64,000 nucleotides of DNA, from NCBI RefSeq assembly GCF_000379465.1, contig NZ_KB905414.1, positions 1 to 64,000 of the forward strand. The letters are read 5' to 3'. Positions 1-64,000 of the stretch are shown in pieces. How positions within the stretch are numbered: the stretch's first letter is position 1; each line of letters begins with the position of its first letter. The notes beneath the pieces were generated by a model. That model worked only from the letters and a program-made list of their open reading frames with translations. It was not told the origin of the DNA and made no database searches. This DNA comes from Sciscionella marina DSM 45152. GTDB lineage: Bacteria; Actinomycetota; Actinomycetes; Mycobacteriales; Pseudonocardiaceae. The translations under genes and the position numbers were made by a program.

Positions 1-68
1 GAACGCATCAGTTGTCCTTTCCCTCGCGGGAATCGACTACCCACTTGCGGCGCGTCCATGCACACGAA

Positions 69-390
69 TCAGGACGCGACGGTGATACCGAGTATGAGCA
101 CCCCGATGAGCAGCCAGGTGGCGTAGTCGCCGATGTGACCCGAATGCATGGCATGCGGCCAGGCCGTCAGACGATGGCCTGCACCCCAGGGACGGTCGCC
201 ACCACAACGCACCCGCGGCGGTCACGATGGAGGGAACCGATCGGGTCGCGACGGTTCCGAGGTATCCGGTGTGCTCGAGCAACCCGGCGCCCACCTGCGC
301 CGCAAGCTCCGAACTGCCGGGCACTCAGCCCGATCAGCAGCAGCACGGTGATCGTGGTGCGCATCGTCACGGAGGCTTTCGGCAATACCG
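69..390 (-). pseudogene. Relic of a membrane protein C-terminus, possibly NuoL/MrpA-type
   Basis: Three minus-strand reading frames each hold a plausible piece of one membrane protein, so the region looks frameshifted at least twice. The pieces in order are a hydrophobic start (MRTTITVLLLIGL), then SSELAAQVGAGLLEHTGYLG, then a clean C-terminus HIGDYATWLLIGVLILG ending at a TGA near 69-71. The last piece resembles the final helix of NuoL or hydrogenase-4/MrpA-type proton-translocating subunits, but this is from memory of the family. The remaining bases of 1-547 hold nothing I can support. The family assignment is uncertain; the broken state is more secure. Confidence 0.4.
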
Positions 391-547
391 TCCTGCCCTC
401 CGGAGCTTCGCCCTCCCCACTGGTGCGCTCGCTCGTGTCGCCCGGGCAGTCCGGGAACTAGTGGACCCATGATGTGATTGCATGCCCCGGCCGCAGCCGT
501 GCCAAGCATCGGATCGACCACCGATCAAGCATCCCGGTGCTGGGAGG

Positions 548-2911
548 TCATGCTCGGGTGTTGCGCCTCCGTGGTCGCCGCCCCGATGGCTGCTCGGGCT
601 CCGGCCGCGCGGATCCGGGTAGCGGCGGCACCTGTTTGCTCACGGCCTCGTCGGGTGTCACCAGGATCGGGTCCCCGTAGTGGGCCAGCTCCAGTGGTTC
701 ACCGGAAAGCAGCCGGTAAGTGGCCCAGTCCGGGGTGATCTGGACTTCCACCAGACTGTCCCGCATCCGCAAGCGGAACGTCAGCCGCTCGAGCGCGCTG
801 GGAAGACGCGGCGCGAATGACAGGTAGCCGTCGTGATCGCGCATCCCTCCGAACCCGGCGACCACACTGGTCCACGCGCCCGCAAGCGAGCCGATATGCA
901 CCCCCTGGGAGACATTGCCGTGCAGGTCGTTCAGGTCCGTCAGACAGACCTCGGCGAAGTAGTCGTAGGCCAGATCCAGGAAGCCGGTCTCCGCGGCCAG
1001 AACCGCCTGCGGCGCAGCCGAAAGCGAGGAATCACGCACGGTCCTGGCTTCGTAGTAGATGAAGTTGTGCTCCTTCTGCCGCGCATCGAATGCGTCCCCT
1101 CGCAGGTACATCGCGAGTACCAGATCGGCCTGTTTGACCACTTGTTTGCGGTAGAGGTCGAAATACGGGTAGTGCAGCAACAGCGGGTAATCCGATTCGC
1201 CTGTCTTGTCGAAGTCCCATTCCGCGTGCGCGGTGAATTCGCTTGACTGCTGGTGCACACCGATCGCCTCGTCGAACGGGACGAACATGTGGTCGGCGGC
1301 CTCGCTCCAGGCTTCGGGTTCCTGCGCATCGACGCCGAGCACGCCCGCCACCCTCGGGTTACGGGAGCAAGCCCTGGCGGCCTCACGCAGATTGCGCTGA
1401 GCCATGAGATTCGTGTAGGCATTGTTATCGGCAACCGCGGTGTATTCGTCGGGGCCCGTCACGCCGTCGATCCGATAATTTCCCTCGCGGTCGTAGTGTC
1501 CGAGCGAATGCCACAATCGGGCGGTCTCCACCAGGATCTCGGTGCCGTATCCCGCGTCGAACCTGGAGTCCCCGCTCGCCGCGAAGTAGCGGGAAACGGC
1601 ATCGGCGACATCGGCACTGACATGGAACGCCGCTGTCCCGGCCGGCCAGTAGGCCGAGCACTCCGCTCCGTCGATCGAACGCCAGGGAAACGCCGCTCCG
1701 CGCTGACCGAGCAACCGCGCGCGACCCCTTGCCTTGTCGAGCGTACTGTAGCGCCATCGCAGTGCGTACCGTGCGGCTTCGGGCATCGTGTAGGTCAGCA
1801 CCGGAAGGACGAACGTTTCGGTGTCCCAGAAGGCATGTCCTTCGTAGCCGGGTCCGGTGAGCCCCTTTCCGGGGATGGCACGGCTTTCCCCGCGAGCGCC
1901 GGCCTGCAGTACGTGGAACAGTGCGAACCGCACCGCCTGCTGAAGCTCCGCGTCACCGTGCAGTTCGATGTCCGCGGCAGACCAGAACTCCGCCAGGTAG
2001 TCACGCTGCTCTTCGAGCAGCCCTTCCCAGCCGGTCTGCAACGCCCCGGCGAGCGCGGCGTCCACCTGAGCACGCAGGGCCGGCGCCGAACGCCGCGCGG
2101 ACCAGCCGTAGCCGACGTATTTGGTCACACACAACCGTTCGCCGCGAGGCACATCCACCGCCAAGGAGAGCCTGGCAAGGTCTGCCTCCGCGGAGATGTC
2201 GGTGCGCAAGCCGTGCGGAGTCTCGATCCGGTGGTCCATCGCCGCGGCCATGCGCAGCCCGGAGTTGCGCGTGTGGTGGTTCAGGACCGCGTGGTATTCG
2301 CTCGCGTCGGCGAACTCCGGAACGAGCGGGGCATCCAGAGCCACCGAGACGCGAGGGTCGTTGCTCTGTGGCGCAATCGGTTCGTTCGCCAGCAGATCCG
2401 ACTGCACGACCAACTGCATATCCGCGTCCAATGGCCAGACCTCGTAGCGCAGCGCCATGACCGCGCGCTGGGTGAACGAGACGATCCGCTGCGAGCGGAC
2501 CAGTACCCGGCGCCCGGTCGGGGAGATCCATTCGGTCGACCGGGCCAGCGTCCCGGTCCGGAAATCCAGCACACGCTCGTGCGATGTGGTCTCGCCATAG
2601 CGCACATCGAACGGTTCGTCTTCCACGAGCAACCGGATGATCTTGCCATCTGTCGCATTGACCATCGTCTGGCCGTCTTCGGGGTCCCCGTACCCGGTTT
2701 CCGCGTACGGTAGCGGATGCTGTTCGTGGAAACCGTTGAGATAGGTACCGGGCAGGGCCCGCGGCTCTCCCTCCTCGAGGGTGCCGCGGATACCGATATG
2801 CCCGTTGGACAGCGCGAAAAGCGATTCGGTGCGTTCCAGCGCCGTCAGTTCGTGTTGCCGCCTGCGCAGGCTCCACGGCTGGGCGTCCCGGTTGTTCCTC
2901 GACTCAGCCAT
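548..2911 (-). CDS. Glycoside hydrolase family 65 (maltose/trehalose/kojibiose phosphorylase-like)
   Basis: A 787-residue protein with the GH65 architecture: an N-terminal beta-sandwich domain (about residues 1-280), then an (alpha/alpha)6 barrel. Recognisable barrel motifs are HAFWDTE at about 359-365, AFPWRS at about 407-412 and TGPDEY at about 485-490, whose glutamate is the expected general acid. A KQADLVL stretch near residue 600 matches the phosphate-binding side of family phosphorylases. Such enzymes cleave alpha-glucosides with phosphate to give beta-glucose 1-phosphate. The upstream HAD gene overlaps by 8 bases and fits a beta-phosphoglucomutase that would convert that product to glucose 6-phosphate. 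The exact disaccharide cannot be read from sequence. The C-terminal 40 residues are proline- and arginine-rich and look disordered. Confidence 0.9.
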   Translation of the reverse strand: MAESRNNRDAQPWSLRRRQHELTALERTESLFALSNGHIGIRGTLEEGEPRALPGTYLNGFHEQHPLPYAETGYGDPEDGQTMVNATDGKIIRLLVEDEPFDVRYGETTSHERVLDFRTGTLARSTEWISPTGRRVLVRSQRIVSFTQRAVMALRYEVWPLDADMQLVVQSDLLANEPIAPQSNDPRVSVALDAPLVPEFADASEYHAVLNHHTRNSGLRMAAAMDHRIETPHGLRTDISAEADLARLSLAVDVPRGERLCVTKYVGYGWSARRSAPALRAQVDAALAGALQTGWEGLLEEQRDYLAEFWSAADIELHGDAELQQAVRFALFHVLQAGARGESRAIPGKGLTGPGYEGHAFWDTETFVLPVLTYTMPEAARYALRWRYSTLDKARGRARLLGQRGAAFPWRSIDGAECSAYWPAGTAAFHVSADVADAVSRYFAASGDSRFDAGYGTEILVETARLWHSLGHYDREGNYRIDGVTGPDEYTAVADNNAYTNLMAQRNLREAARACSRNPRVAGVLGVDAQEPEAWSEAADHMFVPFDEAIGVHQQSSEFTAHAEWDFDKTGESDYPLLLHYPYFDLYRKQVVKQADLVLAMYLRGDAFDARQKEHNFIYYEARTVRDSSLSAAPQAVLAAETGFLDLAYDYFAEVCLTDLNDLHGNVSQGVHIGSLAGAWTSVVAGFGGMRDHDGYLSFAPRLPSALERLTFRLRMRDSLVEVQITPDWATYRLLSGEPLELAHYGDPILVTPDEAVSKQVPPLPGSARPEPEQPSGRRPRRRNTRA

Positions 2912-3701
2912 CCGATCCCTCCAGCAGGTCCGCCAGATCGGACACGACCACGTCCGCGCCCCGTTCCCGCAACGCCGCGGCCTGATCCGAGCGGTTCACC
3001 CCCACCACCGGGACGAAACCACCTGCCCGGCCCGCGGCGACCCCGGCAAGGGCGTCCTCGAACACCGCCGCGTGCCCCGGTTCGGTGTGCAAGGCCGCGG
3101 CGCCGGCGAGGAAGGAATCCGGAGCAGGCTTGCCCACCAGTCCCTGACGTTCGATGACGAGACCATCCACGACCACCGGAGCGAGCGCGGTCAGCCCCGC
3201 CACCGCCAGGACCTCCGTGGCGTTCGCCGAGGCACTGACCACGCCGACCCGCAGGCCTGATCGCCGCACCGCCGAAAGGAAGCGCACCGAACCGGGATAA
3301 GCCCGCACTCCCCCGCGCTCGAGTTCCGCGCGCAGCCGGTTGTTCTTGGCCGTGGCGACACCATGCACGGTCGGTTCCCGCGGGCCGTCCGCTTTCGTCC
3401 CGTCGGGCAGTTCGATCCCCCGCTCCGCCAGGAACGCGCGCACTCCGTCCTCGCGCGAGCGCCCGTCCACCAGCCGTGCGTATTCCTCGTCGCTGAACGG
3501 GCGCGCCGCCGGACCCTCATAGCTGCGCACCAGATCGTCGAAGGTCTGCCGCCACGCCGCGCGATGCACCGCAGCGGTATCGGTGAGCACTCCGTCGAGG
3601 TCGAACAGGACGGCCTCCACCGTAGCTGGCAGGCCGAGCTCGCCGTGCAGCATGGCGGCCGGTTTCCGGGACAGTGCCCTCTGGTCGTCTCCGCGTTTCA
3701 T
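2904..3701 (-). CDS. HAD-superfamily hydrolase, beta-phosphoglucomutase-like
   Basis: A HAD enzyme of 265 residues. Motif I is FDLDGVLTD at about 33-41 with both catalytic aspartates, the motif II region is GVVSASANA, the motif III lysine lies in GKPAPDSF, and motif IV is VFEDALAGV. The cap insertion after motif I is the size seen in beta-phosphoglucomutases. The open frame continues upstream to 4253, but that part shadows the divergent PfpI-type gene, so I chose ATG at 3701; an ATG at 3653 (MLHGELGLP) is the alternative. It overlaps the GH65 gene by 8 bases, so the two should be one transcript. Together they would feed phosphorolysis products into glycolysis or the pentose phosphate pathway. 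Confidence 0.85.
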   Translation of the reverse strand: MKRGDDQRALSRKPAAMLHGELGLPATVEAVLFDLDGVLTDTAAVHRAAWRQTFDDLVRSYEGPAARPFSDEEYARLVDGRSREDGVRAFLAERGIELPDGTKADGPREPTVHGVATAKNNRLRAELERGGVRAYPGSVRFLSAVRRSGLRVGVVSASANATEVLAVAGLTALAPVVVDGLVIERQGLVGKPAPDSFLAGAAALHTEPGHAAVFEDALAGVAAGRAGGFVPVVGVNRSDQAAALRERGADVVVSDLADLLEGSDG

Positions 3702-3770
3702 GGTCACTTCTGCGGGTACCCCGAAATCGAGAAGGACACACATGCCGGCCACCGATGAAGCGAGGAACGA

Positions 3771-4466
3771 ATGCAAGGCCCACAGGCGAACCCGCGGCGC
3801 ACGGCACTCGACGACGATCTCCAAGCCGAGCCGCACGAACAGCAATGGCCACAAGTGGCCGAGGAAGTACGCGTGGCGGCCTCGGGCGATTCCGGGACCG
3901 GTGAGCAGACCGCCGCGCTCACCGGTAAACGTGTCGCCTTCCTCACCGCCACGGAAGGAGTCGAGCAGGTCGAACTGGTGGAGCCGTGGCGCGCGGTGAC
4001 ACAGTGCGGCGGCACCGCCGAACTGCTTTCCGTTCCCGGTGCGCACGGACAGGTACAGGCTTTCCATCATCTCGACAAGGCGGACACCTTCGCCGTGGAC
4101 AACACCGTCGACGAAGTCGAGCCGCAGGCCTATGACGCACTGGTGCTTCCGGGGGGAGTGGCCAATCCCGATGCACTGCGCATGGACGACACCGCCGTGG
4201 CCTTCGTCCGGGAATTCTTCGACCGCGCCATCCCGGTCGCCGCGATCTGTCACGCGCCGTGGGTGCTCGCCGAAGCGGACGTGGTGCGCGGCCGCAGGCT
4301 CACTTCATGGCCGAGCCTGTGCACCGATCTGCGGAACGCGGGTGCCACCTGGGTCGATGAAGAAGCGGTTCTGGACGGTTTCCTGCTCACCAGTAGGAAA
4401 CCGGACGATCTTCCGGTGTTCAGCACACGATTGATCGACCTCGTCGGCACCCGGCTGCGCGCCTGA
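3771..4466 (+). CDS. DJ-1/PfpI family protein (class I glutamine amidotransferase-like)
   Basis: A 231-residue protein whose core begins at about residue 50 (LTGKRVAFLTATEGVE). The nucleophile elbow reads AAICHAPW with Cys160 followed by His161, the arrangement of PfpI-type proteins, and the acidic residue of the active site is probably in ATEGVEQ near 60-66. The 50-residue N-terminal extension is low in hydrophobic residues and may be disordered, or the true start may be further in. Members act as stress-linked deglycases, chaperones or proteases; the activity here is not known. It is divergent from the HAD/GH65 operon with about 70 bases between starts, and stands before transaldolase. Confidence 0.85.
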   Translation: MQGPQANPRRTALDDDLQAEPHEQQWPQVAEEVRVAASGDSGTGEQTAALTGKRVAFLTATEGVEQVELVEPWRAVTQCGGTAELLSVPGAHGQVQAFHHLDKADTFAVDNTVDEVEPQAYDALVLPGGVANPDALRMDDTAVAFVREFFDRAIPVAAICHAPWVLAEADVVRGRRLTSWPSLCTDLRNAGATWVDEEAVLDGFLLTSRKPDDLPVFSTRLIDLVGTRLRA

Positions 4467-4549
4467 CACCGGTGGGCCGGTCGCTTCTCCCACGGAAGCG
4501 GACCGGTCCACCCGAAACCTGCGAGATCCTGACGACACAGGGAGGATGG

Positions 4550-5662
4550 ATGACCGAGCCACTGCGGCTGCTCGACGAACACGGCCAGAACGTGTGGGTC
4601 GACGACCTGTCCCGAGCGATGGTGCGCTCCGGCGAGCTGGCCACGCTGATCGACCGCGGGATCACGGGTGTGACATCCAACCCGACGATCTTCCACACGG
4701 CGATCACCGAAGGGAACGCCTACGACGACCGGCTCGCGGAGGAACTGCGCCGACAGCGCGATCCGAAAGAGATCTATCTTTCCCTGGTCGCCGAGGACAT
4801 CCGGGACGCATGCGATCTGCTACGGCCGAATTTCGACCACGATGGCGCGGGGCTGCGCGGATGGGTCTCGCTCGAGGTCGATCCACGCCTCGCCGACGAC
4901 TCGGTAGCCACCGTCGAGGAAGCGAAGCGTCTGCACGCGCTGATCGACCGGCCCAACCTGTTCGTCAAGATCCCCGGGACCCTCGCGGGACTGGCCGCGA
5001 TCGAGAACACCGTCGCGCTGGGCATCCCGGTCAACGTCACACTGTTGTTCTCCGTGGACCGTCACCGCGCCGCGGCACGCGCGTACCAGCGCGGACTGTG
5101 CAAGCTCCGGGCAGCGGGCGGCGACCCGGTCTCGACGCCCTCGGTAGCCTCGTTTTTCGTCTCTCGCGTCGATTCCGCGGCCGATCGCCGCCTCGAGGAG
5201 CGCGAGGGGCCGGCGGAACTGCGGTCCACCTTGGCCATCGCCAACGCGAAGCTGGCCTATCAGAACTACCTGGACCACCTCGACGAAGCGGAATGGCAGG
5301 ACCTCGCGGCGGCCGGAGCCCAGCCACAGCGGTGCCTGTGGGCTTCGACCTCGGTGAAAGACCCCGCACTTCGGGACGTCTCCTATGTGGAGGCACTGGT
5401 CGGGCCGGACACGATCACGACCATGTCGCGCCCGACCATCGAGGCTTTCGGCGATCACGGCACGGTCGATCCGAGCCTGCGCGACGGGCTGGAGGACGCA
5501 CGGCGAACCCTGGAGCGCTTCGCCGAGGCCGGTGTCGATTACCAGGAGCTGACCACCGCGCTCGAGCGCGACGGTGTCCACCGGTTCACCGACTCGTTCA
5601 TCGGTCTGCTCGAGGCCATCGCCGAGAAACGCGATCACTTCGCCGAAGGGGGTGCCCGATGA
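4550..5662 (+). CDS. tal: Transaldolase
   Basis: A 370-residue actinobacterial-type transaldolase of the non-oxidative pentose phosphate pathway, transferring a dihydroxyacetone unit between sugar phosphates. The family segment GVTSNPTIF lies near residue 43 and the Schiff-base lysine is in NLFVKIPGT at about Lys140. I chose ATG 4550 because a GGAGG ribosome site lies at 4541-4545; the frame is open upstream to 4472. The stop overlaps the transketolase start as ATGA, so the two are translationally coupled. Pairing of tal and tkt is the usual actinobacterial order, although here glucose-6-phosphate dehydrogenase does not follow. Confidence 0.95.
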   Translation: MTEPLRLLDEHGQNVWVDDLSRAMVRSGELATLIDRGITGVTSNPTIFHTAITEGNAYDDRLAEELRRQRDPKEIYLSLVAEDIRDACDLLRPNFDHDGAGLRGWVSLEVDPRLADDSVATVEEAKRLHALIDRPNLFVKIPGTLAGLAAIENTVALGIPVNVTLLFSVDRHRAAARAYQRGLCKLRAAGGDPVSTPSVASFFVSRVDSAADRRLEEREGPAELRSTLAIANAKLAYQNYLDHLDEAEWQDLAAAGAQPQRCLWASTSVKDPALRDVSYVEALVGPDTITTMSRPTIEAFGDHGTVDPSLRDGLEDARRTLERFAEAGVDYQELTTALERDGVHRFTDSFIGLLEAIAEKRDHFAEGGAR

Positions 5663-7506
5663 ACCGCGAAGAATTCCGTGCCGAACTGGCGGCCGCGCTG
5701 CGGGTCGATTCGGTGCGGTGCAGCACGGCCGCCGGGTCCGGTCATCCGACCTCCTCCATGTCCGCCGCGGATCTGCTGGCCGTCCTGCTCGACGGTCACT
5801 TTCGCCGGGATCTGGGCGATCCGGCCGATCTCCGTGGTGACGAGCTCATTTTCTCCAAGGGGCATGCCTCACCCCTGTACTACGCGGTCCTGAAGGCCCT
5901 CGGCCTGGTGACGGACGAGGAGCTGCTCACCTTCCGCGGACTGGGCAGCAGGCTGGAGGGCCATCCGACACCGCGCGCCCCGATGACCCGTGTCGCGACC
6001 GGTTCACTCGGCCAGGGACTACCGATCGGCGTCGGGGTCGCTCTGGCGGCAAGGGACCTGGAAAGGCTGCCGGAGCACCGGACCTGGGTCCTGTGCGGCG
6101 ACTCCGAACTCGCCGAAGGCTCGGTCTGGGAGGCCTTCGCCCATGCGGGGTGGCGACACCTCCACAACCTGACCGCCCTCGTGGACACCAACCGGCTCGG
6201 GCAGACCAGGCAGACCATGCTCGGCTGGGACATGGACGCCTACGCGGAGCGGGCCCGCAGCTTCGGCTGGCGTCCGATCGTGGTGGACGGGCACGACCTC
6301 GCCGCGATCGACGAGGCGCTGACCGAGGCCACTCGTACCGAGGACCGGCCGACAGCGGTATTCGCGAAGACCAGGAAAGGCCGTGGGGTCGCCGCCGTCG
6401 AGGATCAACTCGGGAAACACGGAAAACCGCTCGATGAGCCGGAGCAAGCGGTCACCGAGCTCGGCGGCAGGCGCGATGTCCAGGTACGGCCCCGCGCACC
6501 GGAGACCGCGGACGTGCCACGTCCTTTCCCGGTATCCGGTAGCGATCACGGTCCCCGCTGGGACCTGGAGAAGCAGGTGGCGACCCGCACCGCCTATGGA
6601 GAGGCGCTGACCGCACTGGCCGCCGAACGCGGTGATGTGCTCGCCCTCGACGGGGAGGTGTCGAACTCGACCAAGTCGGAGATCTTCGCCACCGCGTACC
6701 CGGAACGCTACTTCGAGATGTTCATCGCCGAGCAGCAGATGGTCGGCGCGGCGGTCGGGATGCAGACGCGCGGCTGGGTGCCCTTCGCGTCCTCCTTCGC
6801 CGCGTTCCTCAGCCGTGCCGCGGACTTCGTTCGCATGGCGGCGATCTCCCGTGCCCAGCTGTGCCTGGTCGGCTCGCACGCGGGCGTGGCGATCGGCCAG
6901 GACGGGCCCTCGCAGATGGCGCTCGAGGACATGGCCATGCTGCGGGCGGTGCCCGGCAGCGTGGTATTGCACCCCTCGGACGCCAACCAGACGGCCGCGC
7001 TGGTCCCGGCGCTCGCCGAGCATCGCGGTATCGGCTATCTGCGCACGCTGCGCGGTCCGACAACGGTGCGGACCGCGCCGGAGGAACCGGTATCTATCGG
7101 CGGGAGCCGTATCGTGCGGCGCAGTCCCGAAGACACCATCACACTCATCGGCGCGGGAACCACCGTGGACGAATGCGAGCGGGCGGCCGAGACCCTTGCC
7201 GCGCGCGGAATCGCCGCCCGCGTGCTGGACTGCTATTCGGTCAAGCCGATCGATGCCGACGCGGTGCACACCGCGGCCGAGGCTACCGGAGCCCTGGTCA
7301 CCGTCGAAGACCACCGGCCACAGGGCGGTCTCGGCGACGCCGTACTCGAAGTCCTCGCCGAATCGGCTGTCCGTCCCGTGGTCCGCAAGCTCGCCGTCCG
7401 GTCCATGCCGTTGTCCGGGCGACCAGAAGAACTGCTCGCCGAGGCGGGCATCGACGCGGCCGGGATCGTCGAGGCAGCCGAATCCCTTGTCGGCCAGCCT
7501 GTATGA
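5659..7506 (+). CDS. tkt: Transketolase
   Basis: A 615-residue thiamine-diphosphate enzyme. The N-terminal cofactor domain has SGHPTSSMSAADLLA near residue 27, SKGHASPLYYA and the metal/ThDP motif beginning GDSELAEG with its partner Asn in VDTNRLG. The pyrimidine domain begins near 310 with EKQVATRTAYGEAL and includes the catalytic Glu in FIAEQQMVG. Its length is nearer to the short animal-like transketolases (about 620) than to the 660-700 residue E. coli type, which many actinobacteria carry as their main copy. It overlaps tal by 4 bases and likely works with it on fructose 6-phosphate and pentose phosphates. It may be a second, accessory transketolase. Confidence 0.93.
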   Translation: MNREEFRAELAAALRVDSVRCSTAAGSGHPTSSMSAADLLAVLLDGHFRRDLGDPADLRGDELIFSKGHASPLYYAVLKALGLVTDEELLTFRGLGSRLEGHPTPRAPMTRVATGSLGQGLPIGVGVALAARDLERLPEHRTWVLCGDSELAEGSVWEAFAHAGWRHLHNLTALVDTNRLGQTRQTMLGWDMDAYAERARSFGWRPIVVDGHDLAAIDEALTEATRTEDRPTAVFAKTRKGRGVAAVEDQLGKHGKPLDEPEQAVTELGGRRDVQVRPRAPETADVPRPFPVSGSDHGPRWDLEKQVATRTAYGEALTALAAERGDVLALDGEVSNSTKSEIFATAYPERYFEMFIAEQQMVGAAVGMQTRGWVPFASSFAAFLSRAADFVRMAAISRAQLCLVGSHAGVAIGQDGPSQMALEDMAMLRAVPGSVVLHPSDANQTAALVPALAEHRGIGYLRTLRGPTTVRTAPEEPVSIGGSRIVRRSPEDTITLIGAGTTVDECERAAETLAARGIAARVLDCYSVKPIDADAVHTAAEATGALVTVEDHRPQGGLGDAVLEVLAESAVRPVVRKLAVRSMPLSGRPEELLAEAGIDAAGIVEAAESLVGQPV

Positions 7507-7613
7507 CGCGGCCCGGCGGTTCACCGCAAGCGTTCGACGAACCAGTGCCGGTCCGCGCCGACATCGCCACAAGCTGGGTCGGTGCACACCGGACCGGGCG
7601 CCTCCTGGTGCGG

Positions 7614-7629
7614 CTCCGGCTCACCGGAG
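7614..7629. terminator. Hairpin between convergent tkt and ku
   Basis: A perfect 6-base-pair stem, CTCCGG and CCGGAG, around a 4-base loop (CTCA), in the 175-base gap between the convergent transketolase and Ku genes. There is no T-run, as is common in high-GC actinobacteria, so its role as a bidirectional terminator is inferred from position only. Confidence 0.35.
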
Positions 7630-7681
7630 AGCAGCGTGCCGTGACAGTGGTCGAGCCCTCGTGCGCAGTCTTCACAGTCGT

Positions 7682-8644
7682 TCACGAGGCCCGCCTGCCC
7701 TTTCGCTCGGCCTCGGCGACCGCCTCGGCCAGTTCGTCGCGCCCGAGTTTCGAACGGCCGGGGACGCCCAGTTCACGCGCCCTGCGCTCCAGTTCCTTCT
7801 TGGTGAGCTCCGCGCGGCCTCCGGGCTCGTCCTGCCTGTGGGAGGCGGTACGGCTTCGCCCGCTCCGCCGTCCCTTCGGTTCCCCCGCGCCGCGCACGCT
7901 GCGGGACAGGGCTTCGAACAGGTCCACGACCTCGGTCGCCGGTTCGGGGTCACGAGCCGGTCGCACGGCATGCCCGGCCCGCTTGTCCTCCAGCAGCTTC
8001 CGGACACGTTCGGCATAGGTGTCCGCATAGTCCTCCGGTCGCCATTCCGCGGACATCGAGTCGATCAGGCTCAACGCCATCTGCACCTCTTTGTCCCGAA
8101 CCTGCACCTCCGGCCCCTCGGCGGGCGTACGAACCTCATCGGCGAACAGCAGAGTGTCCAGGGCAAGAGTGGTTTCGCCGGCCCGCAAGGCCGCCAGATA
8201 TTCCTTACCCCGCATGACAAACCGGGCGATTCCGGCTCGTCCGCTCTGCGCCATGGCCCGCTGCAACAGCGCATACGCTCGCCCGTGCTCCTCGCTGCCC
8301 GGCGCAAGCCAGTAGCTTCGCTGGAAGTACACCGGATCGATCTGTTCGGTACGGACGAAAGAATCGATATCGATCGTGCGCGACCGGCCCGGGGCGATCT
8401 CGTCCAGTTCGCGCTGCTCGACGTGCACCACAGTGCCGTCCTCGAACTCATACCCCTTGACGATGTCCTGGTAGTCGACTTCTTCGCTCGTTCGCTCGTT
8501 CACTCGGCGGTACCGGACCCGGTCGTCGGTGTCCCGCTGGTACTGCCGGAATCGCACACCGTGATCCTCGGTGGCGCTGTGCAGTTCCACCGGGATCGTG
8601 ACCAGTCCGAAGGTGATCGCCCCTCGCCACACCGGGCGCGCCAT
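7682..8644 (-). CDS. ku: Ku DNA end-binding protein (NHEJ)
   Basis: A 320-residue bacterial Ku. It starts with MARPVWRGAITFGLVTIPVE, the near-invariant start of the family, and carries the bridge and core segments (HHVEQREL-like region, FVMRGKEYLAALR). The core ends near residue 250. The C-terminal 70 residues are rich in Lys and Arg and finish with an LTKKELERRARELG helix and a LGRDELAEAV helix, a SAP/HeH-like DNA-binding tail found in actinobacterial Ku proteins. Ku homodimers thread onto double-strand ends and recruit LigD. It is the last gene of a three-gene minus-strand set with ligase and polymerase 83 bases upstream. Confidence 0.95.
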   Translation of the reverse strand: MARPVWRGAITFGLVTIPVELHSATEDHGVRFRQYQRDTDDRVRYRRVNERTSEEVDYQDIVKGYEFEDGTVVHVEQRELDEIAPGRSRTIDIDSFVRTEQIDPVYFQRSYWLAPGSEEHGRAYALLQRAMAQSGRAGIARFVMRGKEYLAALRAGETTLALDTLLFADEVRTPAEGPEVQVRDKEVQMALSLIDSMSAEWRPEDYADTYAERVRKLLEDKRAGHAVRPARDPEPATEVVDLFEALSRSVRGAGEPKGRRSGRSRTASHRQDEPGGRAELTKKELERRARELGVPGRSKLGRDELAEAVAEAERKGRRAS

Positions 8645-8727
8645 CGAGGGCCTCCTCCACGCTGTCGCCGTCTACCGGCCTGGTGTTCCCCACTCCCGGA
8701 CCGGTCAAACACGGCACCCGTGGGCGC

Positions 8728-9618
8728 CTACTCCCCACTCTGGAACAGTTCGGCCGCCCGTTCGGCCGAACCGGGTGCCGCACCGATCGAGGACCAGGGA
8801 TCGGTCTTGCGCGCCAGCCGGGAACGCATCGCTCTCGGAGCCCAGCCATTCGGCGTGGCCCTGCCGAGTTCACTCCAGTCGAGCGGGGTGGCGATCGGCG
8901 CTCCCGGACGGGCGCGCAGCGAGTACGGTGCGATGAAGGTCTGCGCGTACGCGTTGCGGTTCACGTCCAGGTAGATCCGGTGGCCGCGGTTTTCCTTGCG
9001 GTGTTCGGTGGTGAGCCGATCCGGTTCGGAAGCGGCAAGCCGCTCGGCGACCCCGGCCGCGAGTTCGCGTACTCGCCCGTAGCCGGACCGCGCATCGAGC
9101 GGCGCCACGACATGAAACCCGCGCCCGCCCGTGGCCTGGAGGAACACGGGAAGCTCCAGGGCACGCAGGCGGTCACGAACCTGGCGTGCCACCCGGCGCA
9201 GCATCGATACGGCCGTTCCGCGCGGCGGATCCAGATCGATGACCAACCGGTCCGGGTTCTCCAGCGCACCGGTCTTCGATAACCACACGTGGAATTCGAC
9301 GGTCGCCTGATTGGCCAGATACAGCAGTGTTTCCGGGTTGTCGCACACGACGTGGTGCACCGGCGAACCGGTGCCGTGCACGGGCACCGTCTCGATGCGC
9401 AGCCAGTCCGGAAAGTGTTCCGATGCCTCCTTCTGGAACCAGCCCTCGTGCTGAATGCCATCGGGATAACGGCGCAGCATCAACGGCCGGTCGCGCAGGT
9501 GCGCCACCATGTTCTCGGCCACGGCCCGGTAGTACTCCACGACGTTCTGCTTGGTCAGCCCCGATTCCGGGAAGAAGAGCTTTTCCGGGTTGCTCGTGCT
9601 CGTCGATCCGGTGGCCAT
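8728..9618 (-). CDS. LigD polymerase domain protein (archaeo-eukaryotic primase type, NHEJ)
   Basis: A stand-alone 296-residue LigD polymerase domain. It opens with NPEKLFFPESGLTKQNVVEYY, typical of LigD-PolDom, and has the catalytic acidic pair in VIDLDPP at about residues 124-130. Other family segments are QATGGRGFHVVAPL and YLDVNRNAYAQTFIAPYSLRA. This enzyme fills gaps and adds ribonucleotides at ends held by Ku. It lies 15 bases downstream of the ligase gene and 83 bases upstream of ku. In mycobacteria this domain is fused to ligase and phosphoesterase domains; here the fusion is split and no phosphoesterase domain is present in the window. Confidence 0.93.
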   Translation of the reverse strand: MATGSTSTSNPEKLFFPESGLTKQNVVEYYRAVAENMVAHLRDRPLMLRRYPDGIQHEGWFQKEASEHFPDWLRIETVPVHGTGSPVHHVVCDNPETLLYLANQATVEFHVWLSKTGALENPDRLVIDLDPPRGTAVSMLRRVARQVRDRLRALELPVFLQATGGRGFHVVAPLDARSGYGRVRELAAGVAERLAASEPDRLTTEHRKENRGHRIYLDVNRNAYAQTFIAPYSLRARPGAPIATPLDWSELGRATPNGWAPRAMRSRLARKTDPWSSIGAAPGSAERAAELFQSGE

Positions 9619-9633
9619 CGCTTTTTCCTCCGC

Positions 9634-10602
9634 TCAATGCTGTTCGCGAACCACGTCCGCCGGGTCTTTGTCCGTACGAAGCCCGGTATAGCGCGGATGA
9701 CGCAGTCTCCCGTCCCGGGTCCATTCGCTGAACTCGGTCTGGACGACCAGCCGCGGACGCACCCAGTGACAATCCCGTTCCGGTATCCGGTCCGCGAAGG
9801 GGCTCACCTCGGTCTGGTACCGGCGCAGCATGGCGCCGAGCGAGCGCAGCGTCGCCGTGGTGAATCCGGTGCCGACCTTGCCCGCGTAGCGCAGCCTTCC
9901 GCTCCGGTGGTAGCCGAGTAACAGCGCACCGAATTCCGCACGAGCCCCGGAAGGCTCGGTGAATCCGCCGACGACGAACTCCTGGCCGAACGCGCACTTG
10001 AACTTCAGCCAGTCGTGCGACCGGCCTGCTTGATAGGGGGCGCTCGCCCGTTTCGCGATGAGCCCCTCCCACCCGCGACGGCAAGCCTCGGCGTAGAACC
10101 GTTCCCCCTCGGTATTGCGGTGCGCCGAGTACCGGAGCACACCGCCGAAGCCGAAAGCCGCCGAGAGCAGCTGTTTACGCTGGCGTTGAGCCAGCCCTCG
10201 GACGTCGTGGCGCTGCCAGTGGAGCAGATCGAACAGGTAATAGGACACCGCGACACCGGTGGCGGCGATGCGTGCCGGATCGGTCAGCCCCAGCCGCTTC
10301 TGCAAAGTACCGAATCCGCGATCCCGGCCGGCGGCGACGATTTCGCCGTCGACCGCGAAACAGGATGACTCCACGGCACGCAGGGCCGCGACGACTTCCG
10401 GAAAGACCCGGTCGAGAGCCTGTCCGCTGCGCGACCACAGCCACACGCGAGAGCCCTCGCGCACGCCGATGGCCCGCACCCCGTCCAATTTTCGTTCGTA
10501 GATCCACGCCTTGTCCGAAAACCGCTGTTCGGTGAGCGCGGCCAGCATCGGTGCCCGCCAGCCGGGCTCTTCGCCATCCCACGGTTGCGCCGCACGCACC
10601 AT
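9634..10602 (-). CDS. ATP-dependent DNA ligase (LigD ligase domain, NHEJ)
   Basis: A 322-residue ATP-dependent ligase with nucleotidyltransferase and OB-fold domains only. The adenylation motif I reads ERKLDGVRAI at about 36-45 with the lysine nucleophile. Motif III is probably LFDLLH, motif IV is EGLIAKR, and motif V is SHDWLKFKC. The OB-fold ends with RHPRYTGLRTDKDP. It is the first gene of the ligase, polymerase, Ku set. The compact size and company indicate the end-joining ligase rather than replicative repair. A start at 10602 has no strong ribosome site, so the true start could be a few codons in. Confidence 0.92.
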   Translation of the reverse strand: MVRAAQPWDGEEPGWRAPMLAALTEQRFSDKAWIYERKLDGVRAIGVREGSRVWLWSRSGQALDRVFPEVVAALRAVESSCFAVDGEIVAAGRDRGFGTLQKRLGLTDPARIAATGVAVSYYLFDLLHWQRHDVRGLAQRQRKQLLSAAFGFGGVLRYSAHRNTEGERFYAEACRRGWEGLIAKRASAPYQAGRSHDWLKFKCAFGQEFVVGGFTEPSGARAEFGALLLGYHRSGRLRYAGKVGTGFTTATLRSLGAMLRRYQTEVSPFADRIPERDCHWVRPRLVVQTEFSEWTRDGRLRHPRYTGLRTDKDPADVVREQH

Positions 10603-10916
10603 GCAGCGGGGCTACCCGGAGGTTCCCCGTCTCAACCGTCCCGCCACCGCTGCCACCGTCGAGGTTTCAGCGGAAGCCACCCCGGGAACGGCGACCGTAT
10701 TCGGACAGTGACGAAAACGAGGGGCATGACGACTCGCACGGCGCCACGAACCGGTGTGTACCTCTCGCCACGGAGCGGTTCCGCTTCTTCTCCGGAGTCC
10801 GCCCGGCTACCCGGACACGCGGCCGTCGTGACAGCAAATCCGTTCCGGTCCCGGACGCGACATCCTGCAGGTCCGGACGGAGAGCACCCGGATTGCCTCC
10901 GGAAATCGCGTCGCCG
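10603..10916. other. Gene-free spacer between ligase and STAS gene
   Basis: About 310 bases in front of the NHEJ operon. Open frames here are compositional shadows with no recognisable protein, and I see no clear promoter boxes, although the promoter of the ligase gene should lie here. Confidence 0.4.
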
Positions 10917-11375
10917 TCACCTGACCTCGGCCACCGCCGTCCGGTACCGTGCCCAGGCGGCGGCCGCCGCGACGGCCTCGGGTCGATTCTCGTACCAGTA
11001 CAGAACCTCTTCCGCGGCCGTGACTTCCAACGACCGGCGCACCGCGAGCGTACGGACGACAACGGCGAACTCCCGCTGGTCGAGGGCGAACTGCCGGGCA
11101 GTGCGGACAAGTGTCTGCACCCCGCAAAGCGCGAGGAAGCCGACCGCGCGGAGGTCGACGACGACCGAGGCCAGCAGGTTGTCCCTGGCCACGCTTTCCA
11201 GCTCGTCACACAGCACGGGTTCGGTCTGCAGATCGATGTCACCGATGACGGTACAGACCGCAACACCGGAAGAAGGGCGCTGCCGGACGGCCCGCAGCCG
11301 TTGCTGTCGACTATGGGTTTTCTTCCGCGGCAAGAGCATCTGATCAGCAGAGTAAGAAGCCGAAAGATCGGACAT
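10917..11375 (-). CDS. STAS-domain protein, anti-sigma factor antagonist-like, phospho-site lost
   Basis: A 152-residue STAS protein. The beta-strand segment VIGDIDLQTEPVL and the helix-capping segment VVVDLRAVGFLALCGVQTL are the hallmarks of anti-anti-sigma factors. In SpoIIAA and RsbV the segment reads DS(S/T)G with a serine phosphorylated by the cognate kinase. Here the aligned residues are A, L, C, G, so the phospho-acceptor serine is replaced by leucine. I chose ATG 11375, which has a GGGGAG sequence about 9 bases upstream; the frame is open to 11417. No RsbW-like kinase is nearby. It could be constitutively active or act as a sensor, which is inference. Confidence 0.8.
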   Translation of the reverse strand: MSDLSASYSADQMLLPRKKTHSRQQRLRAVRQRPSSGVAVCTVIGDIDLQTEPVLCDELESVARDNLLASVVVDLRAVGFLALCGVQTLVRTARQFALDQREFAVVVRTLAVRRSLEVTAAEEVLYWYENRPEAVAAAAAWARYRTAVAEVR

Positions 11376-11707
11376 GGTAATGACTCCCCATCCACGACGG
11401 AGCTCACACCAGGCCACGAACCCGCCGCGAAACCCGCCGAAATCGGCGAACTGAACGCCGGCTCGTGGTCTGAACCGATGTCCTCAGGATAGGGCGATTC
11501 GGCTATACGGGCAATGAACACCATCACCCGTTCGGAGGTTTCATGCGCGCGTCAGCAATGCGTTACGGTAAAAGGCTCGTGGTTGACACAGCAGCTACGT
11601 CCGGATGGCGCGTGTTCCACCACTCGATCAGAAACACCGCCGTCCGTCGAGCACTCTGCGAAGTCGTTCCCATGACGACGCACACTGCAATCTCGTAGTA
11701 CGGAGGC
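11376..11707. other. Divergent spacer between two STAS genes
   Basis: About 330 bases separating two divergently transcribed STAS genes. It must contain both promoters, but I could not identify convincing boxes. No protein-like frame was recognised. Confidence 0.4.
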
Positions 11708-12049
11708 ATGACAGTGACCACGAAACCGGGAACCGGAAACCGCGATCCCTACAACACCGTGCCGATCATCCGATTCGACGGCGAGATCGACCTGCGAACC
11801 GAGCCCCGGTTCGCCGCGCGGATCGACGAGGCGCGCCAGCACGAGCCCCGCGCGATCCTGATCGACTTACGGGAGGTCACCTTCTTCGGTTCGGCGGGTA
11901 TCCGCCTCCTGGCCGATCTCGAACACGAGTGCTCTCGCCACGGCAGGCGGCTCACGGTGCTGCCCAGCCCACCCGTACGCAAGGCGCTGCGGCTGGTCGG
12001 CATGCTCGGCAGGTTCGAATTGGCCGACCGGCGCGCCGACGTCGCCTGA
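11708..12049 (+). CDS. STAS-domain protein, anti-sigma factor antagonist
   Basis: A 113-residue single-domain STAS protein of normal anti-anti-sigma length. It has FDGEIDLRTEPRF and IDLREVTFFGSAGIRLLADL; the serine in FGSAG aligns with the phosphorylated serine of SpoIIAA, although the preceding Asp is Gly. This is the only one of the three STAS proteins in the window to keep that serine. The ribosome site CGGAGG (11701-11706) is almost on top of ATG 11708, so GTG 11714 two codons in (VTTKPG) is better spaced and may be the real start. It probably takes part in partner switching with an RsbW-type kinase encoded elsewhere. Confidence 0.85.
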   Translation: MTVTTKPGTGNRDPYNTVPIIRFDGEIDLRTEPRFAARIDEARQHEPRAILIDLREVTFFGSAGIRLLADLEHECSRHGRRLTVLPSPPVRKALRLVGMLGRFELADRRADVA

Positions 12050-12093
12050 ACGGCAAGCGCCGAGGTCGGTCGCCGGGGGCCACCATCCGTTGG

Positions 12094-14070
12094 TCACCCG
12101 ACGGCCGGTTTGTCCTCGGCCAGTGCGGGAATCAGTCCACCCGCCAACACGGTGTGTACCTGCCGCGGCGAAAGGCGGTGGCGCACGCCGAACTCCTCCT
12201 GCTTGGTCATGTCCTGCACGACGATCGTCTCATCGCCCTGCAGAACCGTGTGCAGGCCGGAAATTCGCAACTGGTCCCCCACCTCGACGCGCTCCAGATC
12301 CCGCTCCTGATCGAATTCGAGCGGAAGAATGCCGAAATTCACCAGATTCTGCCAATGTATTCGGGCGAATGAAATCGCGATGACGACTCGCAGGCCCAGG
12401 TAACGTGGCGTGATAGCGGCATGCTCCCGTGACGATCCCTGACCATAGTTCGCTCCGGCCACGACGATGTGCTCGCCTTCGGTCCGCGCCGCTCGCGCCG
12501 GATAATCCGGATCCAGGCGGGTGAACGTGAATTCGGCGAGCTCCGGGATGTTCGAACGCAGCGGCAGTGCCTTCGCTCCGGCCGGGGATATCTCGTCGGT
12601 CGAGACATTGTCTCCGGCACGCAGCAGCACTGGCCCCGTGACGGTGTCGGGTAGTGCGGAAAGGTCGGGAAGCGCCGAGATATTCGGCCCTTTGACCGGT
12701 TCCACAGCGCGGGCCTGTTCCACGGGCAGCGGTGCCACGAACGCCGAACCCGTCACCTCGGTTCGTTGCGGGACGGTGAGTTCCGGCGGTGCCAGACCGT
12801 GTCGGCGGGCGAACGCGGTGGGGTCGGTGATCGTCCCGGTCACCGCGGAAGCGGCGGCCGTCTCCGGGGAGCAGAGCCACACCGAATCATCCGGTGTCCC
12901 GGAGCGGCCGGGAAAGTTACGGGGAAACGTACGCAAGGACTGCTGGCCCGGAGCGGGCGCTTGGCCCATACCGATGCAACCGAGGCAACCGGTCTGGTGC
13001 AGTCTCGCTCCGGCCCGGATGAGCTCCACCGTCGCGCCGGTTCGTGTCAGGTCGGTGAGAATCTCCCGGGAAGCCGGGTTGATGTCGAGGCTCGTCGTGT
13101 CCGCGACCCGGTGCCCCCGCACCATCGCCGCGACAACACTCAGATCGCGCAGCCCCGGGTTCGCTGAGGATCCGACCACGACCTGGTGCACCGGTGTACC
13201 GGAGACCTCACGTACCGGCACCACCTTGTCCGGCGCGGAAGGCTTCGCGATCAGCGGCTCGATACTCGACAGGTCGATCTCCTCGGTCAAGTCGTAGCGC
13301 GCGTGTTCGTCGGCAAGCAGTGGGACGAAATCCTCGGCCCGCTGTTCTGACTCCAGAAAGGCACGCACCTGCTCGTCGGCGGGAAAGACCGTGGTGGTCG
13401 CCCCCAGTTCGGCTCCCATGTTCGCGATCACGTGCCGGTCCATCGCGGTGAGCGTGTCCAGTCCCGGACCGTGGTATTCGATGATCCGGTTGCGCCCGCC
13501 GGACACCCCGTGTCTGCGCAGCATCTCCAGGATCACGTCCTTGGCCGAACACCACGGAGGAAGCGAACCGGTCAATCGCACGCCCCAGATCTGCGGCATC
13601 CGCACGTACAACGGCTGGCCGGCGATGGCCAGCGCCACCTCGAGTCCGCCGACACCGATCGCCAGCATGCCGAGTGCCCCGGCGGCGGGGGTATGTGAGT
13701 CGGAACCCGCCAGGGACTTGGCCGGGACACCGAACCGCTGCATATGGGTTGGATGCGAGACGCCGTTACCCGGCCTGGAAAACCAGATTCCGTAACGCTG
13801 GCACGCGGTTCGCAGGTATTCGTGGTCCTCGGCGTTCTTCTCGTCCGATTGGAGCAGGTTGTGGTCGACGTACTGGACGCTGCGTTCGGTACGAGCGCGA
13901 TCCAGCCCGAGCGCCTCGAGCTCCTGCATGACCAGAGTACCGGTCGCGTCCTGCGTCAGCGTCTGGTCGATTCGCAGCGCCAGCTCCGCGCCCTCGGGTA
14001 CCGGCTCGCCGATCCGGTGCCGGTCGATGAGTTTCTGGGCGACACCGCGGCCTTCCATTCGTGCTTGCAT
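12094..14070 (-). CDS. Aconitate hydratase (short, Aquifex-like class)
   Basis: A 658-residue aconitase-superfamily protein converting citrate to isocitrate through cis-aconitate. Signatures include GSDSHTPAAGALGMLAIGVGGLE at about 120-142, the two-cysteine cluster ligand motif TGCLGCIGMG near 362-371, and a C-terminal swivel domain with GANYGQGSSREHAA. The first cluster ligand usually sits in GSCTNS; the corresponding segment here reads GSSANPGLRD, with serine in place of cysteine. It is shorter than the 890-residue AcnA typical as the main actinobacterial aconitase, so it is probably accessory. It is convergent with the STAS gene at 11708-12049 and lies in a stress-type neighbourhood. Confidence 0.85.
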   Translation of the reverse strand: MQARMEGRGVAQKLIDRHRIGEPVPEGAELALRIDQTLTQDATGTLVMQELEALGLDRARTERSVQYVDHNLLQSDEKNAEDHEYLRTACQRYGIWFSRPGNGVSHPTHMQRFGVPAKSLAGSDSHTPAAGALGMLAIGVGGLEVALAIAGQPLYVRMPQIWGVRLTGSLPPWCSAKDVILEMLRRHGVSGGRNRIIEYHGPGLDTLTAMDRHVIANMGAELGATTTVFPADEQVRAFLESEQRAEDFVPLLADEHARYDLTEEIDLSSIEPLIAKPSAPDKVVPVREVSGTPVHQVVVGSSANPGLRDLSVVAAMVRGHRVADTTSLDINPASREILTDLTRTGATVELIRAGARLHQTGCLGCIGMGQAPAPGQQSLRTFPRNFPGRSGTPDDSVWLCSPETAAASAVTGTITDPTAFARRHGLAPPELTVPQRTEVTGSAFVAPLPVEQARAVEPVKGPNISALPDLSALPDTVTGPVLLRAGDNVSTDEISPAGAKALPLRSNIPELAEFTFTRLDPDYPARAARTEGEHIVVAGANYGQGSSREHAAITPRYLGLRVVIAISFARIHWQNLVNFGILPLEFDQERDLERVEVGDQLRISGLHTVLQGDETIVVQDMTKQEEFGVRHRLSPRQVHTVLAGGLIPALAEDKPAVG

Positions 14071-14112
14071 ATCTGGTCACCTATCCTGGCAGGGAATGTG
14101 GCAATCGCGGCG

Positions 14113-14337
14113 TCAGCCCTCCGAACGTTCCCTGCGGAGTTTCTCCTCGAGCGACTCACCGTCACGTTGCTCGGCAGCGGTCAGGCCGTGCCCCGTTGCC
14201 GCCGTCCAGTCCTCCGGCGGTTCCCGGCCCGACTCCAGTGGATCCTCGGCAAGGGTGTCCTCGTCCAGCTGCTCGCTGACCTGGATCGCCTCCGGTGTGC
14301 TTTCGACCTGCTCATCGCCGCGTTCCTCGTCGGCCAT
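14113..14337 (-). CDS. Small acidic protein, DUF5709-like
   Basis: A 74-residue, very acidic protein. The C-terminal half (PPEDWTAATGHGLTAAEQRDG followed by ESLEEKLRRE) matches the tail seen in actinobacterial DUF5709 proteins, where a TTAAEQREGESLDxRL-like segment is typical. The start at ATG 14337 is supported by AAGGAAGG about 10 bases upstream. It lies between aconitase and the HhH-GPD gene on the same strand and could be co-transcribed. The function of the family is not known; it recurs among stress-related small proteins. Confidence 0.6.
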   Translation of the reverse strand: MADEERGDEQVESTPEAIQVSEQLDEDTLAEDPLESGREPPEDWTAATGHGLTAAEQRDGESLEEKLRRERSEG

Positions 14338-14371
14338 GACACGCGCTCCTTCCTTTTGCACGGTGCTCGCG

Positions 14372-15022
14372 CTATCCGGCGACCGCTTCGCGCACCTGCG
14401 CGGCCGCGCTCGGCCGTAATCCGGCCCGTACCAGTGCGGCCGCGGCCGCGGGAAGCCGCTCGGCGGCCACAAGGTTCCCCAGTGCCTCGGGGTCCTCTGG
14501 CAGACCGAGCGCTTTCGCACCCTGTAAGGCTTTCCGGTCGAAACACGGGCGCAGCTCCGGCCAGATGCCCTGCACCTCCCGGCAGAAGATGTTCGCTCCG
14601 GTCGGCCCGATCCGTGGCAGCTCGGTGAGCCGTTCCCTGACCCCGTTCGCGGACCCGTCCGCCCGCTTGCGCAGCTGACGGAGGTCGCCCTGATACTCAC
14701 GGTGCAGCAGCTCGGCTCCCTGCCCCAGCGCCGTGGCCGTCTGCTCGTCGTAGCGCCGGTACCCGGCCCTGCCGAGCGCATCGACACGCTGCTGCCAGGT
14801 CGCCGCGGCCATCCGCCGCGGACTGGTCATCCCCGCCTCGGTGAGTTCCCGGGACGCGGCGACCGCGATCTCGGCCTTGATCCGCGTCGAGAGCAGCAGG
14901 GCGAGCACCGAGAGCCGGTAGAGTGGCGATGGTTTGTCGGCCAGCCGGATACCTGCTTGCTCGGCGTAGGTCCGCCCGCACATCTCGAGCGACCGCCGCA
15001 TGATGTCCCCATCCGTGGTCAT
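14372..15022 (-). CDS. HhH-GPD family DNA glycosylase/endonuclease III-like protein
   Basis: A 216-residue protein with the helix-hairpin-helix segment LTELPRIGPTGANIFCREVQ near 131-150, followed by the region that normally carries the catalytic aspartate (WPELRPCFDRKALQGAKALG). The N-terminal part (LYRLSVLALLLSTRIKAEIA) matches the entry helices of endonuclease III-type glycosylases. I see no four-cysteine iron-sulfur loop at the C-terminus. Such proteins excise damaged bases; the substrate cannot be predicted. Its presence close to the Ku/LigD set fits a DNA-damage or desiccation theme. Confidence 0.8.
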   Translation of the reverse strand: MTTDGDIMRRSLEMCGRTYAEQAGIRLADKPSPLYRLSVLALLLSTRIKAEIAVAASRELTEAGMTSPRRMAAATWQQRVDALGRAGYRRYDEQTATALGQGAELLHREYQGDLRQLRKRADGSANGVRERLTELPRIGPTGANIFCREVQGIWPELRPCFDRKALQGAKALGLPEDPEALGNLVAAERLPAAAAALVRAGLRPSAAAQVREAVAG

Positions 15023-15058
15023 ATCGGTCGGTTACCCGGTACTCGCGGCCGTGAAACC

Positions 15059-16426
15059 TCAGTCCGCCAGCCACACTGTTTTCGGGTTGGTGAAGGACTG
15101 GACACCGAACCGGGCCAGCTCGCGACCATAGCCGGAATGCTTCACACCGCCGAACGGCACCTCGGGCGTGGACGCGGTGAACTCGTTGACGTACACCATC
15201 CCGGCGTCGATCTCGTCGATGCAGCGCCGTTGTTCGGCCTCGTCGGTGGTCCAGACGCTGGCACCGAGCCCATAAGGCGAGTCGTTGGCGATATCGAGAG
15301 CCTCACGCACACTGGCGGCCCGCCAGACGAGCGCCACCGGGCCGAAGAACTCCTCGCAATGGCCGGGAGAATCCGGGGGAACCTCACACAATACCGTTGG
15401 CGGATAGAAGTTTCCGTCTCCCTCGCCCGGCGTTCCGCCCGTGACCAGCCGCGCTCCCGCGGCGATGGTGTCGGTGACCTGCCGATGCAGTGTGCGAACG
15501 GCCTCCTGCGAGGACAACGGTCCGAGTTCGGTCTCGGAGTCCATCGGATCCCCCATCCGCACGGCCTCGAACTGCTCGGTGAGCCTGTGCAGAAACTCCT
15601 CGGCGATGTCCTCGTGCAGGATGAAACGCTTGGCGTTGATGCAAGATTGGCCGTTGTTGAGGATTCGGGAATGGACCGCGGCCGAAACGGCACGGTCCAG
15701 ATCGGCCGAGGCCAGCACGATGAAGGGATCGGTGCCGCCCAGCTCGAGTACCGTGGGTTTGATGTGCCGCCCGGCCGCCGCGGCAACCGCACTGCCCGCC
15801 GCTTCGCTGCCGGTCAGCGTCACCCCGCGCACTCGCTCATCAGCCACCACCGCTTCGACCTCCGACGAGGGGATCAGCATCGTGGTGAGTACCCCGTCAC
15901 CGCATCCGGCCTGCGCTACGACCTCCTCGATCGCCAGGGCACACTGCGGGACGTTCGATGCGTGCTTGAGCAACACGGTATTGCCTGCCAACAGGGCGGG
16001 GGCAGCGAACCGGAAGACCTGCCAGTAGGGGAAATTCCACGGCATGACGGCCAGGATCGGGCCGAGGGGCTGATATCGGGTGAACGCTCGGGCACCATCC
16101 ACCGTCCATGGCTCATCCGCGAGCAGGCCGGGGCCGTGGTCGGCATACCAGTAGCAGCCGGATGCGGCCTTGGCTACCTCGGCACGCGCGGCTCCGATCG
16201 TCTTGCCCATTTCTTCAGTGGCCAGCCGGGCCAGGCGTTCGGTGTCCCGCTCCAGCACTGAGCCGATCGCCCGTAGTTGCCGGGCCCGCTCGGCGACCGA
16301 TGTCGACCTGCGCGAACCGAAGGCCTTGCGCGCACCGTCGAGCGCATGCTCGATGCCGGCACGGTCAAGGGGTTCGAAGGTTCTCGACACTTGCCCGGTC
16401 GCGGGATTGATGCTGTCGATCGGCAC
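15059..16426 (-). CDS. Aldehyde dehydrogenase, succinate-semialdehyde dehydrogenase-like
   Basis: A 455-residue NAD(P)-dependent aldehyde dehydrogenase. Motifs in order are PWNFPYWQVFRF near 129, the Rossmann-type LTGSEAAGSAVA near 205, the general base Glu in VLELGGTDPF near 228, the catalytic Cys in NNGQSCINAKRF near 262, and EEFFGPVALV near 357. The length and the SINPATGQV start match the GabD/YneI group that oxidises succinic semialdehyde to succinate. No GABA transaminase lies nearby, so the physiological aldehyde is uncertain. The upstream 287 bases up to the alcohol dehydrogenase gene hold no recognisable gene. Confidence 0.9.
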   Translation of the reverse strand: MPIDSINPATGQVSRTFEPLDRAGIEHALDGARKAFGSRRSTSVAERARQLRAIGSVLERDTERLARLATEEMGKTIGAARAEVAKAASGCYWYADHGPGLLADEPWTVDGARAFTRYQPLGPILAVMPWNFPYWQVFRFAAPALLAGNTVLLKHASNVPQCALAIEEVVAQAGCGDGVLTTMLIPSSEVEAVVADERVRGVTLTGSEAAGSAVAAAAGRHIKPTVLELGGTDPFIVLASADLDRAVSAAVHSRILNNGQSCINAKRFILHEDIAEEFLHRLTEQFEAVRMGDPMDSETELGPLSSQEAVRTLHRQVTDTIAAGARLVTGGTPGEGDGNFYPPTVLCEVPPDSPGHCEEFFGPVALVWRAASVREALDIANDSPYGLGASVWTTDEAEQRRCIDEIDAGMVYVNEFTASTPEVPFGGVKHSGYGRELARFGVQSFTNPKTVWLAD

Positions 16427-16713
16427 GTCGTTCTCCTCTGGTAGAAGGCGGGCTGTTCGTTCTCCGCTGCCGCGCGATGACGGGACAACGAGTCAGGACC
16501 ATGCACAGGGCAGCAAAGCGGTAAGGCGGACCGAGAAGGCTCGGCACCGCGGCGCGGCGGAATCCGTCTCGGCGAGCGATACGGTCCGGGTGGATTCACC
16601 CTGTACCGAAGCCGTCCCGGGACAAGCTGATCACAGCCCTACCGTTATGTCTTCCGGAGAAGCCATGTCCTCGCAGGCACACGGCCCATTCGAGGAGGCG
16701 GCTGGCGCCGGTG

Positions 16714-17847
16714 TCACGGTTTCAGGATGACTTTGGTCCAGCCATCCAGCCGTTGATCGAAATTCTCATAGGCGCTCGGGGCCTGCAGCAGTGACAGCTC
16801 GTGGGAAACGAGGAAGGACGGTTTCGCCCGGTCCCGGTGAATCAGCTCTCGCAGGAACCGGTTATAAGCTTTGACGTTGGCCTGACCGGTCCCCATACGC
16901 TGGCCCTTGAACCAGAATTCTCCCATGTCGAAGGGGAGCTTTCCGTGCTGCGCGAGCTCACCTTCCGCCCCGGGATCCTGCGGGAGAAAGGCCCCGACGA
17001 CACCGAGCGTTCCGGTCACCTTGACCGAACTGACCAAGCGGTTCATGGTCGACTCCGGATGTTCGCGCCCACGTGGGTCATGGGCATGGAAGCCGACGCA
17101 CTCACACCCCTTATCCGCTCCGATCCCATTCGTGCGTTCCAGTATCGCGTCCACCGGGGAGCTCTTCGAATCGTCGATGGCCGTGGCACCGATGGCCTCG
17201 GCCAGCTTCAACCGGTCCGGGTGCCGATCGACGATCATCACCTCGCTCGCACCCCGCAGATAGGCCGAGTACGCGGCCATCAGTCCGACGGGCCCGGCAC
17301 CGTAAACGGCAACCGACTCACCGGGCTGAACGTCGGCGAGCTCCGTGGCGTGATAACCGGTCGGGAAGATATCGGCCAGCATCACGTAGTCGTTCTCTTT
17401 CTCCACGGCGTCCTCGGGCAGGACGAGACAGTTCGCATCCGCCCAAGGGACCCTCAGGTATTCGGCCTGTCCACCGCTGTAGGAACCCATACCGGCGAAA
17501 CCATAGGCGCCACCGGGAGTGTCGGAGTCCACGTTGAGGCAGAAGGCGGTGTTGCCTCGTTCGCAGTTCCCACAGTGCCCGCAACAGACGTTGAACGGCA
17601 GACATACCCGGTCACCGCGGCGAACGTGTTCCACCCCTTCACCGAGCTCCACCACTTCCCCGAGGTTCTCGTGGCCGAGCACGCGTCCGTATTCCATCGG
17701 TGTGCGTCCCTCGTACATATGCAGGTCGGAACCGCAGATATTGGTACTCGTGACACGGATGACGGCATCATTGGGATTCTCGATACCGGGGTCAGGGACG
17801 TCCTTGATCCGCACATCGCGGGGCCCGTCATAGACAAGTGCCTTCAT
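16714..17847 (-). CDS. Zinc-dependent alcohol dehydrogenase, glutathione-independent formaldehyde dehydrogenase-like
   Basis: A 377-residue medium-chain dehydrogenase. The catalytic zinc ligands are in NICGSDLHMYEGR and GHENLGEV, and the structural zinc site is the four-cysteine run CCGHCGNCERGNTAFC near 90-105. The Rossmann motif VYGAGPVGLMAA is near 183. The long segment AIDDSKSSPVDAILERTNG and the C-terminal FDQRLDGWTKVILKP match the formaldehyde dehydrogenase/dismutase branch. ATG 17847 (MKALVYDG) is the homologous start; the frame extends to 17871. Likely role is aldehyde or alcohol detoxification. Just upstream are gene relics, so its promoter must lie within the decayed stretch. Confidence 0.88.
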   Translation of the reverse strand: MKALVYDGPRDVRIKDVPDPGIENPNDAVIRVTSTNICGSDLHMYEGRTPMEYGRVLGHENLGEVVELGEGVEHVRRGDRVCLPFNVCCGHCGNCERGNTAFCLNVDSDTPGGAYGFAGMGSYSGGQAEYLRVPWADANCLVLPEDAVEKENDYVMLADIFPTGYHATELADVQPGESVAVYGAGPVGLMAAYSAYLRGASEVMIVDRHPDRLKLAEAIGATAIDDSKSSPVDAILERTNGIGADKGCECVGFHAHDPRGREHPESTMNRLVSSVKVTGTLGVVGAFLPQDPGAEGELAQHGKLPFDMGEFWFKGQRMGTGQANVKAYNRFLRELIHRDRAKPSFLVSHELSLLQAPSAYENFDQRLDGWTKVILKP

Positions 17848-17879
17848 TGGTGGAATTGCTCCCTTCAGCACGGCTTCAT

Positions 17880-18195
17880 GGCCTGTGATACTGGCCTACC
17901 CGGAAATCGGCTGCCCGAACCATCCGTCCGCGCAGCATCGGCTCGTCCATCGCGCCGTTGTCCGCGTCCTTGAGCCAGTGATCCCACCACTGCACCAGCC
18001 CCTGCAGGAATCCGATGGCCGGGTTCACCGAGATGCGGGTATTTGTGCGACCGCGGTCCGATGGGCCTCTGCGCGGCACGGCCAGCTCGGTCATCAGGCG
18101 GAGCACCGCGTTCGAATAGCCGTCCGCCCAGCCGCTCACGGCCAGTACCGGGATGCCGAGCGCGACGTCCTGATCGACCTGTACGAACGAAAACC
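17880..18195 (-). pseudogene. Relic of a CocE/NonD (X-Pro dipeptidyl-peptidase S15) hydrolase
   Basis: The minus strand reads QVDQDVALGIPVLAVSGWAD followed by GYSNAVLRLMTELAVPR in one frame, then IGPRSHKYPHLGEPG in the next frame, then AIGFLQGLVQWWDHWLKDAD back in the first frame. These are consecutive pieces of the S15/CocE fold: the SGWADGYSN segment carries the acid of the triad and the GPxxHKYPH segment carries the histidine. The nucleophile domain and the C-terminal jelly-roll domain are both missing. Two compensating frameshifts and loss of both ends show a dead gene. A full-length member of the same broad family is at 54980-56929, but this relic looks like a different subtype. Confidence 0.75.
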
Positions 18196-18197
18196 CG

Positions 18198-18880
18198 ATG
18201 ACCGCCGGTGTTCAGGCGATCGCCGTGGTCATCCCGGCCCACGACGAAGCGGCGGCTTCACGGTGATCGTGGTGGCCGACACCTGCACCGACGAGACACC
18301 GTGGCGCGCTGCCCGGGCCAGAGCCCAGACGCACACGGTCCGGTGGCACAACGTCGGACGCTCACGTGCCGCAGGCGTAGACGAGGCTCATCGACATTTC
18401 GGCGCCACCGGACTTTGGATCGCCTGCACCGATGCCGATTCCGCCGTCCCACCGGATTGGCTGACGAACCAGCTGCGGGCGGCGGTATGCGGCTGGGATG
18501 CCTTCGTCGGAACGGTGCGACTCAGCGCCGGTCCACGGCACGCCTTCGACGCGCGCTACCGGGCCCGGCAGGGACATCGCCACGCACACGGCGCGAACCT
18601 CGGCGTACGTGCGCAGGCGTACACAAGAATAGGCGGATTTCCACCGTTGGCAACCGGAGAAGACGCCGGCCTGCTGGCACATCTGCGGGCATATCGGTTT
18701 CCCGTACTCGCCACCTCGGCGGCGCCCGTGCGCACCAGTGCCCGGTTGGACGGGCGAGCACCCCGCGGGTTCGCCCACGATCTGCGAACACTGGATCACA
18801 CCACCGGATCGGCGAGACAGCGCCTGTTCGCCGCAGGACCCGATGAACCCAGCACTGGGGAACACCGAGAGTCCCGATAG
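18198..18880 (+). pseudogene. Relic of a family 2 glycosyltransferase
   Basis: ATG 18198 opens a clean GT2 start, MTAGVQAIAVVIPAHDEAAA, that hits a TGA near 18265. The rest of a GT2 fold follows in another frame: FTVIVVADTCTDETP, HNVGRSRAAGVDEA, WIACTDADSAVPPDW (the DxD-type metal site) and GANLGVRAQAYTRIGGFPP followed by ATGEDAGLLAHL. About 25-30 residues normally present between AHDEA and the VIVVAD strand are missing, so an internal deletion caused the frameshift. The gene starts only a few bases from the CocE relic on the other strand. The 190 bases after it up to the STAS gene contain nothing recognisable. Confidence 0.75.
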
Positions 18881-19074
18881 TAAAAAATCGTAAAACACCA
18901 TCGGAATTCCGTGAACGGAGTTGTCTTCCCGGGCCTGGAGGGAATATATTCGCGGGACGGTTCAAACCACGTGCCGCGTTCCGCGTTTCCTGATCAAGTC
19001 AGCAGGGAGCTGCGCCGTGGTCGGGGGCGGTACAGCTTCCTGCTGACACTCTGTCAAGCCAGGAGTTGTGCCGA

Positions 19075-19623
19075 GTGACGCCATCCTCTATCGGATCCAC
19101 GCATGCGCAGCAGAGCCACGCACACCACGGTTCGCTGGTGTGTGCCCATCCATGGCTGCATCTGTATCGGTATTGTCCACAACGGGACGTGCTGGTATGC
19201 CGCACTGTCGGCGAGGTGGATCTGCTCACTGCCCCACTGCTGGCACGCGAGTTGCGCAGCATCGAGAACAACGGCCAGCGGGTGCGCACGGTCGTGGTCG
19301 ACCTCTCTGAAACCACCTTCCTCGGCGCGGCAGGGGCCGATGTCGTGCTGCAAGCCAGCGCACGAGCCCTGGCCGAGCGCCGCGAACTCGCAGTGGTCGG
19401 CCGGACCACGGCAGTGCGGCGCACATTGCAGATCACCGGCATCGAAGAGGCACTGCATCGGTATGCCTCGGTGTCCGACGCGGTCGGCGCCGCCCGCCTC
19501 CACACCCGGCACCTGCGCACGATCAACGACCACTCCAGCCGGGACCATAGCCAGCCGAGGATGCCTGGATACCCCGCGACGCTGCCCGAACACCACGCTG
19601 AACGGGCGTCGGGAACAAGATAA
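19075..19623 (+). CDS. STAS-domain protein, anti-sigma factor antagonist-like, phospho-site lost
   Basis: A 182-residue protein with a central STAS domain (about 40-140) and a polar tail of about 45 residues. The domain has CRTVGEVDLLTAPLLARELR and VVVDLSETTFLGAAGADVVL. The SpoIIAA phospho-serine position is alanine here (GAAG in place of DSSG). GTG 19075 is preceded by AGGAG at suitable spacing; a TTG at 19066 is an alternative. The stop overlaps the next ATG (TAATG), so the DUF6292-like protein is translationally coupled, suggesting a functional pair. A normal kinase switch would not control this protein, which is inference from the missing serine. Confidence 0.8.
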   Translation: MTPSSIGSTHAQQSHAHHGSLVCAHPWLHLYRYCPQRDVLVCRTVGEVDLLTAPLLARELRSIENNGQRVRTVVVDLSETTFLGAAGADVVLQASARALAERRELAVVGRTTAVRRTLQITGIEEALHRYASVSDAVGAARLHTRHLRTINDHSSRDHSQPRMPGYPATLPEHHAERASGTR

Positions 19624-20042
19624 TGTACGACGAATCCGATATCGACTGGCTGGATTGGGCCCTGCGCACCTATGTACACCGGGTCGCCGCCGGATTCGGC
19701 CTCGGTCCGGGCGCCACCTATTGTGAGGTCGCCGAACTGGCCAATGCCTACATCGCACTCGCCACCCCCGCGCCACACCGGCCAGACCGCGAAGCCGCCC
19801 TGGTCTGGGACCAACGGTACGGATGGGCATTCGGTATCGAGACATACTCCGGCGAAGACCTGCTGATCCTCGCTTACCACACCGAAAAACTGCTGCCCGA
19901 ACCAGACGCCGTCGTCACTTTTGTCAAATCCGTCCGCGCCGAACCCGAGAACTACCCCACCCCAGCCGACCCACCGCGGTTCGACACCACGACCGACGAA
20001 CTGACCAGACAGCTTTTGACCTATCTCCCCGTGGTCGGCTAG
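19623..20042 (+). CDS. DUF6292-like hypothetical protein
   Basis: A 139-residue soluble protein. The stretch AYIALATPAPHRPDREAALV, then WDQRYGWAFGIETYSGEDLLILAY, resembles DUF6292 proteins of Streptomyces and Pseudonocardiaceae, where a WDExxGW...ETxSGEDL core is typical. Start ATG 19623 overlaps the STAS stop by one base. The family has no established function; similar proteins often neighbour regulatory genes of development or secondary metabolism. It converges with the DMT transporter gene, 36 bases away. Confidence 0.65.
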   Translation: MYDESDIDWLDWALRTYVHRVAAGFGLGPGATYCEVAELANAYIALATPAPHRPDREAALVWDQRYGWAFGIETYSGEDLLILAYHTEKLLPEPDAVVTFVKSVRAEPENYPTPADPPRFDTTTDELTRQLLTYLPVVG

Positions 20043-20078
20043 CACCACCGGCAGACCCCACATCGAACACCCGGAGCC

Positions 20079-20924
20079 TTATCGATCGATGGCCGTGTGG
20101 CGAGCGAGCCCGATCGCCGCGAATACCAAACACGCGCCGGAAATCCCTTCGAACACCAGTGCGGTCCCCGAGACGCGCATCGTCTCGTTCAACGCGACGA
20201 CACCGCCACAGGTGGCCACGAGCGGATCGAGCACCGTCAGTGGCGGCAGTGAGGCCGCCAGGGGCCCTGCACGGAACGCGGCCTGTTCTACGATCACCGA
20301 GGCCAGTGCCATGGCCAGCAACATCCAGACCGGCCAGTCCATCAGGACCGGTAGCGGTCCGTCCCGGATCTGGAGCAAGCAGTACTTTCCCAGCACACTC
20401 ACGATACCGAAGCCCAAACCCGTGCTGGCACCGAGCAGAGCCGCACGATAGCGGGACAGTGTTCCGTTCGCGAGCACGGCCAGCACCGCGGCCAGCCCCA
20501 GCGTCGTCAAGGCGCTCAGGAGCAGAGTCGTCCGGTTGATCTGGCCGGGCGAGCCGGATTGTGGGCTGGCGGCCAACAAAAAGGCCGTCAAGCCCGCGAG
20601 CAGAATTCCTGCCCACACCACCTCGGCCCGCTCCGGCCGGCGCCGCTGCAAAAACCCATTGGCCGAGAGCGCGAAGACGAGCTCCGTGGTCAGTATCGGT
20701 TGCACGATGGTCACCGGCCCCATCGCGAGCGCGAACGCCTGCAGTGCCACCGCAACGAGCCCTGCCGCGGAACCGGCCAGCCACACCGGCCGGGTGGCCA
20801 CCCGCACCCACCAACGGGCTGTGGCATCGGTGTGGGTTCCCGTTACCCCGTGATGCTGGAAGCTGGTGTTGACCGCGAACCCGACCGCCGCGCCCAGTCC
20901 CGCTCCCACCGCTATCCACTGCAT
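20079..20924 (-). CDS. DMT-superfamily transporter, NIPA-like
   Basis: A 281-residue membrane protein with about nine hydrophobic helices. The first helix carries GAAVGFAVNTSFQHHGVTG and the third has GPVTIVQPILTTELVFALS, the pattern of actinobacterial DMT proteins related to NIPA magnesium transporters or EamA permeases. ATG 20924 has a CGAGG sequence immediately upstream. A clear paralogue lies at 31877-32806 with the same helix signatures. The substrate cannot be assigned. The gene is convergent with the DUF6292-like gene and is a single-gene unit. Confidence 0.8.
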   Translation of the reverse strand: MQWIAVGAGLGAAVGFAVNTSFQHHGVTGTHTDATARWWVRVATRPVWLAGSAAGLVAVALQAFALAMGPVTIVQPILTTELVFALSANGFLQRRRPERAEVVWAGILLAGLTAFLLAASPQSGSPGQINRTTLLLSALTTLGLAAVLAVLANGTLSRYRAALLGASTGLGFGIVSVLGKYCLLQIRDGPLPVLMDWPVWMLLAMALASVIVEQAAFRAGPLAASLPPLTVLDPLVATCGGVVALNETMRVSGTALVFEGISGACLVFAAIGLARHTAIDR

Positions 20925-20991
20925 CCTCGACGCACCTTTGTCCCGTGGTTCGGTATCCCCGTACGGCGATCGCGGCCTTCGTGCTCGACGG

Positions 20992-22257
20992 TCATCTCGT
21001 ATCGGACCGCCGTCCGATACGACCAGACCCGTTGTCGCCTCGCCGCGATCGACAGCGGCCGCCTCGGACGAGGCGTATGAACCACCGGGCCACTCTTCGC
21101 GGACCGGCCGGCTGCTGGGACATGCTCTCCGGCGCCCGGCCCTGCAAGCGACGTGTGCCGGAAACGAGCACGGTCAGCAGTGGTACCGCGAACAAGGCAC
21201 CCGGGACTCCAGCGGCGACGGCTCCGACCGTGATGGCCAGAACGATAGCCAAGGGGTGCAGGTGCAACGTGTGGCCGAGCAACAGTGGCTGCAGCACATT
21301 TCCTTCCAGCTGCATCACGACCACCACCACGACCAGCATGATCAGCGCCGCTCCGAGCCCGTTGGTGACCAGAGTGACCAGTACCGCGACCGCACCGGCC
21401 AGCACCGTGCCCGCGATCGGAACGAACGCGCCGAGAAAGACCAACGCCGCCAGCGGCAAGGCCAATGGCACCCCGAGAACCAACAACCCGATCCCGATTC
21501 CGAGCGCGTCGCCCGCTGCCACGAGTATCGTCGCGCGCACGTAGTAGGTCAGCGCGGAGAAACCGGCATGCCCCGCGGTTTCTATCCGGGCCCGCTCGCG
21601 CGCCGGGGCCGCCCGGACCACGAAATGCCATATCGCGGCGCCCTCGTACAAGAAAAAGATCAGCGTGAAGATTGCCAGCGCGATCGCTGTCAGGCCCTCG
21701 GCCAGGGTGCTGAGCGCCCCGGAGAGTAGACCGGTCTGATGAGCTCTCGCCATGGTGATCGCTCGATTGACAAGATCCTGCAGTGTATGCGGAGACAACC
21801 GCAGCGGCCCGGCCGCCAGCCACCCATTGATCTGCTGAATACTGTCACCCAGCCTGCCCTGCAGACCAGGAAGCCCAGTCAACAGTGCGTTGATCACCGC
21901 GCCGAGCACACCGCCGATGATCACGAGCCCTCCGATCACCGCCAGTGCCACTGCGACCGCGCGAGGCAGCCCCCATCGCACCAGCCGGGTCACGACCGGA
22001 TGCAGCAGCGCCGCCAGTAACAATGCGACAGCGACCGGGATCACCACCACGGCCAGATAAGCAATCAGGTAGCCCAGCACCACCAGCCCGGCAAGACATA
22101 CAAGGCCCCGCCAGGCGAACGCCGCGCTCAGTCGCCAGCCAAGCGGCAGCCGATCATCGACCGGATCCCGTTCCGGACCGGGATCCGGTGACTTCTCGGC
22201 GGTATCCGGACCGGTACCGTCATCTGCCCTCACGGGGCCTGCCTGATCAGCCATCAT
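20992..22257 (-). CDS. AI-2E family transporter (PerM/YdiK-type permease)
   Basis: A 421-residue polytopic protein. After a 40-residue acidic, proline-rich N-terminus come helices LVCLAGLVVLGYLIAYLAVV and further segments, a central amphipathic region (about 125-200), and the conserved block PLAALVFLGAFVPIAGTVLA. These match the AI-2E exporter/PerM family. The start at 22257 or the adjacent ATG 22254 is chosen because the upstream extension to 22347 begins with TTG and overlaps no homologous sequence. Members move small molecules or act as sodium-proton antiporters; autoinducer export is not established for actinobacteria. The C-terminal 45 residues are strongly basic. Confidence 0.85.
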   Translation of the reverse strand: MMADQAGPVRADDGTGPDTAEKSPDPGPERDPVDDRLPLGWRLSAAFAWRGLVCLAGLVVLGYLIAYLAVVVIPVAVALLLAALLHPVVTRLVRWGLPRAVAVALAVIGGLVIIGGVLGAVINALLTGLPGLQGRLGDSIQQINGWLAAGPLRLSPHTLQDLVNRAITMARAHQTGLLSGALSTLAEGLTAIALAIFTLIFFLYEGAAIWHFVVRAAPARERARIETAGHAGFSALTYYVRATILVAAGDALGIGIGLLVLGVPLALPLAALVFLGAFVPIAGTVLAGAVAVLVTLVTNGLGAALIMLVVVVVVMQLEGNVLQPLLLGHTLHLHPLAIVLAITVGAVAAGVPGALFAVPLLTVLVSGTRRLQGRAPESMSQQPAGPRRVARWFIRLVRGGRCRSRRGDNGSGRIGRRSDTR

Positions 22258-22659
22258 CCGGCGGTATCGTCGCGACCACACCAGCGGCCGTCTGCGGCGT
22301 CCGGGTGGCCCGCGGTCCGCTGTGCCTTCCCTGGCGATGGCGGTCAAGCCATCCCGTCACACGCATTCCACGAGAGCGCCCGGTATCGCTTAGCTCCATG
22401 GTTTACCGAAGTACCCGGGTTTCATCGACCGAATCGCATCACGCCCGGATTCACGTATCGATGACCATGCCGAACCAAGTGAAGCGCCGGTTGTCCTGCC
22501 GTGAGCCCGGGCGGCGCAGTCACGCCCGAGCAACAGGGCCGACATGCGACAAGGGGGCCGGAGACTCTCCCTTTACTCAGGCCCCGATCATCAACCGCGA
22601 GACCGATCGTCGATTCCACTTTCTTGCGAACCGGACATCGGTTCCGGTGGCAAGGTCGT

Positions 22660-22950
22660 GGTGGACCCACGCCTGGTGATCCTGGCTGCCGATCGGGCCG
22701 ACATGCGGCGTGTTCGTCGATCCAGTCGACGCTGAGCTCGGCGATATCGTCGTTGCTGGGCACGTGTACTGGGCGAGATCATCGTCGATCACGTGCCCCG
22801 GTGCGCGGATCGAGAATTCCGTTCTCGTGCAACGCCCCTGGAAAGCCCCATGGTCATGCCGCCGAGGAGCTGTGAGCGTGCGGTGACCGGATTGATGATC
22901 CGACCGGCGGCGAAGGTGCCGTGCAGGCGGCAGACCTGGATCTCGCGCGT
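22660..22950 (-). pseudogene. Relic of xanthine dehydrogenase-type molybdenum subunit C-terminus
   Basis: The minus strand reads REIQVCRLHGTFAAGRIINP and VTARSQLLGGMTMGLS in one frame, DDDLAQYTCP in a second, then PSNDDIAELSVDWIDEH and PHVGPIGSQ, requiring at least three frame changes. These pieces match, in order, the late part of YagR/XdhA-type molybdopterin subunits, where a strictly similar RIINPKTARSQLLGGM...DLAEYHVP...IDExDPHVNPMGSKGIGE run is found. Sequence after PIGSQ does not continue the family. Neither the N-terminal part nor partner subunits are present in the window. It is a dead fragment. Confidence 0.72.
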
Positions 22951-22970
22951 GTCCGCGGACACCCGGCGGG

Positions 22971-23200
22971 CCGGAGCCGCTGTGCTGCGGCGAGCGCGAG
23001 CGCAGCACCGGCGGAATCGCCGGCGAGGAAAGCTGTCCGAGGCCCCTGGGTTCGACGGACAGCGTGGTAGGAACGCTCGACCACCGGCAGTATCGTTGAA
23101 CTGTCGTAGCGCGGTGCGCGCGGGTAGATGGGAAGCGTTACCCAACAACCGTGCTCACTTGCCGGTCGTGCGGCGAAACGCCGATGATGCGGCTCGATTG
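22971..23200 (-). pseudogene. Relic of an alpha/beta hydrolase (acetyl-esterase type)
   Basis: The minus strand carries EPHHRRF, then SEHGCWVTLPIYPRAPRYDS, then STILPVVERSYHAV and FLAGDSAGAALALAAAQRLR. This is the middle of a hormone-sensitive-lipase-like esterase, including the GDSAG nucleophile elbow. The oxyanion HGG motif expected upstream is missing and the reading stops matching right after QRLR, only about 20-25 bases before the xanthine dehydrogenase relic begins in another frame. The abrupt join looks like a deletion junction that fused two unrelated dead genes. From about 23200 to 23365 I see no recognisable coding. Confidence 0.65.
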
Positions 23201-23369
23201 CATGCGAGGAATCCGTCCGCGCCCATGGCTTCCGCTTCCCCTGGCCCACCACGGGAAACTCGGTCGTGCAGGGCTGTGTGCTCCCTCGTACTCCCCGACG
23301 AGGTCTTGCCGGTAACCGAGTCCGCGGTGCGCTCGGTGGTCAGGATCGGCGAGTGATCGGCCGCAAACG

Positions 23370-23394
23370 GGGTAGTACTCAAGCACCACTACCC
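23370..23394 (+). repeat. Inverted repeat just ahead of the zinc-ribbon gene
   Basis: Perfect 7-base arms GGGTAGT and ACTACCC with an 11-base loop, ending directly at the GAGAGGAG ribosome site of the small gene at 23410. It could be an operator or a translational control hairpin; position is the only evidence. Confidence 0.35.
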
Positions 23395-23409
23395 GAGAGG
23401 AGCATCAGG

Positions 23410-23631
23410 ATGACCACCACCGGGCCAGCTATCGTGCGGGTAAACCGCACAATGCCACCACTGCCGTGCGCGGAGTGCGGCCGCTCGCAGGCTCACATCG
23501 CCTACCTGGTGGGAGACGACGGGCTGCAGGTCGGGACCACCGTACTCTGCGGCTCCTGCCACAGTCCCGGAAAGGCTCGACCGAGTTTTCTCGGTGCCTT
23601 CGGCACACGCATGCGAGACTTCCGGGGCTGA
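23410..23631 (+). CDS. Small zinc-ribbon-like protein
   Basis: A 73-residue protein with two CxxC knuckles, LPCAECGRS near residue 19 and LCGSCHSPG near 47, spaced as in a small zinc ribbon. ATG 23410 follows GAGAGGAGCATCAGG, a good ribosome site; the frame is open far upstream but without coding character. No family is recognised. It could bind nucleic acid or a protein partner. It lies downstream of the decayed stretch and before the DUF3040-like gene, on the same strand. Confidence 0.6.
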   Translation: MTTTGPAIVRVNRTMPPLPCAECGRSQAHIAYLVGDDGLQVGTTVLCGSCHSPGKARPSFLGAFGTRMRDFRG

Positions 23632-23742
23632 TCGTTCCGCGGCGGACTCTTCATCGACCACGCCCGGCATGCATGACCGGGTCATTTCCGGGGTACCGCG
23701 TCAGGCACCCCCTGAACCGGTAACGACAGAGGAGGTCGACGC

Positions 23743-24030
23743 ATGAGTGAGTTGTCCCCCAGCGAACGCCGCCATCTCGGCGAGATCGAAGAACAGCTCA
23801 CCGAACAGCTCACCAGGCGGCAATTGTTGCGCTTCACGCGTGCCCGTGGTTTTCGCCGCGTCCCGTGCCACCCGATCGCTTTCGCCGTGGCGCTGGTGAT
23901 CGGAGTCAGCGGACCACCGACGACCGTACTGCTGGGCACACTGGTCGGCGCCAATATCGGTATGGCAGCCGCTATAGCGTTGGCGGCCCTGTTGACCGTG
24001 GTGATGCTGGCCGGCGCTGATTGGGCGTGA
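23743..24030 (+). CDS. DUF3040-like small membrane protein
   Basis: A 95-residue protein. The N-terminus LSPSERRHLGEIEEQLTEQL is the typical start of actinobacterial DUF3040 proteins (LSxxERRxLxxIExxL), and two hydrophobic segments follow (AFAVALVIGVSGPPTTVLLG and ANIGMAAAIALAALLTVVML). The start at ATG 23743 has AGAGGAGG upstream at 23729-23736. Function is not known; homologues are common in stress-related clusters. The next gene starts 2 bases after its stop. Confidence 0.8.
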   Translation: MSELSPSERRHLGEIEEQLTEQLTRRQLLRFTRARGFRRVPCHPIAFAVALVIGVSGPPTTVLLGTLVGANIGMAAAIALAALLTVVMLAGADWA

Positions 24031-24032
24031 CC

Positions 24033-24605
24033 ATGCGAAAAAGCCGCGTAACGCGGGAGGTCTGCCATCGGCGACGTGAGCCGATCGCTGAGCCACACCT
24101 GGTGTGCGCCGGCCCCCGGACACCGACGAAGATCCTGGTGGTCGATCCTGCCGGCCAGGCCAGCCGGGGGCTGCTGCCCGGTTCCTGGCGCGAGACCGCG
24201 CGTCGAACCGGTATCGCCTGGTACCGACTGATGAACCGCAGTATTCATGAACTGCTCGAGAACCGCGCCCTCCACGAATTCCTCGGCGACGCGGAACGCG
24301 TGCATCTGCTCACGGCCGGTCGGTGCGCCGTGTCCGTGCTCGCGCTGGCCGCCGTACACGCGCCACGGGTGCGATCACTGTTGCTCGCGAATCCGCTGCC
24401 CTCCACGAGCCTTCGGTTCGATGCTGAGGATGAGTTCGAGAACCAGTGGCAGCCGCTGTGGTCACTGTTGAAACGCAGCGGAATCCACATCGACCTGCTG
24501 CGCCCGCCATACCGGCGCCCATCGACCGGGATCGCACCGCTTGGGCTACCCGAGATCGTCTCCCGCGTGAACACTCGACTGGCCATGGCCGACGAGAGGA
24601 GCTAG
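24033..24605 (+). CDS. Hypothetical protein, alpha/beta-hydrolase-like without nucleophile
   Basis: A 190-residue protein I cannot place firmly. The middle part RVHLLTAGRCAVSVLALAAV and HAPRVRSLLLANP has the rhythm of an alpha/beta hydrolase strand, elbow and helix, where an active enzyme would have GxSxG; here the elbow is AGRCA, with no serine in place. The C-terminal part EIVSRVNTRLAMADERS is helical. ATG 24033 comes 2 bases after the DUF3040 stop, suggesting coupling. A TTG at 24021 would give a start overlapping that gene. If it is of the hydrolase fold, it is probably catalytically inactive. Confidence 0.5.
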   Translation: MRKSRVTREVCHRRREPIAEPHLVCAGPRTPTKILVVDPAGQASRGLLPGSWRETARRTGIAWYRLMNRSIHELLENRALHEFLGDAERVHLLTAGRCAVSVLALAAVHAPRVRSLLLANPLPSTSLRFDAEDEFENQWQPLWSLLKRSGIHIDLLRPPYRRPSTGIAPLGLPEIVSRVNTRLAMADERS

Positions 24606-24764
24606 TGCTCCTGCTATCCGGCAAATTTTCCGGGCGGCTGAGCGAAGCTACGCGACCAAGATTCCGGGTCAGCGTAGTGTTCCTCTGAATTCGATCACCT
24701 GAAACTCTTCGGCGCGCCGAACCCGGGCCCCTGCATGCTTGGGTAATCGTTGGCGACCCGTCGA

Positions 24765-25136
24765 TCAGCGGCCAAGAGCCTGTTGCAGCTGGTGCTTTGT
24801 CATGGTCGAGCGGCCTTTGATATTGCGTTTCTTCGCGTCATTGTAGAGCTGTTCTTTGGTAGGCCCACCACTGGGGCCGAGACGTTTCCCGGAGCGGTGC
24901 CCACCGCGTCGTTGCGGGGATTCGCCGTGTTTCGATGTCGCGCTGGCTTGTTTCGCCGCGCCGGACCGTGCACGGTTCTTGTTCACGGTGCGTGCGGCAA
25001 TTTCCTCGGCGCGCCCTTCGCTCGCGCCGCGGTCGAGCTGAGAGGTCTTGATGTCTTCGTACTGGCGGTTCGACTTCGCACCCCATTCTTGCTGACGCGG
25101 GTCACGCTGTTGTCGACGAGGCGTTTGCCGTGGCAT
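24765..25136 (-). CDS. Plasmid-stabilisation-like protein with SAP/HeH-type C-terminus
   Basis: A 123-residue, very basic protein. The core EWGAKSNRQYEDIKTSQLDR and EEIAARTVNKNRARSGAAKQ matches the widespread actinobacterial proteins annotated as plasmid stabilisation protein. The C-terminus TKEQLYNDAKKRNIKGRSTM ending in TKHQLQQALGR is a Rho-N/HeH-like nucleic-acid-binding motif. ATG 25136 is preceded by AAGGAGG, so it is preferred to the upstream start at 25217. Despite the name it is chromosomal and no toxin partner is seen. The end of Ku in this window carries a similar helix pair. Confidence 0.78.
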   Translation of the reverse strand: MPRQTPRRQQRDPRQQEWGAKSNRQYEDIKTSQLDRGASEGRAEEIAARTVNKNRARSGAAKQASATSKHGESPQRRGGHRSGKRLGPSGGPTKEQLYNDAKKRNIKGRSTMTKHQLQQALGR

Positions 25137-25278
25137 GGTCGTCCTCCTTGGCGACGTATACAGTCGTTCGATGAAGCGGACAGTGTCGCGCCGTGCTGTG
25201 GATTCCCCGTTCTTCACCTGCTCAAACCACCATGATCAGGCCAGGTCGAGGATGGCCGTGACCAGGACCAAAAACCGG

Positions 25279-25701
25279 CTACGGCCGGTTAATCGAATGC
25301 GGCCACGGATAGTGGTCGAATTCCGCATCCACGATCGCCTGTGCGCGTTCGGCATCCACCTCTTGATAAGTCTGATCGACGAACGTTTTCAACTCCTCGA
25401 TATTCGCGAGGAACCGTGTCGCTCCACGCCCCGGTACAGAGACCTCCACCAGGACGGGACCGTCGGCGAGTGGCCGGAAGCGAATGTCGCCCTCGCCTGC
25501 GGGAGCGGCGAGGCCTTCGACAAACAGCTGCCTGGCGAACGTCCAGTGGACCCAGCGTTCCTCGGTGATCCGGAACGCCAGGTGTATCGCCCAGGGATCC
25601 CACTCGTAGTAGGCAAGATCGACCTCGATGGGCACGGTTGTCCTGCCCCCGGTCGACATCTCGAACAGGAGAGTTCTTTCGGCCGTCACCTCGTAGCGCA
25701 T
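25279..25701 (-). CDS. SsgA-like sporulation and cell-division regulator
   Basis: A 140-residue SsgA-like protein. It has the family blocks VPIEVDLAYYEWDPWAIHLA, RWVHWTFARQLFVEGL and GDIRFRPLADG, and normal family length. SsgA-like proteins are restricted to morphologically complex actinobacteria, where they help place division and cell-wall remodelling proteins during sporulation or branching. ATG 25701 (MRYEV) is chosen for homology and a GGAGG about 12 bases upstream; the frame is open to 25917 through shadow sequence. It is divergent from ndh. The subtype (SsgA, SsgB, SsgG) cannot be given with certainty. Confidence 0.88.
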   Translation of the reverse strand: MRYEVTAERTLLFEMSTGGRTTVPIEVDLAYYEWDPWAIHLAFRITEERWVHWTFARQLFVEGLAAPAGEGDIRFRPLADGPVLVEVSVPGRGATRFLANIEELKTFVDQTYQEVDAERAQAIVDAEFDHYPWPHSINRP

Positions 25702-26062
25702 GGTGGTTCCGCCTCCGGTGATCTCGAGGTTCGCCCCGTCCGGCCACACCGTGTTGGTTGCCCTGACAGCGGGGGAAATACCCCGGTATCGGACGGGCAA
25801 ACCTGTTGTGGGAACCGGCACCGCCTGAAGAGCCTCTCGGTGTGTTCCGGCGCGGCCGGACCCCGGCGTTCCGGCCCGGCCGGCCGGAGCACCGAGATCG
25901 CCGACCTGGACGACCAAGACCGGTACTCTGGCCTGGTCTCCAGGCGCCGGTGGCGATCGATCACCTGCGGTTGTGTGGCCGGGGTGAAGAAGCCGACATG
26001 TGTTCGTGACGGGCAGACTCTAGGGTGGGGTCTGGAACTCGTCACGGATAAGGTGCGGATCG
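25702..26062. other. Divergent spacer between SsgA-like gene and ndh
   Basis: About 360 bases holding the promoters of both flanking genes. I see no recognisable protein or clear operator in it. Confidence 0.4.
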
Positions 26063-27364
26063 ATGACCGAGGAGTATCACCGGGTGGTGATCGTAGGCGC
26101 GGGCTTCGCCGGCGTCACGGCCGCGAATGAACTTGCCGCCAAGGGGATCGATGTCCTGTTGATCGACAGGAACAACTACCACCAGTTCCAGCCGTTGATC
26201 TACCAGGTGGCGACGACCCAGATCGCGGTCACGGATGTGGCCCGGCCACTGCGGGCGATGTTCCGCCGCACACCATCGGTATGCGTCAAGACCGCCGAAA
26301 TCACCTCGATCGACCCGGGCGAACGCGCGGTCACCACTGCGGATGGGATCACCTACCGCGGCGGATTCCTGATACTCGCTGCGGGGGCCGAGGCGAACTT
26401 TTTCGGCATTCCCGGAGCCGCCGAACACGCGTTTCCCCTCTATTCGGTCGACGATGCGGCCAAGTTACGTTCGCGTTTCCTCGGTGCCCTCGACGCCGCC
26501 GACCGCGACGAGGCCTATATCGACAAGGGTGCGCTCAACGTGGTCGTCGTCGGTGCGGGCCCGACCGGTGTCGAGACCGCGGGCGCGGTAGCCGAGAGCA
26601 TGCGCAGCGCCGTACCCGCCTACCTGTCCCCGGCGCTGGCCGCTTCGGGGCGGGTCTACCTGGCCGACATGCTGCCCTCGGTCCTGACCCCATTCAGGGA
26701 GCGGTCGCAACGGTATGCGGAGGCGAAGCTGCGCGAAGCCGGTGTCGAACTCCGGCTCGACCTCGGCGTGACCGAGGTCCGCAAGGACGGCGTGACGCTC
26801 TCCGATGGCACCGAGATCCTCTCCCGAACCGTCGTGTGGGCAGGTGGTCTCAAGGCAAGCTCGCTGCTTTCCGATACCGGACTGCCGCTCGGCAAGGGAG
26901 GACGGGTCGAGGTCGCCCCCGACCTGACCGTGCCCGGGTTCGAGGGCGTCTACGCACTCGGCGACTCGGCCAATATTCCGGACTCCGCGGGATCTCCGCT
27001 GCCCCAGCTCGGTTCGGTCGCCCAGCAATCCGGCCAGTGGGCGGGACGCAATATCCTCGCCGAACTCGAAGGTAAGCGGCGCACCTCCTTCACCTACCGC
27101 GACAAGGGAATCATGGCGATGATCGGCCGCGGCGCCGCAGTCGCCGAGTTGGGCCGTGCCCGGTTCCCGCTGCGCGGTCTCCTCGCTTTCTTGGCCTGGC
27201 TCGGCGTCCATGTCGTTCTGCTGTCCGGGATCCGCGAACGGGTCGGCGCGATCATCAGCTGGGTGTGGGACTACTTCACCACGCGCCGCCCCCAGATCGT
27301 GGTCGACCGCCCGGACTACTACCACATCGACTGGGACGATCCGCCGGACCGGACTCGAACTTAG
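26063..27364 (+). CDS. ndh: Type II NADH dehydrogenase
   Basis: A 433-residue single-subunit NADH:quinone oxidoreductase. The FAD-binding motif VVIVGAGFAGVTAANEL is at 8-24 and the NADH-binding motif VVVVGAGPTGVETAGAVAE is near 162. AQQ and quinone-site residues are seen in GSVAQQSGQWAGRN, and GVYALGDSANIP carries the second FAD contact. The C-terminal region with LLAFLAWLGVHVVLLSGIRE should anchor the enzyme to the membrane face. It transfers electrons from NADH to menaquinone without pumping protons. Monocistronic by position, divergent from the SsgA-like gene and convergent with the GlsB-like gene. Confidence 0.93.
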   Translation: MTEEYHRVVIVGAGFAGVTAANELAAKGIDVLLIDRNNYHQFQPLIYQVATTQIAVTDVARPLRAMFRRTPSVCVKTAEITSIDPGERAVTTADGITYRGGFLILAAGAEANFFGIPGAAEHAFPLYSVDDAAKLRSRFLGALDAADRDEAYIDKGALNVVVVGAGPTGVETAGAVAESMRSAVPAYLSPALAASGRVYLADMLPSVLTPFRERSQRYAEAKLREAGVELRLDLGVTEVRKDGVTLSDGTEILSRTVVWAGGLKASSLLSDTGLPLGKGGRVEVAPDLTVPGFEGVYALGDSANIPDSAGSPLPQLGSVAQQSGQWAGRNILAELEGKRRTSFTYRDKGIMAMIGRGAAVAELGRARFPLRGLLAFLAWLGVHVVLLSGIRERVGAIISWVWDYFTTRRPQIVVDRPDYYHIDWDDPPDRTRT

Positions 27365-27367
27365 CGA

Positions 27368-27382
27368 GCCCGTCTACCGGGC
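27368..27382 (+). terminator. Short hairpin after ndh
   Basis: A 5-base-pair stem GCCCG and CGGGC with a TCTAC loop immediately after the ndh stop, in the gap to a convergent gene. The stem is short and lacks a T-run, so termination is only suggested. Confidence 0.25.
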
Positions 27383-27519
27383 GGCGCGGTCGAGCCGGAC
27401 CTGACCGGTGCGGCAGCATCGCATCCGGTGACCGGCGAGATCCCGGCGCGGACCGGTCGCTGACCTGCCGGAATCCGGGCAGTCGGCTGTGCGGGACCTC
27501 TCGGCGAGGGAAACAGGGG

Positions 27520-27813
27520 TCAGCGTGCCGAACGGGATCGGCCGCCGAGCAAGTGTGCGACGAGCCGGTAGATCAGCAGCAGAACCACGGCACCGAGCAA
27601 GCCCAGTCCCCAGGTACGCAGATCGAAGAAACTGCCGAGATCGGTGTGCAAGAAACGACGGCCGAGGAAACCGCCCAGCAGGGCACCGGCCACACCGATC
27701 AGGAGCGTCACGATGACACCACCGGGGTCGCGACCGGGCAATACCAACTTCGCCAACGCGCCGACCACCAGTCCCAGCACGATCCAACCCAGAATGCCCA
27801 ACTCGGTCACCAT
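27520..27813 (-). CDS. GlsB/YeaQ/YmgE family stress-response membrane protein
   Basis: A 97-residue protein with three hydrophobic helices: GWIVLGLVVGALAKLVLPG, VIVTLLIGVAGALLGGFLG and GLLGAVVLLLIYRLVAHLLG. The GDPGG-like loop (PGRDPGGVIVT) and the repeated Gly patterns are typical of the transglycosylase-associated (GlsB) family. ATG 27813 is the homologous start, with GAGAGG directly before it. The family is induced by envelope and general stress but its biochemical role is not settled. The gene lies 123 bases downstream of the YhgE/Pip gene on the same strand. Confidence 0.85.
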   Translation of the reverse strand: MVTELGILGWIVLGLVVGALAKLVLPGRDPGGVIVTLLIGVAGALLGGFLGRRFLHTDLGSFFDLRTWGLGLLGAVVLLLIYRLVAHLLGGRSRSAR

Positions 27814-27935
27814 CCTCTCGTCATTCGACCGATCCTCACGCCATTCCCGCGCCGCGAAGCTGCGAAACCATGTTCGGTGACCGATCCTCGCGCCGGACGA
27901 ACGCTGCATACCGCGAGGAACGGACGCCGGATGCG

Positions 27936-29879
27936 TCAGAGTTCGACATCCGGGTGCAGCCGCGAGACGGTCCAGATACGTTGCCGCCGGATCGCGAGTG
28001 CGGTCAGGGACAAGAACAGTACGCCGAACCCGGCCAGCACGCCGAAATCGCGTATCAGATGCGAGGTGAGGCCGCCGGAGATGGTGATTCGCAGTCCGTC
28101 GATGAGATAGGTCATGGGCAGGACCGGGTTGAGTGCCTGGAAAAACCCGGGTGCGGTGGGCATCGGATACAGTCCGCCGGACGAGGTCAGCTGCAGGATG
28201 AGCAGCACGAGGGAGAGAACATCGCCCGGCACGCCCAGCGCGGTACGCAGAAAGTGGTCGACCGCGACGAAACTCGCCGCGCCGACGGCCAGCAGTAAGA
28301 CGGTCAGCCAGGCGTGTACCGGGTCGAGGCCGAGGCCGAGATCGACCACGGTATAGAGCACCAGCGCACCCGCGATCCCGAGAGCGGCGGCGGGCAGCCA
28401 ACCGGCGAGGGCGAGCGTGGAAGCACGGACTCTGGCGGCAAGGGCACGGAGATTGACCGGACGCAAAAGCAGATACGCGAACAGGCCGAACACCCATAAT
28501 GCGATACCGAAGAAGAACGGCGCGAGACCGCGCCCGTACACGCCGGCGGGATGCAGGTTGCTCCGCTCGATGTGCACCGGTGAGCTGAGGACTTCCGCCG
28601 AGCGGGCGACCTGGTCGGGATCGGTCGGCGGGATTCGCTTCCGGCTGTCGTCGACCGTGCCCGCCAGATCAGTGGCGGCATCGCGAGCCTGATCGGCGGC
28701 TGTGTGCAAGGTACCCGAGCCCTGGTGCAGGACGTCGAGCCCGCGAGTCAACGTGCCCGCACCGGCGGTCACCGTATGCGAGCCGGTGTCGACCAGGTGC
28801 ACGGGTGTCTGCAGGTCGAGCACCTGTCGCTGCAGGGAGCCGGTTCGCGACTGGATATCCCTCGCCTGCTGCAGTGCCTCGTGCGCTTGCCCGGCCGCGC
28901 TGCCGGATTGCGCGTCCACGCGGCCGGCTCCGGCATCGAGCTGCTTCGCGTGCTCGATGGTTCTCGCGTACAGCGGGTCACCGCGCAGCTCGGGGTGCGC
29001 GTTCGCGAGCCCGTTCAGGTCCGCGACACCGCGTCCGGTCTGCTGCTTGACCCCGGCGGTTCCCGCGTGCACGGTATCGAGCCCTTGGCTGGCGAGTCGT
29101 GCCGTGTCGACAAGGCCACCGGTCACCGCGGGCAGGGCCTTGGCCGCCGTGCCGGTCAGCTTGCCTGCCATGGTGTCGAGCCGACCCGCGGCTTCGGCGA
29201 TCTGGCCGGTACCCTCGGTGATCTGACCGGCGCCGGTGTGCAGCGCGGCGGTCCCCGAGGTCAGGCTCGCACTGCCCTCTTCGGCGACCTGAGTGGCTCC
29301 CACCAGCCGGTGAGCACCGTCAGAGGCGGTCGTGAGTTTATCGCGTATCCCGGACAGCTCACCGTAGATACTGCGCACGTACGCGGCGTGCGCGGCCGCA
29401 TTGACCTGGTCCTGGAGTTTGGTCTGCACGACTTCCGTCATGATCCCGGCCAGATAGTTGTTCGCATCGTTGAGCCCGATCATGATCCCGGCGTGCTGCG
29501 GGTCCGGATTCGCGGCGGTGGCCAGCTTGGCGCTGAACTCCGGCGGAATGGTCACCGTGAAGAAATACCGGCCGTGCGCCAGCCCGTCCCGGGCATCGGC
29601 AGCGTCGGTGACGTTCCAGTCGAACGTTTTCGATGCTTTGAGCTGCTGGACGATCTGACCGCCCGCGTCGACTCGCTGGCCCTGGCTGGTGTGCGCCAGC
29701 TGGTCCTGGTCGACCACCGCGACCGGTACCCGGTCGATCTTGCCGTACGGGTCCCAGTTGGCCCAGAGGTACGTGGCTCCATACAGCAACGGCACCAGGA
29801 TCAGCACCACGGGCACCACCTGCCGCAGCGGTCCACGAAAACGGCGGAGCTCCAGCCAGGCCAGCTTGATCGCGGTCAT
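27936..29879 (-). CDS. YhgE/Pip-type membrane permease
   Basis: A 647-residue protein. One N-terminal helix (VVPVVLILVPLLYGATYLWA) is followed by a conserved extracellular region with DRVPVAVVDQDQ, then about 300 residues of coiled-coil-like repeats rich in Gly, Ala and Thr, then five or six C-terminal helices starting near 470 (PFFFGIALWVFGLFAYLLL). This is the YhgE/Pip (phage infection protein) and ABC-2 permease-like architecture. ATG 29879 (MTAIKLAWLELRRF) is the family start. It lies 25 bases after the ABC ATPase gene in the same operon, which supports a shared export function, perhaps for a surface lipid or peptide; the substrate is unknown. Confidence 0.88.
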   Translation of the reverse strand: MTAIKLAWLELRRFRGPLRQVVPVVLILVPLLYGATYLWANWDPYGKIDRVPVAVVDQDQLAHTSQGQRVDAGGQIVQQLKASKTFDWNVTDAADARDGLAHGRYFFTVTIPPEFSAKLATAANPDPQHAGIMIGLNDANNYLAGIMTEVVQTKLQDQVNAAAHAAYVRSIYGELSGIRDKLTTASDGAHRLVGATQVAEEGSASLTSGTAALHTGAGQITEGTGQIAEAAGRLDTMAGKLTGTAAKALPAVTGGLVDTARLASQGLDTVHAGTAGVKQQTGRGVADLNGLANAHPELRGDPLYARTIEHAKQLDAGAGRVDAQSGSAAGQAHEALQQARDIQSRTGSLQRQVLDLQTPVHLVDTGSHTVTAGAGTLTRGLDVLHQGSGTLHTAADQARDAATDLAGTVDDSRKRIPPTDPDQVARSAEVLSSPVHIERSNLHPAGVYGRGLAPFFFGIALWVFGLFAYLLLRPVNLRALAARVRASTLALAGWLPAAALGIAGALVLYTVVDLGLGLDPVHAWLTVLLLAVGAASFVAVDHFLRTALGVPGDVLSLVLLILQLTSSGGLYPMPTAPGFFQALNPVLPMTYLIDGLRITISGGLTSHLIRDFGVLAGFGVLFLSLTALAIRRQRIWTVSRLHPDVEL

Positions 29880-29904
29880 ATCTGCCCATCCCTCGCTCGG
29901 CGAC

Positions 29905-30573
29905 TCACGGATTCGGTGGCAACCGGTCCTCGCTGCGCCGCGGTAACGCAACCAGAACCGGCGGAACAGCCAACCTCGGCGGTGGGGTCACGGTGCTGGC
30001 CAGCACCGTGACCCCCGTGCGGCATACCCGCGCCAGCGCCTGCCACACCGTGTCGCGCTGACCCGCGGTGCAGTCGGCATCGGCGTCGTCGACCAGTACC
30101 GCGGCAGGGCGCTGCGCCAGCGCCAAACCGAGCGCGAACAATATCCGATCGTCCGAGGACAGTTCCCCGACGAGCGCACCGGCCCGAGGGGCGATATCCA
30201 ACATCCCGAACGCCTCCCGCATGCGCTCGTCACTCGCGCCAGGACTGATCCAGCGTCGTTCTGCCATCACCTCGCGCACCCGCAGCCGCGGTTCGAGCAG
30301 CCCGGCGGGTCCGGCCGAGGCCACCGCTACGAGCTCACGTACCCGGCGCTCCTCGCCGGGCAACCGGTGTGCACCGACCCGCGCCGCCCCGGTGGCCGGT
30401 CGCATCCGGCCGGACAGCGTCAGCAACAGCGAGCTGCGCCCCGAACCGCCAGGACCGTGTACCACCAGGAGTCCGGCCGCGGGAACGTCGACATCCACGC
30501 CCTCGAACACCGGCCCGCGCCGCCCCCGCACGCTCAACCCGCGTGCGGTCAACGCGACACTCTCGGCACACAT
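29905..30573 (-). CDS. ABC ATPase-like protein with degenerate motifs, partner of YhgE/Pip
   Basis: A 222-residue ABC nucleotide-binding domain. Walker A reads GPGGSGRSS, with Arg in place of the usual Lys. The signature motif is LSSDD rather than LSGGQ, Walker B is AAVLVDDAD with Asp in the position of the catalytic Glu, the Q-loop region is ASAGPAGLL without the usual Gln, and the switch region ASTVTPPP lacks a clear His. The protein still has the length and order of an ABC ATPase. It immediately precedes the YhgE/Pip permease. It may bind ATP weakly and act as a regulatory subunit, or these changes may be normal in YhgE partners. ATG 30573 chosen; a start at 30591 is possible. Confidence 0.8.
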   Translation of the reverse strand: MCAESVALTARGLSVRGRRGPVFEGVDVDVPAAGLLVVHGPGGSGRSSLLLTLSGRMRPATGAARVGAHRLPGEERRVRELVAVASAGPAGLLEPRLRVREVMAERRWISPGASDERMREAFGMLDIAPRAGALVGELSSDDRILFALGLALAQRPAAVLVDDADADCTAGQRDTVWQALARVCRTGVTVLASTVTPPPRLAVPPVLVALPRRSEDRLPPNP

Positions 30574-30722
30574 CCCAGTCACGATAACCAACGGATCAGG
30601 ATTCGCCTTCCGCTCGGCACGGCGAGTTCATGGATTCCGCACTCCGGGTACCTGGGAAGGAGGGCCGGTCAAGAAGCGACGAGAAACCTGGGCAAAAGCC
30701 GCGCCGCGTGGAGCGGAAATCG

Positions 30723-31127
30723 TCATGATCGCTGCTCGTCGATCGGCGCCGTCGTGAGTAGATCCTGCCGGTAGTCGGCAGGCAGTTGTGCGATGAGGTC
30801 GTCGAATTCTCCTCGGGACACACCGGCCTTGAGAGCGGCGACGACCGCACGAGCGTGCTCGCGGGCGGCGTCTTGCGTACAGCCACGTCCCTCCGCATCG
30901 CCGACCCGGCGGCAGAACTCTTCGAGCCCGAACGTTCCCCGGCCGCCGGATTCCGGAAGCGCCTCGGCGACCGACGGTGGCAGCTGTGCGGCGAGGTCAG
31001 CCGGTTCGTTCCCGGCCAGGCGCTGACCGAGCACTGTCAAGGTGGCTTCGGTGGCGTTCCGCGCGTGCTCGTCATCGCTGAGGCCGACCGTACGCCGGAC
31101 CGCCGCGATGATCTCGTAATCCTTCAT
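30723..31127 (-). CDS. DUF2267 domain protein
   Basis: A 134-residue protein. Two repeats of the DUF2267 pattern are visible: ATEATLTVLGQRLAGNEPADLAAQLPP and ARAVVAALKAGVSRGEFDDL, then IAQLPADYRQDLL. The start ATG 31127 is preceded by GGAGG. Members are small soluble proteins often next to stress genes; no activity is known. It lies upstream of the ABC/YhgE pair on the same strand, with 150 bases between, so it may be a separate unit. Confidence 0.82.
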   Translation of the reverse strand: MKDYEIIAAVRRTVGLSDDEHARNATEATLTVLGQRLAGNEPADLAAQLPPSVAEALPESGGRGTFGLEEFCRRVGDAEGRGCTQDAAREHARAVVAALKAGVSRGEFDDLIAQLPADYRQDLLTTAPIDEQRS

Positions 31128-31235
31128 GACGCCTCCGTCCAATGGAAGACAGGTACCGTCGGCCGGGTACCACCACCGGAGTCCGAATACACCTCCTCGA
31201 GTCCTCTCCGGCGGCTTTCCACTTCCCTGTGCGAG

Positions 31236-31261
31236 GTTTCGCCGGCGCGTTCGGTGGGCAC
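31236..31261 (+). promoter_or_regulatory. Possible sigma-B-type promoter
   Basis: GTTTC at 31236-31240 and GGGCAC at 31256-31261 with a 15-base spacer, about 35 bases upstream of the small gene at 31297. This resembles the GTTT...GGGTA pattern of Streptomyces SigB-group promoters but the -10 is imperfect. Confidence 0.3.
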
Positions 31262-31296
31262 ACCAAATCACCGTAGGACCCAGGTAAGGAGCATCG

Positions 31297-31509
31297 ATGC
31301 GGCGTCTGATCGACATACTCTTGAATCGGCGAGGAACCACGCACCCGGCCGAGGCAGACGTCTCGGGTGATCCTACCGTGCCCTCGAAGCGTTCCTCAGG
31401 GGCAGAAGACCCGACCGGCGACTCCGACCCGGCGGTCGGCAGCGAGGTCGGGGTGGATTCCGGTTATGCCCACGAGACCGGCGCGGAGGCACGCGCCGAA
31501 CAGGAATAG
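31297..31509 (+). CDS. Small acidic hypothetical protein
   Basis: A 70-residue, acidic, low-complexity protein rich in Gly, Asp, Glu and Ser. It starts MRRLIDILLNRRG and has no recognised domain; the composition suggests disorder. A TAAGGAG ribosome site at 31287-31293 precedes ATG 31297 with good spacing, which is the main evidence that it is translated. It is divergent from the DUF2267 gene. Confidence 0.55.
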   Translation: MRRLIDILLNRRGTTHPAEADVSGDPTVPSKRSSGAEDPTGDSDPAVGSEVGVDSGYAHETGAEARAEQE

Positions 31510-31876
31510 CTCGCCGGGAGAAAGGCCGTCGGCGCTGCCGTTCCCGGCCTGCGGTTCCGTTCGATCAGGGTAGCTCGCCCGCCAGCGGATCGGTCTGCCG
31601 TGGGCTCGTGTAGACGGGCTTTGGCGGACATCCGAGGCAGCCCCCGGGTTGTCGTCCACTGTGCTGAGCTGCTGACTCAATTCGGTGAGCCAGGGATGCC
31701 TCAGCCCCAATCGCAGCCTCCTCGGCCCGCTGTGCGCGGTGCAGAACTACACAGCGCCCATTTCTTGGCCTTCTTCCCGCTCGCCATCGCACGCGCCTTT
31801 CATCCCTCGCAGAGAGCCGCTCGGCCCGTCCCGACTCGCCGTATTAACCGGTGAAAGACGCACCGTAAACACGGTG
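31510..31876. other. Gene-free stretch
   Basis: About 370 bases with only shadow frames. I see no recognisable protein relic, RNA or strong terminator. Confidence 0.4.
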
Positions 31877-32806
31877 TCAGGAAGACCCGCGGGACCCTGC
31901 GGTGTTCCCGAGGTCATGACCGGTGTCGTGGCGCGCATCGGGATCGAGCAGCGGCGAACGCGACAACAACACCGTGGCCGCCCCGATCATGACGGCGCCG
32001 CCCACCGAACCGAGCAACCACCATCCGGTACGCCCTTGCTCACCGAATACCGCCAACCCGAACACCACCGAGACCGCGGGATTGGTCAGCGTGAACCCAG
32101 GCTGCGAGGCGACAAGATTGCCCGCCTGCAAAGCGTTCTGCAACAGGAAAAACGAAACCGGTCCGAGAACGATGATGCCATAGGTCTGCCCAGCAGCAAA
32201 CAGGTTCGTTCCCGCGGCCACGGCTGCGCCCACGCCCGCGATGAGCGAGGAATTCAGCCCGAACGCCGCCCCCGTAGCTACTCCGAGCAGCGCCGCTCGG
32301 TGCTCGTGTCTGCCGCGGTAGCCGATCAGCACCAGCAGCGCGATGCCCGCCGCACACCCGCAGGCACCGAGCAGCCACCAGGAGATCGGCGCTGACCTCG
32401 GGTTGCCGCCGTGCGGGCTCAGACACGCCAAGAGTGCGGCCAGACCAATTGAAGCCAGGCCGATCGCCACCCAATCCCGTGCCCGCATCCGCAGCCCGAA
32501 AACCCACGAGGCCAACAGCAGCGTCAAGGGCAATTCCGCCACGAGCAACGGCTGCACGAGCGCGATCTCCGAGACCGAAATGGAGATGGCGTGTGTGATG
32601 AAACCGGCGAGCATCACGCCAATCCCCAGCAGCCACACCGGCCTGCGCAACAGGTCCGAGAACATGGTCAGAGAGAACGCCTTCCGTTCCGGCTCCGCTC
32701 GCGCGGCTTTCCGCTGCAGCACCGAAGCTATCGCGTTGAGCATGGCGGCCAGTACCATCAGTGCGATACCGAGCACAGACTTCGTCTCCTTCTGCTGCCA
32801 GCCCAT
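31877..32806 (-). CDS. DMT-superfamily transporter, NIPA-like (second copy)
   Basis: A 309-residue protein with nine or ten helices. Helix one carries LNAIASVLQRKAARAEPERK, matching FQHHG in the paralogue at 20079-20924, and helix three reads VSEIALVQPLLVAELPLTLL, matching GPVTIVQPILTTELVFALS. Both are the signature of NIPA-like DMT transporters. ATG 32806 (MGWQQKETKS) is chosen over 32878, whose extra residues lack homology. A 26-residue polar tail ends the protein. The substrate is unknown; magnesium is a family-based possibility only. It stands alone on the minus strand. Confidence 0.8.
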   Translation of the reverse strand: MGWQQKETKSVLGIALMVLAAMLNAIASVLQRKAARAEPERKAFSLTMFSDLLRRPVWLLGIGVMLAGFITHAISISVSEIALVQPLLVAELPLTLLLASWVFGLRMRARDWVAIGLASIGLAALLACLSPHGGNPRSAPISWWLLGACGCAAGIALLVLIGYRGRHEHRAALLGVATGAAFGLNSSLIAGVGAAVAAGTNLFAAGQTYGIIVLGPVSFFLLQNALQAGNLVASQPGFTLTNPAVSVVFGLAVFGEQGRTGWWLLGSVGGAVMIGAATVLLSRSPLLDPDARHDTGHDLGNTAGSRGSS

Positions 32807-33016
32807 CAGTGGACGCTTCTCGCCGGTTACCCGCGACACCCCACCGGGAAACTCCGCGCACGGTGTGGTGAATACCATCCCCGCCCCGACACGAAGGCGA
32901 CCGGACTGATGATGCGGGCAGCGGCCGCGACGAGCTCACCACCGAACACGCCCTTGCCATCGATGCCGCCGTGGACCTACCCGACGCGCGAACGGCCATC
33001 CTGCCCGTAACCCCGC

Positions 33017-33355
33017 CTATACCTCCGGAACAAGGATTGGCTGCCCCGGCTCGGTGACATAAGCGACAAGGATCTTGGCACGCTCTGCAGTGTCATTGCC
33101 GGCATCCAGGTGCAGATGCTCACGAGGTTCGAACCAGTGCTGCCCGGCTTCGTACCGCTGCACCGGCTCACCCTCCATCCGAGAAGTGACTCTTCCCTCC
33201 AGCACATAAATCAGCTGCCAACCGGGATGACGGTGCGGCGGCGTATGCACTCCGGCCGGATATTCGACGGTCAGCAACCGGATCTCTTTTCCCGGCAACC
33301 CGTCAAGAGGCCAGCTCCCGATTTCAGTGATGATGCTGCCTTGCCGCTCAGCCAT
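33017..33355 (-). CDS. Cupin-domain protein
   Basis: A 112-residue single cupin. The metal-site motif TPPHRHPGWQLIYVLEGRVT near 37-56 has the expected His pair, and the second cupin box is less clear (EAGQHWFEPREHLHLDAGND) with several His. Small cupins of this type act as dioxygenases, isomerases or ligand sensors. ATG 33355 (MAERQGS) follows a TTGGAG. It is divergent from a MarR gene with 66 bases between starts, and each gene has a copy of the same palindrome near its start, so it is very probably under MarR control. Confidence 0.88.
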   Translation of the reverse strand: MAERQGSIITEIGSWPLDGLPGKEIRLLTVEYPAGVHTPPHRHPGWQLIYVLEGRVTSRMEGEPVQRYEAGQHWFEPREHLHLDAGNDTAERAKILVAYVTEPGQPILVPEV

Positions 33356-33368
33356 GACACACTCCAAG

Positions 33369-33385
33369 TATCAGTTCATCTGACA
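33369..33385. promoter_or_regulatory. Candidate MarR operator O1 (cupin side)
   Basis: TATCAG-TTCAT-CTGACA, an inverted repeat with 5 of 6 arm positions matched, 14 bases from the cupin start. It shares both arms with O2, which lies 26 bases further on centre to centre. Confidence 0.65.
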
Positions 33386-33394
33386 CATATTTCT

Positions 33395-33411
33395 TATCAG
33401 GCTAGCTGATA
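33395..33411. promoter_or_regulatory. Candidate MarR operator O2 (regulator side)
   Basis: TATCAG-GCTAG-CTGATA, a perfect 6-base inverted repeat with a 5-base spacer, 11 bases upstream of the marR GTG. The size and symmetry are those of a MarR dimer site. Binding here would block marR initiation and so suggests autoregulation. Confidence 0.7.
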
Positions 33412-33421
33412 CGCTGCAAGA

Positions 33422-33871
33422 GTGAAACAGGACGATGCGAGGCAACGGTCCCGCGGCGAACACGGCAACCTCGGCTATTTGATGCGACTGGCCCAGCAAT
33501 CGCTGCACGGTGCGCTGACCGAGAAACTGGACCCGTTCGGGCTGTCGGTACCGCAATACGGAGCGCTGAGCGTGTTCGACGTGACCCCCGAGCTCTCCTC
33601 GGCCGAGTTGGCGCGATTCGCAGCAGTGAAACCACAGAGCATGAACACGATAGTTCACCAACTACTGGAACGCGATCTCCTCGAGCGCGGCCCGGCCCCC
33701 AACCACGGCAAGATCGTGCTCCTCCGGCTGAGCAAACGTGGCCGCAAACTGCTCGACCGTGCGACCGCGGCCGTGCGTATCGTTGAACAACAAGCCCTGC
33801 AAGGGCTCTCCGAACCGGAAAGACAACTGATCCTCACCTGGCTTGCGCGAACGATCACCGTCCTCGACTAG
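33422..33871 (+). CDS. MarR family transcriptional regulator
   Basis: A 149-residue winged-helix regulator. The DNA-binding part runs LSVPQYGALSVFDVTPELSS, then AELARFAAVKPQSMNTIVHQ (recognition helix), then the wing RGPAPNHGKIVLLRLSKRGR, with dimerisation helices at both ends. GTG 33422 is the start. Divergent from the cupin gene, with two palindromes in between. By family analogy it represses both genes until a small aromatic or oxidant ligand binds. It converges with the sugar kinase gene, 40 bases away. Confidence 0.92.
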   Translation: MKQDDARQRSRGEHGNLGYLMRLAQQSLHGALTEKLDPFGLSVPQYGALSVFDVTPELSSAELARFAAVKPQSMNTIVHQLLERDLLERGPAPNHGKIVLLRLSKRGRKLLDRATAAVRIVEQQALQGLSEPERQLILTWLARTITVLD

Positions 33872-33911
33872 CGGTCGGCCGCTTTCTTGGCTGATTCCCC
33901 GGCGGCCCGGC

Positions 33912-34793
33912 TCAGCCGTCCAGTAACTGTGCGGCCAGCGCGAGGGCACCGGCGACCGGCTCGCCCCGGTACAGGCACAGGGTGAGGTCGAAGCGTTCGC
34001 GAAGCAGATCGCCGATCCGGGCGGCGAGCCTCGGCTGGTTGACCAGCACGCTGCCGCCGCCGATGACCCGGCTGAACCGTCCACCCTGGACGAGAAGGTC
34101 GCCGATGTTGTCCACAAGGGACTGTGCGCCGGATTCGATCGCGGCGAGCGCCGCCGGTGAGCCCTGTCCGGCCACGGCGTGGACCTGGGGTGCCCACTCG
34201 GCCCAGGATCGCGCGGGCCGGCGTTGCATCCGGCGTTTCACCTCGCGCAGCGAATCGGCCCCGGCCAGTCGCAGCAGCACCGGAAGCAGCGGATCCCCGT
34301 CGAGTTCGCCGCGATCCTGGGCGTGGTGCAGCGCCCGCACCGCGTCCCGGACGGTGCCCCAGGCGGATCCGGGGTCACCGAGCAGCCAGCCCCAGCCCCC
34401 GGTGTGCAGTGCCCGCCCTTCGTGGTCCCAGGCGACCGCGACGGAACCGGTGCCCACGACCAGACCCGCGCTCGGCGCCGATTCCGCGGCGATGAGCAGA
34501 AACGCGTCGTTGACCACCCGGACCGGCGCACGCAACCGGGCCTGCACCGCGATGCGCAGCTGCTCGCATTCCGCTTCGGAGTCGCAGCCGTGCGCGCCGA
34601 GTCCCACGGCCGAGGGCGGGGTGCCGGTGAGCTCACCGAGCCAGGATTCCACGGCCCGGGCCTTGTCCTCGACCCCGAGCGCGGGCCAGTCCTCGGCCGA
34701 ATGTTCGGCGCGCGCGAGCACGGTGCCGTCCGGGCGGGCCAGGCGAAGCCGGGTCCGGGTACCGCCCGCGTCGATCCCGAGCAGTACGGTCAC
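33912..34793 (-). CDS. BadF/BadG/BcrA/BcrD-type sugar kinase (N-acetylglucosamine kinase-like)
   Basis: A 293-residue ASKHA-fold kinase. The phosphate-1 loop is GIDAGGTRTRLRLARPDG at the start, the glycine-rich LVVGTGSVAVAWD and GGWGWLLGDPGSAW segments lie near 115-150, and adenosine-binding VIGGGSVLVNQP is near 250. The GDPGSAW segment is typical of N-acetylglucosamine kinases in this family. The GTG 34793 start overlaps the stop of the upstream oxidoreductase by 4 bases; the frame is open further but overlaps that gene. It is the last gene of a three-gene minus-strand operon and should phosphorylate the sugar produced by the pathway. Confidence 0.85.
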   Translation of the reverse strand: MTVLLGIDAGGTRTRLRLARPDGTVLARAEHSAEDWPALGVEDKARAVESWLGELTGTPPSAVGLGAHGCDSEAECEQLRIAVQARLRAPVRVVNDAFLLIAAESAPSAGLVVGTGSVAVAWDHEGRALHTGGWGWLLGDPGSAWGTVRDAVRALHHAQDRGELDGDPLLPVLLRLAGADSLREVKRRMQRRPARSWAEWAPQVHAVAGQGSPAALAAIESGAQSLVDNIGDLLVQGGRFSRVIGGGSVLVNQPRLAARIGDLLRERFDLTLCLYRGEPVAGALALAAQLLDG

Positions 34794-35779
34794 GAGGTTT
34801 TCCGTGCGGTGGCGTAGAAATCCAGGCAGGCTGCCAGCGTGGCCCGCGCGGTGTGCACCGTCGCCGAAGGCTGCGCGCCGTGGCGCAGCACCGCGAGCAG
34901 GGCGTCCAGGTTGCCGAACGGATCCGGAGGCAGCGCCGTGAAAGACCATTCGCCACCGGCATCGGCCACCCCGAGGGACATCGAGTCGTAGTAGATCGCG
35001 CCCGCGCTGCCCACCAGCTGCACCCGGTTACTGGAACAGCCCGGCGGGGCGATCCAGGTGTCCTCCACGCCGACCACCGCGCCGTTGCCGAGCACCACGG
35101 TGGCGTGGCCGTAGTCCTCCACCGGGAGCTCCGGATACGCGAGGTTGGTCACGGTTCCGGTGATGGACGCGATCGGCGAATCGAACAGGTGCCGCAACCG
35201 GTCCAGGTGGTAGACGGAGTGGTCGATCCAGCCGCCGCCGGGAACGCAGGCGGGATCGGCGAACCAGCCCGGTGCCTCGGACCCGGGCCAGGATTTCGGC
35301 AGTCCACTGTGCATCGAGAAGGCGCCACTGCGCAGTTCGCCGATCCGGCCGGAACGCACGAGCTCGGCCAGCCGCCTGCTCAGCGGCGAATCCCGGCGCG
35401 CTTCGCTTGGCACATAACAGATCCCGGCCTGCTCGACGGCTTCGACGACGGCGTCGGCCTCGGCGAGGGTGCGCGCGAGCGGTTTCACCCCGATGATGTG
35501 CTTGCCCGCCCGCGCGGCGGCGATCGTCAGCGCGGGACTACGTTCCAGGCTCGGGAAACACGCGATCGCTTCGATTCCGTCATCGGCGAGCACCGCTTCG
35601 AAGTCCGTGCTGGTGCGCACCCCGCCGGTCAGCCGGGAGACGTGCGTGGCGCGTTCCGGATCGGGATCGGCGATCACCCGCAGATCCACCGCGGGGTCCG
35701 CGGCCGCGCGCTCGGCGAGCGGGATCGCCGCGTACCAGTGGTCGAGCCCGAGAATGCCGAGCCGAACGGGATTGTCCAT
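34790..35779 (-). CDS. Gfo/Idh/MocA family oxidoreductase, atypical catalytic motif
   Basis: A 329-residue NAD(P)-dependent sugar oxidoreductase. The Rossmann start LGILGLDHWYAAIPLAE departs from the usual GxGxxG, and the catalytic EKP motif reads GVKP in GKHIIGVKPLARTLAEAD near 96. The C-terminal sheet domain carries PGGGWIDHSVYHLDRLRHLF, with the conserved Asp-His in a DHxxYHLD pattern. The altered N-terminal motifs resemble family members that bind cofactor differently or are non-classical. It overlaps the kinase by 4 bases downstream and follows another Gfo/Idh/MocA gene by 17 bases. Confidence 0.88.
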   Translation of the reverse strand: MDNPVRLGILGLDHWYAAIPLAERAAADPAVDLRVIADPDPERATHVSRLTGGVRTSTDFEAVLADDGIEAIACFPSLERSPALTIAAARAGKHIIGVKPLARTLAEADAVVEAVEQAGICYVPSEARRDSPLSRRLAELVRSGRIGELRSGAFSMHSGLPKSWPGSEAPGWFADPACVPGGGWIDHSVYHLDRLRHLFDSPIASITGTVTNLAYPELPVEDYGHATVVLGNGAVVGVEDTWIAPPGCSSNRVQLVGSAGAIYYDSMSLGVADAGGEWSFTALPPDPFGNLDALLAVLRHGAQPSATVHTARATLAACLDFYATARKTS

Positions 35780-35796
35780 GGGTTCGCTCCAGGATT

Positions 35797-36897
35797 TCAG
35801 AAGGTGGTCGACAGGTCCACGAATCGCCCTTCGCGGGCGGAGGTCGCCACGCCCAGCATGATCTCCAGCGCATGCCGGGCGTGTTCGGCGCTGAGCACCA
35901 GCGGTGCGTCGTCGAGCAGCACATCGGCGAGGTGCGCGAGCAGCAGTGCCCTGCCGTAGGTGGCGCGGCGCTCATCGGCGGCCAGCGGCAGCTTCGGCTG
36001 TATCCAGCCGTCCACCCCGGGGACCGCGTCGGCCCGGTACACCTCGACCGCGGGGCCGTCCGGGGTGAGCAGGTTGAGCACCCCGCGCCTGCCGAACAGC
36101 TCGACCTTCGGGCTGCGCGCCGCGTGCACGTTGAACGTCCCGTCCACAACGGCGAACGTGGATTCCCCGAAGTCCAGCAGGAAAAGGCAGTTGTCCGGCG
36201 CGGTCACCGGCATCTCCAGCCCCTGGAACGGCCCGGCACGCACCACCCTGCTCGGCTCGGTGATCCCGGCGAACGCGGCGACCCGCCTGGCCGGGCCGAG
36301 GATCCCGGTGATCTCGTGGATCCCGTAGACCCCCATGTCCAGCAACGGTCCCGATCCCTCGCGGTAGAACCAGCTCGGATCGGATGGCCAGCCCTTCGGC
36401 CCGCCACCGGGTCCCGCGTGCGAGCTGCGCACCCTGGCGAAGGCGACCTTGCCGATCGCGTCCGCGCGCACGAGTTCCGCCGCCCGGGCATAGGGTTCGT
36501 GCAGCAGATCCGGCGGAGCGCACACCACGGTCCGCCCGGTCTCCCGCGCGGTCGCGATCAGTTCGTCCGCCTCGGCCATCGTCGCCGCGAGGGGTTTCTC
36601 GCTCACCAGATGCAAGCCGTGGTCCAGGATCGTGCGCGAGGTCTGCGCGTGCACCGGGATCGGGGTCAGGTTCAGCACCGCGTCGAGCTCGGCATCGGCC
36701 AGCATCGCCTCGAGCGAACCGTAGGCGTTCGGGATGCCGTACTCCGCGGCCACGGACTCGGCGAGTTCCGCGTCCACATCGGCGATCGCGGTGATCCGAA
36801 CCCGGTCGGCCAGGTGGTGCGTGTTCGGCAGCACGCCGTAGGAGACCGTCGCGATACCGCCGCTGCCCAGGATCCCGACCCGCAGTGGTACACCCAT
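35797..36897 (-). CDS. Gfo/Idh/MocA family oxidoreductase
   Basis: A 366-residue oxidoreductase with a canonical Rossmann start VGILGSGGIATVSYGVLPNT, the catalytic lysine motif VSEKPLAATMAEADEL near 98, and the substrate-domain segment GPLLDMGVYGIHEITGILGP with the conserved Asp and His. It is likely to oxidise a sugar or glycoside hydroxyl. ATG 36897 has GGAAGGTGGAG upstream, so the extension to 36963 is rejected. It is the first gene of the minus-strand arm of the sugar locus and faces the ROK gene. Confidence 0.9.
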   Translation of the reverse strand: MGVPLRVGILGSGGIATVSYGVLPNTHHLADRVRITAIADVDAELAESVAAEYGIPNAYGSLEAMLADAELDAVLNLTPIPVHAQTSRTILDHGLHLVSEKPLAATMAEADELIATARETGRTVVCAPPDLLHEPYARAAELVRADAIGKVAFARVRSSHAGPGGGPKGWPSDPSWFYREGSGPLLDMGVYGIHEITGILGPARRVAAFAGITEPSRVVRAGPFQGLEMPVTAPDNCLFLLDFGESTFAVVDGTFNVHAARSPKVELFGRRGVLNLLTPDGPAVEVYRADAVPGVDGWIQPKLPLAADERRATYGRALLLAHLADVLLDDAPLVLSAEHARHALEIMLGVATSAREGRFVDLSTTF

Positions 36898-36920
36898 GGC
36901 CGCTCCACCTTCCCTGATAC

Positions 36921-36932
36921 AGAAACGTTTCT
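36921..36932. promoter_or_regulatory. Perfect palindrome, candidate operator in sugar-locus promoter
   Basis: AGAAACGTTTCT, a perfect 12-base palindrome, 24 bases upstream of the oxidoreductase start in the 188-base divergent region. A second, imperfect element TAAGGAAACTTTA lies at 37031-37043 before the ROK gene. Likely binding sites for the ROK regulator or a LacI-type protein. Confidence 0.5.
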
Positions 36933-37085
36933 TGCCAGATAGTACAGAGACGATCGTCGCCATGCCAGACTGTCATTTCCCTGTTCACAACATAAACGGA
37001 CGATCAGCGGTAACCTCTTGCGCTTTTCGGTAAGGAAACTTTATGGTTATGCGACACGGTTGGCGCGAACGCGAGGAGGAACGTC

Positions 37086-38300
37086 GTGGCGGTGCGCGGA
37101 ACCCCGTCCTGGCTCGGGGACCAGAACGCGGCCCTTGCCTTGCGGTTGCTGCTCGACGATGGTCCGCTGAGCCGCAACAGCATCGGGGAACGCACCGGAC
37201 TGTCCAAGCCGACCGCCGCGCAGATGGTGTCGCGGCTGGAGGAAAAGGGGCTCATCGAGGCAGTCGGCGAGGAGTCGGCGGGGCGCGGGCCGAGCGCGGT
37301 GGTGTACGGCGTGCGCAAGGACATCGCCTACGGGGTGGCGGTGAACGTCGACCAGGACGGGGTCCGCTCGGCCATTGTCGACCCACTCGGCACCCGGTTC
37401 CCGGTTGCCGCCCGGTCCGCGGCGGAGATGCGCGGCAAACGAGGTGCGGCCAAGGATGTGGCGAACGCGGTGCTGCGTGCCTGCGAGTCCGCGCAGGTCG
37501 AACTCGCCGCGGTGCGCCAGGTGTGCGTGGGCGTGCCGAGCAGCATCGATCCGCGCACCGATCAGCTCAGCTCGGTGGAGGCGCTGCCCGGCTGGTCACG
37601 CACCAGCATCCGGCAACGGCTCGAGGAAGCCCTCGGCTGCGAGGTCCAGGTGGACAACGATGTGAACCTCGCCGCCGTCGCCGAGCGGGAGACCGAGGCG
37701 TTCGCCGGGAACGCCACCTTCGCGCTGATCTGGGTCGGCTACGGGGTCGGCCTCGCTGTGGACGTGGCGGGCACCCTGTTGCGCGGCGCCTCCGGGGGCG
37801 CCGGTGAGATCGGCAATCTCCCGGTGCCACACGGGGTTTTCGCGCCCGGAACCGAGGCAGGCGATCTGGAGGAACTGCTCGGCGCCGGGGCACTGGACCG
37901 GATCGGGCGGGAAACCGGCTGGTCGGAGCGCGCCTTCGAACAGGCGCTGGCCGGTGACGCACTGCCCACCGAAGTGCTCACCGCGTTCGCCCCACTGCTC
38001 GCCCAGGCGGTGATCCCGGTGCTCGGCGTGCTCGACCCGGAGGTCGTGGTGCTCGGCGGCCCGGTCGGACTCGCCGGTGGCGCCGAACTCGCCCGGCTGA
38101 CCAGCGCGGCGATCCGGGACCACACCCGGTGGAACCCGGAACTCATGCCCAGCCAGACCGAGGGGGACGCGGTGCTCGACGGTGCCCGCATCCTCGGCAC
38201 CCGGTATCTGCGTAGCTACCTCACCGAGCGCGCCGGTTCCACCGAGTCCACACAGGACCGCTCGCGCATCATCGCCGGCAATCTGCGCCGCATGAGCTGA
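37086..38300 (+). CDS. ROK family transcriptional regulator
   Basis: A 404-residue ROK repressor: an N-terminal winged helix (LSRNSIGERTGLSKPTAAQM followed by VSRLEEKGLIEAV at about 28-60) and a sugar-kinase-like ligand domain with VQVDNDVNLAAVAERE near 195 and GVLDPEVVVLGGPVG near 315. The zinc site CxCGxxGCxE of typical ROK proteins is absent; the place reads HGVFAPGTEAGDLEELLG. GTG 37086 is the start. It leads the plus-strand arm, divergent from the oxidoreductase/kinase arm, and is the natural regulator of the whole locus, probably sensing the imported sugar or its phosphate. Confidence 0.9.
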   Translation: MAVRGTPSWLGDQNAALALRLLLDDGPLSRNSIGERTGLSKPTAAQMVSRLEEKGLIEAVGEESAGRGPSAVVYGVRKDIAYGVAVNVDQDGVRSAIVDPLGTRFPVAARSAAEMRGKRGAAKDVANAVLRACESAQVELAAVRQVCVGVPSSIDPRTDQLSSVEALPGWSRTSIRQRLEEALGCEVQVDNDVNLAAVAERETEAFAGNATFALIWVGYGVGLAVDVAGTLLRGASGGAGEIGNLPVPHGVFAPGTEAGDLEELLGAGALDRIGRETGWSERAFEQALAGDALPTEVLTAFAPLLAQAVIPVLGVLDPEVVVLGGPVGLAGGAELARLTSAAIRDHTRWNPELMPSQTEGDAVLDGARILGTRYLRSYLTERAGSTESTQDRSRIIAGNLRRMS

Positions 38301-38345
38301 TCACGCAGCGGGGCGCCGAACACCGTCCCAGACCATAGGAGGTCC

Positions 38346-39671
38346 GTGGTGCGAGCAACGAAGCCGGCCACAGCCATCCCGGCGGTCGCCCTGGTCGCCG
38401 CGCTGATCCTCACCGGGTGCGGTATCGGCGCCGACGAGCCGGTCGCCAGAACCGCACCGCGGGAACTGACCGGGACCATCCAGCTCTGGCACCACTACAC
38501 CGATCGGGAGGCCGCGGTGATCCAGTCGGTGGTGCGCGATTTCGAACGACTGCACCCGGGCCTGCACGTGAATGTCCACAGTGGACAACAGGACACCAAG
38601 ATCACCCAAGTGGTTTCCTCCGGCGGGGATGTGGATGTGATGCTCACCAACGTCAACTCCACGCTCGGCACACTGTGCAAGACGATGGCCGATCTCGCGC
38701 CCTACATGGCCCGGGATCACGTGCGCGCGGCCGATTTTCAGGGCACCTTCGCCTCGGCCACCGCGTTCGACGACCGCCGGTGCAGCCTGCCGACCACCTC
38801 GGATGTGTACGGGCTGTACTACAACAAACGGCTCCTGGGGCGGGCGGGCTACCACGACCCGCCGAAAACCCTGGACGAGCTCGGCAGGATGGCGCTGAAG
38901 CTCACCACCTACAACCCGGACGGCTCGATCCGCACCCTGGGCTTCGATCCGCTGATCGGGTTCGGGCAGAATACATCCGGTACGGTGAGCGCCACCTCCG
39001 GGGCGCGGTGGATGCGCGGCACCGAAGCCACCACCGCCGCATCCAGGCAGTGGCACGAGATCCTTGCCTGGCAACGGGATCTGGTGAAAAAGATCGGGTA
39101 CCGCAAGCTGAAGGCGTTCACCGCGGGACTCGGTGACGAATGGTCGGCCAACAACCCCTTCCAGACCGGGCGGATCGCCATGGCGCTGGACGGCGAATGG
39201 CGGGTCGCCTTCGTCGATGAACAGGCACCGCACCTGGACTACGGCACCGCACCGTTTCCGGTGCTGGCCGGTAGCGGACAACCCTACGGCGGGGGCTATG
39301 TCTCGGCGGCCGATATCGGGATGAGCAAGCAGTCCGGGCACAAAGAAGCCGCGTGGGCACTGGTGAAGTTCCTGACCACGAACACCGGTGCCGCGGTCAA
39401 GCTCGCCAATGGCCTGAAGAACATTCCCACCCTGCGCCGCGCGGCGGACTCACCGGAACTGGAGGCCGGCCCGCAGTACCGGATGTTCATCGAGGCCTCG
39501 AAACATCCGGGCGCAAACACCAGCCCGATCACCGAGATCGGCGCCACCCTGGTCGCCACGATGAACGATTTCTGGACCACATACCAGGAAAACGGCGGGA
39601 ACCTCGACGAGGGACTGCGCGCGGTGGACACCGATATCAACAACGCGCTGAGCCTGCGCAGGCAGAAGTGA
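38346..39671 (+). CDS. ABC sugar transporter, substrate-binding lipoprotein
   Basis: A 441-residue extracellular solute-binding protein of family 1. The signal peptide ends in the lipobox LTGC at about Cys25, and the mature part starts after a short linker with GTIQLWHHYTDREAAVIQSV, typical for disaccharide or amino-sugar binders. A GTG-GTG pair forms the start with AGGAGG at 38338-38343, so 38346 or 38349 are both possible. Two permeases follow with 4- and 5-base gaps. No ATPase gene is present, as is usual for actinobacterial importers that share an MsiK-type ATPase. Confidence 0.93.
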   Translation: MVRATKPATAIPAVALVAALILTGCGIGADEPVARTAPRELTGTIQLWHHYTDREAAVIQSVVRDFERLHPGLHVNVHSGQQDTKITQVVSSGGDVDVMLTNVNSTLGTLCKTMADLAPYMARDHVRAADFQGTFASATAFDDRRCSLPTTSDVYGLYYNKRLLGRAGYHDPPKTLDELGRMALKLTTYNPDGSIRTLGFDPLIGFGQNTSGTVSATSGARWMRGTEATTAASRQWHEILAWQRDLVKKIGYRKLKAFTAGLGDEWSANNPFQTGRIAMALDGEWRVAFVDEQAPHLDYGTAPFPVLAGSGQPYGGGYVSAADIGMSKQSGHKEAAWALVKFLTTNTGAAVKLANGLKNIPTLRRAADSPELEAGPQYRMFIEASKHPGANTSPITEIGATLVATMNDFWTTYQENGGNLDEGLRAVDTDINNALSLRRQK

Positions 39672-39675
39672 CACC

Positions 39676-40662
39676 ATGACCAGTACCCGGAGTCTCCCCC
39701 GGCCCTCCGTCGCGAAACCACGACCCGCGATGCGCACCCGAAGCCTGCTCGCCTCACGGCTGCCGGTGTGGTCGATGATGATACTCGGGCTGATCGGTCT
39801 CGCGGTGTTCTTTCTCTACCCGCTGCTGGCGAACCTGTACTTCTCGTTCACCAACTATGATCTGGCCGGCGCGCCGCACTGGACCGGGCTGCGCAACTAC
39901 GTCTACCTGTTCACCCAGGATTCCCGGGTGGGCAAGGCGGCGCTGAACACCCTGTGGTTCGTGGTGATCCTGGTCCCGGTGCGGATGGTGTTCTCGCTCG
40001 GCATCGGATTGCTGTTGTCCCGGCGCAAAACGGCGCGGGGGTTCTGGCGCACGGTGTTCTATCTTCCCGCGCTCGTGCCCCCGGTCGCCTCGGTCGTCGG
40101 TTTCGTGTTCCTGTTCAATCCGGGCACCGGGCCGATCAACGCGGTACTGCGGCACCTGGGGATCACCGGTCCGCTGTGGTTCAACGATCCGGCGCTTTCC
40201 AAGCCCTCGTTGTTGTTGCTCGGGCTCTGGATGGCCGGGGATGTGATGGTGATCTTCCTGGCCGCGCTGCTCGACGTGCCCAAGGATCAGTACGAGGCGT
40301 GCGAGCTCGACGGCGCGAACGGCTGGCAGCGGCTGCGGTTCGTGACGCTGCCGAACATCCGGCCGGTGCTGTTGTTCTCCGCGGTCACCGGGGTCATCGC
40401 CGCGCTGCAGTACTTCACCGAGGCCGCAGTCGCCTCGATGATCGCGAACGGGAAGACCGGGATCGACGCGGGCACCGATCAGTTGCTCGGCTATCCCGAT
40501 GATTCGCTGCTCACCTACACCCAGTGGATGTACGTGCAGGGCTTCAACAGTTTCCAGCTCGGCTACGCCTCCACCATGGCCGTGGTGCTGTTCCTCATCG
40601 CCGCCGCGGTGATGGCGGTGCTGCTGCGGCGGGCCGGGCTGTTCACGAAAGCGCAGGGGTGA
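39676..40662 (+). CDS. ABC sugar transporter permease, MalF-like
   Basis: A 328-residue permease with six helices; the first follows a polar 30-residue N-terminus (MMILGLIGLAVFFLYPLLAN). The cytoplasmic EAA loop, which docks the ATPase, reads EACELDGANGWQRLRFVTLP near 210. It starts 4 bases after the binding-protein stop. It should form a heterodimer with the next gene product. Confidence 0.93.
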   Translation: MTSTRSLPRPSVAKPRPAMRTRSLLASRLPVWSMMILGLIGLAVFFLYPLLANLYFSFTNYDLAGAPHWTGLRNYVYLFTQDSRVGKAALNTLWFVVILVPVRMVFSLGIGLLLSRRKTARGFWRTVFYLPALVPPVASVVGFVFLFNPGTGPINAVLRHLGITGPLWFNDPALSKPSLLLLGLWMAGDVMVIFLAALLDVPKDQYEACELDGANGWQRLRFVTLPNIRPVLLFSAVTGVIAALQYFTEAAVASMIANGKTGIDAGTDQLLGYPDDSLLTYTQWMYVQGFNSFQLGYASTMAVVLFLIAAAVMAVLLRRAGLFTKAQG

Positions 40663-40667
40663 CCGCG

Positions 40668-41498
40668 ATGACCGTGCGGAAACGAGTCCTGACGGTGTTC
40701 GCCGAGCACGCGATCCTCATCGCGCTCGGGATCATGTTCCTGGTTCCGGTGGTGTTCGTCGCGCTGACCTCGGTCATGAACAGCGGGCAGACACTGACCG
40801 GCGCGCTGTGGCCGAAACCGTGGGAGTGGTCGAACTATCAGCGTGCCTTCGAGAAGGCCCCGGTCGCGTCCTGGTTCCTCAACTCGCTGCTCTACGCGGG
40901 CGGTTCGACGCTGTTCATGCTGGTGTCCTCGGTGCCGATGGCCTATGTGCTCGCCCGGGTGCGGATCCGGTTCGCCAACCCGATCTTCTTCGCGGTGATC
41001 GTGGCGATGCTGTTGCCACCGCAGGTGATCCAGGTGCCGATCTACGTGCTGTGGGCGCACCTGCACCTGGTCGGCACGCTGTGGCCGCTGGTGCTGCCGC
41101 ACCTGTTCGGGCACGCGTTCTCGATCTTCCTGCTGCGCCAGTTCTTCCTGACCATCCCGCAGGAGTACACCGATGCGGCGCGGATCGACGGCAACGGGGA
41201 ATGGGGAATCCTGACCCGGGTGATGGTGCCGATGGCGAAACCAGGAATCGCGGCGGCCTCGATCTTCATGTTCTTCCAGTCCTGGAACGACTACTACGGC
41301 CCGCTGCTGTACACCTCGGAGAACCCGGACAACTGGCCGATCGCCTACGGGCTGGCCAGTTTCCACGGCACGCACAGCACCGACTGGGGCGTGATCATGG
41401 CGGTCACCGTGCTGGCCACGCTGCCGGTGGTGGTCGTGTTCTTCTTCGCCCAACGGGTTTTCGTGGAAGGCATCACGCTCACCGGCGTCAAAGGGTAG
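40668..41498 (+). CDS. ABC sugar transporter permease, MalG-like
   Basis: A 276-residue permease with six helices beginning AILIALGIMFLVPVVFVALT. The EAA loop is YTDAARIDGNGEWGILTRVM followed by VPMAKPG near 170. ATG 40668 has AGGGG at good spacing; a GTG at 40659 overlapping the stop of the first permease is the alternative. C-terminal VEGITLTGVKG is the typical MalG-family ending. It partners the preceding permease. Confidence 0.93.
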   Translation: MTVRKRVLTVFAEHAILIALGIMFLVPVVFVALTSVMNSGQTLTGALWPKPWEWSNYQRAFEKAPVASWFLNSLLYAGGSTLFMLVSSVPMAYVLARVRIRFANPIFFAVIVAMLLPPQVIQVPIYVLWAHLHLVGTLWPLVLPHLFGHAFSIFLLRQFFLTIPQEYTDAARIDGNGEWGILTRVMVPMAKPGIAAASIFMFFQSWNDYYGPLLYTSENPDNWPIAYGLASFHGTHSTDWGVIMAVTVLATLPVVVVFFFAQRVFVEGITLTGVKG

Positions 41499-41514
41499 GA
41501 ATGATTGGAGAGCA

Positions 41515-42789
41515 ATGGCGGAGAAACCGCTCGGCATCGGGATCATCGGATCCGGGTTCATCGCGCACTTCCACGTGCGGTCCTGGCAGTCGGTGCGCGG
41601 CGCGGACATCGTGGCGGTGGCCTCGCGCTCGGCCGAACGGGCCCGGGAACTCGGTGCCTATGCCGAGAATCTCGGTGTCGGCCGGGACGTCCGCGGTCAT
41701 CAGGACATCGCCGAACTCGTGCGCGACGAACGGGTGGACGCGGTCTGGGTGCTGACCCCCAATCACACCCGGGTTCAGGTCATCGAGCAGATCTGCGCGG
41801 AAGTACGCTCCGGGCGGGCGAGCCTGCGCGGGATCGCGGTGGAGAAACCCCTCGGCCGCAACCTCGCCGAGGCACGTGCGGTGGCCGAAGCGGTCCATGC
41901 GACCGGAATCCCGCATGGTTACCTGGAAAACCAGGTGTACGCGCCGCGGCTGACCAGGACGAGGGAACTGATGTGGGCTCGCGGTGCCCGGCGTTCCGGC
42001 TCCCCGTATCTCGCGCGGTGCACCGAGGAACACTCCGGCCCACACGCCCAGTGGTTCTGGGACAGCGAGGCCCAGGGTGGCGGCGTACTCAACGATCTGA
42101 TGTGCCACTCGCTCGAAGCGGGCCGGTTCCTGCTCACCCCGCCGGGCACCGATCCGGACCAGTGGCTGCGGCCGGTCTCGGTCACCGCCACCATCGCCTC
42201 GCTGCGGTGGGGCCGGGACCGCTATGCCGCGCAACTGGCGCAGGCCTACCCGGGTTTGCAGGATTACCGGCACGATCCCGCGGAGGACTACGCGAGCGCC
42301 ACGTACACCTTCGTCAACGGGGATGGCGAACCGGTGATCGTGGAAGCCATGACCTCGTGGGGATTCATCGGTTCCGGGATGCGGCTGTCCTTCGAACTGC
42401 TCGGCCCGGAGTACTCGATGAACTCGAACTCCCTGCGCGGTGACGCGGACGTGTTCTTCTCCGGGCGGCTCGGCGATGATCCCGATGCGGGCGCGGAGGA
42501 GATGCTGGAGAAGCAGAACGCCGAGCAGGGCCTGATCCCGGTCATCGCCGACGAACCGGCCAGTTATGGCTACACGGCGGAGAACGCGCACCTCGTCCGG
42601 ATGTTCAGCGCGGGACAACAGCCCGCCGAATCCCTGGACAGCGGGGTTTCGGTGACCGAACTGCTGATGGCCGCCTACTACGCGGCGGAAACCGAGACGG
42701 TACTGCGCTGGCCGGTGGACCTGGCCGAGTACGTACCCGCCGTGGCGACGCGCACCTGGCACCCACGCGGACGAAGGGATCGACCATGA
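41515..42789 (+). CDS. Gfo/Idh/MocA family oxidoreductase, long form
   Basis: A 424-residue oxidoreductase. The Rossmann start IGIIGSGFIAHFHVRSWQSV is canonical, the catalytic motif is GIAVEKPLGRNLAEARAV near 108, and the substrate domain includes AQGGGVLNDLMCHSLEAGRF near 185. It is longer than the other two by about 60-90 residues owing to loops in the sheet domain, and resembles annotated myo-inositol or galactose dehydrogenase-like proteins only at the family level. It overlaps the SIS gene by 4 bases (ATGA). Confidence 0.9.
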   Translation: MAEKPLGIGIIGSGFIAHFHVRSWQSVRGADIVAVASRSAERARELGAYAENLGVGRDVRGHQDIAELVRDERVDAVWVLTPNHTRVQVIEQICAEVRSGRASLRGIAVEKPLGRNLAEARAVAEAVHATGIPHGYLENQVYAPRLTRTRELMWARGARRSGSPYLARCTEEHSGPHAQWFWDSEAQGGGVLNDLMCHSLEAGRFLLTPPGTDPDQWLRPVSVTATIASLRWGRDRYAAQLAQAYPGLQDYRHDPAEDYASATYTFVNGDGEPVIVEAMTSWGFIGSGMRLSFELLGPEYSMNSNSLRGDADVFFSGRLGDDPDAGAEEMLEKQNAEQGLIPVIADEPASYGYTAENAHLVRMFSAGQQPAESLDSGVSVTELLMAAYYAAETETVLRWPVDLAEYVPAVATRTWHPRGRRDRP

Positions 42790-43787
42790 CCGGCTTCGGT
42801 TACCAGGACGGGCGCGCGGACCAGCTCGCCGCGCTGGCCGAACTCACCCGCACCCTGCCACAACGGCTGGCACGGCGGGAATTGCCGCGCCCGGAGAGCC
42901 GGGTGCTACTCGCCGGGATCGGGGCCAGCCATGCCGCGCTCGCTTCCCCGCTCTACCACTTGCGCGCGGGCGGGATCGACGCGATGCGCACCGACTGCTC
43001 GGATTTCCCCGCAACCGCACCGGTTCCCGCGCTCGTGCTCGCCGTCTCACAGAGCGGGCGCAGCGCCGAGACCACCGAGCTGATCACCCGGCTGGGCGCA
43101 GCTGGTGCACATACCCTCGCGATCACCAATGCCGAGCAGAGCCCACTGCGCGAGGCGGCGCGGGACTGCCTCGCGCTCGGGGCCCGGCGGGACAGCCGGG
43201 TGTCCACGGTCGGATTCGTGCTCACCTACGCCGCACTCGCCATGCTCACCGAACTGCTCACCACCGGTGCCGTGGACGCGCGCTGGACCGGGCTCGCGGA
43301 CCGGATCGCCCACGCCGTCACCGAAGCCACCCCCACCATCGCCGAATTCGGCACGGCCATCGCGGATGCCGGATCCGTGGATGTGGTCGCCGCGGCCGAA
43401 TCGCTGAGCACGTGTGAGGAAACCGCGCTGTTGCTGCGCGAAGGCCCACTGGTGCCCGCGGCCGCCTACGGAACCCGCGGATACCTGCACGGTCCGGCGG
43501 ACTCGGCGAGCACCCGGACCGCGCACCTGCTGATCGGCGGCGACCGGGAACTGCGCCTGGCCGGTCAGCTCGCCTCCGCGGGGACACGCGTGCTCACCGT
43601 GACCGAAAGCGCGGCCGAACCGAACGGCGGCTGGGCGGTGCAGGTCCCCACCGGGCTGACCGCACCGCAACGCGCCCTCGCCGAGATCTGCGTGCTGCAG
43701 GAGCTCGTCTCGGTCCTGGCGCACGAGCGAGGGGTGCCGATCGACGATCCGGTGTTCCGGCAGGACGACACCAAGATCGCCGGATGA
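42786..43787 (+). CDS. SIS-domain sugar-phosphate protein (AgaS/GlmS isomerase-like)
   Basis: A 333-residue double-SIS protein. The first SIS domain contains LAVSQSGRSAETTELITRLG near 80-99, the phosphosugar-binding motif; the second includes REGPLVPAAAYGTRGYLHGP, then LLIGGD near 245. This layout is that of the isomerase half of glucosamine-6-phosphate synthase and of AgaS-type deaminase/isomerases. With the kinase and ABC importer it suggests breakdown of an amino sugar by phosphorylation and deamination or isomerisation. It ends the plus-strand arm, with only 3 bases to the convergent PPOX gene. Confidence 0.88.
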   Translation: MTGFGYQDGRADQLAALAELTRTLPQRLARRELPRPESRVLLAGIGASHAALASPLYHLRAGGIDAMRTDCSDFPATAPVPALVLAVSQSGRSAETTELITRLGAAGAHTLAITNAEQSPLREAARDCLALGARRDSRVSTVGFVLTYAALAMLTELLTTGAVDARWTGLADRIAHAVTEATPTIAEFGTAIADAGSVDVVAAAESLSTCEETALLLREGPLVPAAAYGTRGYLHGPADSASTRTAHLLIGGDRELRLAGQLASAGTRVLTVTESAAEPNGGWAVQVPTGLTAPQRALAEICVLQELVSVLAHERGVPIDDPVFRQDDTKIAG

Positions 43788-43790
43788 CCG

Positions 43791-44255
43791 TCAGCCCTCC
43801 GCGAGGTCCGGCGGGAAACCTCCGGTGGCGATCGGGCCCCAGCGGTCGATGCTGACCCGGATCAGGGATTTGTTCTGCCGGGCCATCGCCGCGCGGTATT
43901 CCGCCCAGTCGGGGTGTTCACCGGAGATGCAGCGGAAGTACTCGACCAGCCCGTCCAGTGCCTCGGGCATGTCGAGTACCTCCGCGTTCCCGTCCACCTG
44001 GACGTACGGGCCGTCCCATTCCGCGGAGAGCACGCACAGCGAAACGTGCGGGTTCCGCCGGATGTTGTGCGCCTTCGCCCGCTGCGGGTAGGTCGAGATG
44101 ACGATCCGGCCCTGCGGGTCGACCCCGCAGGTGACCGGGGACAACTGCGGGGTGCCGTCCCCGCGGGTGGCGACGAGCACGGCGCGGTGCCGCGGGGTGA
44201 TGAACTCCAGCAATTCCGGTCGTTCGACGGTCTCGCTGGTGGCGATCCGGGGCAT
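43791..44255 (-). CDS. PPOX class (split beta-barrel) F420-type oxidoreductase
   Basis: A 154-residue split-barrel flavin/F420 protein. Family segments are RHRAVLVATRGDGTPQLSPV, YPQRAKAHNIRRNPHVSLCV and WDGPYVQVDGNAEVLD. Actinobacterial members reduce enoates, biliverdin or quinones with F420H2. ATG 44255 (MPRIATSE) is the homologous start. The gene is convergent with the sugar locus and only 3 bases from it, so read-through between the two is likely unless termination occurs inside coding sequence. Confidence 0.88.
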   Translation of the reverse strand: MPRIATSETVERPELLEFITPRHRAVLVATRGDGTPQLSPVTCGVDPQGRIVISTYPQRAKAHNIRRNPHVSLCVLSAEWDGPYVQVDGNAEVLDMPEALDGLVEYFRCISGEHPDWAEYRAAMARQNKSLIRVSIDRWGPIATGGFPPDLAEG

Positions 44256-44863
44256 GAGTCCTCGATTCGTACGGTGTCTGGAAACCCGCCGGAACCTACC
44301 GGGGACCCCCGATCGTAGCGTCGTTGTCGAACGCTTCGAGCCGTTCCGCGATGGAGCCGTCCTCGGCATCGGTGAGACTGCGGGCCCGCACGGGGCTCGC
44401 TGACCGGGATGTCGGGCAGCCAGCCGGGCAGCGCCGGAACCCCCGATGAGCTGCCCTACACGGTCCGCGGACACCGGAAGCCCGGTACTCGCGCCCGGTG
44501 TCGCCACGGGGTTCTCCTCGATGCGGCTCGGCCGGGTGGCGCCGGGAATGATCGCGGTCGGGAGCACCCGGGACCCGGCCTGGCAGGACGCCGTCATCGC
44601 CTCCTGCACCACGACCGCGCTCGTGCAGAAAAGCATGGCGAGCGCCACCACCGAGGACATCGAGGTGCGCGGCCTGACCGGCGAGTTTCCGCGGGCCCGG
44701 CTACCGTCGCGGTTCCAGATCGATCGCGGCGACCACGCGACTCCTCTCCACCATCCGGCACCACCCGTGGCACGCCGATTCTCCCATCATGCCCGAATTC
44801 CCGAGTATGAAACGGGATCGGGCGGCAATGCGGCCAGCTCCACGGACGCCGTCAGCACACGAT
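44256..44863. other. Gene-poor stretch with relic
   Basis: About 600 bases between PPOX and the response regulator. Apart from the aldo/keto reductase-like relic listed separately, no gene or RNA is recognised. Confidence 0.45.
44400..44570 (-). pseudogene. Possible relic of an aldo/keto reductase C-terminus
   Basis: The minus strand reads LPTAIIPGATRPSRIEENPV. Aldo/keto reductases carry just such a segment near their C-terminus, typically V(T/A)xVIPGATRPxRIxEN, followed by a short helix; a plausible continuation (PVSADRVGQLIG) is visible in the same frame and another (GVPALPGW) in a neighbouring one. No barrel strands are found upstream. The evidence is one short motif, so this is tentative. 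Confidence 0.35.
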
Positions 44864-45520
44864 TCAGGCGAGGTCGCTGTCGTGCACCAGAAGCGCGATC
44901 TGGGTGCGGTTGCCGACTTCGAGTTTTGTCAGGATCTGGGTGATGTGCGCCTTGACGGTGGCCACGCTCATGTAGAGGGTGGCGGCGATCTCGGCGTTGC
45001 TGACGCCCTCGGCGATGGCGAAGGCGACTTCCCGTTCCCGGGCGGAGAGTGCGCGCAGCGCTTCCCGTGCCCGCTCCTGGGTTCCGGATTTGGCGACGAC
45101 GCGGTCCATCAGCTGGCGGGTGATCTTCGGGGAGAGCACGGCCTCGCCGGTGGCGACCTGGGTGATCGCTTCGACGATCTGGGTGGGCGAGGAATCCTTG
45201 ACCAGGAACCCACCCGCCCCGGCGCGCAGTGCGGCGAGCACGTTGTCGTCGGTGTCGAACGTGGTCAGGACGAGGATTTCGGGCGGCCTGTGGCTGGAGC
45301 GCAGCCGCTCGGTCGCCTCGACGCCGTTCATCCGCGGCATCCGCAGGTCCATCAGCACGACATCGGGAGCGTGCTCATGGACGGCCGTGATCGCCTCGTC
45401 CCCGTCCGCGGCCTCCCCCACCACGGTGATGCCGCCCGCCCCATCGAGCATCATCACCAGTCCCGCGCGCACCAGCGCGTCGTCGTCGACGATGAGTACC
45501 CTGATGGTCACCCGGTCCAT
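44864..45520 (-). CDS. Response regulator, NarL/LuxR family
   Basis: A 218-residue response regulator. The receiver domain has the acidic pair in VLIVDDDALVRAG, the phosphorylated Asp in DVVLMDLRMPRMNG near 57, and the Lys in GGFLVKDSS near 108. The C-terminal LuxR-type helix-turn-helix reads LSAREREVAFAIAEGVSNAE, then YMSVATVKAHITQILTKLEV near 150-205. Its start overlaps the histidine kinase stop by 13 bases, so kinase and regulator are coupled. Regulated genes probably include the adjacent membrane proteins, which is inference. Confidence 0.95.
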   Translation of the reverse strand: MDRVTIRVLIVDDDALVRAGLVMMLDGAGGITVVGEAADGDEAITAVHEHAPDVVLMDLRMPRMNGVEATERLRSSHRPPEILVLTTFDTDDNVLAALRAGAGGFLVKDSSPTQIVEAITQVATGEAVLSPKITRQLMDRVVAKSGTQERAREALRALSAREREVAFAIAEGVSNAEIAATLYMSVATVKAHITQILTKLEVGNRTQIALLVHDSDLA

Positions 45521-46668
45521 GGTAGCCAGGACCGCAGGCGGAATTCGCCGTCGCCCGTGTAGTGATCGAGGCTGCCGCCGGCGAGCCGGGCCCGCTCGGT
45601 CAGTCCGATCAGCCCGGTGCCGCTGCCCGGGACGAGCGGGGCGGCCGGGGCCGGGAGCGGGTTGCTGACCTCGATGGTCAGACCGAGCTGCGGCGCTCCA
45701 CTCAGCGTGACGTGCACCGGCTGGTCGGCGGCGTGTTTGCGGGCATTGGTCAGCGCCTCCCGCACGATCCGGTACGTGGTCCGGCCCGCGGTCGCGGGAG
45801 CCGCCTCGAGCTCGGTGACCGAGTCCCGCAGGTGCACGACCATCCCGGCCTGGCGCGATTCCTCGATCAGTGCGGGCACGTCGGCCAGCCCGGGTTGCGG
45901 GCCGCTGATGCTCCCGGAGTTCTCGTCCTCGCGCAGCACGGCGATGACGTCCCGGAGTTCGCCGAGGGCGTCGTGCACGCCGGTGCGGATGACCGCGGCG
46001 GCCTTGGAGAGCCGTTCGGGCGCGGAGTCCGGGCGGTATTCGAGGGCACCCGCATAGGTCGCCACGAGGGAGAGCCGGTGGGCGAGCACATCGTGCATCT
46101 CCCCGGCGATCCGCCTGCGCTCGGCGGTGCGCGCCTCGGCGACGCGGCGGCCCTGCTCGTCTTCGGCGCGCTGGGCCCGCTCACGCAGCGAACTGATCAG
46201 CGCGTGCCGTGCCTGGGTGAGCGCGCCACCGGCCACGAGCGCGGCCTCGCCGAGCACCACGAGCAGGATCCACCAGCCGATCGGCAGCCCGTCGATCGGC
46301 TGCCACAGGCCACGCAGGACGTGCGCGGCGACCCCGATGATCCCGACCACGACGGCGGCCGGGAACCGGCGCTGCCGGGCCACGTACACGGTGCCCAGGG
46401 TCGCCGCGGGCGTCGCCGCCCAGGACACGGCGGCGAGCACGGCCATCCCGACCGCACCGAGCACCGGCTTGCGCAGCAGCACGGGCACGAGCGCGCAGCA
46501 CACCACCCCGACCGCGACGTCGATGGCCAGCAGCGGCATCGCGGCGCCCGCCTCGTACCGCCCCCATACGGTCGCGGACATCAGTACCGCCATCGCGGCG
46601 ATGATCCGCACGATCATGGCCATATCCGCTGGTCTCGGTTCAGCCGGGGAAAGGGCGAGGGACGTCAT
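45508..46668 (-). CDS. Sensor histidine kinase, NarL-type two-component system
   Basis: A 386-residue membrane kinase. Four or five helices fill residues 15-150 with little external sequence, suggesting a membrane-embedded sensor. The HisKA_3 box is RRIAGEMHDVLAHRLSLVAT near 190 with the phospho-His in MHD, and the ATPase domain has REALTNARKHAAD and GTGLIGLTERARLAGGSL. ATG 46668 (MTSLALSP) is chosen; the open frame runs to 47340 over the divergent gene. It pairs with the response regulator and is divergent from two membrane-protein genes, 129 bases away. Confidence 0.92.
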   Translation of the reverse strand: MTSLALSPAEPRPADMAMIVRIIAAMAVLMSATVWGRYEAGAAMPLLAIDVAVGVVCCALVPVLLRKPVLGAVGMAVLAAVSWAATPAATLGTVYVARQRRFPAAVVVGIIGVAAHVLRGLWQPIDGLPIGWWILLVVLGEAALVAGGALTQARHALISSLRERAQRAEDEQGRRVAEARTAERRRIAGEMHDVLAHRLSLVATYAGALEYRPDSAPERLSKAAAVIRTGVHDALGELRDVIAVLREDENSGSISGPQPGLADVPALIEESRQAGMVVHLRDSVTELEAAPATAGRTTYRIVREALTNARKHAADQPVHVTLSGAPQLGLTIEVSNPLPAPAAPLVPGSGTGLIGLTERARLAGGSLDHYTGDGEFRLRSWLPWTG

Positions 46669-46797
46669 GCATGGCTCCAGAATAGTCGCCGATCCAGACC
46701 GGGTGGCATAGACGAAAGTCGACGTCGTTCTCGACCCGGGTCGAGAACATCGCCGACCGCCGACCGAGGCGAAAATCCCAGCGCGGCGCCTAACTTG

Positions 46798-47265
46798 ATG
46801 GTCATGACAAGGACGAAGACCCGCTCCCCGGCCAAAGTCCCGCCGCCGCCCGCCTGGAAGCTGCTGATGGTGCCCGTGGGCCTGACCATGCTGATCGTGG
46901 TCATCGTCTTCGTGACCACGCTCGTCCAGGCCGATGCCCTGGTGGCCAGCGCACAGACGGCCGATCCCTCGGCACCGCACGGCGGCATCCTCGCCCAGGT
47001 GTGGGGCCGGGTCGCGTTCGGTGCCCTGCTCGCGGCGAGCTGGCCGCTGGCGCTGCGTCGGCTCGGCCGCGGCAGCCTCACGGTGTACGCCAGGTGCCGC
47101 CGGGTCGCCCTCATCGCCGCCGTGCTGCTGCTGGCGGTGACCCTGTTCGACAGCGGTCCGCGCTGGCTGCAGATCGCCCACGGCCTGCTCGCCCTGTCCG
47201 AGATCGGTATCTTCGCGGCCGCCATGCACCCCCGGATGCGGGCCTGGTACGCCGAGAACCGCTGA
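46798..47265 (+). CDS. Small membrane protein, unknown
   Basis: A 155-residue protein with four hydrophobic segments: LLMVPVGLTMLIVVIVFVTT, VAFGALLAASWPLAL, VALIAAVLLLAVTLFD and LALSEIGIFAAAMHP. No family is recognised. ATG 46798 or 46804 are both possible. It is divergent from the histidine kinase and 47 bases upstream of another membrane protein, so it may be a target of this two-component system. Confidence 0.7.
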   Translation: MVMTRTKTRSPAKVPPPPAWKLLMVPVGLTMLIVVIVFVTTLVQADALVASAQTADPSAPHGGILAQVWGRVAFGALLAASWPLALRRLGRGSLTVYARCRRVALIAAVLLLAVTLFDSGPRWLQIAHGLLALSEIGIFAAAMHPRMRAWYAENR

Positions 47266-47312
47266 ACGAGGCAGCACAGTCCGATCGACCAGCTCGCCAC
47301 CGGGAGCACCGC

Positions 47313-48029
47313 ATGACCACCACACGGACCACCGCAGCACCCCCGCAGCAGTCGGGGCGGCGCACGCTGATCGATCTGGTCACCGACCTCATCCTGCCGG
47401 TCGTCCTCTACTACGTACTGCGCGGAGCCGGGATGGGGATCTACGCGAGCCTGCTGATCTCAGCCGCCGTCCCGGCGGCGATCGCCATCCTGCGGCTGAT
47501 CCGCACCCGCCACATCGACGGCCTGGCCGTGTACGTGGTCACGGTGATGGTGCTCAGCGCGGTCGTGTCACTGATCGCCGGGAGCCCGCGTTTCATGCTC
47601 GCCCGTGAGGGCTGGCTGACCGGGTTCACCGGCCTGTGGTTCCTCATCTCGGTCGGCTTCGGGCGCAGGCCGCTGGCCTTCCTGTACAGCCGCCCGTTCC
47701 TGGAAGGGCGACTGACCCGCCGTGGTGTCCCCGGCGACTGGGACCAGCTGTGGATACAGCTGCCGGGCTTCCGCCGGATCTGGCGGGTCGCCACCCTGCT
47801 GTGGGGCATCGGGCTGCTGGGCGACGCGGTGCTGCGTGTCCTCATGGCCTACACCCTCCCCGTCGACACGGTCCCGGCGCTCAGCACTCCCCTGTACACG
47901 GTGACCTCGGTCGCGCTGCTGTTCGCCACCAATATCTACTACCGGTTCGCCGGACTGTTCGACGGCCGCTCGGCACTGTACGCGTCCTTCCGCGATCCGG
48001 GCGAGCAGTCGGCAGCGGATCACGGGTAG
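47313..48029 (+). CDS. Membrane protein, VC0807-like
   Basis: A 238-residue protein with six predicted helices, from TDLILPVVLYYVLRGAGMGI to TVTSVALLFATNIYYRFAGL. The pattern of paired helices around a polar centre (RPLAFLYSRPFLEGRLTRRG) recalls VC0807-type membrane proteins, but the assignment is tentative. ATG 47313 has GGGAGC upstream. It follows the 46798 gene on the same strand. No function is known for the family. Confidence 0.65.
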   Translation: MTTTRTTAAPPQQSGRRTLIDLVTDLILPVVLYYVLRGAGMGIYASLLISAAVPAAIAILRLIRTRHIDGLAVYVVTVMVLSAVVSLIAGSPRFMLAREGWLTGFTGLWFLISVGFGRRPLAFLYSRPFLEGRLTRRGVPGDWDQLWIQLPGFRRIWRVATLLWGIGLLGDAVLRVLMAYTLPVDTVPALSTPLYTVTSVALLFATNIYYRFAGLFDGRSALYASFRDPGEQSAADHG

Positions 48030-48181
48030 GCGCTGAGATGCCGGTAACCGGGCCACAACTGCACCCAGGGCCGTTGGCGGCCCCGGCAGGATGGAAGGTG
48101 CGGTAGCCGCCGGAACTGCCCCGCTCCTGGTCCTGTTGGCCTTCGCCCATGAGGTTCTCCGCCCGATCCACTGAGCCGGCC

Positions 48182-48769
48182 TCAGCTCAGCTCGGCGCAG
48201 ATCGCACGCGCCGCCCAGTTCCGGTACCGGGCCGGGGACCAGCCGCAGTGTGTGACGAAGTGTTCGAACGCGGTGTGGGACACCAGCAGCGCCAGCGCAT
48301 CCGCCGTCTGCCTGCGGGCGCGGGCGCCGAGCAGTGGGCGCAGGCGGTCGCTGATCTGGCTGCGCTGAACGGTGCGGAGTTCGGTCACCAGGGCACGCAC
48401 CTGCGGATCGGTGTCGGCGGCGGCAATGAGGGCGCGATACACCCCCGCGGAGTCGGCGAACCGCCGCACGATCGGGCGCAGTGCCCGTTCGACGCGCGCG
48501 GGTTCGAGTCTCCCGCCCTCACCGAGGTCGGTCTCCGGAACGGGCGCGAACCGGGATTCGAAGGCGGCGCGCAACAGGGCGGGTTTGGGTCCGTGCCCGT
48601 GCACGGTCTCCACACTGGTTCCGGCCCGTTCGGCGATGGCGCGCATCGTGGTCGGCGCGTAGCCCTGCTCGGTGAACAGTTCGGCCGCGGCGTCCACCAC
48701 GGCCTGCCGGGTGCGTGCGGCCGCCGCCGCACGCACCCGGGAACGGTACTGGCGGTTCTGCTTCGCCAC
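48182..48769 (-). CDS. TetR family transcriptional regulator
   Basis: A 195-residue TetR repressor. The helix-turn-helix is in TTMRAIAERAGTSVETVHGH near 40-59, preceded by AVVDAAAELFTEQGYAPTT. The C-terminal ligand domain is typical in length. GTG 48769 has AAGGAGGG upstream. It faces the glycosyltransferase relic with a 15-base palindrome between, so it probably repressed that gene and itself. Confidence 0.92.
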   Translation of the reverse strand: MAKQNRQYRSRVRAAAAARTRQAVVDAAAELFTEQGYAPTTMRAIAERAGTSVETVHGHGPKPALLRAAFESRFAPVPETDLGEGGRLEPARVERALRPIVRRFADSAGVYRALIAAADTDPQVRALVTELRTVQRSQISDRLRPLLGARARRQTADALALLVSHTAFEHFVTHCGWSPARYRNWAARAICAELS

Positions 48770-48785
48770 GGGCCCTCCTTTTCGT

Positions 48786-48800
48786 TACACTCAGACTGTA
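48786..48800. promoter_or_regulatory. Candidate TetR operator
   Basis: TACACTCAGACTGTA, a 15-base interrupted palindrome with 12 of 14 paired positions matched, centred between the tetR start and the divergent glycosyltransferase start. The length and site fit a TetR dimer. Confidence 0.6.
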
Positions 48801-48824
48801 TCGAATATGAGCGGAACGGGGACG

Positions 48825-50137
48825 ATGGCTGCCATACTGATCTGCGCGGGGCCCTTTCGTGGGCATGTCATGCCGCTGCTGCCGCTGGCCGGCCGTCTGG
48901 TCGAGCTCGGGCACCGGGTTCGCTTCCTGACCGGGAGCCGATACCGGGATGCGGTGACCGATTCCGGAGCACAGTGGGAACCGTTGCCGGAGCAGATCGA
49001 CTTCGACGAGAACGATATCGACGGAACCTTCCCGCAGCGGCGGGAACTCGGCGAGCTCGCGCAGGGCAAGTTCGATCTCGAGCACGTGTTCCTGCGCCCG
49101 ATCCCCGCGCAGGCGGCGCGAATCGAGGAGCTGCTCGACGCGGAACCGGTGGACACGGTCGTGGTCGAGACGATGTTCTTCGGGGCGATCCCCTTGGCGC
49201 TGCAGCCCTCGGTACCGCGGCGGAACCGGCCGCGGATCGTGGCCTGGGGCAGCAATCCGCTCAACCTTCCCGATACGGATCTCGCCCCCACCGGGCTGGG
49301 CCTGCCCCCGGCAAACGGGGCACTCGGACGGCTGCGCAACCGGGGGCTGGGGCTCGCCGTGCGCGCGGGTATTTTCCGTTCCCTGCAAGGAATTGCCCGG
49401 GGGTGGTGCGCGGGGCGGGTGCCGAGCTGCCGCTGTTCTTCCTCGACTGGCTGACCCTGACCGACGATATCGTGCAGCTCACCGTACCCGGTTTCGAGTA
49501 CCCGCGCCCGCATACCCGCCCGCGCGTGCACTATGTCGGTCCGCTCGCGGTCAGTGACACCGGGACGCATCCACTCCCGGACTGGTGGGCCGAGCTGGAT
49601 TCCCGGCTGCCCACCGTGCTGGTGACCCAGGGGTCCGCGGAACCCGATCTGGATCGGATGGTCCGGCCCACCCTCACCGCGCTCGGCACCGAGGCGGTGA
49701 ACGTGCTGGTCTCGCTCGGTGGCAGGGAAAGCGAAAGCGGGCTCGCCCTGCCCGCGAACGCCCGCCTCGCCGATGCCCTGCCCTACGACGAGGTCTTCCC
49801 CGCCCTCTCGGCCTTCGTGACGAACGGAGGCTACGGCGGGGTCGGATTCGCGATCCGGCACGGTGTTCCCGTTGTCGCGGTCGGGCGTTCCCAGGACAAG
49901 GCCGAGGTCGCCGCGCGGATACGCTGGAGCGGAATCGGTATCGGGATACCCAGGCGCACCATTTCGGCCCGCGCGATCGGGCACGCGGTCGGGGAAGTCC
50001 TGTGGCAGCCGCGTTACCGGGCTCGGGCGCGGGAATTCCGCGAACAGGCCGCACAGTGTTCCGGACTCGATGCGGCCGCCCGCGTCGTCGTGGGGTCCGG
50101 CACGGATCGAGGCCCGGGAGAAGGAAGCGGTACATGA
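48825..50137 (+). pseudogene. Glycosyltransferase (GT1, MGT-like) broken by one frameshift
   Basis: Two frames together encode one complete GT1 enzyme. Frame one, from ATG 48825, reads MAAILICAGPFRGHVMPLLP through LRNRGLGLAVRAGIFRSLQG. At about 49395-49405, a GGGGG run, the family sequence jumps to another frame with GAGAELPLFFLDWLTLTDDI, VPGFEYPRPHTRPRVHYVGP, TQGSAEPDLDRMV and the donor-binding end VTNGGYGGVGFAIRHGVPVV. In frame one the product would stop at 49454 after about 210 residues, losing the nucleotide-sugar domain. It may be a true mutation, a sequencing error at the homopolymer, or slippage. It is divergent from tetR with an operator between. Homologues glycosylate macrolides and other small molecules. 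Confidence 0.85.
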
Positions 50138-50350
50138 GGACACCGGGACCGGGGTCATGCTGCCCCGGGACCTGGATTCCGAGCGGATACTCGAATACGG
50201 CCGCCGCGCCGAGGCACTGGGTTCGACGAACCGTGGGTGCTCGAGGATCTCGGTTTCCGCGGCGGGATCGCTCAGGCGGGCGCACCACTCGCCGCGACAT
50301 CCCGGATCCGGATCGGCGTCGGCGTACTTCCCGCCGCGGCGCGGCGAGGC
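50138..50350 (+). pseudogene. Relic of an LLM-class flavin/F420-dependent oxidoreductase N-terminus
   Basis: Immediately after the glycosyltransferase end the plus strand reads TGVMLPRDLDSERILEYGRR and AEALG in one frame, then GFDEPWVLEDLGFRGGIAQA, GAPLAATSRIRIGVGVLPAA and ARR in another, ending at a TGA near 50362. This is the first quarter of a luciferase-like monooxygenase (beta strands one to three). The rest of the barrel is missing, and at about 50345 the sequence passes into a fragment of an unrelated gene on the other strand. A frameshift and a deletion make it dead. Confidence 0.72.
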
Positions 50351-50515
50351 AGGCATGGGTGAGGATGCCGAGCCCGGTCCCGAGGACGACGGTGCGCACC
50401 CGCGTGTGTTCCCGGCAAGGGCCTGGGTGGTCACCAGGGTGAAGCTCGCGCCGGGAGTGACCACGATCGGGATCATCGCGATCGCGAAGGCGGCGGCGCA
50501 GCGGCGAGCGGCACC
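50345..50515 (-). pseudogene. Relic of a LysE-family exporter N-terminus
   Basis: The minus strand reads AAAFAIAMIPIVVTPGASFT and LVTTQALAGNTR in one frame, then VRTVVLGTGLGILTHACLAA in another. This is the first helix and loop of LysE/RhtB exporters, which typically have a TPGASFxLxT motif and a GxxxGxxxHAxLAA segment. Only about 55 residues remain. It meets the LLM relic head to tail and stops at the phosphoesterase gene. The frameshift within a tract that is still recognisable suggests recent decay. Confidence 0.65.
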
Positions 50516-51223
50516 TCAGAAGCCCGGATGGAAGGTCGTCGTCACATCGCCGTCCTCGGTGATGTGGTGCAGCGCCATTCCCGGCGGGCAGTCGCCGCGC
50601 ATCTCCGGCGGATCCGGAGCCAGGGTGAGCGCGGAGACGATTCCGGGCGCCCCGCGCACCGGAACCCCGGAAAGCGAGGCGGCGAGCGGAGTGTGCACGT
50701 GTCCGCTCAGGATCGCGCGCACTCCCGGGATCCGCTGCACCAGCGCGGTGAGCGCCTCGGGATTGCGGAGCATGATCGCGTCGACGTAGGCGTGCCCGAT
50801 CGGGACCGGCGGCTGATGCAGCGCGAGCACCACGTGTCCTGCCCCGGCTGCCGCGGCTTCGGCCGAGCGGACCGTTTCCTCGTCCAGCAAACCGTGATCC
50901 GCGCCGGGCACCGTGACATCCAGGCCGATCACCCGCACCGGGCCGACATCCAGGGCCGGGCACCGCTGCTGACCGAGCACCTCCCGCAAGGTGTCCGGGT
51001 GATCGTGGTTGCCGGGAATCGCGATCCACGGCTGCCCGCCCGCCATCGCCTCACCGAACGCGCGGTATTCCCCGGCGCGGCCGTTGTCGGCGACGTCCCC
51101 GGTCACGATGATCGCGTCCGGTCGCCTGCTCGACGGAATCTCGAGCACCCGCCGGAGCCGGGCGACGGTGCCGGGGTCCTCGCTGATGTGCGGATCGCTC
51201 AGCTGAAGCAGTGTGGTGCTCAC
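50516..51223 (-). CDS. Metallophosphoesterase (3',5'-cyclic-AMP phosphodiesterase-like)
   Basis: A 235-residue calcineurin-like phosphoesterase. All metal-site motifs are present: LLQLSDPHIS at the start, VTGDVADNGRAGEY, AIPGNHDHPD and ILSGHVHTPLA. The size and the order match the CpdA-like subfamily that hydrolyses cyclic nucleotides or phosphodiesters in the cytoplasm. It begins immediately after the LysE relic on the same strand and is divergent from the PapA-like gene, with a 212-base gap. Confidence 0.9.
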   Translation of the reverse strand: MSTTLLQLSDPHISEDPGTVARLRRVLEIPSSRRPDAIIVTGDVADNGRAGEYRAFGEAMAGGQPWIAIPGNHDHPDTLREVLGQQRCPALDVGPVRVIGLDVTVPGADHGLLDEETVRSAEAAAAGAGHVVLALHQPPVPIGHAYVDAIMLRNPEALTALVQRIPGVRAILSGHVHTPLAASLSGVPVRGAPGIVSALTLAPDPPEMRGDCPPGMALHHITEDGDVTTTFHPGF

Positions 51224-51435
51224 CCGGCGAGCCTAGTGGATCGGTTCGCCACGGCCCGTTCCGGAATGCACTCCGCCCGGTGATGCCTCCGTGGTTTCCA
51301 TGGGATGGCACAAACCACCGTCGATACGCGCATTCCGCCTGGCGGTAAACGACCCAAAGCAGTCGTCGACCGATCCCCTCGCGCTTTCCCCGGTTTCTAC
51401 GCTCGATGCCGTGGATCTCCGAAAGGCGGACGGCA

Positions 51436-52650
51436 ATGGGTTTGCGACGGTATCTCGACCCGACCGAAGTCCAGCACCTCGGCGCGGCGCCGGCACATGT
51501 CGCCGAATACCGGGGCGCGGTGGATCACCGGTTTTTGCGGCAGGCATTCGAGCTGCTCTGTCTTCGTCATTCGGTTCTTCGCGGCCGGGTGGAAACCGGG
51601 AGGCACGGCTCGCTGCTGTACGTCGAACCCGGTCATCGACCCGAGGATATTCGGGCCAGGGGCGACTACGAGGTGCTGCTCCGGCACGCGTTCGGCCCGT
51701 GGAATCCGGCCCACGCCATGGCAAGGCTGATTCATGTCCGGGAAAACGGCGGCGGATTCGTGGCATTGCGCATCGATCATGCGATCGTGGACGGCTGCAG
51801 CCTGCGGGCGATTTTCGATGAGCTATGGGAGATCTACGCGACAACCCTCCGCGGAATCGGCACCTCGATCCGGCCCGGCGCCTCGCTGCCGCGCTCACCG
51901 GAGGACCTGCTCGCCGAACGATGGCGCAACCTTCCGGACCGGTCTCCCTTGGCACAACAGCAAGATTGGCATCGGGTCCCGCCACACCAGGGATACATCC
52001 GATTCGACGAGCGAGATACCGGCGCGCTGATCGCCGCGGCCCGCGACCACGGGACGACGGTGCACGCGCTGATCGCCGGGGCGGTGCTCGGCACCCAATG
52101 CGACCACGGCAGCCGAGTAGCGGCACCCGTACCGATGATCTGCCTGTCACCGGTGAATCTCCGTTCCCGGGTGACCCCGAAAGCCACGGCCACCGAGACG
52201 ACGGCCCTTGTCGAGATCCACAAGGCCGAGCTCGCGGTCCGGCCCGATCAGGATCCCTATGCCACGGGGCGCGAACTGAAGGAACAATTGGATTCCGCGA
52301 TCACGGGCCGGGAACTCCTTTCCGCCGCCGAGCTGCCGATGGCGCTCTCACCCTTTCCGGATTCCCAGCTCGATTCCCGGTTCGCCATCGCCCAGATCAG
52401 CAACAACGGCCACGTGCACGCTCGGCTCGAGCGGTTCACCGAGCCGAGATTCCTCGGCTTCTTCAGCGCCGTGGACCTGATCTTCGACGCGTTCCCCATC
52501 TACAGCGTGTTCACCTTCCGCGGCGAACTGAGTATCCGATACCTGTTCCCCTCGAACCGGTTCTCCACCGAGGATGTCGCGCAGCTCACCGAATCGCTAT
52601 CGGACTTGCTCCGCACCAGCTGCGGAGCGGCAACCCGGTCCCGGGGTTAG
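51436..52650 (+). CDS. Condensation-domain-like acyltransferase (PapA-type)
   Basis: A 404-residue protein of the CoA-dependent acyltransferase/condensation fold. The active-site motif HxxxDG appears as RIDHAIVDGCSLRAIFDELW near 118-137, and the C-terminal part has the fold's bridging segment (SAVDLIFDAFPIYSVFTFRG). The N-terminus MGLRRYLDPTEVQHLGAAPA matches PapA5-like proteins, which esterify polyketide or lipid alcohols. ATG 51436 is chosen over 51406. There is no polyketide or peptide synthetase in the window. The MFS gene starts 3 bases after its stop, so acylation and export may be linked. Confidence 0.82.
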   Translation: MGLRRYLDPTEVQHLGAAPAHVAEYRGAVDHRFLRQAFELLCLRHSVLRGRVETGRHGSLLYVEPGHRPEDIRARGDYEVLLRHAFGPWNPAHAMARLIHVRENGGGFVALRIDHAIVDGCSLRAIFDELWEIYATTLRGIGTSIRPGASLPRSPEDLLAERWRNLPDRSPLAQQQDWHRVPPHQGYIRFDERDTGALIAAARDHGTTVHALIAGAVLGTQCDHGSRVAAPVPMICLSPVNLRSRVTPKATATETTALVEIHKAELAVRPDQDPYATGRELKEQLDSAITGRELLSAAELPMALSPFPDSQLDSRFAIAQISNNGHVHARLERFTEPRFLGFFSAVDLIFDAFPIYSVFTFRGELSIRYLFPSNRFSTEDVAQLTESLSDLLRTSCGAATRSRG

Positions 52651-52653
52651 CTC

Positions 52654-54108
52654 ATGACCTGGACGAATTTCCACCTCACCAGGCGTTCCTGCGACGGTGA
52701 CCGGCTGAGCGCCCGGATCTGGCTGCTGGCCGGGATCGTCATGCTGGGCAACGGGATGACATTGCTGAACACCACGACGGTGAACGTCGCCTTCGACACG
52801 ATCAGCCGGGAGATGCACGCGCCGATCCCGGTCGCGCAGTGGACGATCACCGCCTACCTGCTGGCGCTGGCCACGGTTATTCCGGTGGCCGGCTGGGCGG
52901 TCGACCGATTCGGTGCGCAACGCCTGTGGATGTTCGCGATCTCGGTTTTCCTGTTCGGCTCGGCGCTGTCCGGAATAGCGTGGTCGATGTCCTCGCTGAT
53001 CACCTTCCGCGCACTCCAGGGAATCGGCGGTGGGCTGATCGTCCCGCTGTCCCAGACGATTCTGGCGAAAGCGGCGGGGCCGGAACGGCTGGGCCGGGTG
53101 CTGGGGCTGCTCGGCATTGTCACCGTGCTCGGACCGGTGCTCGGACCGGTCATCGGCGGCGCACTGGTGCAGGACCTGAACTGGCGCTGGATCTTCTACG
53201 TCAACGTTCCGCTCGGGATCATCGCGCTGGCCACCGCCAGACTGTTGCCCGATGGCCGGTCACCGCGGAACACGCCGTTCGACGTGCCGGGGCTCATCGC
53301 CACCTCCGTCGGGCTCGCCGGACTGGTTTTCGGGGTCTCCCGGGCCGGGGCCGGGCGCGGTTTCGGCGAACCGATGACCTATCTGCCGATCGTGCTCGGC
53401 TGCCTTCTCCTCGCCTGGTTCGTCCGGCACAGCCTGCGGCGCGGGCCGGGTTCGCTGATCGATGTGCGGCTGTTCGGGAACCGGAATTTCGCCGCGGCGG
53501 CACTGTTTCTGTGCCTGGCCGGGGCGGTCGTGATGAGCGGGCAGCTGTTGCTGCCGCTGTACAACCAGGCGGTTCGGGGGACCGGGGCGCTCGAGGCCGG
53601 GGTTCTCCTCGCGCCGCAAGGCATCGGCGTCGCCGTGGCCACTGCGCTCGCCGGCCGCCTCACGGACCGGTTCGGGCCGCGCGTCGTGGTCCTTCCGGGG
53701 CTCGCATTGCTGTTCCTCGGCACCGCTGCCTACACCCAGTTCACCGCGCACACTCCGGCGGTGTGGCTCGGTGTCGCGCTCGTGGTCCGCGGTATCGGTA
53801 TCGGCTGCGTGATCACCCCGGCCAGCGCCGCGGCCTATGTCTCGCTGCGCGCCGAGCACGTCGCCAGGGCAGCGAGCGCGCTCACCAGCATTCAGCAGAC
53901 CGGTGGCCTGATCGGTTCCGCCTCGATCGCGACGATCCTCGCCGCCCAGCTCGACCGGTCCGCCGCACCCACCGCGTTCACCGACACCTTCTGGATCGCC
54001 GCGGCCCTCGCCGTGGTGATCGCGCTTCCCGCGATGCACCTGTCGAACGCGGCAACCAATACCAGTCATCGGAAACCACGGGAGAAATCGACATGGACGA
54101 CACGGTGA
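52654..54108 (+). CDS. MFS transporter, DHA2 (14-helix) drug exporter family
   Basis: A 484-residue MFS protein with about 14 helices. Motif A-like GWAVDRFGAQRLWMFAIS is near 78, and motif C-like GLLGIVTVLGPVLGPVIGGA is near 145. NVAFDTISREMHAPIPVAQW is the classical EmrB/QacA-type opening. It starts 3 bases after the PapA-like gene and overlaps the CitE-like gene by 16 bases, giving a three-gene unit. Likely role is proton-driven export of an acylated product or a pathway compound. Confidence 0.92.
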   Translation: MTWTNFHLTRRSCDGDRLSARIWLLAGIVMLGNGMTLLNTTTVNVAFDTISREMHAPIPVAQWTITAYLLALATVIPVAGWAVDRFGAQRLWMFAISVFLFGSALSGIAWSMSSLITFRALQGIGGGLIVPLSQTILAKAAGPERLGRVLGLLGIVTVLGPVLGPVIGGALVQDLNWRWIFYVNVPLGIIALATARLLPDGRSPRNTPFDVPGLIATSVGLAGLVFGVSRAGAGRGFGEPMTYLPIVLGCLLLAWFVRHSLRRGPGSLIDVRLFGNRNFAAAALFLCLAGAVVMSGQLLLPLYNQAVRGTGALEAGVLLAPQGIGVAVATALAGRLTDRFGPRVVVLPGLALLFLGTAAYTQFTAHTPAVWLGVALVVRGIGIGCVITPASAAAYVSLRAEHVARAASALTSIQQTGGLIGSASIATILAAQLDRSAAPTAFTDTFWIAAALAVVIALPAMHLSNAATNTSHRKPREKSTWTTR

Positions 54109-54989
54109 GTACTTTTTCCGGAGCACGGACCCTGCTGTACGTGCCAGGGCACCGGCGGGATCAGTTCGCGAAGGCACGGGACAGCGGGGCCGACGCGATC
54201 GTGCTGGACCTGGAGGACGCGGTAGGGCCGGACGCGAAGGCCGTGGCCCGGCGCAATGTGGCGGATTGGCTCGCCGAAGAAGGCTGCGGTGCCGTGCGCA
54301 TCAACGGCCTCGGTTCCCCGTGGCACGAGGAGGACATCGCGATGCTGGCCGGTTATTCCCGGATCGTCATCCTCCCGAAGGCCGAATCGGGATCCCGGGC
54401 GATCCAGCTGCGGCACCGACTGCCCGCCGTGGCCGGGATCGTGCCCATCCTGGAGACCGCGGCGGGCATCCTCGCCGCCTGGGATGTCTGCTCGGCGCGC
54501 GGCGTGATCCGGGCGATATTCGGCAGCGCGGACCTTGCCGGGCAACTCGGCTTCGATCACCGGAACCGGCTCGCGCTCGGCCATGCGCGCTGCCAGGTGG
54601 TGCTGGCCTCTGCGGCGAGCGGGCTGGCCCCACCGCTCGACGGCGCCAGTACCGCGATCAGCGATATGCCCACCCTGGCCACCGAGGCCGCGCACGCCGC
54701 GAAACTGGGATTCTCCGGAAAGTCCTGTATCCATCCCCGGCAGATCCCGGTCGTGCGGGCCGCGTTCGCCCCTTCGGCCCAGGAAGTGGAGTGGGCGCGG
54801 AAGGTGATCGCGGCGACCGGGAACGGATCCGCGACGGCCCTGGATGGGCAGTTCATCGGGAAGCCGGTGGTGGTGCGCGCCCACCGATTGCTGCAGCGGC
54901 ATTCCGAGACGGGCAGACCCGGCACCGGAACGCGGGCCGACGGCACGGCGCGGGCAGGGAACGTGGCGGTGCCGCTGGATCAGTCCTGA
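54093..54989 (+). CDS. HpcH/HpaI aldolase/citrate lyase family protein (CitE-like), copy 1
   Basis: A 298-residue CitE-like TIM barrel. TLLYVPGHRRDQFAKARDSG near 13-32 and IVLDLEDAVGPDAK near 38 carry the CoA-binding Arg and the metal-ligand Glu/Asp, and GIVPILETAAGILAAWDV and FGSADLAGQLG complete the site. Such enzymes cleave or form malyl-, citramalyl- or other beta-hydroxyacyl-CoA. ATG 54093 overlaps the end of the MFS gene by 16 bases. Its stop lies in a 14-base palindrome shared with the end of the convergent CocE gene. A second copy is at 57759-58637. Confidence 0.88.
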   Translation: MDDTVSTFSGARTLLYVPGHRRDQFAKARDSGADAIVLDLEDAVGPDAKAVARRNVADWLAEEGCGAVRINGLGSPWHEEDIAMLAGYSRIVILPKAESGSRAIQLRHRLPAVAGIVPILETAAGILAAWDVCSARGVIRAIFGSADLAGQLGFDHRNRLALGHARCQVVLASAASGLAPPLDGASTAISDMPTLATEAAHAAKLGFSGKSCIHPRQIPVVRAAFAPSAQEVEWARKVIAATGNGSATALDGQFIGKPVVVRAHRLLQRHSETGRPGTGTRADGTARAGNVAVPLDQS

Positions 54990-54991
54990 TC
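54978..54991. terminator. Palindrome at overlapping convergent gene ends
   Basis: GATCAG-TC-CTGATC, a 6-base inverted repeat containing the stop codons of the CitE-like gene (+) and the CocE gene (-), which overlap tail to tail by 10 bases. It has no T-run; it could still act as a weak two-way pause site. Confidence 0.35.
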
Positions 54992-56929
54992 ACCGGGAGA
55001 AGCCCGCACGGGACGCTGCAACGGGGATTCCCAGACGTTCGAATAGGTCACGAGTTCGTTCACCGCGATCTCACCACGGGCCACGAGCTCGGTCTGGGTG
55101 CACCGCACGTACGCGGTGACCGTGACCCGTTCCCCGGTGTCCAGGTGCGCGGTCAGGATGTGTTCCCCGGTCGTCACCGTGGCATCGGGCGCGCTGCGCC
55201 GCACGCTCGCCCGGGCCTCGGCCGACTGCTCCAGTTCGTGCCTGCCGTCGGTGGACCTGCCGCGGCCACGGCCGCCGATCACGACCTCGATCCCGTCGTC
55301 GACCTCGTCCCGGGTGATGCTCCACCGATCCTCGCCACCGTCCGCGGTACGGGGATCCTGGTCGATCAGGTCCAGCTCGGTCGGTTCCCCCTCCTCGTCC
55401 GCCGGAACCGGGATCGCGAGGTCGACCGCGGCGAGGCGCAACAGGCCCGATTCGGGAAGCGGGGTGAGCCGGGGAAAATCGGAATCACTGAGCACGATGC
55501 GCAACCGGTGCCCCCGGCGGACCCGGTAGGTCGTCGGCCGCAGGAGGCAGCGTATTTCCCGGCCTCCGGGCACCTCGGCTCCACTGTGGACACTCTCGTG
55601 CCCATTGCCGATCAGCAGGGAGCGGCCGCGCGGGTCCACCTCGGTGAGCCGCACGACCAGCCGCGGCGAGGTGTTCGCGTGCGGCAGGAGCCGGACGGTG
55701 ACCTCGGGGCGACCGCAGATCAACAGGTCCTCGGTCAACGGCGCGGCGGTGGCCATGACCGCCCGGCAGTCGTCCTCGTGCTGATCCCCGGGCAGGCCGA
55801 TGCCACCGGTCTCCCCGCCGAGCCCGGACAGCGCTCCGGTGGTGGGATCGGAGCGGTACTCGGCGATCGCCTCCGCGCTCGGGGACGCGTCCTGCCGTGG
55901 CGCGGAAAGCGTGTGGTCGCCGCCCATGCTGAGCGCGAGTCTGGATGTGGGCGGTGGCCAGGATTCGTAGTTCCGCCACTGCGGCTCGTGACCGAGCACG
56001 TAGAGCGTGACGGGCGGATCGTCCATGATTCCGTTCTCGATGCCACGCAACCAGTAGTCCCACCACCGCAGGGCGATGGGCAGGAAATCGACCGCCACGA
56101 ACGGGGAATCCTGCGGCAGGGTGTGCACCCACGGGCCGACCAACAGTTTCTTGGGCCCGGAAAGCTGTTCGTAGAACCGGGTCACCGCGTCCGGGTAGAT
56201 GTCCAGCCAGCCACCGACGCACAGCGCCGCGGCGGTGACCGAGCGCGGATCGATCACCCGCTCGCGCCAGCCGGGATCACCGGGCCGATGCCGCGCCATG
56301 TCCAGCAGCAGGGGCTCCTTCTCCCGGATCCGGTGCTGCCACCGGAGCTGCTCGGCGGGATCGCCGTTCCGGTGTACCGGTGGAAGCAACTGTTCGGCGA
56401 GCATCTGCGCTCCCCAGCGGGCGAACAGTCCCAGATCACCCCGTTCCCCGTGGTACCGCTCCGGATGCAGCGAGCACGCCAGGGGAATGATCGCGCGCAA
56501 GGCGGGGGGACGGCGGGAGGCGGTGCGCATCGTCAGCGCCCCGCCGTAGGAGATCCCCCACATCCCGGCCACGCCGGTGCACCACGGCCTGCCCGTGGCC
56601 CACTCGAGCACCGCGATCCCGTCCTCGCCCTCCCCGGTGTCCAGCCGGGGGCGCTGGGTTCCGCCGGACGCGCCGACACCGCGAAGATTCGCGAGCACAC
56701 CCGCGTAACCGCGTTCGGCGAACCAGCGAAAGGGGTGATCGTATCCCCGCCCGCCGAACATGTCCTTCCGATAGGGAATGAGGCTGACCAGTACCGGAAC
56801 CTGCTCGGCCCCGGCGGGCAGATACACATCGGCGGACAGGGTGACGGCCGGATCAGCGGTCGGGATGCGGACATCACGGTGCACCTCGACCCGATACCGG
56901 TCCTCGGCGGGGTTCTGTCGTTTCGTCAC
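54980..56929 (-). CDS. CocE/NonD family hydrolase (X-Pro dipeptidyl-peptidase S15 type)
   Basis: A 649-residue alpha/beta hydrolase with a C-terminal jelly-roll domain. The nucleophile elbow is GMWGISYGGALTMR near 128-141, the acid is in GGWLDIYPDAV near 240, and the His is in VGPWVHTLPQD near 263. The C-terminal domain shows PTTYRVRRGHRLRIVLSDSD typical of S15/CocE. Family members hydrolyse esters (cocaine esterase), acyl amino acids or peptides. The GTG 56929 start overlaps the cyclase gene stop by 4 bases and has AAGGAG upstream, so the extension to 56950 is rejected. It is the last gene of a four-gene operon. Confidence 0.9.
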   Translation of the reverse strand: MTKRQNPAEDRYRVEVHRDVRIPTADPAVTLSADVYLPAGAEQVPVLVSLIPYRKDMFGGRGYDHPFRWFAERGYAGVLANLRGVGASGGTQRPRLDTGEGEDGIAVLEWATGRPWCTGVAGMWGISYGGALTMRTASRRPPALRAIIPLACSLHPERYHGERGDLGLFARWGAQMLAEQLLPPVHRNGDPAEQLRWQHRIREKEPLLLDMARHRPGDPGWRERVIDPRSVTAAALCVGGWLDIYPDAVTRFYEQLSGPKKLLVGPWVHTLPQDSPFVAVDFLPIALRWWDYWLRGIENGIMDDPPVTLYVLGHEPQWRNYESWPPPTSRLALSMGGDHTLSAPRQDASPSAEAIAEYRSDPTTGALSGLGGETGGIGLPGDQHEDDCRAVMATAAPLTEDLLICGRPEVTVRLLPHANTSPRLVVRLTEVDPRGRSLLIGNGHESVHSGAEVPGGREIRCLLRPTTYRVRRGHRLRIVLSDSDFPRLTPLPESGLLRLAAVDLAIPVPADEEGEPTELDLIDQDPRTADGGEDRWSITRDEVDDGIEVVIGGRGRGRSTDGRHELEQSAEARASVRRSAPDATVTTGEHILTAHLDTGERVTVTAYVRCTQTELVARGEIAVNELVTYSNVWESPLQRPVRASPGDQD

Positions 56930-57762
56930 TGATACTCCTTGTCCTCGCACCTCGGCGGCAGCACCGCGAGCGGGCGGACGGGTGATCCGGTGGCTCCGGT
57001 GATCTTCAGCGGGATCGCCACGAAGAGGAACTCGATCGGCTCCGCGGCGGCGAGCTCTTCCAGGTCGAGCACCTCGAGAAGGTGGACACCGTGCTCGACG
57101 AGGAGCGTGAAGTGCGCGGCGAGCACGGGGCGCACACCGCCGGGCGGAATCCGGTCGGTGGCGATCGTATCGCTGCCCACCGCACGGACACCGAGCTCGG
57201 CGAGATACTCCGCAGCCTCCCCGGTAAGCCCCGGAACCCCGGTGCCGCGGCCGAGATAGGCACTGGGATCACCGTAGAGCTGTGGCCATCCGGTGCGCAC
57301 CAGCACGACCTCGCCCGGCCGCGCCCGTGTCCCGCTCAGCGCGGCGCGCAGGTCCCCGGCGGTGATGCCGTATCCGGATTCGAGGCGCCCGATCCCGTGC
57401 AGCGCCGGAATGTCGGCGAGCACACCCCGGCAGAGAAACGGGGCGACGGTCTCGATGCCGTGCACCGCGAAGCGGCCGCCGGGGCTGGCCGCGGTGGCCT
57501 CCCAGCCGCCGTGCAGCCGGTTGTCCAGAGACACGTGGCAGAGCGCGTCGATGTGGGTGCCGACGTGCCCGCCGGTCATGATCAGTTCGCTGGCGCCGGA
57601 TCCGCCGGACGAGTCGACATCGTCACCGTGGCGGTGCAGGAGCGCCATCCGGAAACCGGGATGGCTCGGCGAACACGGCATCCCGGTTTCCAGCGGCTGA
57701 GCCAGATCGACGATCCGCGCGGTGGCGAGCGTGCCGAACAGGCCGAGGTCGTCGGTGATCAT
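56926..57762 (-). CDS. Cyclase family protein (kynurenine formamidase-like)
   Basis: A 278-residue member of the cyclase (formamidase) family. The metal motif HxGTHxDxxxH is present as GGHVGTHIDALCHV near 65-78, and the C-terminal segment GAVGSDTIATDRIPPGG with AAHFTLLVEHGVHLLEVLDL is the family signature. Such metal-dependent enzymes hydrolyse amides, lactones or act as isatin hydrolases. It overlaps both neighbours by 4 bases, so it belongs to the CaiB-CitE-cyclase-CocE operon; ring opening of a cyclic substrate is a plausible role. Confidence 0.9.
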   Translation of the reverse strand: MITDDLGLFGTLATARIVDLAQPLETGMPCSPSHPGFRMALLHRHGDDVDSSGGSGASELIMTGGHVGTHIDALCHVSLDNRLHGGWEATAASPGGRFAVHGIETVAPFLCRGVLADIPALHGIGRLESGYGITAGDLRAALSGTRARPGEVVLVRTGWPQLYGDPSAYLGRGTGVPGLTGEAAEYLAELGVRAVGSDTIATDRIPPGGVRPVLAAHFTLLVEHGVHLLEVLDLEELAAAEPIEFLFVAIPLKITGATGSPVRPLAVLPPRCEDKEYQ

Positions 57763-58637
57763 CGGTCCTCCTCGGCTTCGTTCTCGCCCGGTTCGGCGTC
57801 CTCCTGGACGCAGCGGTAGGCGGCGAGCGCAACGGCGCGATCGACGAACCGGCCGTCCGGCAGCCGAACCGCGCCGACACCGTGCGCTTCGGCATCCCGC
57901 ATCGCGGCGAGGATTTCCTCCGCCCGCTCGATCTCGGCCGCGCTCGGCGCGAAGGCGGCGCGGATGACGGGCAGCTGCCGGGGATGGATCGCGGCCCTTC
58001 CCCAGAACCCGAACGCCCGCCCGCAGCGGCAGGACTCCGCGAGCCCGGCATCGTCGTCCAGATCGGTGAACGCCGACATCGCCGGTGGCGGCAGACCGGC
58101 CGCGGCCGCCGCGATCACCATCCGGCCGCGCGCCCAGGAAAGTGCCCGTTCCTCGGTCGACCGTAGTTCGGCCAGCAGATCGGCCTCGCCGAGTGCGATA
58201 CCGGCCACTCCCCTGGTGGCCGCGATCTCGGCGGTCCGTTCCAGTCCGGCGGCCGATTCGATGAGGCAGTGAATGTCCGGCGCGGTGTCGCTGCAGAGGA
58301 ATTCCCCGGCAAGGGCCACCTCGTCGGGACCTTCGACCTTGGGCAACCGCACCCCTTCGACCGCGGGATGCTCGGCGAGGGCGAGCAGATCCCGCTGCCC
58401 GAGATCGGTCCGGATCGGGTTGATCCGCACCTGGATCACCGGATCCGGTGGGTGCTCGGCCAGTTCGGCCAGCGAGTCGAGCACCATCCGGCGCGCCGTT
58501 TCCTTCGTACTCGGCGCGATCGCGTCCTCCAGGTCGAGGATGACCACATCGGCGCCCGAGCGCAGGGCTTTGCGCAGCTGATCGGGCCGGGTTGCCGGGA
58601 CGTAGAGCAGGGTCAGCGGGAACCCGTACCCGGTCAT
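57759..58637 (-). CDS. HpcH/HpaI aldolase/citrate lyase family protein (CitE-like), copy 2
   Basis: A 292-residue CitE-like protein. LTLLYVPATRPDQLRKALRS near 8-27, DVVILDLEDAIAPSTKETAR near 30-49, IHCLIESAAGLERTAEIAAT and GIALGEADLLAEL give the CoA-binding and metal site. It is diverged from copy 1, so it probably uses another acyl-CoA. ATG 58637 overlaps the CoA-transferase stop by 4 bases. Coupling with a CoA-transferase fits a pathway in which an acid is activated and its CoA ester then cleaved, giving acetyl-CoA or glyoxylate-type products (inference). Confidence 0.9.
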   Translation of the reverse strand: MTGYGFPLTLLYVPATRPDQLRKALRSGADVVILDLEDAIAPSTKETARRMVLDSLAELAEHPPDPVIQVRINPIRTDLGQRDLLALAEHPAVEGVRLPKVEGPDEVALAGEFLCSDTAPDIHCLIESAAGLERTAEIAATRGVAGIALGEADLLAELRSTEERALSWARGRMVIAAAAAGLPPPAMSAFTDLDDDAGLAESCRCGRAFGFWGRAAIHPRQLPVIRAAFAPSAAEIERAEEILAAMRDAEAHGVGAVRLPDGRFVDRAVALAAYRCVQEDAEPGENEAEEDR

Positions 58638-59818
58638 GCGATCACCCCGGCCGCGCGCAGCTGCGCGATCCGGTCCCCGTCGTAGCCCAGTTCGCTGAGC
58701 ACCTCGGTGGTGTGGGCGCCGAGCGACTGCCCCGCCCAGCGAACCTCGCCCGGTGTCTCGGACAACCGGAACAGCACGTTCTGCAGCGTCACCGAACCGA
58801 GCTCGGCGTCCGGGAGCTCCACGAAGGTGCCGAGCGCCTGGTACTGCGGGTCGGCCGCGATGTCCGGAACTTCGTAGATGGGGCTGATCGCGGCCTCGGC
58901 CTTGGCGAACGCCGCCTGCACATCGACCGCGGAGCGTGCCGCGATCCAGCTGCCGACCGCCTCGTCCAGTTGTTCCGCGTGCCGGGCACGCCCACTGCCG
59001 GAGGCGAACCAGTCGCACTCGACCAGATCGGCCCTGCCGACCAGGCGCAGTACCCGTTCGGCGACCGACTGCGCGCTGGTGGAAACGGCGAGCCAGCGCC
59101 CGTCCGCGGTGCGGTAGATGTTGCGTGGCGCGTTGCTCGCGGAGCGGTTCCCCAAGCGCCGCGGCACCACACCGAACGCCCGATAGGCCGCCATCTGCGC
59201 GCCGAGCATGGTCAGCATCGGCTCGATGATGGCCAGATCGACGACCTGACCGCGCCCGGTGCGGTCCCGGGCGGCGAGCGCCACCATGATCGCGAAGCTG
59301 GTCGCCAGCCCGGCGACCCCGTCCGCGAGGGCGAGCGGTGGCAGGGTCGGTGGCCCGTCCGGTTGCCCGGTGGTAGCGGCGAACCCGCTCATCGCCTCGG
59401 CGAGAGTGCCGAATCCGGGTTCACCACACCGCGGTCCGATCTGGCCGAACCCGGTGACCCTGGCGACCACGAGCCCCGGGTTGAGCTCCCACAACCGTTC
59501 CGGCGCCAGTCCCCAGCGCTCCAGGGTTCCCGGCCGGAAGTTCTCGATCAGCACATCGGCCCCGGCCAGCAGACCGAGGGCGATCTCCTGCCCTTCCGGA
59601 TGCGCGAGATCGATCGCCGTGCCGCGTTTACCACGGGACAACTGCTTCCATTCCAGGCCCGCGTTGTCCGCGAGGCAACCGTGGCCGCGCACCGGATCAC
59701 CGAGGCGCGGGTGCTCGATCTTGATCACATCGGCGCCGAAGTCGGCCAGCATCGTGGCGGCCAGTGGACCGGCGAACAGGGTTGCGGCATCGATCACCCG
59801 TAGGCTGCTGAGCGGCAT
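58634..59818 (-). CDS. CoA-transferase, family III (CaiB/BaiF)
   Basis: A 394-residue family III CoA-transferase. MPLSSLRVIDAATLFAGPLA opens the fold, the catalytic Asp is expected near residue 170 in ALADGVAGLATSFAIMVALA, and KIEHPRLGDPVRG and DVLIENFRPGTLERWGL are typical of the family. It moves CoA from succinyl-CoA or another donor to a carboxylic acid. It is the first gene of the four-gene minus-strand operon, with the divergent GntR gene 136 bases away. An AT-rich stretch directly upstream, unusual for this DNA, probably includes the promoter. Confidence 0.92.
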   Translation of the reverse strand: MPLSSLRVIDAATLFAGPLAATMLADFGADVIKIEHPRLGDPVRGHGCLADNAGLEWKQLSRGKRGTAIDLAHPEGQEIALGLLAGADVLIENFRPGTLERWGLAPERLWELNPGLVVARVTGFGQIGPRCGEPGFGTLAEAMSGFAATTGQPDGPPTLPPLALADGVAGLATSFAIMVALAARDRTGRGQVVDLAIIEPMLTMLGAQMAAYRAFGVVPRRLGNRSASNAPRNIYRTADGRWLAVSTSAQSVAERVLRLVGRADLVECDWFASGSGRARHAEQLDEAVGSWIAARSAVDVQAAFAKAEAAISPIYEVPDIAADPQYQALGTFVELPDAELGSVTLQNVLFRLSETPGEVRWAGQSLGAHTTEVLSELGYDGDRIAQLRAAGVIA

Positions 59819-59823
59819 ACATA

Positions 59824-59837
59824 TAACTTATAACTTA
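59824..59837. repeat. Tandem TAACTTA repeat in AT-rich promoter stretch
   Basis: Two back-to-back copies of TAACTTA, 6-19 bases upstream of the CoA-transferase start, in a stretch of about 25 bases that is mostly A and T against a background near 70 percent GC. It probably overlaps the operon promoter or an operator. Confidence 0.4.
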
Positions 59838-59840
59838 CTG

Positions 59841-59853
59841 CTTGCATGTCAAG
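59841..59853. promoter_or_regulatory. Candidate GntR operator
   Basis: CTTG-CATGT-CAAG, an inverted repeat with 4-base arms and a 5-base spacer, in the divergent region between the GntR gene and the CoA-transferase operon. FCD-type GntR proteins bind short spaced dyads like this; the identification rests on position and symmetry. Confidence 0.4.
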
Positions 59854-59863
59854 GCCCTCGAGC

Positions 59864-59892
59864 GTTTGATGGAGTCGAGAGTTTGATGGAGT
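59864..59892. repeat. Direct repeat GTTTGATGGAGT x2
   Basis: The 12-mer GTTTGATGGAGT occurs at 59864-59875 and 59881-59892, 17 bases apart, between the GntR gene and the operon it faces. The separation is about one and a half helical turns. It may bind a regulator or reflect a local duplication. Confidence 0.45.
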
Positions 59893-59954
59893 GAGACGCC
59901 GTTATCGTGACGGCACCAAGCAGCGCTCGAACAGGGACAGGGTGAATCCAGGAC

Positions 59955-60677
59955 GTGGCACGCAGGAAAGCGTCAGTACCAGGGGAACCCAACGGCCCGG
60001 TGGCCACCGCGGCCGGTAGCCGCCCGCCCACCAGCCGGGCCGATTACGTGCACACCGTGCTGCACAAGGAGATCCTCGACGGCACCCTGCAACCGGGAAC
60101 CCCCGTGCTGCAGGACGAGATCGCCGGGCGCCTGGGGGTCTCCATCACCCCGGTCCGCGAGGCACTGCGCCGCTTGGAAAGCACCGGACTCGTCACCTAT
60201 CAGGCGCATTACGGCGCCACCGTCACCGAACTCAGCCCGGCAGCCCTCACCGAGCTCTACCAGCTGCGCGCCGCCATCGAAGGACTCGCCGCCAACCTCG
60301 CCGCGAACCACATCACCGAGGACGACCTCGCCGAACTCCGGGCCATCCACGCGGAGATGCAGTCCGCTCAGCAGGCCCACGACACCACGGCACTGGCCGA
60401 GGGCAGCAGGCGCTTTCACGCCACCATCGCGCACATCGGCGGGCCCGCGCTGCTTTCCCGGCATCTGGCCGGGCTCTGGGACAGCTATCCGGTTCCGCAC
60501 ACCGCCTCCGTGTGGCAGTTCGCGGATGTGGCCGCCCGGTGCGTAGCCGAGCACGGGAAACTGATCGGGGCGCTGGAGAACGGGGACGGTGTTACGGCCC
60601 AGCGGCTCATGGAGGACCACATCACCGGTGTTCCGGAGGACCGGGAGGCGCACGAGCTGGACGGGCCGCCCTGCTGA
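59955..60677 (+). CDS. GntR family regulator, FCD (FadR) subfamily
   Basis: A 240-residue GntR regulator. The winged helix runs QDEIAGRLGVSITPVREALR and RLESTGLVTYQAHYGATVTE near 52-95, with the recognition segment around ITPVREALRRLE. The all-helical FCD effector domain follows (LYQLRAAIEGLAANLAANHI...), with His residues in RRFHATIAHIGG and AEHGKLIGALENGD likely to bind a metal. GTG 59955 is the start. It is divergent from the CoA-transferase operon and should repress it until an organic-acid or acyl-CoA ligand binds. Confidence 0.92.
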   Translation: MARRKASVPGEPNGPVATAAGSRPPTSRADYVHTVLHKEILDGTLQPGTPVLQDEIAGRLGVSITPVREALRRLESTGLVTYQAHYGATVTELSPAALTELYQLRAAIEGLAANLAANHITEDDLAELRAIHAEMQSAQQAHDTTALAEGSRRFHATIAHIGGPALLSRHLAGLWDSYPVPHTASVWQFADVAARCVAEHGKLIGALENGDGVTAQRLMEDHITGVPEDREAHELDGPPC

Positions 60678-60879
60678 GGCGCCCCCCTGCGGAACCGGCC
60701 CGCCGCAGCCGGGCGAATGTCCTTGTGCCAGTACCGCATCGGCGGTTTCCCACCACCACACGCGGAACAGCATGAGCACATCTTGCGGTTTTCTTACCGT
60801 GTGCCCGTGAACACTGCCCCTGCGCCGTGGAATACCTACAGTTCTCGGTGTCCAGGCGATTCCGGTGATGCGGGGAACG

Positions 60880-62148
60880 ATGTCGGCGAGAACGCAGCGG
60901 TGGCGGCCATCCGGGCGCGGGCCCGCGTGGCGCAGCCCATTGCGCGGACCGTGGCTGACCTCCGTTTTCGGCGCGGTCCTGCTGGCCACGCTGCCGCTGG
61001 TGATCATCACCGGTCTGCTGGACTACCTCGCCTACGGGCCGCGGTTCGGGCAGGCGATCCCCGGGGATGTCGGCTGGCTGCATCTGCCGTTCTTCGATTG
61101 GCCGACCCGGCCGTCCTGGCTGTTCCGGCTGACCCAGGGCCTGCATGTGGTGCTCGGCCTGATCGTGATCCCGGTGGTGCTCGCGAAACTGTGGTCGGTG
61201 ATCCCGAGACTGTTCCATTGGCCGCCCGCGCGCTCGCTCGTGCAGGTGCTCGAACGGCTGACGCTGCTGCTGCTCGTCGGCGGGATCCTGTTCGAGATCG
61301 CCACCGGCGTGCTCAACATCCAGTACGACTACCTCTTCGGTTTCAGTTTCTACACCGCGCACTACTACGGCGCCTGGGTGTTCATCGGTGGTTTCCTCGC
61401 ACACGTCGCGCTCAAGCTGCCGAAAATGGTGCGAGCACTGCGATCCCGTTCGTTGCGCACGGAGCTGCGCACCTCTCGCGCGAATACCGAACCGGAACCA
61501 CGGGATCCGGACGGGCTCGTGGCGCGGGGTCCGCGAAGGCCGACGATGAGCAGGCGCGGCGCGCTCGGGCTGGTGTTCGGCGGTTCGGCGCTGCTCGGCG
61601 TGCTGAGCGCGGGCCAAACCCTCGGCGGGGCCAGCCGCTCGGCGGCAATTCTGTTGCCACGCGGGCGAAGCTACGGCGATGGGCCGAACGACTTCCAGGT
61701 GAACCGTACGGCGAGCGCCGCCGCTATCACGCCCGCGGCGACCGGCTCGGCGTGGCGGCTGACCCTTTCCGGTGGCGGCGCGCCGCTGCGGTTCGACCGG
61801 ACCGTGCTCCAGGCCATGCCACAGCACACCGCCGAACTCCCGATCGCCTGCGTCGAAGGCTGGTCGACCACCCAGACCTGGAGTGGCGTGCGGCTGCGCG
61901 ATCTCGCCGCGCTCGCCGGGATACCGGAACCGGCATCGGCAGTCGTCAGTTCCCTGGAACGGTCCGGATTCAACCGCGTGACGCTGCAGGCGAACCAGGT
62001 GCTCGACCCCGAATCCCTGCTCGCGCTACGGGTCAACGGTGCCGTGCTCAGCCCCGATCACGGCTTCCCCGCGCGGATCATCGTGCCCGCACTGCCCGGG
62101 GTGCACTGCACCAAATGGGTCCGCTCGATCGAATTCCGGAAACCGTGA
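60880..62148 (+). CDS. Membrane-anchored molybdopterin oxidoreductase (cytochrome b-like plus sulfite-oxidase-type domain)
   Basis: A 422-residue fusion-like protein. Residues 20-190 form four helices (SVFGAVLLATLPLVIITGLL, LTQGLHVVLGLIVIPVVLAK, ERLTLLLLVGGILFEIATGV, YYGAWVFIGGFLAHVALKLP) with His residues placed like heme ligands. A further helix after SRRGALGLVFGG leads to a molybdopterin domain with the Mo-ligand Cys in PIACVEGWSTTQTWSGVRLR and DLAALAG, GFPARIIVPALPGVHCTKWV and IEF at the end. It resembles actinobacterial molybdopterin-dependent oxidoreductases of the sulfite oxidase/YedY group. ATG 60880 has a GGGGAA upstream; 60865 is an alternative. The substrate is unknown. Confidence 0.85.
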   Translation: MSARTQRWRPSGRGPAWRSPLRGPWLTSVFGAVLLATLPLVIITGLLDYLAYGPRFGQAIPGDVGWLHLPFFDWPTRPSWLFRLTQGLHVVLGLIVIPVVLAKLWSVIPRLFHWPPARSLVQVLERLTLLLLVGGILFEIATGVLNIQYDYLFGFSFYTAHYYGAWVFIGGFLAHVALKLPKMVRALRSRSLRTELRTSRANTEPEPRDPDGLVARGPRRPTMSRRGALGLVFGGSALLGVLSAGQTLGGASRSAAILLPRGRSYGDGPNDFQVNRTASAAAITPAATGSAWRLTLSGGGAPLRFDRTVLQAMPQHTAELPIACVEGWSTTQTWSGVRLRDLAALAGIPEPASAVVSSLERSGFNRVTLQANQVLDPESLLALRVNGAVLSPDHGFPARIIVPALPGVHCTKWVRSIEFRKP

Positions 62149-62149
62149 C

Positions 62150-62581
62150 ATGCGGGCGAACGCGATCAACGGCGCGCACCTGCTCATCCTGCTCGCCAGC
62201 CTCGCACTGGCCGGGTACGCCGCCTCCTTCGTGCTCGGCGACCCGCTCGCCCTGATCATGCTCGCCTGGTTCCTTGGCGCGGTGATCGGGCACGACCTGA
62301 TCCTGTTTCCGATCTACGCGCTCGCCGACCGGGCGGCGGACCGACTCGCGAACCTCGCACCGGTATCCCCGCTGAACTACGTCCGGGTCCCCGTGCTCGG
62401 TACCGCGCTGACCTTCGTGCTGTTCTTTCCCGGCATCATCGGCCAGGGCGCGCCGACCTATCGCGCCGCCACCGGGCAGACGCAGGAGCCCTACCTCGTG
62501 CGCTGGCTCATCCTGGTCGGCGTCCTGTTCGCGACGAGCGGGCTCTGCTACGCGATCCGGTCGTATCGCGCGCGACGCTGA
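62150..62581 (+). CDS. Small membrane protein downstream of molybdopterin oxidoreductase
   Basis: A 143-residue protein with three or four helices (LLILLASLALAGYAASFVLG, ALIMLAWFLGAVIGHDLILF, RVPVLGTALTFVLFFPGIIG, LILVGVLFATSGLCYAIRSY). It starts 1 base after the stop of the preceding gene, so the two are one transcript, and a HD pair in the second helix could bind a metal. No family is recognised. It may be an accessory or anchoring subunit of the oxidoreductase. Confidence 0.75.
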   Translation: MRANAINGAHLLILLASLALAGYAASFVLGDPLALIMLAWFLGAVIGHDLILFPIYALADRAADRLANLAPVSPLNYVRVPVLGTALTFVLFFPGIIGQGAPTYRAATGQTQEPYLVRWLILVGVLFATSGLCYAIRSYRARR

Positions 62582-62587
62582 ATCCGC

Positions 62588-62975
62588 GCGCAGGACTGCT
62601 TCGAAACCGTCCTGGCCGCGGTGCCACCGCGGCACTGGGATGTTTCCTCGGAGTGCGCGGGGTGGAGCGTGCCGGATGTGGTCGGCAGCACGATCCGGGG
62701 TCTGGAACTCGTGCGGCACCTGGCGGCCGGGCGAGCCGGCCGGTGCGGATCCCCGCGACACCGGGCAAAGCGCACGTGCCGCGTTCTCGCTCACCGTGGC
62801 CTCGCTGGAAAATCCCGCACCACCGGCCTTCGTCGCGGCGCACCCGGAAGCGCGGCTGCGGGATTTCCCCGGCGTCGTCACGCTGGAATTCCTTGCGCAC
62901 AGCTGGGATATCGGGCACCCGGCCGGGGTCGATGAGCGGGCATGCAGGCTGTCCTTCCTCGGCAGGACAGCCTGA
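62588..62975 (+). pseudogene. Relic of a mycothiol-dependent maleylpyruvate isomerase/DinB-type protein
   Basis: Frame one reads CFETVLAAVPPRHWDVSSEC, then AGWSVPDVVGSTIRGLELVR and HLAAGR; near 62735 the family-like sequence moves to another frame with RDTGQSARAAFSLTVASLEN, HPEARLRDFPGVVTLEFLAH and SWDIG. These match the N-terminal domain of TIGR03086/maleylpyruvate isomerase-like metalloproteins, which carry a CxGWSVxDVxxH entry and a late LAHxWDLA motif. No start codon with a ribosome site is found and the C-terminus is cut short. The first metal-ligand His of the family reads as Ser or Gly here, consistent with decay. Confidence 0.6.
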
Positions 62976-62980
62976 CCAGC

Positions 62981-63817
62981 TCAGGGCTTGCGACCGACGC
63001 CCGCGTAGACCCCGGACTTCTCCGGCTCGGTGTCGGTCTCGGTTTCGTCCGGCCGCCATTGCGGGGTGAACACCAGGCCCGGTTCGATGAGCTCGAAGCC
63101 GTCGAAGAACGGCTCGATCGCCGTCTTGCTGCGCAGTGTGACGGGGTTCGCGGTCTTGCGGTAGGAGTCCCCGAATGCCTGTAGATCCGGCCGGTTGTCG
63201 GTGGTTCCGTGCGAGATCGCCATGTAGCTGCCCGGGCAGAGCGCATCCCGGTAGCGGCCGAGGATGGCGCGCGGATCGTCCTCGTCCGAGATGAAATGCA
63301 GGATGGTGCACATGATCAGGGCGATCGGTTCGTCGAAGTTCAGCAGTCGCGTGGTGACCGGGTCCTCGAGAACCGCGGCGGGTTTCCGGAAATCGCCGGC
63401 CACGATGTCCGCGTTCGGGTTGTCCGCAAGGATCCGTTTACTGTGCATGACCGCGACGGCCTCGTTGTCCACGTAGACGACGCGCGCCTCCGGATCGGTT
63501 TCCTGGGCGATCTCGTGCACATTGCCCACCGTGGGGATCCCGGAACCGAGATCGAGGTACTGGTGCACACCGAGGGCGGACAGCTCCCGGACCACGCGCC
63601 GCAGGAACCGGCGGTTCAGCGTGGCCACGTACTTCACATCGGGCAGCAGCTGCTCGGCCTGTTGCGCGAACTCGCGGTCCACCGCGAAGTTGTACGCGCC
63701 CCCGAGGTAGTAGTCGTAGACCCGCGCCGCGTTCGGCCGGTCGAGATCCACGTCCAACTCGGCCCACTCGTCGTCGATGCCACCCACTGGTTTCACAGCC
63801 CTTCCATCATCGGCCAT
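62981..63817 (-). CDS. SAM-dependent methyltransferase, DUF574 (Methyltransf_19) family
   Basis: A 278-residue member of the actinobacterial SAM-dependent methyltransferase family also called DUF574. The N-terminus PNAARVYDYYLGGAYNFAVD is diagnostic, the SAM-binding motif I is QYLDLGSGIPTVGNVHEIAQ near 89, motif II is VVYVDNEAVAVMH, and the end is GVYAGVGRKP. Genomes of Streptomyces and relatives often hold many copies, thought to act in regulatory or secondary-metabolic methylation, but substrates are unknown. ATG 63817 or the adjacent GTG 63820 can serve as start. It converges with the relic and faces the edge gene. Confidence 0.92.
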   Translation of the reverse strand: MADDGRAVKPVGGIDDEWAELDVDLDRPNAARVYDYYLGGAYNFAVDREFAQQAEQLLPDVKYVATLNRRFLRRVVRELSALGVHQYLDLGSGIPTVGNVHEIAQETDPEARVVYVDNEAVAVMHSKRILADNPNADIVAGDFRKPAAVLEDPVTTRLLNFDEPIALIMCTILHFISDEDDPRAILGRYRDALCPGSYMAISHGTTDNRPDLQAFGDSYRKTANPVTLRSKTAIEPFFDGFELIEPGLVFTPQWRPDETETDTEPEKSGVYAGVGRKP

Positions 63818-63918
63818 CACGGCAGCAGCACCCTACCGCACCGCCCGAGCCGGGAAACCCTTGTCCCACCAGGGTTTCCCCGGTGCCCCGAAGGAGTGAG
63901 GCAACTTGCAGGTCATCC

Positions 63919-63947
63919 TTGACGCAACTGGCTGGTTGCCATATGGT
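63919..63947 (+). promoter_or_regulatory. Promoter of the right-edge gene
   Basis: TTGACG at 63919-63924 and TATGGT at 63942-63947 with a 17-base spacer, 35 bases before the edge ATG. The nested dyad at 63924-63964 begins at the last base of the -35 box and covers the spacer and -10. Confidence 0.55.
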
Positions 63948-63964
63948 AGCAACCATTCAGTTGC
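63924..63964. promoter_or_regulatory. 41-base nested dyad operator
   Basis: Outer arms GCAACTG (63924-63930) and CAGTTGC (63958-63964) are perfect complements; inner arms TGGTTGC (63933-63939) and GCAACCA (63949-63955) are also perfect. The spacers between outer and inner arms are 2 bases on both sides, and the centre is 9 bases. It covers the spacer, -10 and start region of the promoter, so a dimer-of-dimers repressor, such as a TetR, MarR or PadR type, is likely. Confidence 0.7.
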
Positions 63965-63982
63965 TATACAATGGAGGTGGTC

Positions 63983-64000
63983 ATGGGCTTTCCCGATCGC
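63983..64000 (+). CDS. Start of a gene cut by the window edge
   Basis: ATG 63983 begins MGFPDR and is preceded by GGAGG at 63973-63977, then the window ends. An in-frame ATG at 63971 is upstream of that ribosome site. Nothing can be said of the product beyond its regulated promoter. Confidence 0.5.

Follow-up and report, generated by a model that had tools for sequence, protein, structure and literature searches.

The question raised by this locus of Sciscionella marina DSM 45152 is what kind of sugar is degraded by a gene set that combines three oxidoreductase-type enzymes with a kinase, a SIS-domain protein and an importer, and how far such a set is new. The locus was analysed within a window, by which we mean the whole stretch of 64,000 nucleotides that begins contig NZ_KB905414.1. 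Its nine genes form two divergent arms, the left one on the minus and the right one on the plus strand, in the order given by the preliminary description (Table 1). The overlaps claimed for both arms were found in part: GTGA joins OxR1 to BadF and the two permeases to each other, and ATGA joins OxR3 to the SIS gene, but at the remaining junctions neighbouring genes are separated by 4 to 45 bases. The three oxidoreductases are indeed different, with local identities of 31% over 157 residues (OxR1/OxR2) and 29% over 216 residues (OxR1/OxR3), and the BLASTP match between OxR2 and OxR3 was not significant. In domain searches none of the nine proteins proved to be an importer ATPase or to contain a glycosidase domain of conventional type, and the locus has no TIM-barrel enzyme for elimination or hydration.

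Table 1. Features of the nine-gene locus and its divergent control region (positions in the window).
Feature	Position	Strand	Evidence or remark
BadF/BadG-family sugar kinase, GTG start	33912..34793	-	PF01869 48 bits, cut-off 31.5
OxR1, Gfo/Idh/MocA fold, GLDHWY replacing GxGxxG	34790..35779	-	
OxR2, Gfo/Idh/MocA oxidoreductase	35797..36897	-	PF01408; profile match to 9m3d
Divergent control region separating both arms	36898..37085	.	Sequence; two conserved blocks in alignment A6
Operator-like palindrome AGAAACGTTTCT	36921..36932	.	OxR2 side
Operator-like site AAGGAAACTTTAT	37032..37044	.	ROK side
ROK-family regulator, CsnR paralogue	37086..38300	+	PF00480 and winged helix
Extracellular solute-binding protein, CsnE paralogue	38346..39671	+	PF01547/PF13416
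ABC permease A, CsnF paralogue	39676..40662	+	PF00528; 50-51% to csn permease
ABC permease B, CsnG paralogue	40659..41498	+	PF00528; 53-57% to csn permease; csn sister in tree 100/100
OxR3, Gfo/Idh/MocA oxidoreductase in csnH (GH4) position	41515..42789	+	PF01408/PF22725
SIS-domain protein, likely amino-sugar-6-phosphate deaminase/isomerase	42786..43787	+	PF01380

Among 80 loci fetched, the full nine-gene set with an identical divergent layout was present in three genomes (Embleya, Microbacterium and Microlunatus), and a fourth genome, that of a Streptomyces, has eight of the nine genes. Since the set recurs in the same divergent order, the layout is not a product of chance. Within this locus type OxR3 is 71–78% identical, and literature searches found no published description of the nine-gene set. 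The cluster is a real, conserved and undescribed variant of an already known type.

To call it an undescribed catabolic system, as had been done, was too strong with regard to its regulator and importer. According to PMC6097792 and PMC5635096, csnREFG encodes in actinobacteria a repressor and an importer for chitosan oligosaccharides, and csnREFGHK has the order ROK-SBP-permease-permease-GH4-BadF with a CsnR box upstream. By this order together with an upstream CsnR box (0–1 mismatches), csn clusters were recognised in three genomes. The best matches of permease B in the six genomes compared were its orthologues (72–79%); the second rank in the three genomes with csn was held by the csn permease (53–56%, 326–329 bits), and beyond these two no match above 41% was found in the six genomes. 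In the permease tree, permease B is sister to the csn permease with a support of 100/100. The binding protein and the ROK protein rank in the same way by score: at E<=1e-15 the former matched only its orthologue (two of the three genomes) and CsnE (all three), and CsnR came next by bit score after the orthologue of the latter in all three genomes. Own orthologues aside, the ROK protein, the binding protein and the permeases are by these sequence comparisons closest to csnREFG. As the binding protein is only 33–37% identical to CsnE, its ligand may differ from that of csn.

The locus is not an orthologue of csn. Embleya and Streptomyces SPB074, two of the three csn genomes, hold it as a separate copy (nine and eight genes, respectively) beside csn, so the two loci are paralogues; the third csn genome has only the ROK and OxR2 genes of the window locus within the 21 kb fetched. 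No csn importer was found in the genome of S. marina itself, where the next best match of permease B is 30% identical, and its single GH4 match is 54 kb distant, next to an importer of 30–31% identity. With csnREFGHK the locus shares the order of the ROK protein, the binding protein and the two permeases, a BadF-family kinase (PF01869 in both) and a redox-type enzyme immediately downstream of the permeases. It differs in that the kinase is on the divergent arm (28% identical in aligned parts), OxR3 stands in the place of GH4 (PF02056 gave no match among the nine proteins) and OxR1, OxR2 and the SIS gene are added. The novel part is the enzyme set, the regulator and importer being, as judged from tree and scores, a sister of the characterised csnREFG.

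The proposal of a control region shared by both arms is supported; this region is a gap of 188 bases with two operator-like sites, both placed inside blocks conserved in five orthologous gaps (alignment A6, with the gaps of L035 and L040 left out). The CsnR box AGGAAANTTTCCT had no match within two mismatches in the window; compared with this box, only related GAAA/TTTC sites are present in the gap. Between positions 33700 and 44000, a scan for sigma-70-like promoters gave no site and six terminator-like sites were counted versus 4.0 expected, results that carry little weight in an actinobacterium. The window has no tRNA gene.

This cluster of a soil-type actinobacterium probably imports a glucosamine-containing sugar and degrades it via the three oxidoreductase-type enzymes, whereas csn relies on a single redox glycosidase of classical type. 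More specifically, we give an even chance to a reading in which a csnREFG paralogue has exchanged its GH4 for Gfo/Idh/MocA enzymes and serves the import of a glucosamine-containing disaccharide or glycoside, its C3-oxidative cleavage, phosphorylation and deamination. The amino-sugar theme of the preliminary description finds support in the csn kinship, in the proximity of the SIS protein to NagB-II/GlmS and in the amino-sugar genes of loci with both OxR1 and OxR2. Against this reading, no enzyme of the locus is close to a characterised one, and with NCBIfam models the oxidoreductases, the kinase and the SIS protein all scored far under the cut-offs.

The earlier proposal that oxidation around phosphorylation is the unusual part of the pathway is supported, and cleavage of glycosidic bonds by redox chemistry is closely paralleled in GH4, GH109, GH188 and the levoglucosan pathway. 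The last of these (LgdA-LgdB1-LgdB2-LgdC of Bacillus smithii) likewise pairs a sugar ABC importer with at least two enzymes of Gfo/Idh/MocA type, and its C3 oxidation, elimination, hydration and reduction are the steps proposed here. However, its substrate has no amino group, and its elimination and hydration are carried out by two annotated sugar phosphate isomerases, which the window locus lacks. The NAD-dependent glycosidases GH109 and GH188 show that a Gfo/Idh/MocA-type fold can act as a redox glycosidase, on sulfoquinovosides in the case of GH188. OxR1 is 14–15% identical to GH188 structures. A reference title quoted in PMC10755693 gives GGHGG as the catalytic loop motif of GH109; this string is absent from OxR1, OxR2 and OxR3, and membership of GH109 was rejected for all three. 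OxR2 has DgpA1, of the C-glycoside-cleaving DgpA/DgpBC system, as its nearest solved relative over the whole length (9m3d, positions 2–364 of 368, 103 bits by profile). The window locus differs from that system in having genes of amino-sugar type and no AP_endonuc_2 protein. Of the 80 OxR2 loci, 10 have a TIM-barrel gene of clusters c39/c40 near OxR2; the two members scanned carry AP_endonuc_2.

The best solved matches of OxR3 were 6nor and 6jw6, titled GenD2 and KanD2. OxR1–3 scored 35 to 54 bits with the levoglucosan dehydrogenase model NF052479 (cut-off 650) and the OxR proteins 52 to 80 bits with that of myo-inositol 2-dehydrogenase IolG, TIGR04380 (cut-off 355). OxR3 is present beside a ribose-type importer in at least 11 other genomes (the top 4 or 5 candidates being scored in each genome), and in the 15–19.5 kb read around these 11 copies there were no OxR1, OxR2 or SIS genes. 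An OxR3 that stands alone beside such an importer fits a self-sufficient enzyme and also a plain dehydrogenase. A ROK protein without helix-turn-helix match accompanies it in 4 of the 11 loci and, from its domain content, is likely a kinase. These loci favour a rather unlikely but serious alternative, namely that a rare amino sugar is imported, oxidised at one carbon and reduced again by the oxidoreductases, and so converted by inversion to glucosamine or galactosamine for the kinase and the SIS deaminase, with no bond being cleaved. Ribose-type importers are typical of small sugars, such a conversion could be served by two or three Gfo/Idh enzymes acting alongside a kinase and a deaminase, and dehydrogenases of sugars and inositol are among the solved relatives. 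Against this alternative, the importer of the window locus is sister to an oligosaccharide importer, and the locus has no conventional hydrolase to open an oligosaccharide.

OxR1 has the fold of the Gfo/Idh/MocA family, but at the place of the dinucleotide fingerprint it carries GLDHWY, and the GxGxxG/A fingerprint was not found. As a profile it is nearest to 1,5-anhydrofructose reductase; by fold, GenD2 and levoglucosan dehydrogenase are among its top structural neighbours, and no enzyme described as non-redox was noticed among the best 50 (VIA list), which does not argue against one existing. Because OxR1 lacks a normal NAD fingerprint, a simple pair of an oxidising and a reducing enzyme is not assured. 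OxR1 occurs together with OxR2 in 25 of the 80 loci, which were found through OxR2 and therefore cannot show OxR1 without it (presence was set at 400 bits, and L045 was counted as lacking OxR1 despite a 43% piece by tblastn). When OxR1 itself (A5) was used as query against 394 genomes of the class at E<=1e-60, with the top 4 or 5 candidates scored in each, only its own genome was returned; this neither shows nor contradicts strict pairing. A NagA, NagB, PIG-L, SIS or BadF gene was present in 13 of the 25 loci with OxR1 versus 3 of the 55 without it (Fisher p 5e-6), the loci counted not being independent and L018, which did not come from the scan, being left out. When the six window-type loci were removed, the figures were 7 of 19 versus 3 of 55 (p 0.002). 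The HMMs used were built from clusters of the same loci, so amino-sugar genes belonging to other families may escape detection where OxR1 is absent; 12 of the 25 OxR1 loci had none of the amino-sugar genes sought. The OxR1-OxR2 pair is often linked to amino-sugar genes. We regard as doubtful, though worth stating, the idea that OxR1, without ordinary NAD binding, is the eliminating and hydrating partner of a redox glycosidase split over three Gfo/Idh/MocA-fold proteins, where it would act on the 3-keto product of OxR2 and take over the part that TIM-barrel lyases play in the pathways for levoglucosan and C-glycosides.

PIG-L deacetylases were found in 4 of the 80 OxR2 loci, 3 of these 4 having OxR1 above 400 bits. 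Together with the below-cut-off matches to inositol dehydrogenase models and those to GenD2 and KanD2, enzymes of aminoglycoside pathways, they would also suit a glucosaminyl-cyclitol or pseudo-disaccharide as substrate (for example GlcN-inositol, a precursor of mycothiol, or part of an aminoglycoside), with one or two oxidoreductases acting on the cyclitol. We consider this quite improbable, as the nine genes include no further cyclitol genes and the csn kinship points to glucosamine oligomers.

The preliminary description had listed a SIS isomerase and reported that no NagA or NagB was seen. The protein does belong to the SIS family, but GlmS/NagB-II-like SIS protein is a better name for it, and the absence of NagB is doubtful. 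Its top solved structure by profile was 8eol, a glucosamine-6-phosphate deaminase (76 bits), followed by GlmS (74 bits). NagB-II/GlmS-type SIS enzymes rely for catalysis on a conserved Glu, a His and a C-terminal Lys. This residue set is present here as Glu219, His235 and Lys330, invariant in the seven sequences aligned; the Glu and the His of an HGP motif align with those of 8eol, and the Lys falls outside that alignment. The protein is likely a NagB-II/GlmS-type deaminase, even though it scored only 50 bits with the NagB-II deaminase model NF046059 (NagB_SO3506; cut-off 430). The BadF protein is, by similarity, likely an amino-sugar kinase: its best NCBIfam match, NagK_SO3507, gave 47 bits, far under the cut-off of 370, and its solved relatives are hexokinase 2e2n, the MurNAc/GlcNAc kinase 8zo3 and NAGK. 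It is highly improbable that the SIS protein is instead a deglycase similar to FrlB, with a phosphorylated glycosylamine or Amadori compound as its substrate and with oxidoreductases of MocA/opine type. Its profile matches do include 3eua, a putative fructose-amino-acid-6-phosphate deglycase (52 bits), but well below the deaminase and GlmS structures; moreover, the kinase is of the BadF family and not PfkB, and the importer kinship is with csn.

With the route of NagB-II/GlmS and NagA-NagB-NagK the locus shares a kinase and a SIS protein of the same superfamilies and the Glu and His aligned with a solved deaminase; it differs in that its proteins are below the equivalog cut-offs and in having no NagA. 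The absence of NagA was confirmed for the locus, but one NagA and two PF01182 proteins are encoded elsewhere in the genome. A classical Nag route inside the locus was rejected, as the nine proteins include neither NagA nor a PF01182 NagB.

In the favoured pathway of redox cleavage of a glucosamine-containing substrate, a ROK repressor acting on the two candidate operators would control both arms. The importer, with an ATPase presumably supplied in trans, would take up a glucosamine-containing oligosaccharide, disaccharide or glycoside. Together with the OxR2/OxR1 pair, OxR3 may then release the amino sugar by C3 oxidation, elimination of the glycosidic bond, hydration and re-reduction, the reduction closing the redox cycle. 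The freed amino sugar would be phosphorylated at C6 by BadF, and the SIS protein would isomerise and deaminate the phosphate to fructose-6-phosphate.

For annotation, a SIS protein adjoining a BadF kinase should not be counted as a missing deaminase step. Within a very large family of folds, OxR1 and its relatives, marked by an unvarying GLDHWY loop and by recurrent location next to OxR2, are testable candidates for a new activity. If the proposed reading is right, actinobacteria would have swapped the csn-type GH4 redox glycosidase for unrelated enzymes performing the same chemistry, which would be a clean non-homologous replacement within a single type of operon and would open up a supply of new glycosidases for amino sugars.

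The window lies on contig 35 of an 8.5 Mb genome in 86 contigs, and its nine-gene sugar locus was found as two divergent arms. The layout claimed in the preliminary description was borne out, both in its genes and in its overlaps, which are GTGA at the OxR1/kinase and permease A/permease B junctions and ATGA at the OxR3/SIS junction. No importer ATPase gene was identified among the nine genes. Since actinobacterial importers of this type are usually served by a shared ATPase, we infer that such an ATPase supplies this one.

Features of the nine-gene locus and of a separate locus on the same contig
Feature	Position	Strand	Content
Whole locus	33912-43787	both	nine genes, two divergent arms
Left arm		minus	OxR2 (Gfo/Idh/MocA), OxR1 (Gfo/Idh/MocA), BadF-family kinase
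OxR1	34790-35779	minus	Gfo/Idh/MocA-fold protein
OxR2	35797-36897	minus	Gfo/Idh/MocA-fold protein
Divergent gap	36898-37085		188 bases, two operator-like sites
Operator-like site	36921		AGAAACGTTTCT
Operator-like site	37032		AAGGAAACTTTAT
Right arm		plus	ROK regulator, binding protein, two permeases, OxR3 (Gfo/Idh/MocA), SIS protein
OxR3	41515-42789	plus	Gfo/Idh/MocA-fold protein
Separate locus, L117	15354-18008 of L117		884 residues; PIG-L deacetylase, NPCBM-associated and CBM9 domains

The alignment of OxR2 relatives was scanned against one genome per species (84,980 species), giving 108 relatives, of which the best 80 loci were retained. The complete nine-gene divergent layout recurs in three other genomes: Embleya hyalina (L033), Microbacterium resistens (L035) and Microlunatus speluncae (L040). 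Eight of the nine genes are present in Streptomyces sp. SPB074 (L034), whose kinase gave no match, and two short Streptomyces contigs bear as much of the locus as fits. Over L033, L034, L035 and L040 the best-conserved proteins were OxR3 (71-78%) and the permeases (66-82%), and the least conserved were SIS (48-58%), OxR1 (51-60%) and the kinase (41-57%). In a class-wide sample of 394 genomes, matches at E<=1e-60, each count including the own genome, numbered 5 for OxR2, 12 for OxR3 and 1 for OxR1. Within the 20 kb surrounding the other four OxR2 matches, neither kinase, SIS, ROK nor OxR3 was found, the matches there being limited to importer genes (24-33%) and Gfo/Idh proteins under 30%. These counts, together with the nine-gene recurrences, show that the locus type is rare, scattered and coherent. 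In Streptomyces sulfonofaciens (L030) ROK and OxR2 were the sole locus genes in the 21 kb fetched, and in Microlunatus parietis (L038) OxR2 and OxR3 are present in pieces; both are possible remnants.

In Streptomyces, csnREFGHK is described as comprising a ROK repressor, a chitosan-oligosaccharide ABC importer, a hydrolase of family GH4 and a putative kinase; its CsnR box is AGGAAANTTTCCT (PMC6097792; PMC5635096; PMC6520443; PMC3048496). GH4 genes were sought in six genomes bearing the window locus wholly or partly, and the surroundings of 7 of the 13 matches were inspected. Three csn-like clusters (L155, L159, L161) were identified, with the order ROK, binding protein, permease, permease, GH4, BadF kinase (in L155 the kinase is a portion of a fused gene call) and, ahead of the ROK gene, a CsnR box with 0-1 mismatches. 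The window proteins share with them 36-39% (ROK), 33-36% (binding protein), 50-51% (permease A) and 53-57% (permease B). When permease B was ranked over the six whole genomes, orthologues (72-79%) were followed by csn (53-56%) and then by proteins at 41% or less. In three genomes, the binding protein matched at E<=1e-15 only its orthologue (two of three) and CsnE (all three). CsnR was the next-ranked ROK match by bit score in all three (178-192 bits), with a smaller margin, other ROK proteins reaching at most 141 bits, including one with 43% identity across a shorter region. After removal of five duplicate rows, 44 different permeases were placed in a tree that united window type and csn at 100/100 and kept them as separate groups (100/99 and 100/100). 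On these rankings and this tree, the right arm is a paralogue of csnREFG.

Both loci occur together in Streptomyces SPB074 and in Embleya, which argues that the window-type locus serves a substrate or linkage other than that of csn. S. sulfonofaciens, with just its ROK and OxR2 of the window type in the fetched region, also has csn; the whole-genome permease B search found no csn-like permease in the genome of the window. The locus is real, conserved and undescribed, and the csn kinship makes its theme less strange than the preliminary description took it to be.

Both operator-like sites lie inside conserved blocks in an alignment with five of seven orthologous gaps, all from Streptomyces and Embleya. 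Like the CsnR box, they have GAAA/TTTC halves; the box itself was found nowhere in the window within 2 mismatches. Two candidate sites in one divergent gap fit a single ROK regulator for both arms.

In csn, GH4 directly follows the permeases; in the window locus, OxR3 occupies that place. OxR3 homologues (53-61%) were found in 11 other class genomes (L132-L142), last in an operon of Peripla_BP_4, ABC ATPase and two BPD_transp_2, a ribose-type importer, and 9 of the 11 include a ROK regulator; one locus was scanned for domains and the remainder assigned by similarity. No further catabolic gene is common to these operons, which may be a minimal system where OxR3 alone processes the imported sugar.

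OxR1 scored above 400 bits in 25 of the 80 OxR2 loci. A NagA, NagB, PIG-L, SIS or BadF gene above 200 bits accompanied OxR2 in 13/25 loci with OxR1 versus 3/55 without it and, excluding six window-type loci, in 7/19 versus 3/55 (Fisher p 0.002), these loci being related to one another and the HMMs made from them. In Pseudolysinimonas kribbensis a ROK, an importer, NagB, a TIM barrel, an extra Gfo/Idh and a NagA-like gene lie opposite OxR2-OxR1; in Fodinicola (L049) and L018, SIS, BadF and ROK lie opposite the pair. Among its aligned relatives, OxR1 rows have a fixed GLDHWY-type loop and lack EKP, with VKP in 14/25 and I, N or T before KP in the rest; OxR1 is apparently a separate Gfo/Idh/MocA family. 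As OxR3 and the OxR1-OxR2 pair have other contexts elsewhere, the window locus unites three otherwise separate parts: a csn-like importer, the pair and OxR3.

Two loci (L045, L048) have a 619-residue gene call matching permease B and adjoining a NagA-like gene; tblastn matched both permease A and permease B at this place, which suggests a possible fusion of the two. In L064 and similar Herbidospora/Acrocarpospora loci, where OxR1 is missing, the OxR2 homologues adjoin genes for alcohol dehydrogenases, a DeoC/LacD aldolase, an FGGY kinase and an amidohydrolase (one member per cluster scanned); these loci are predicted to be a different pathway employing the OxR2 family.

The closest models of the SIS protein are NagB-II and GlmS, all below cut-off. 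Against solved structures its profile gave 76 bits with glucosamine-6-phosphate deaminase 8eol, 74 with GlmS and 52 with the putative fructosamine deglycase 3eua. Three of its residues do not vary in 7/7 sequences: Glu219, His235 (HGP motif) and, close to the C-terminus, Lys330. Its substrate is most likely an amino-sugar phosphate, and with this closeness and these residues the former statement that no NagB is seen becomes doubtful. Among solved structures, those of hexokinase, MurNAc/GlcNAc kinase and NAGK are closest to the kinase. Elsewhere in the genome, NagA is above the family cut-off on contig C24 and PF01182 proteins occur on C13 and C8. Some 39 kb past the end of the window, the L117 gene neighbours the genome's one GH4 match, a PfkB kinase and two permeases of an importer; this may be a further locus for an amino-sugar glycan.

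Cleavage through oxidation, elimination, hydration and reduction is described for GH4, the levoglucosan enzymes, GH109 and GH188 (PMC7676230, PMC10755693); RgNanOx is described as opening an anhydro bond through a similar closed redox cycle (PMC7535918) and DgpA as oxidising C3 of a C-glycoside (PMC12724307). OxR3 takes the place of GH4 after the permeases, and the simplest reading is that redox cleavage of a glucosaminide was retained and the enzyme type exchanged. In this scheme, built on the observed kinship, layout and conserved residues, the substrate, all reactions and their order are predicted: redox chemistry would cleave the glucosaminide and release the amino sugar, BadF would then phosphorylate it and SIS would deaminate the product. 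TIM-barrel lyases are absent from the window locus, so either OxR3 itself or OxR1 would have to carry out elimination and hydration. With GH4 replaced and so odd a family as OxR1 present, the locus merits bench work.
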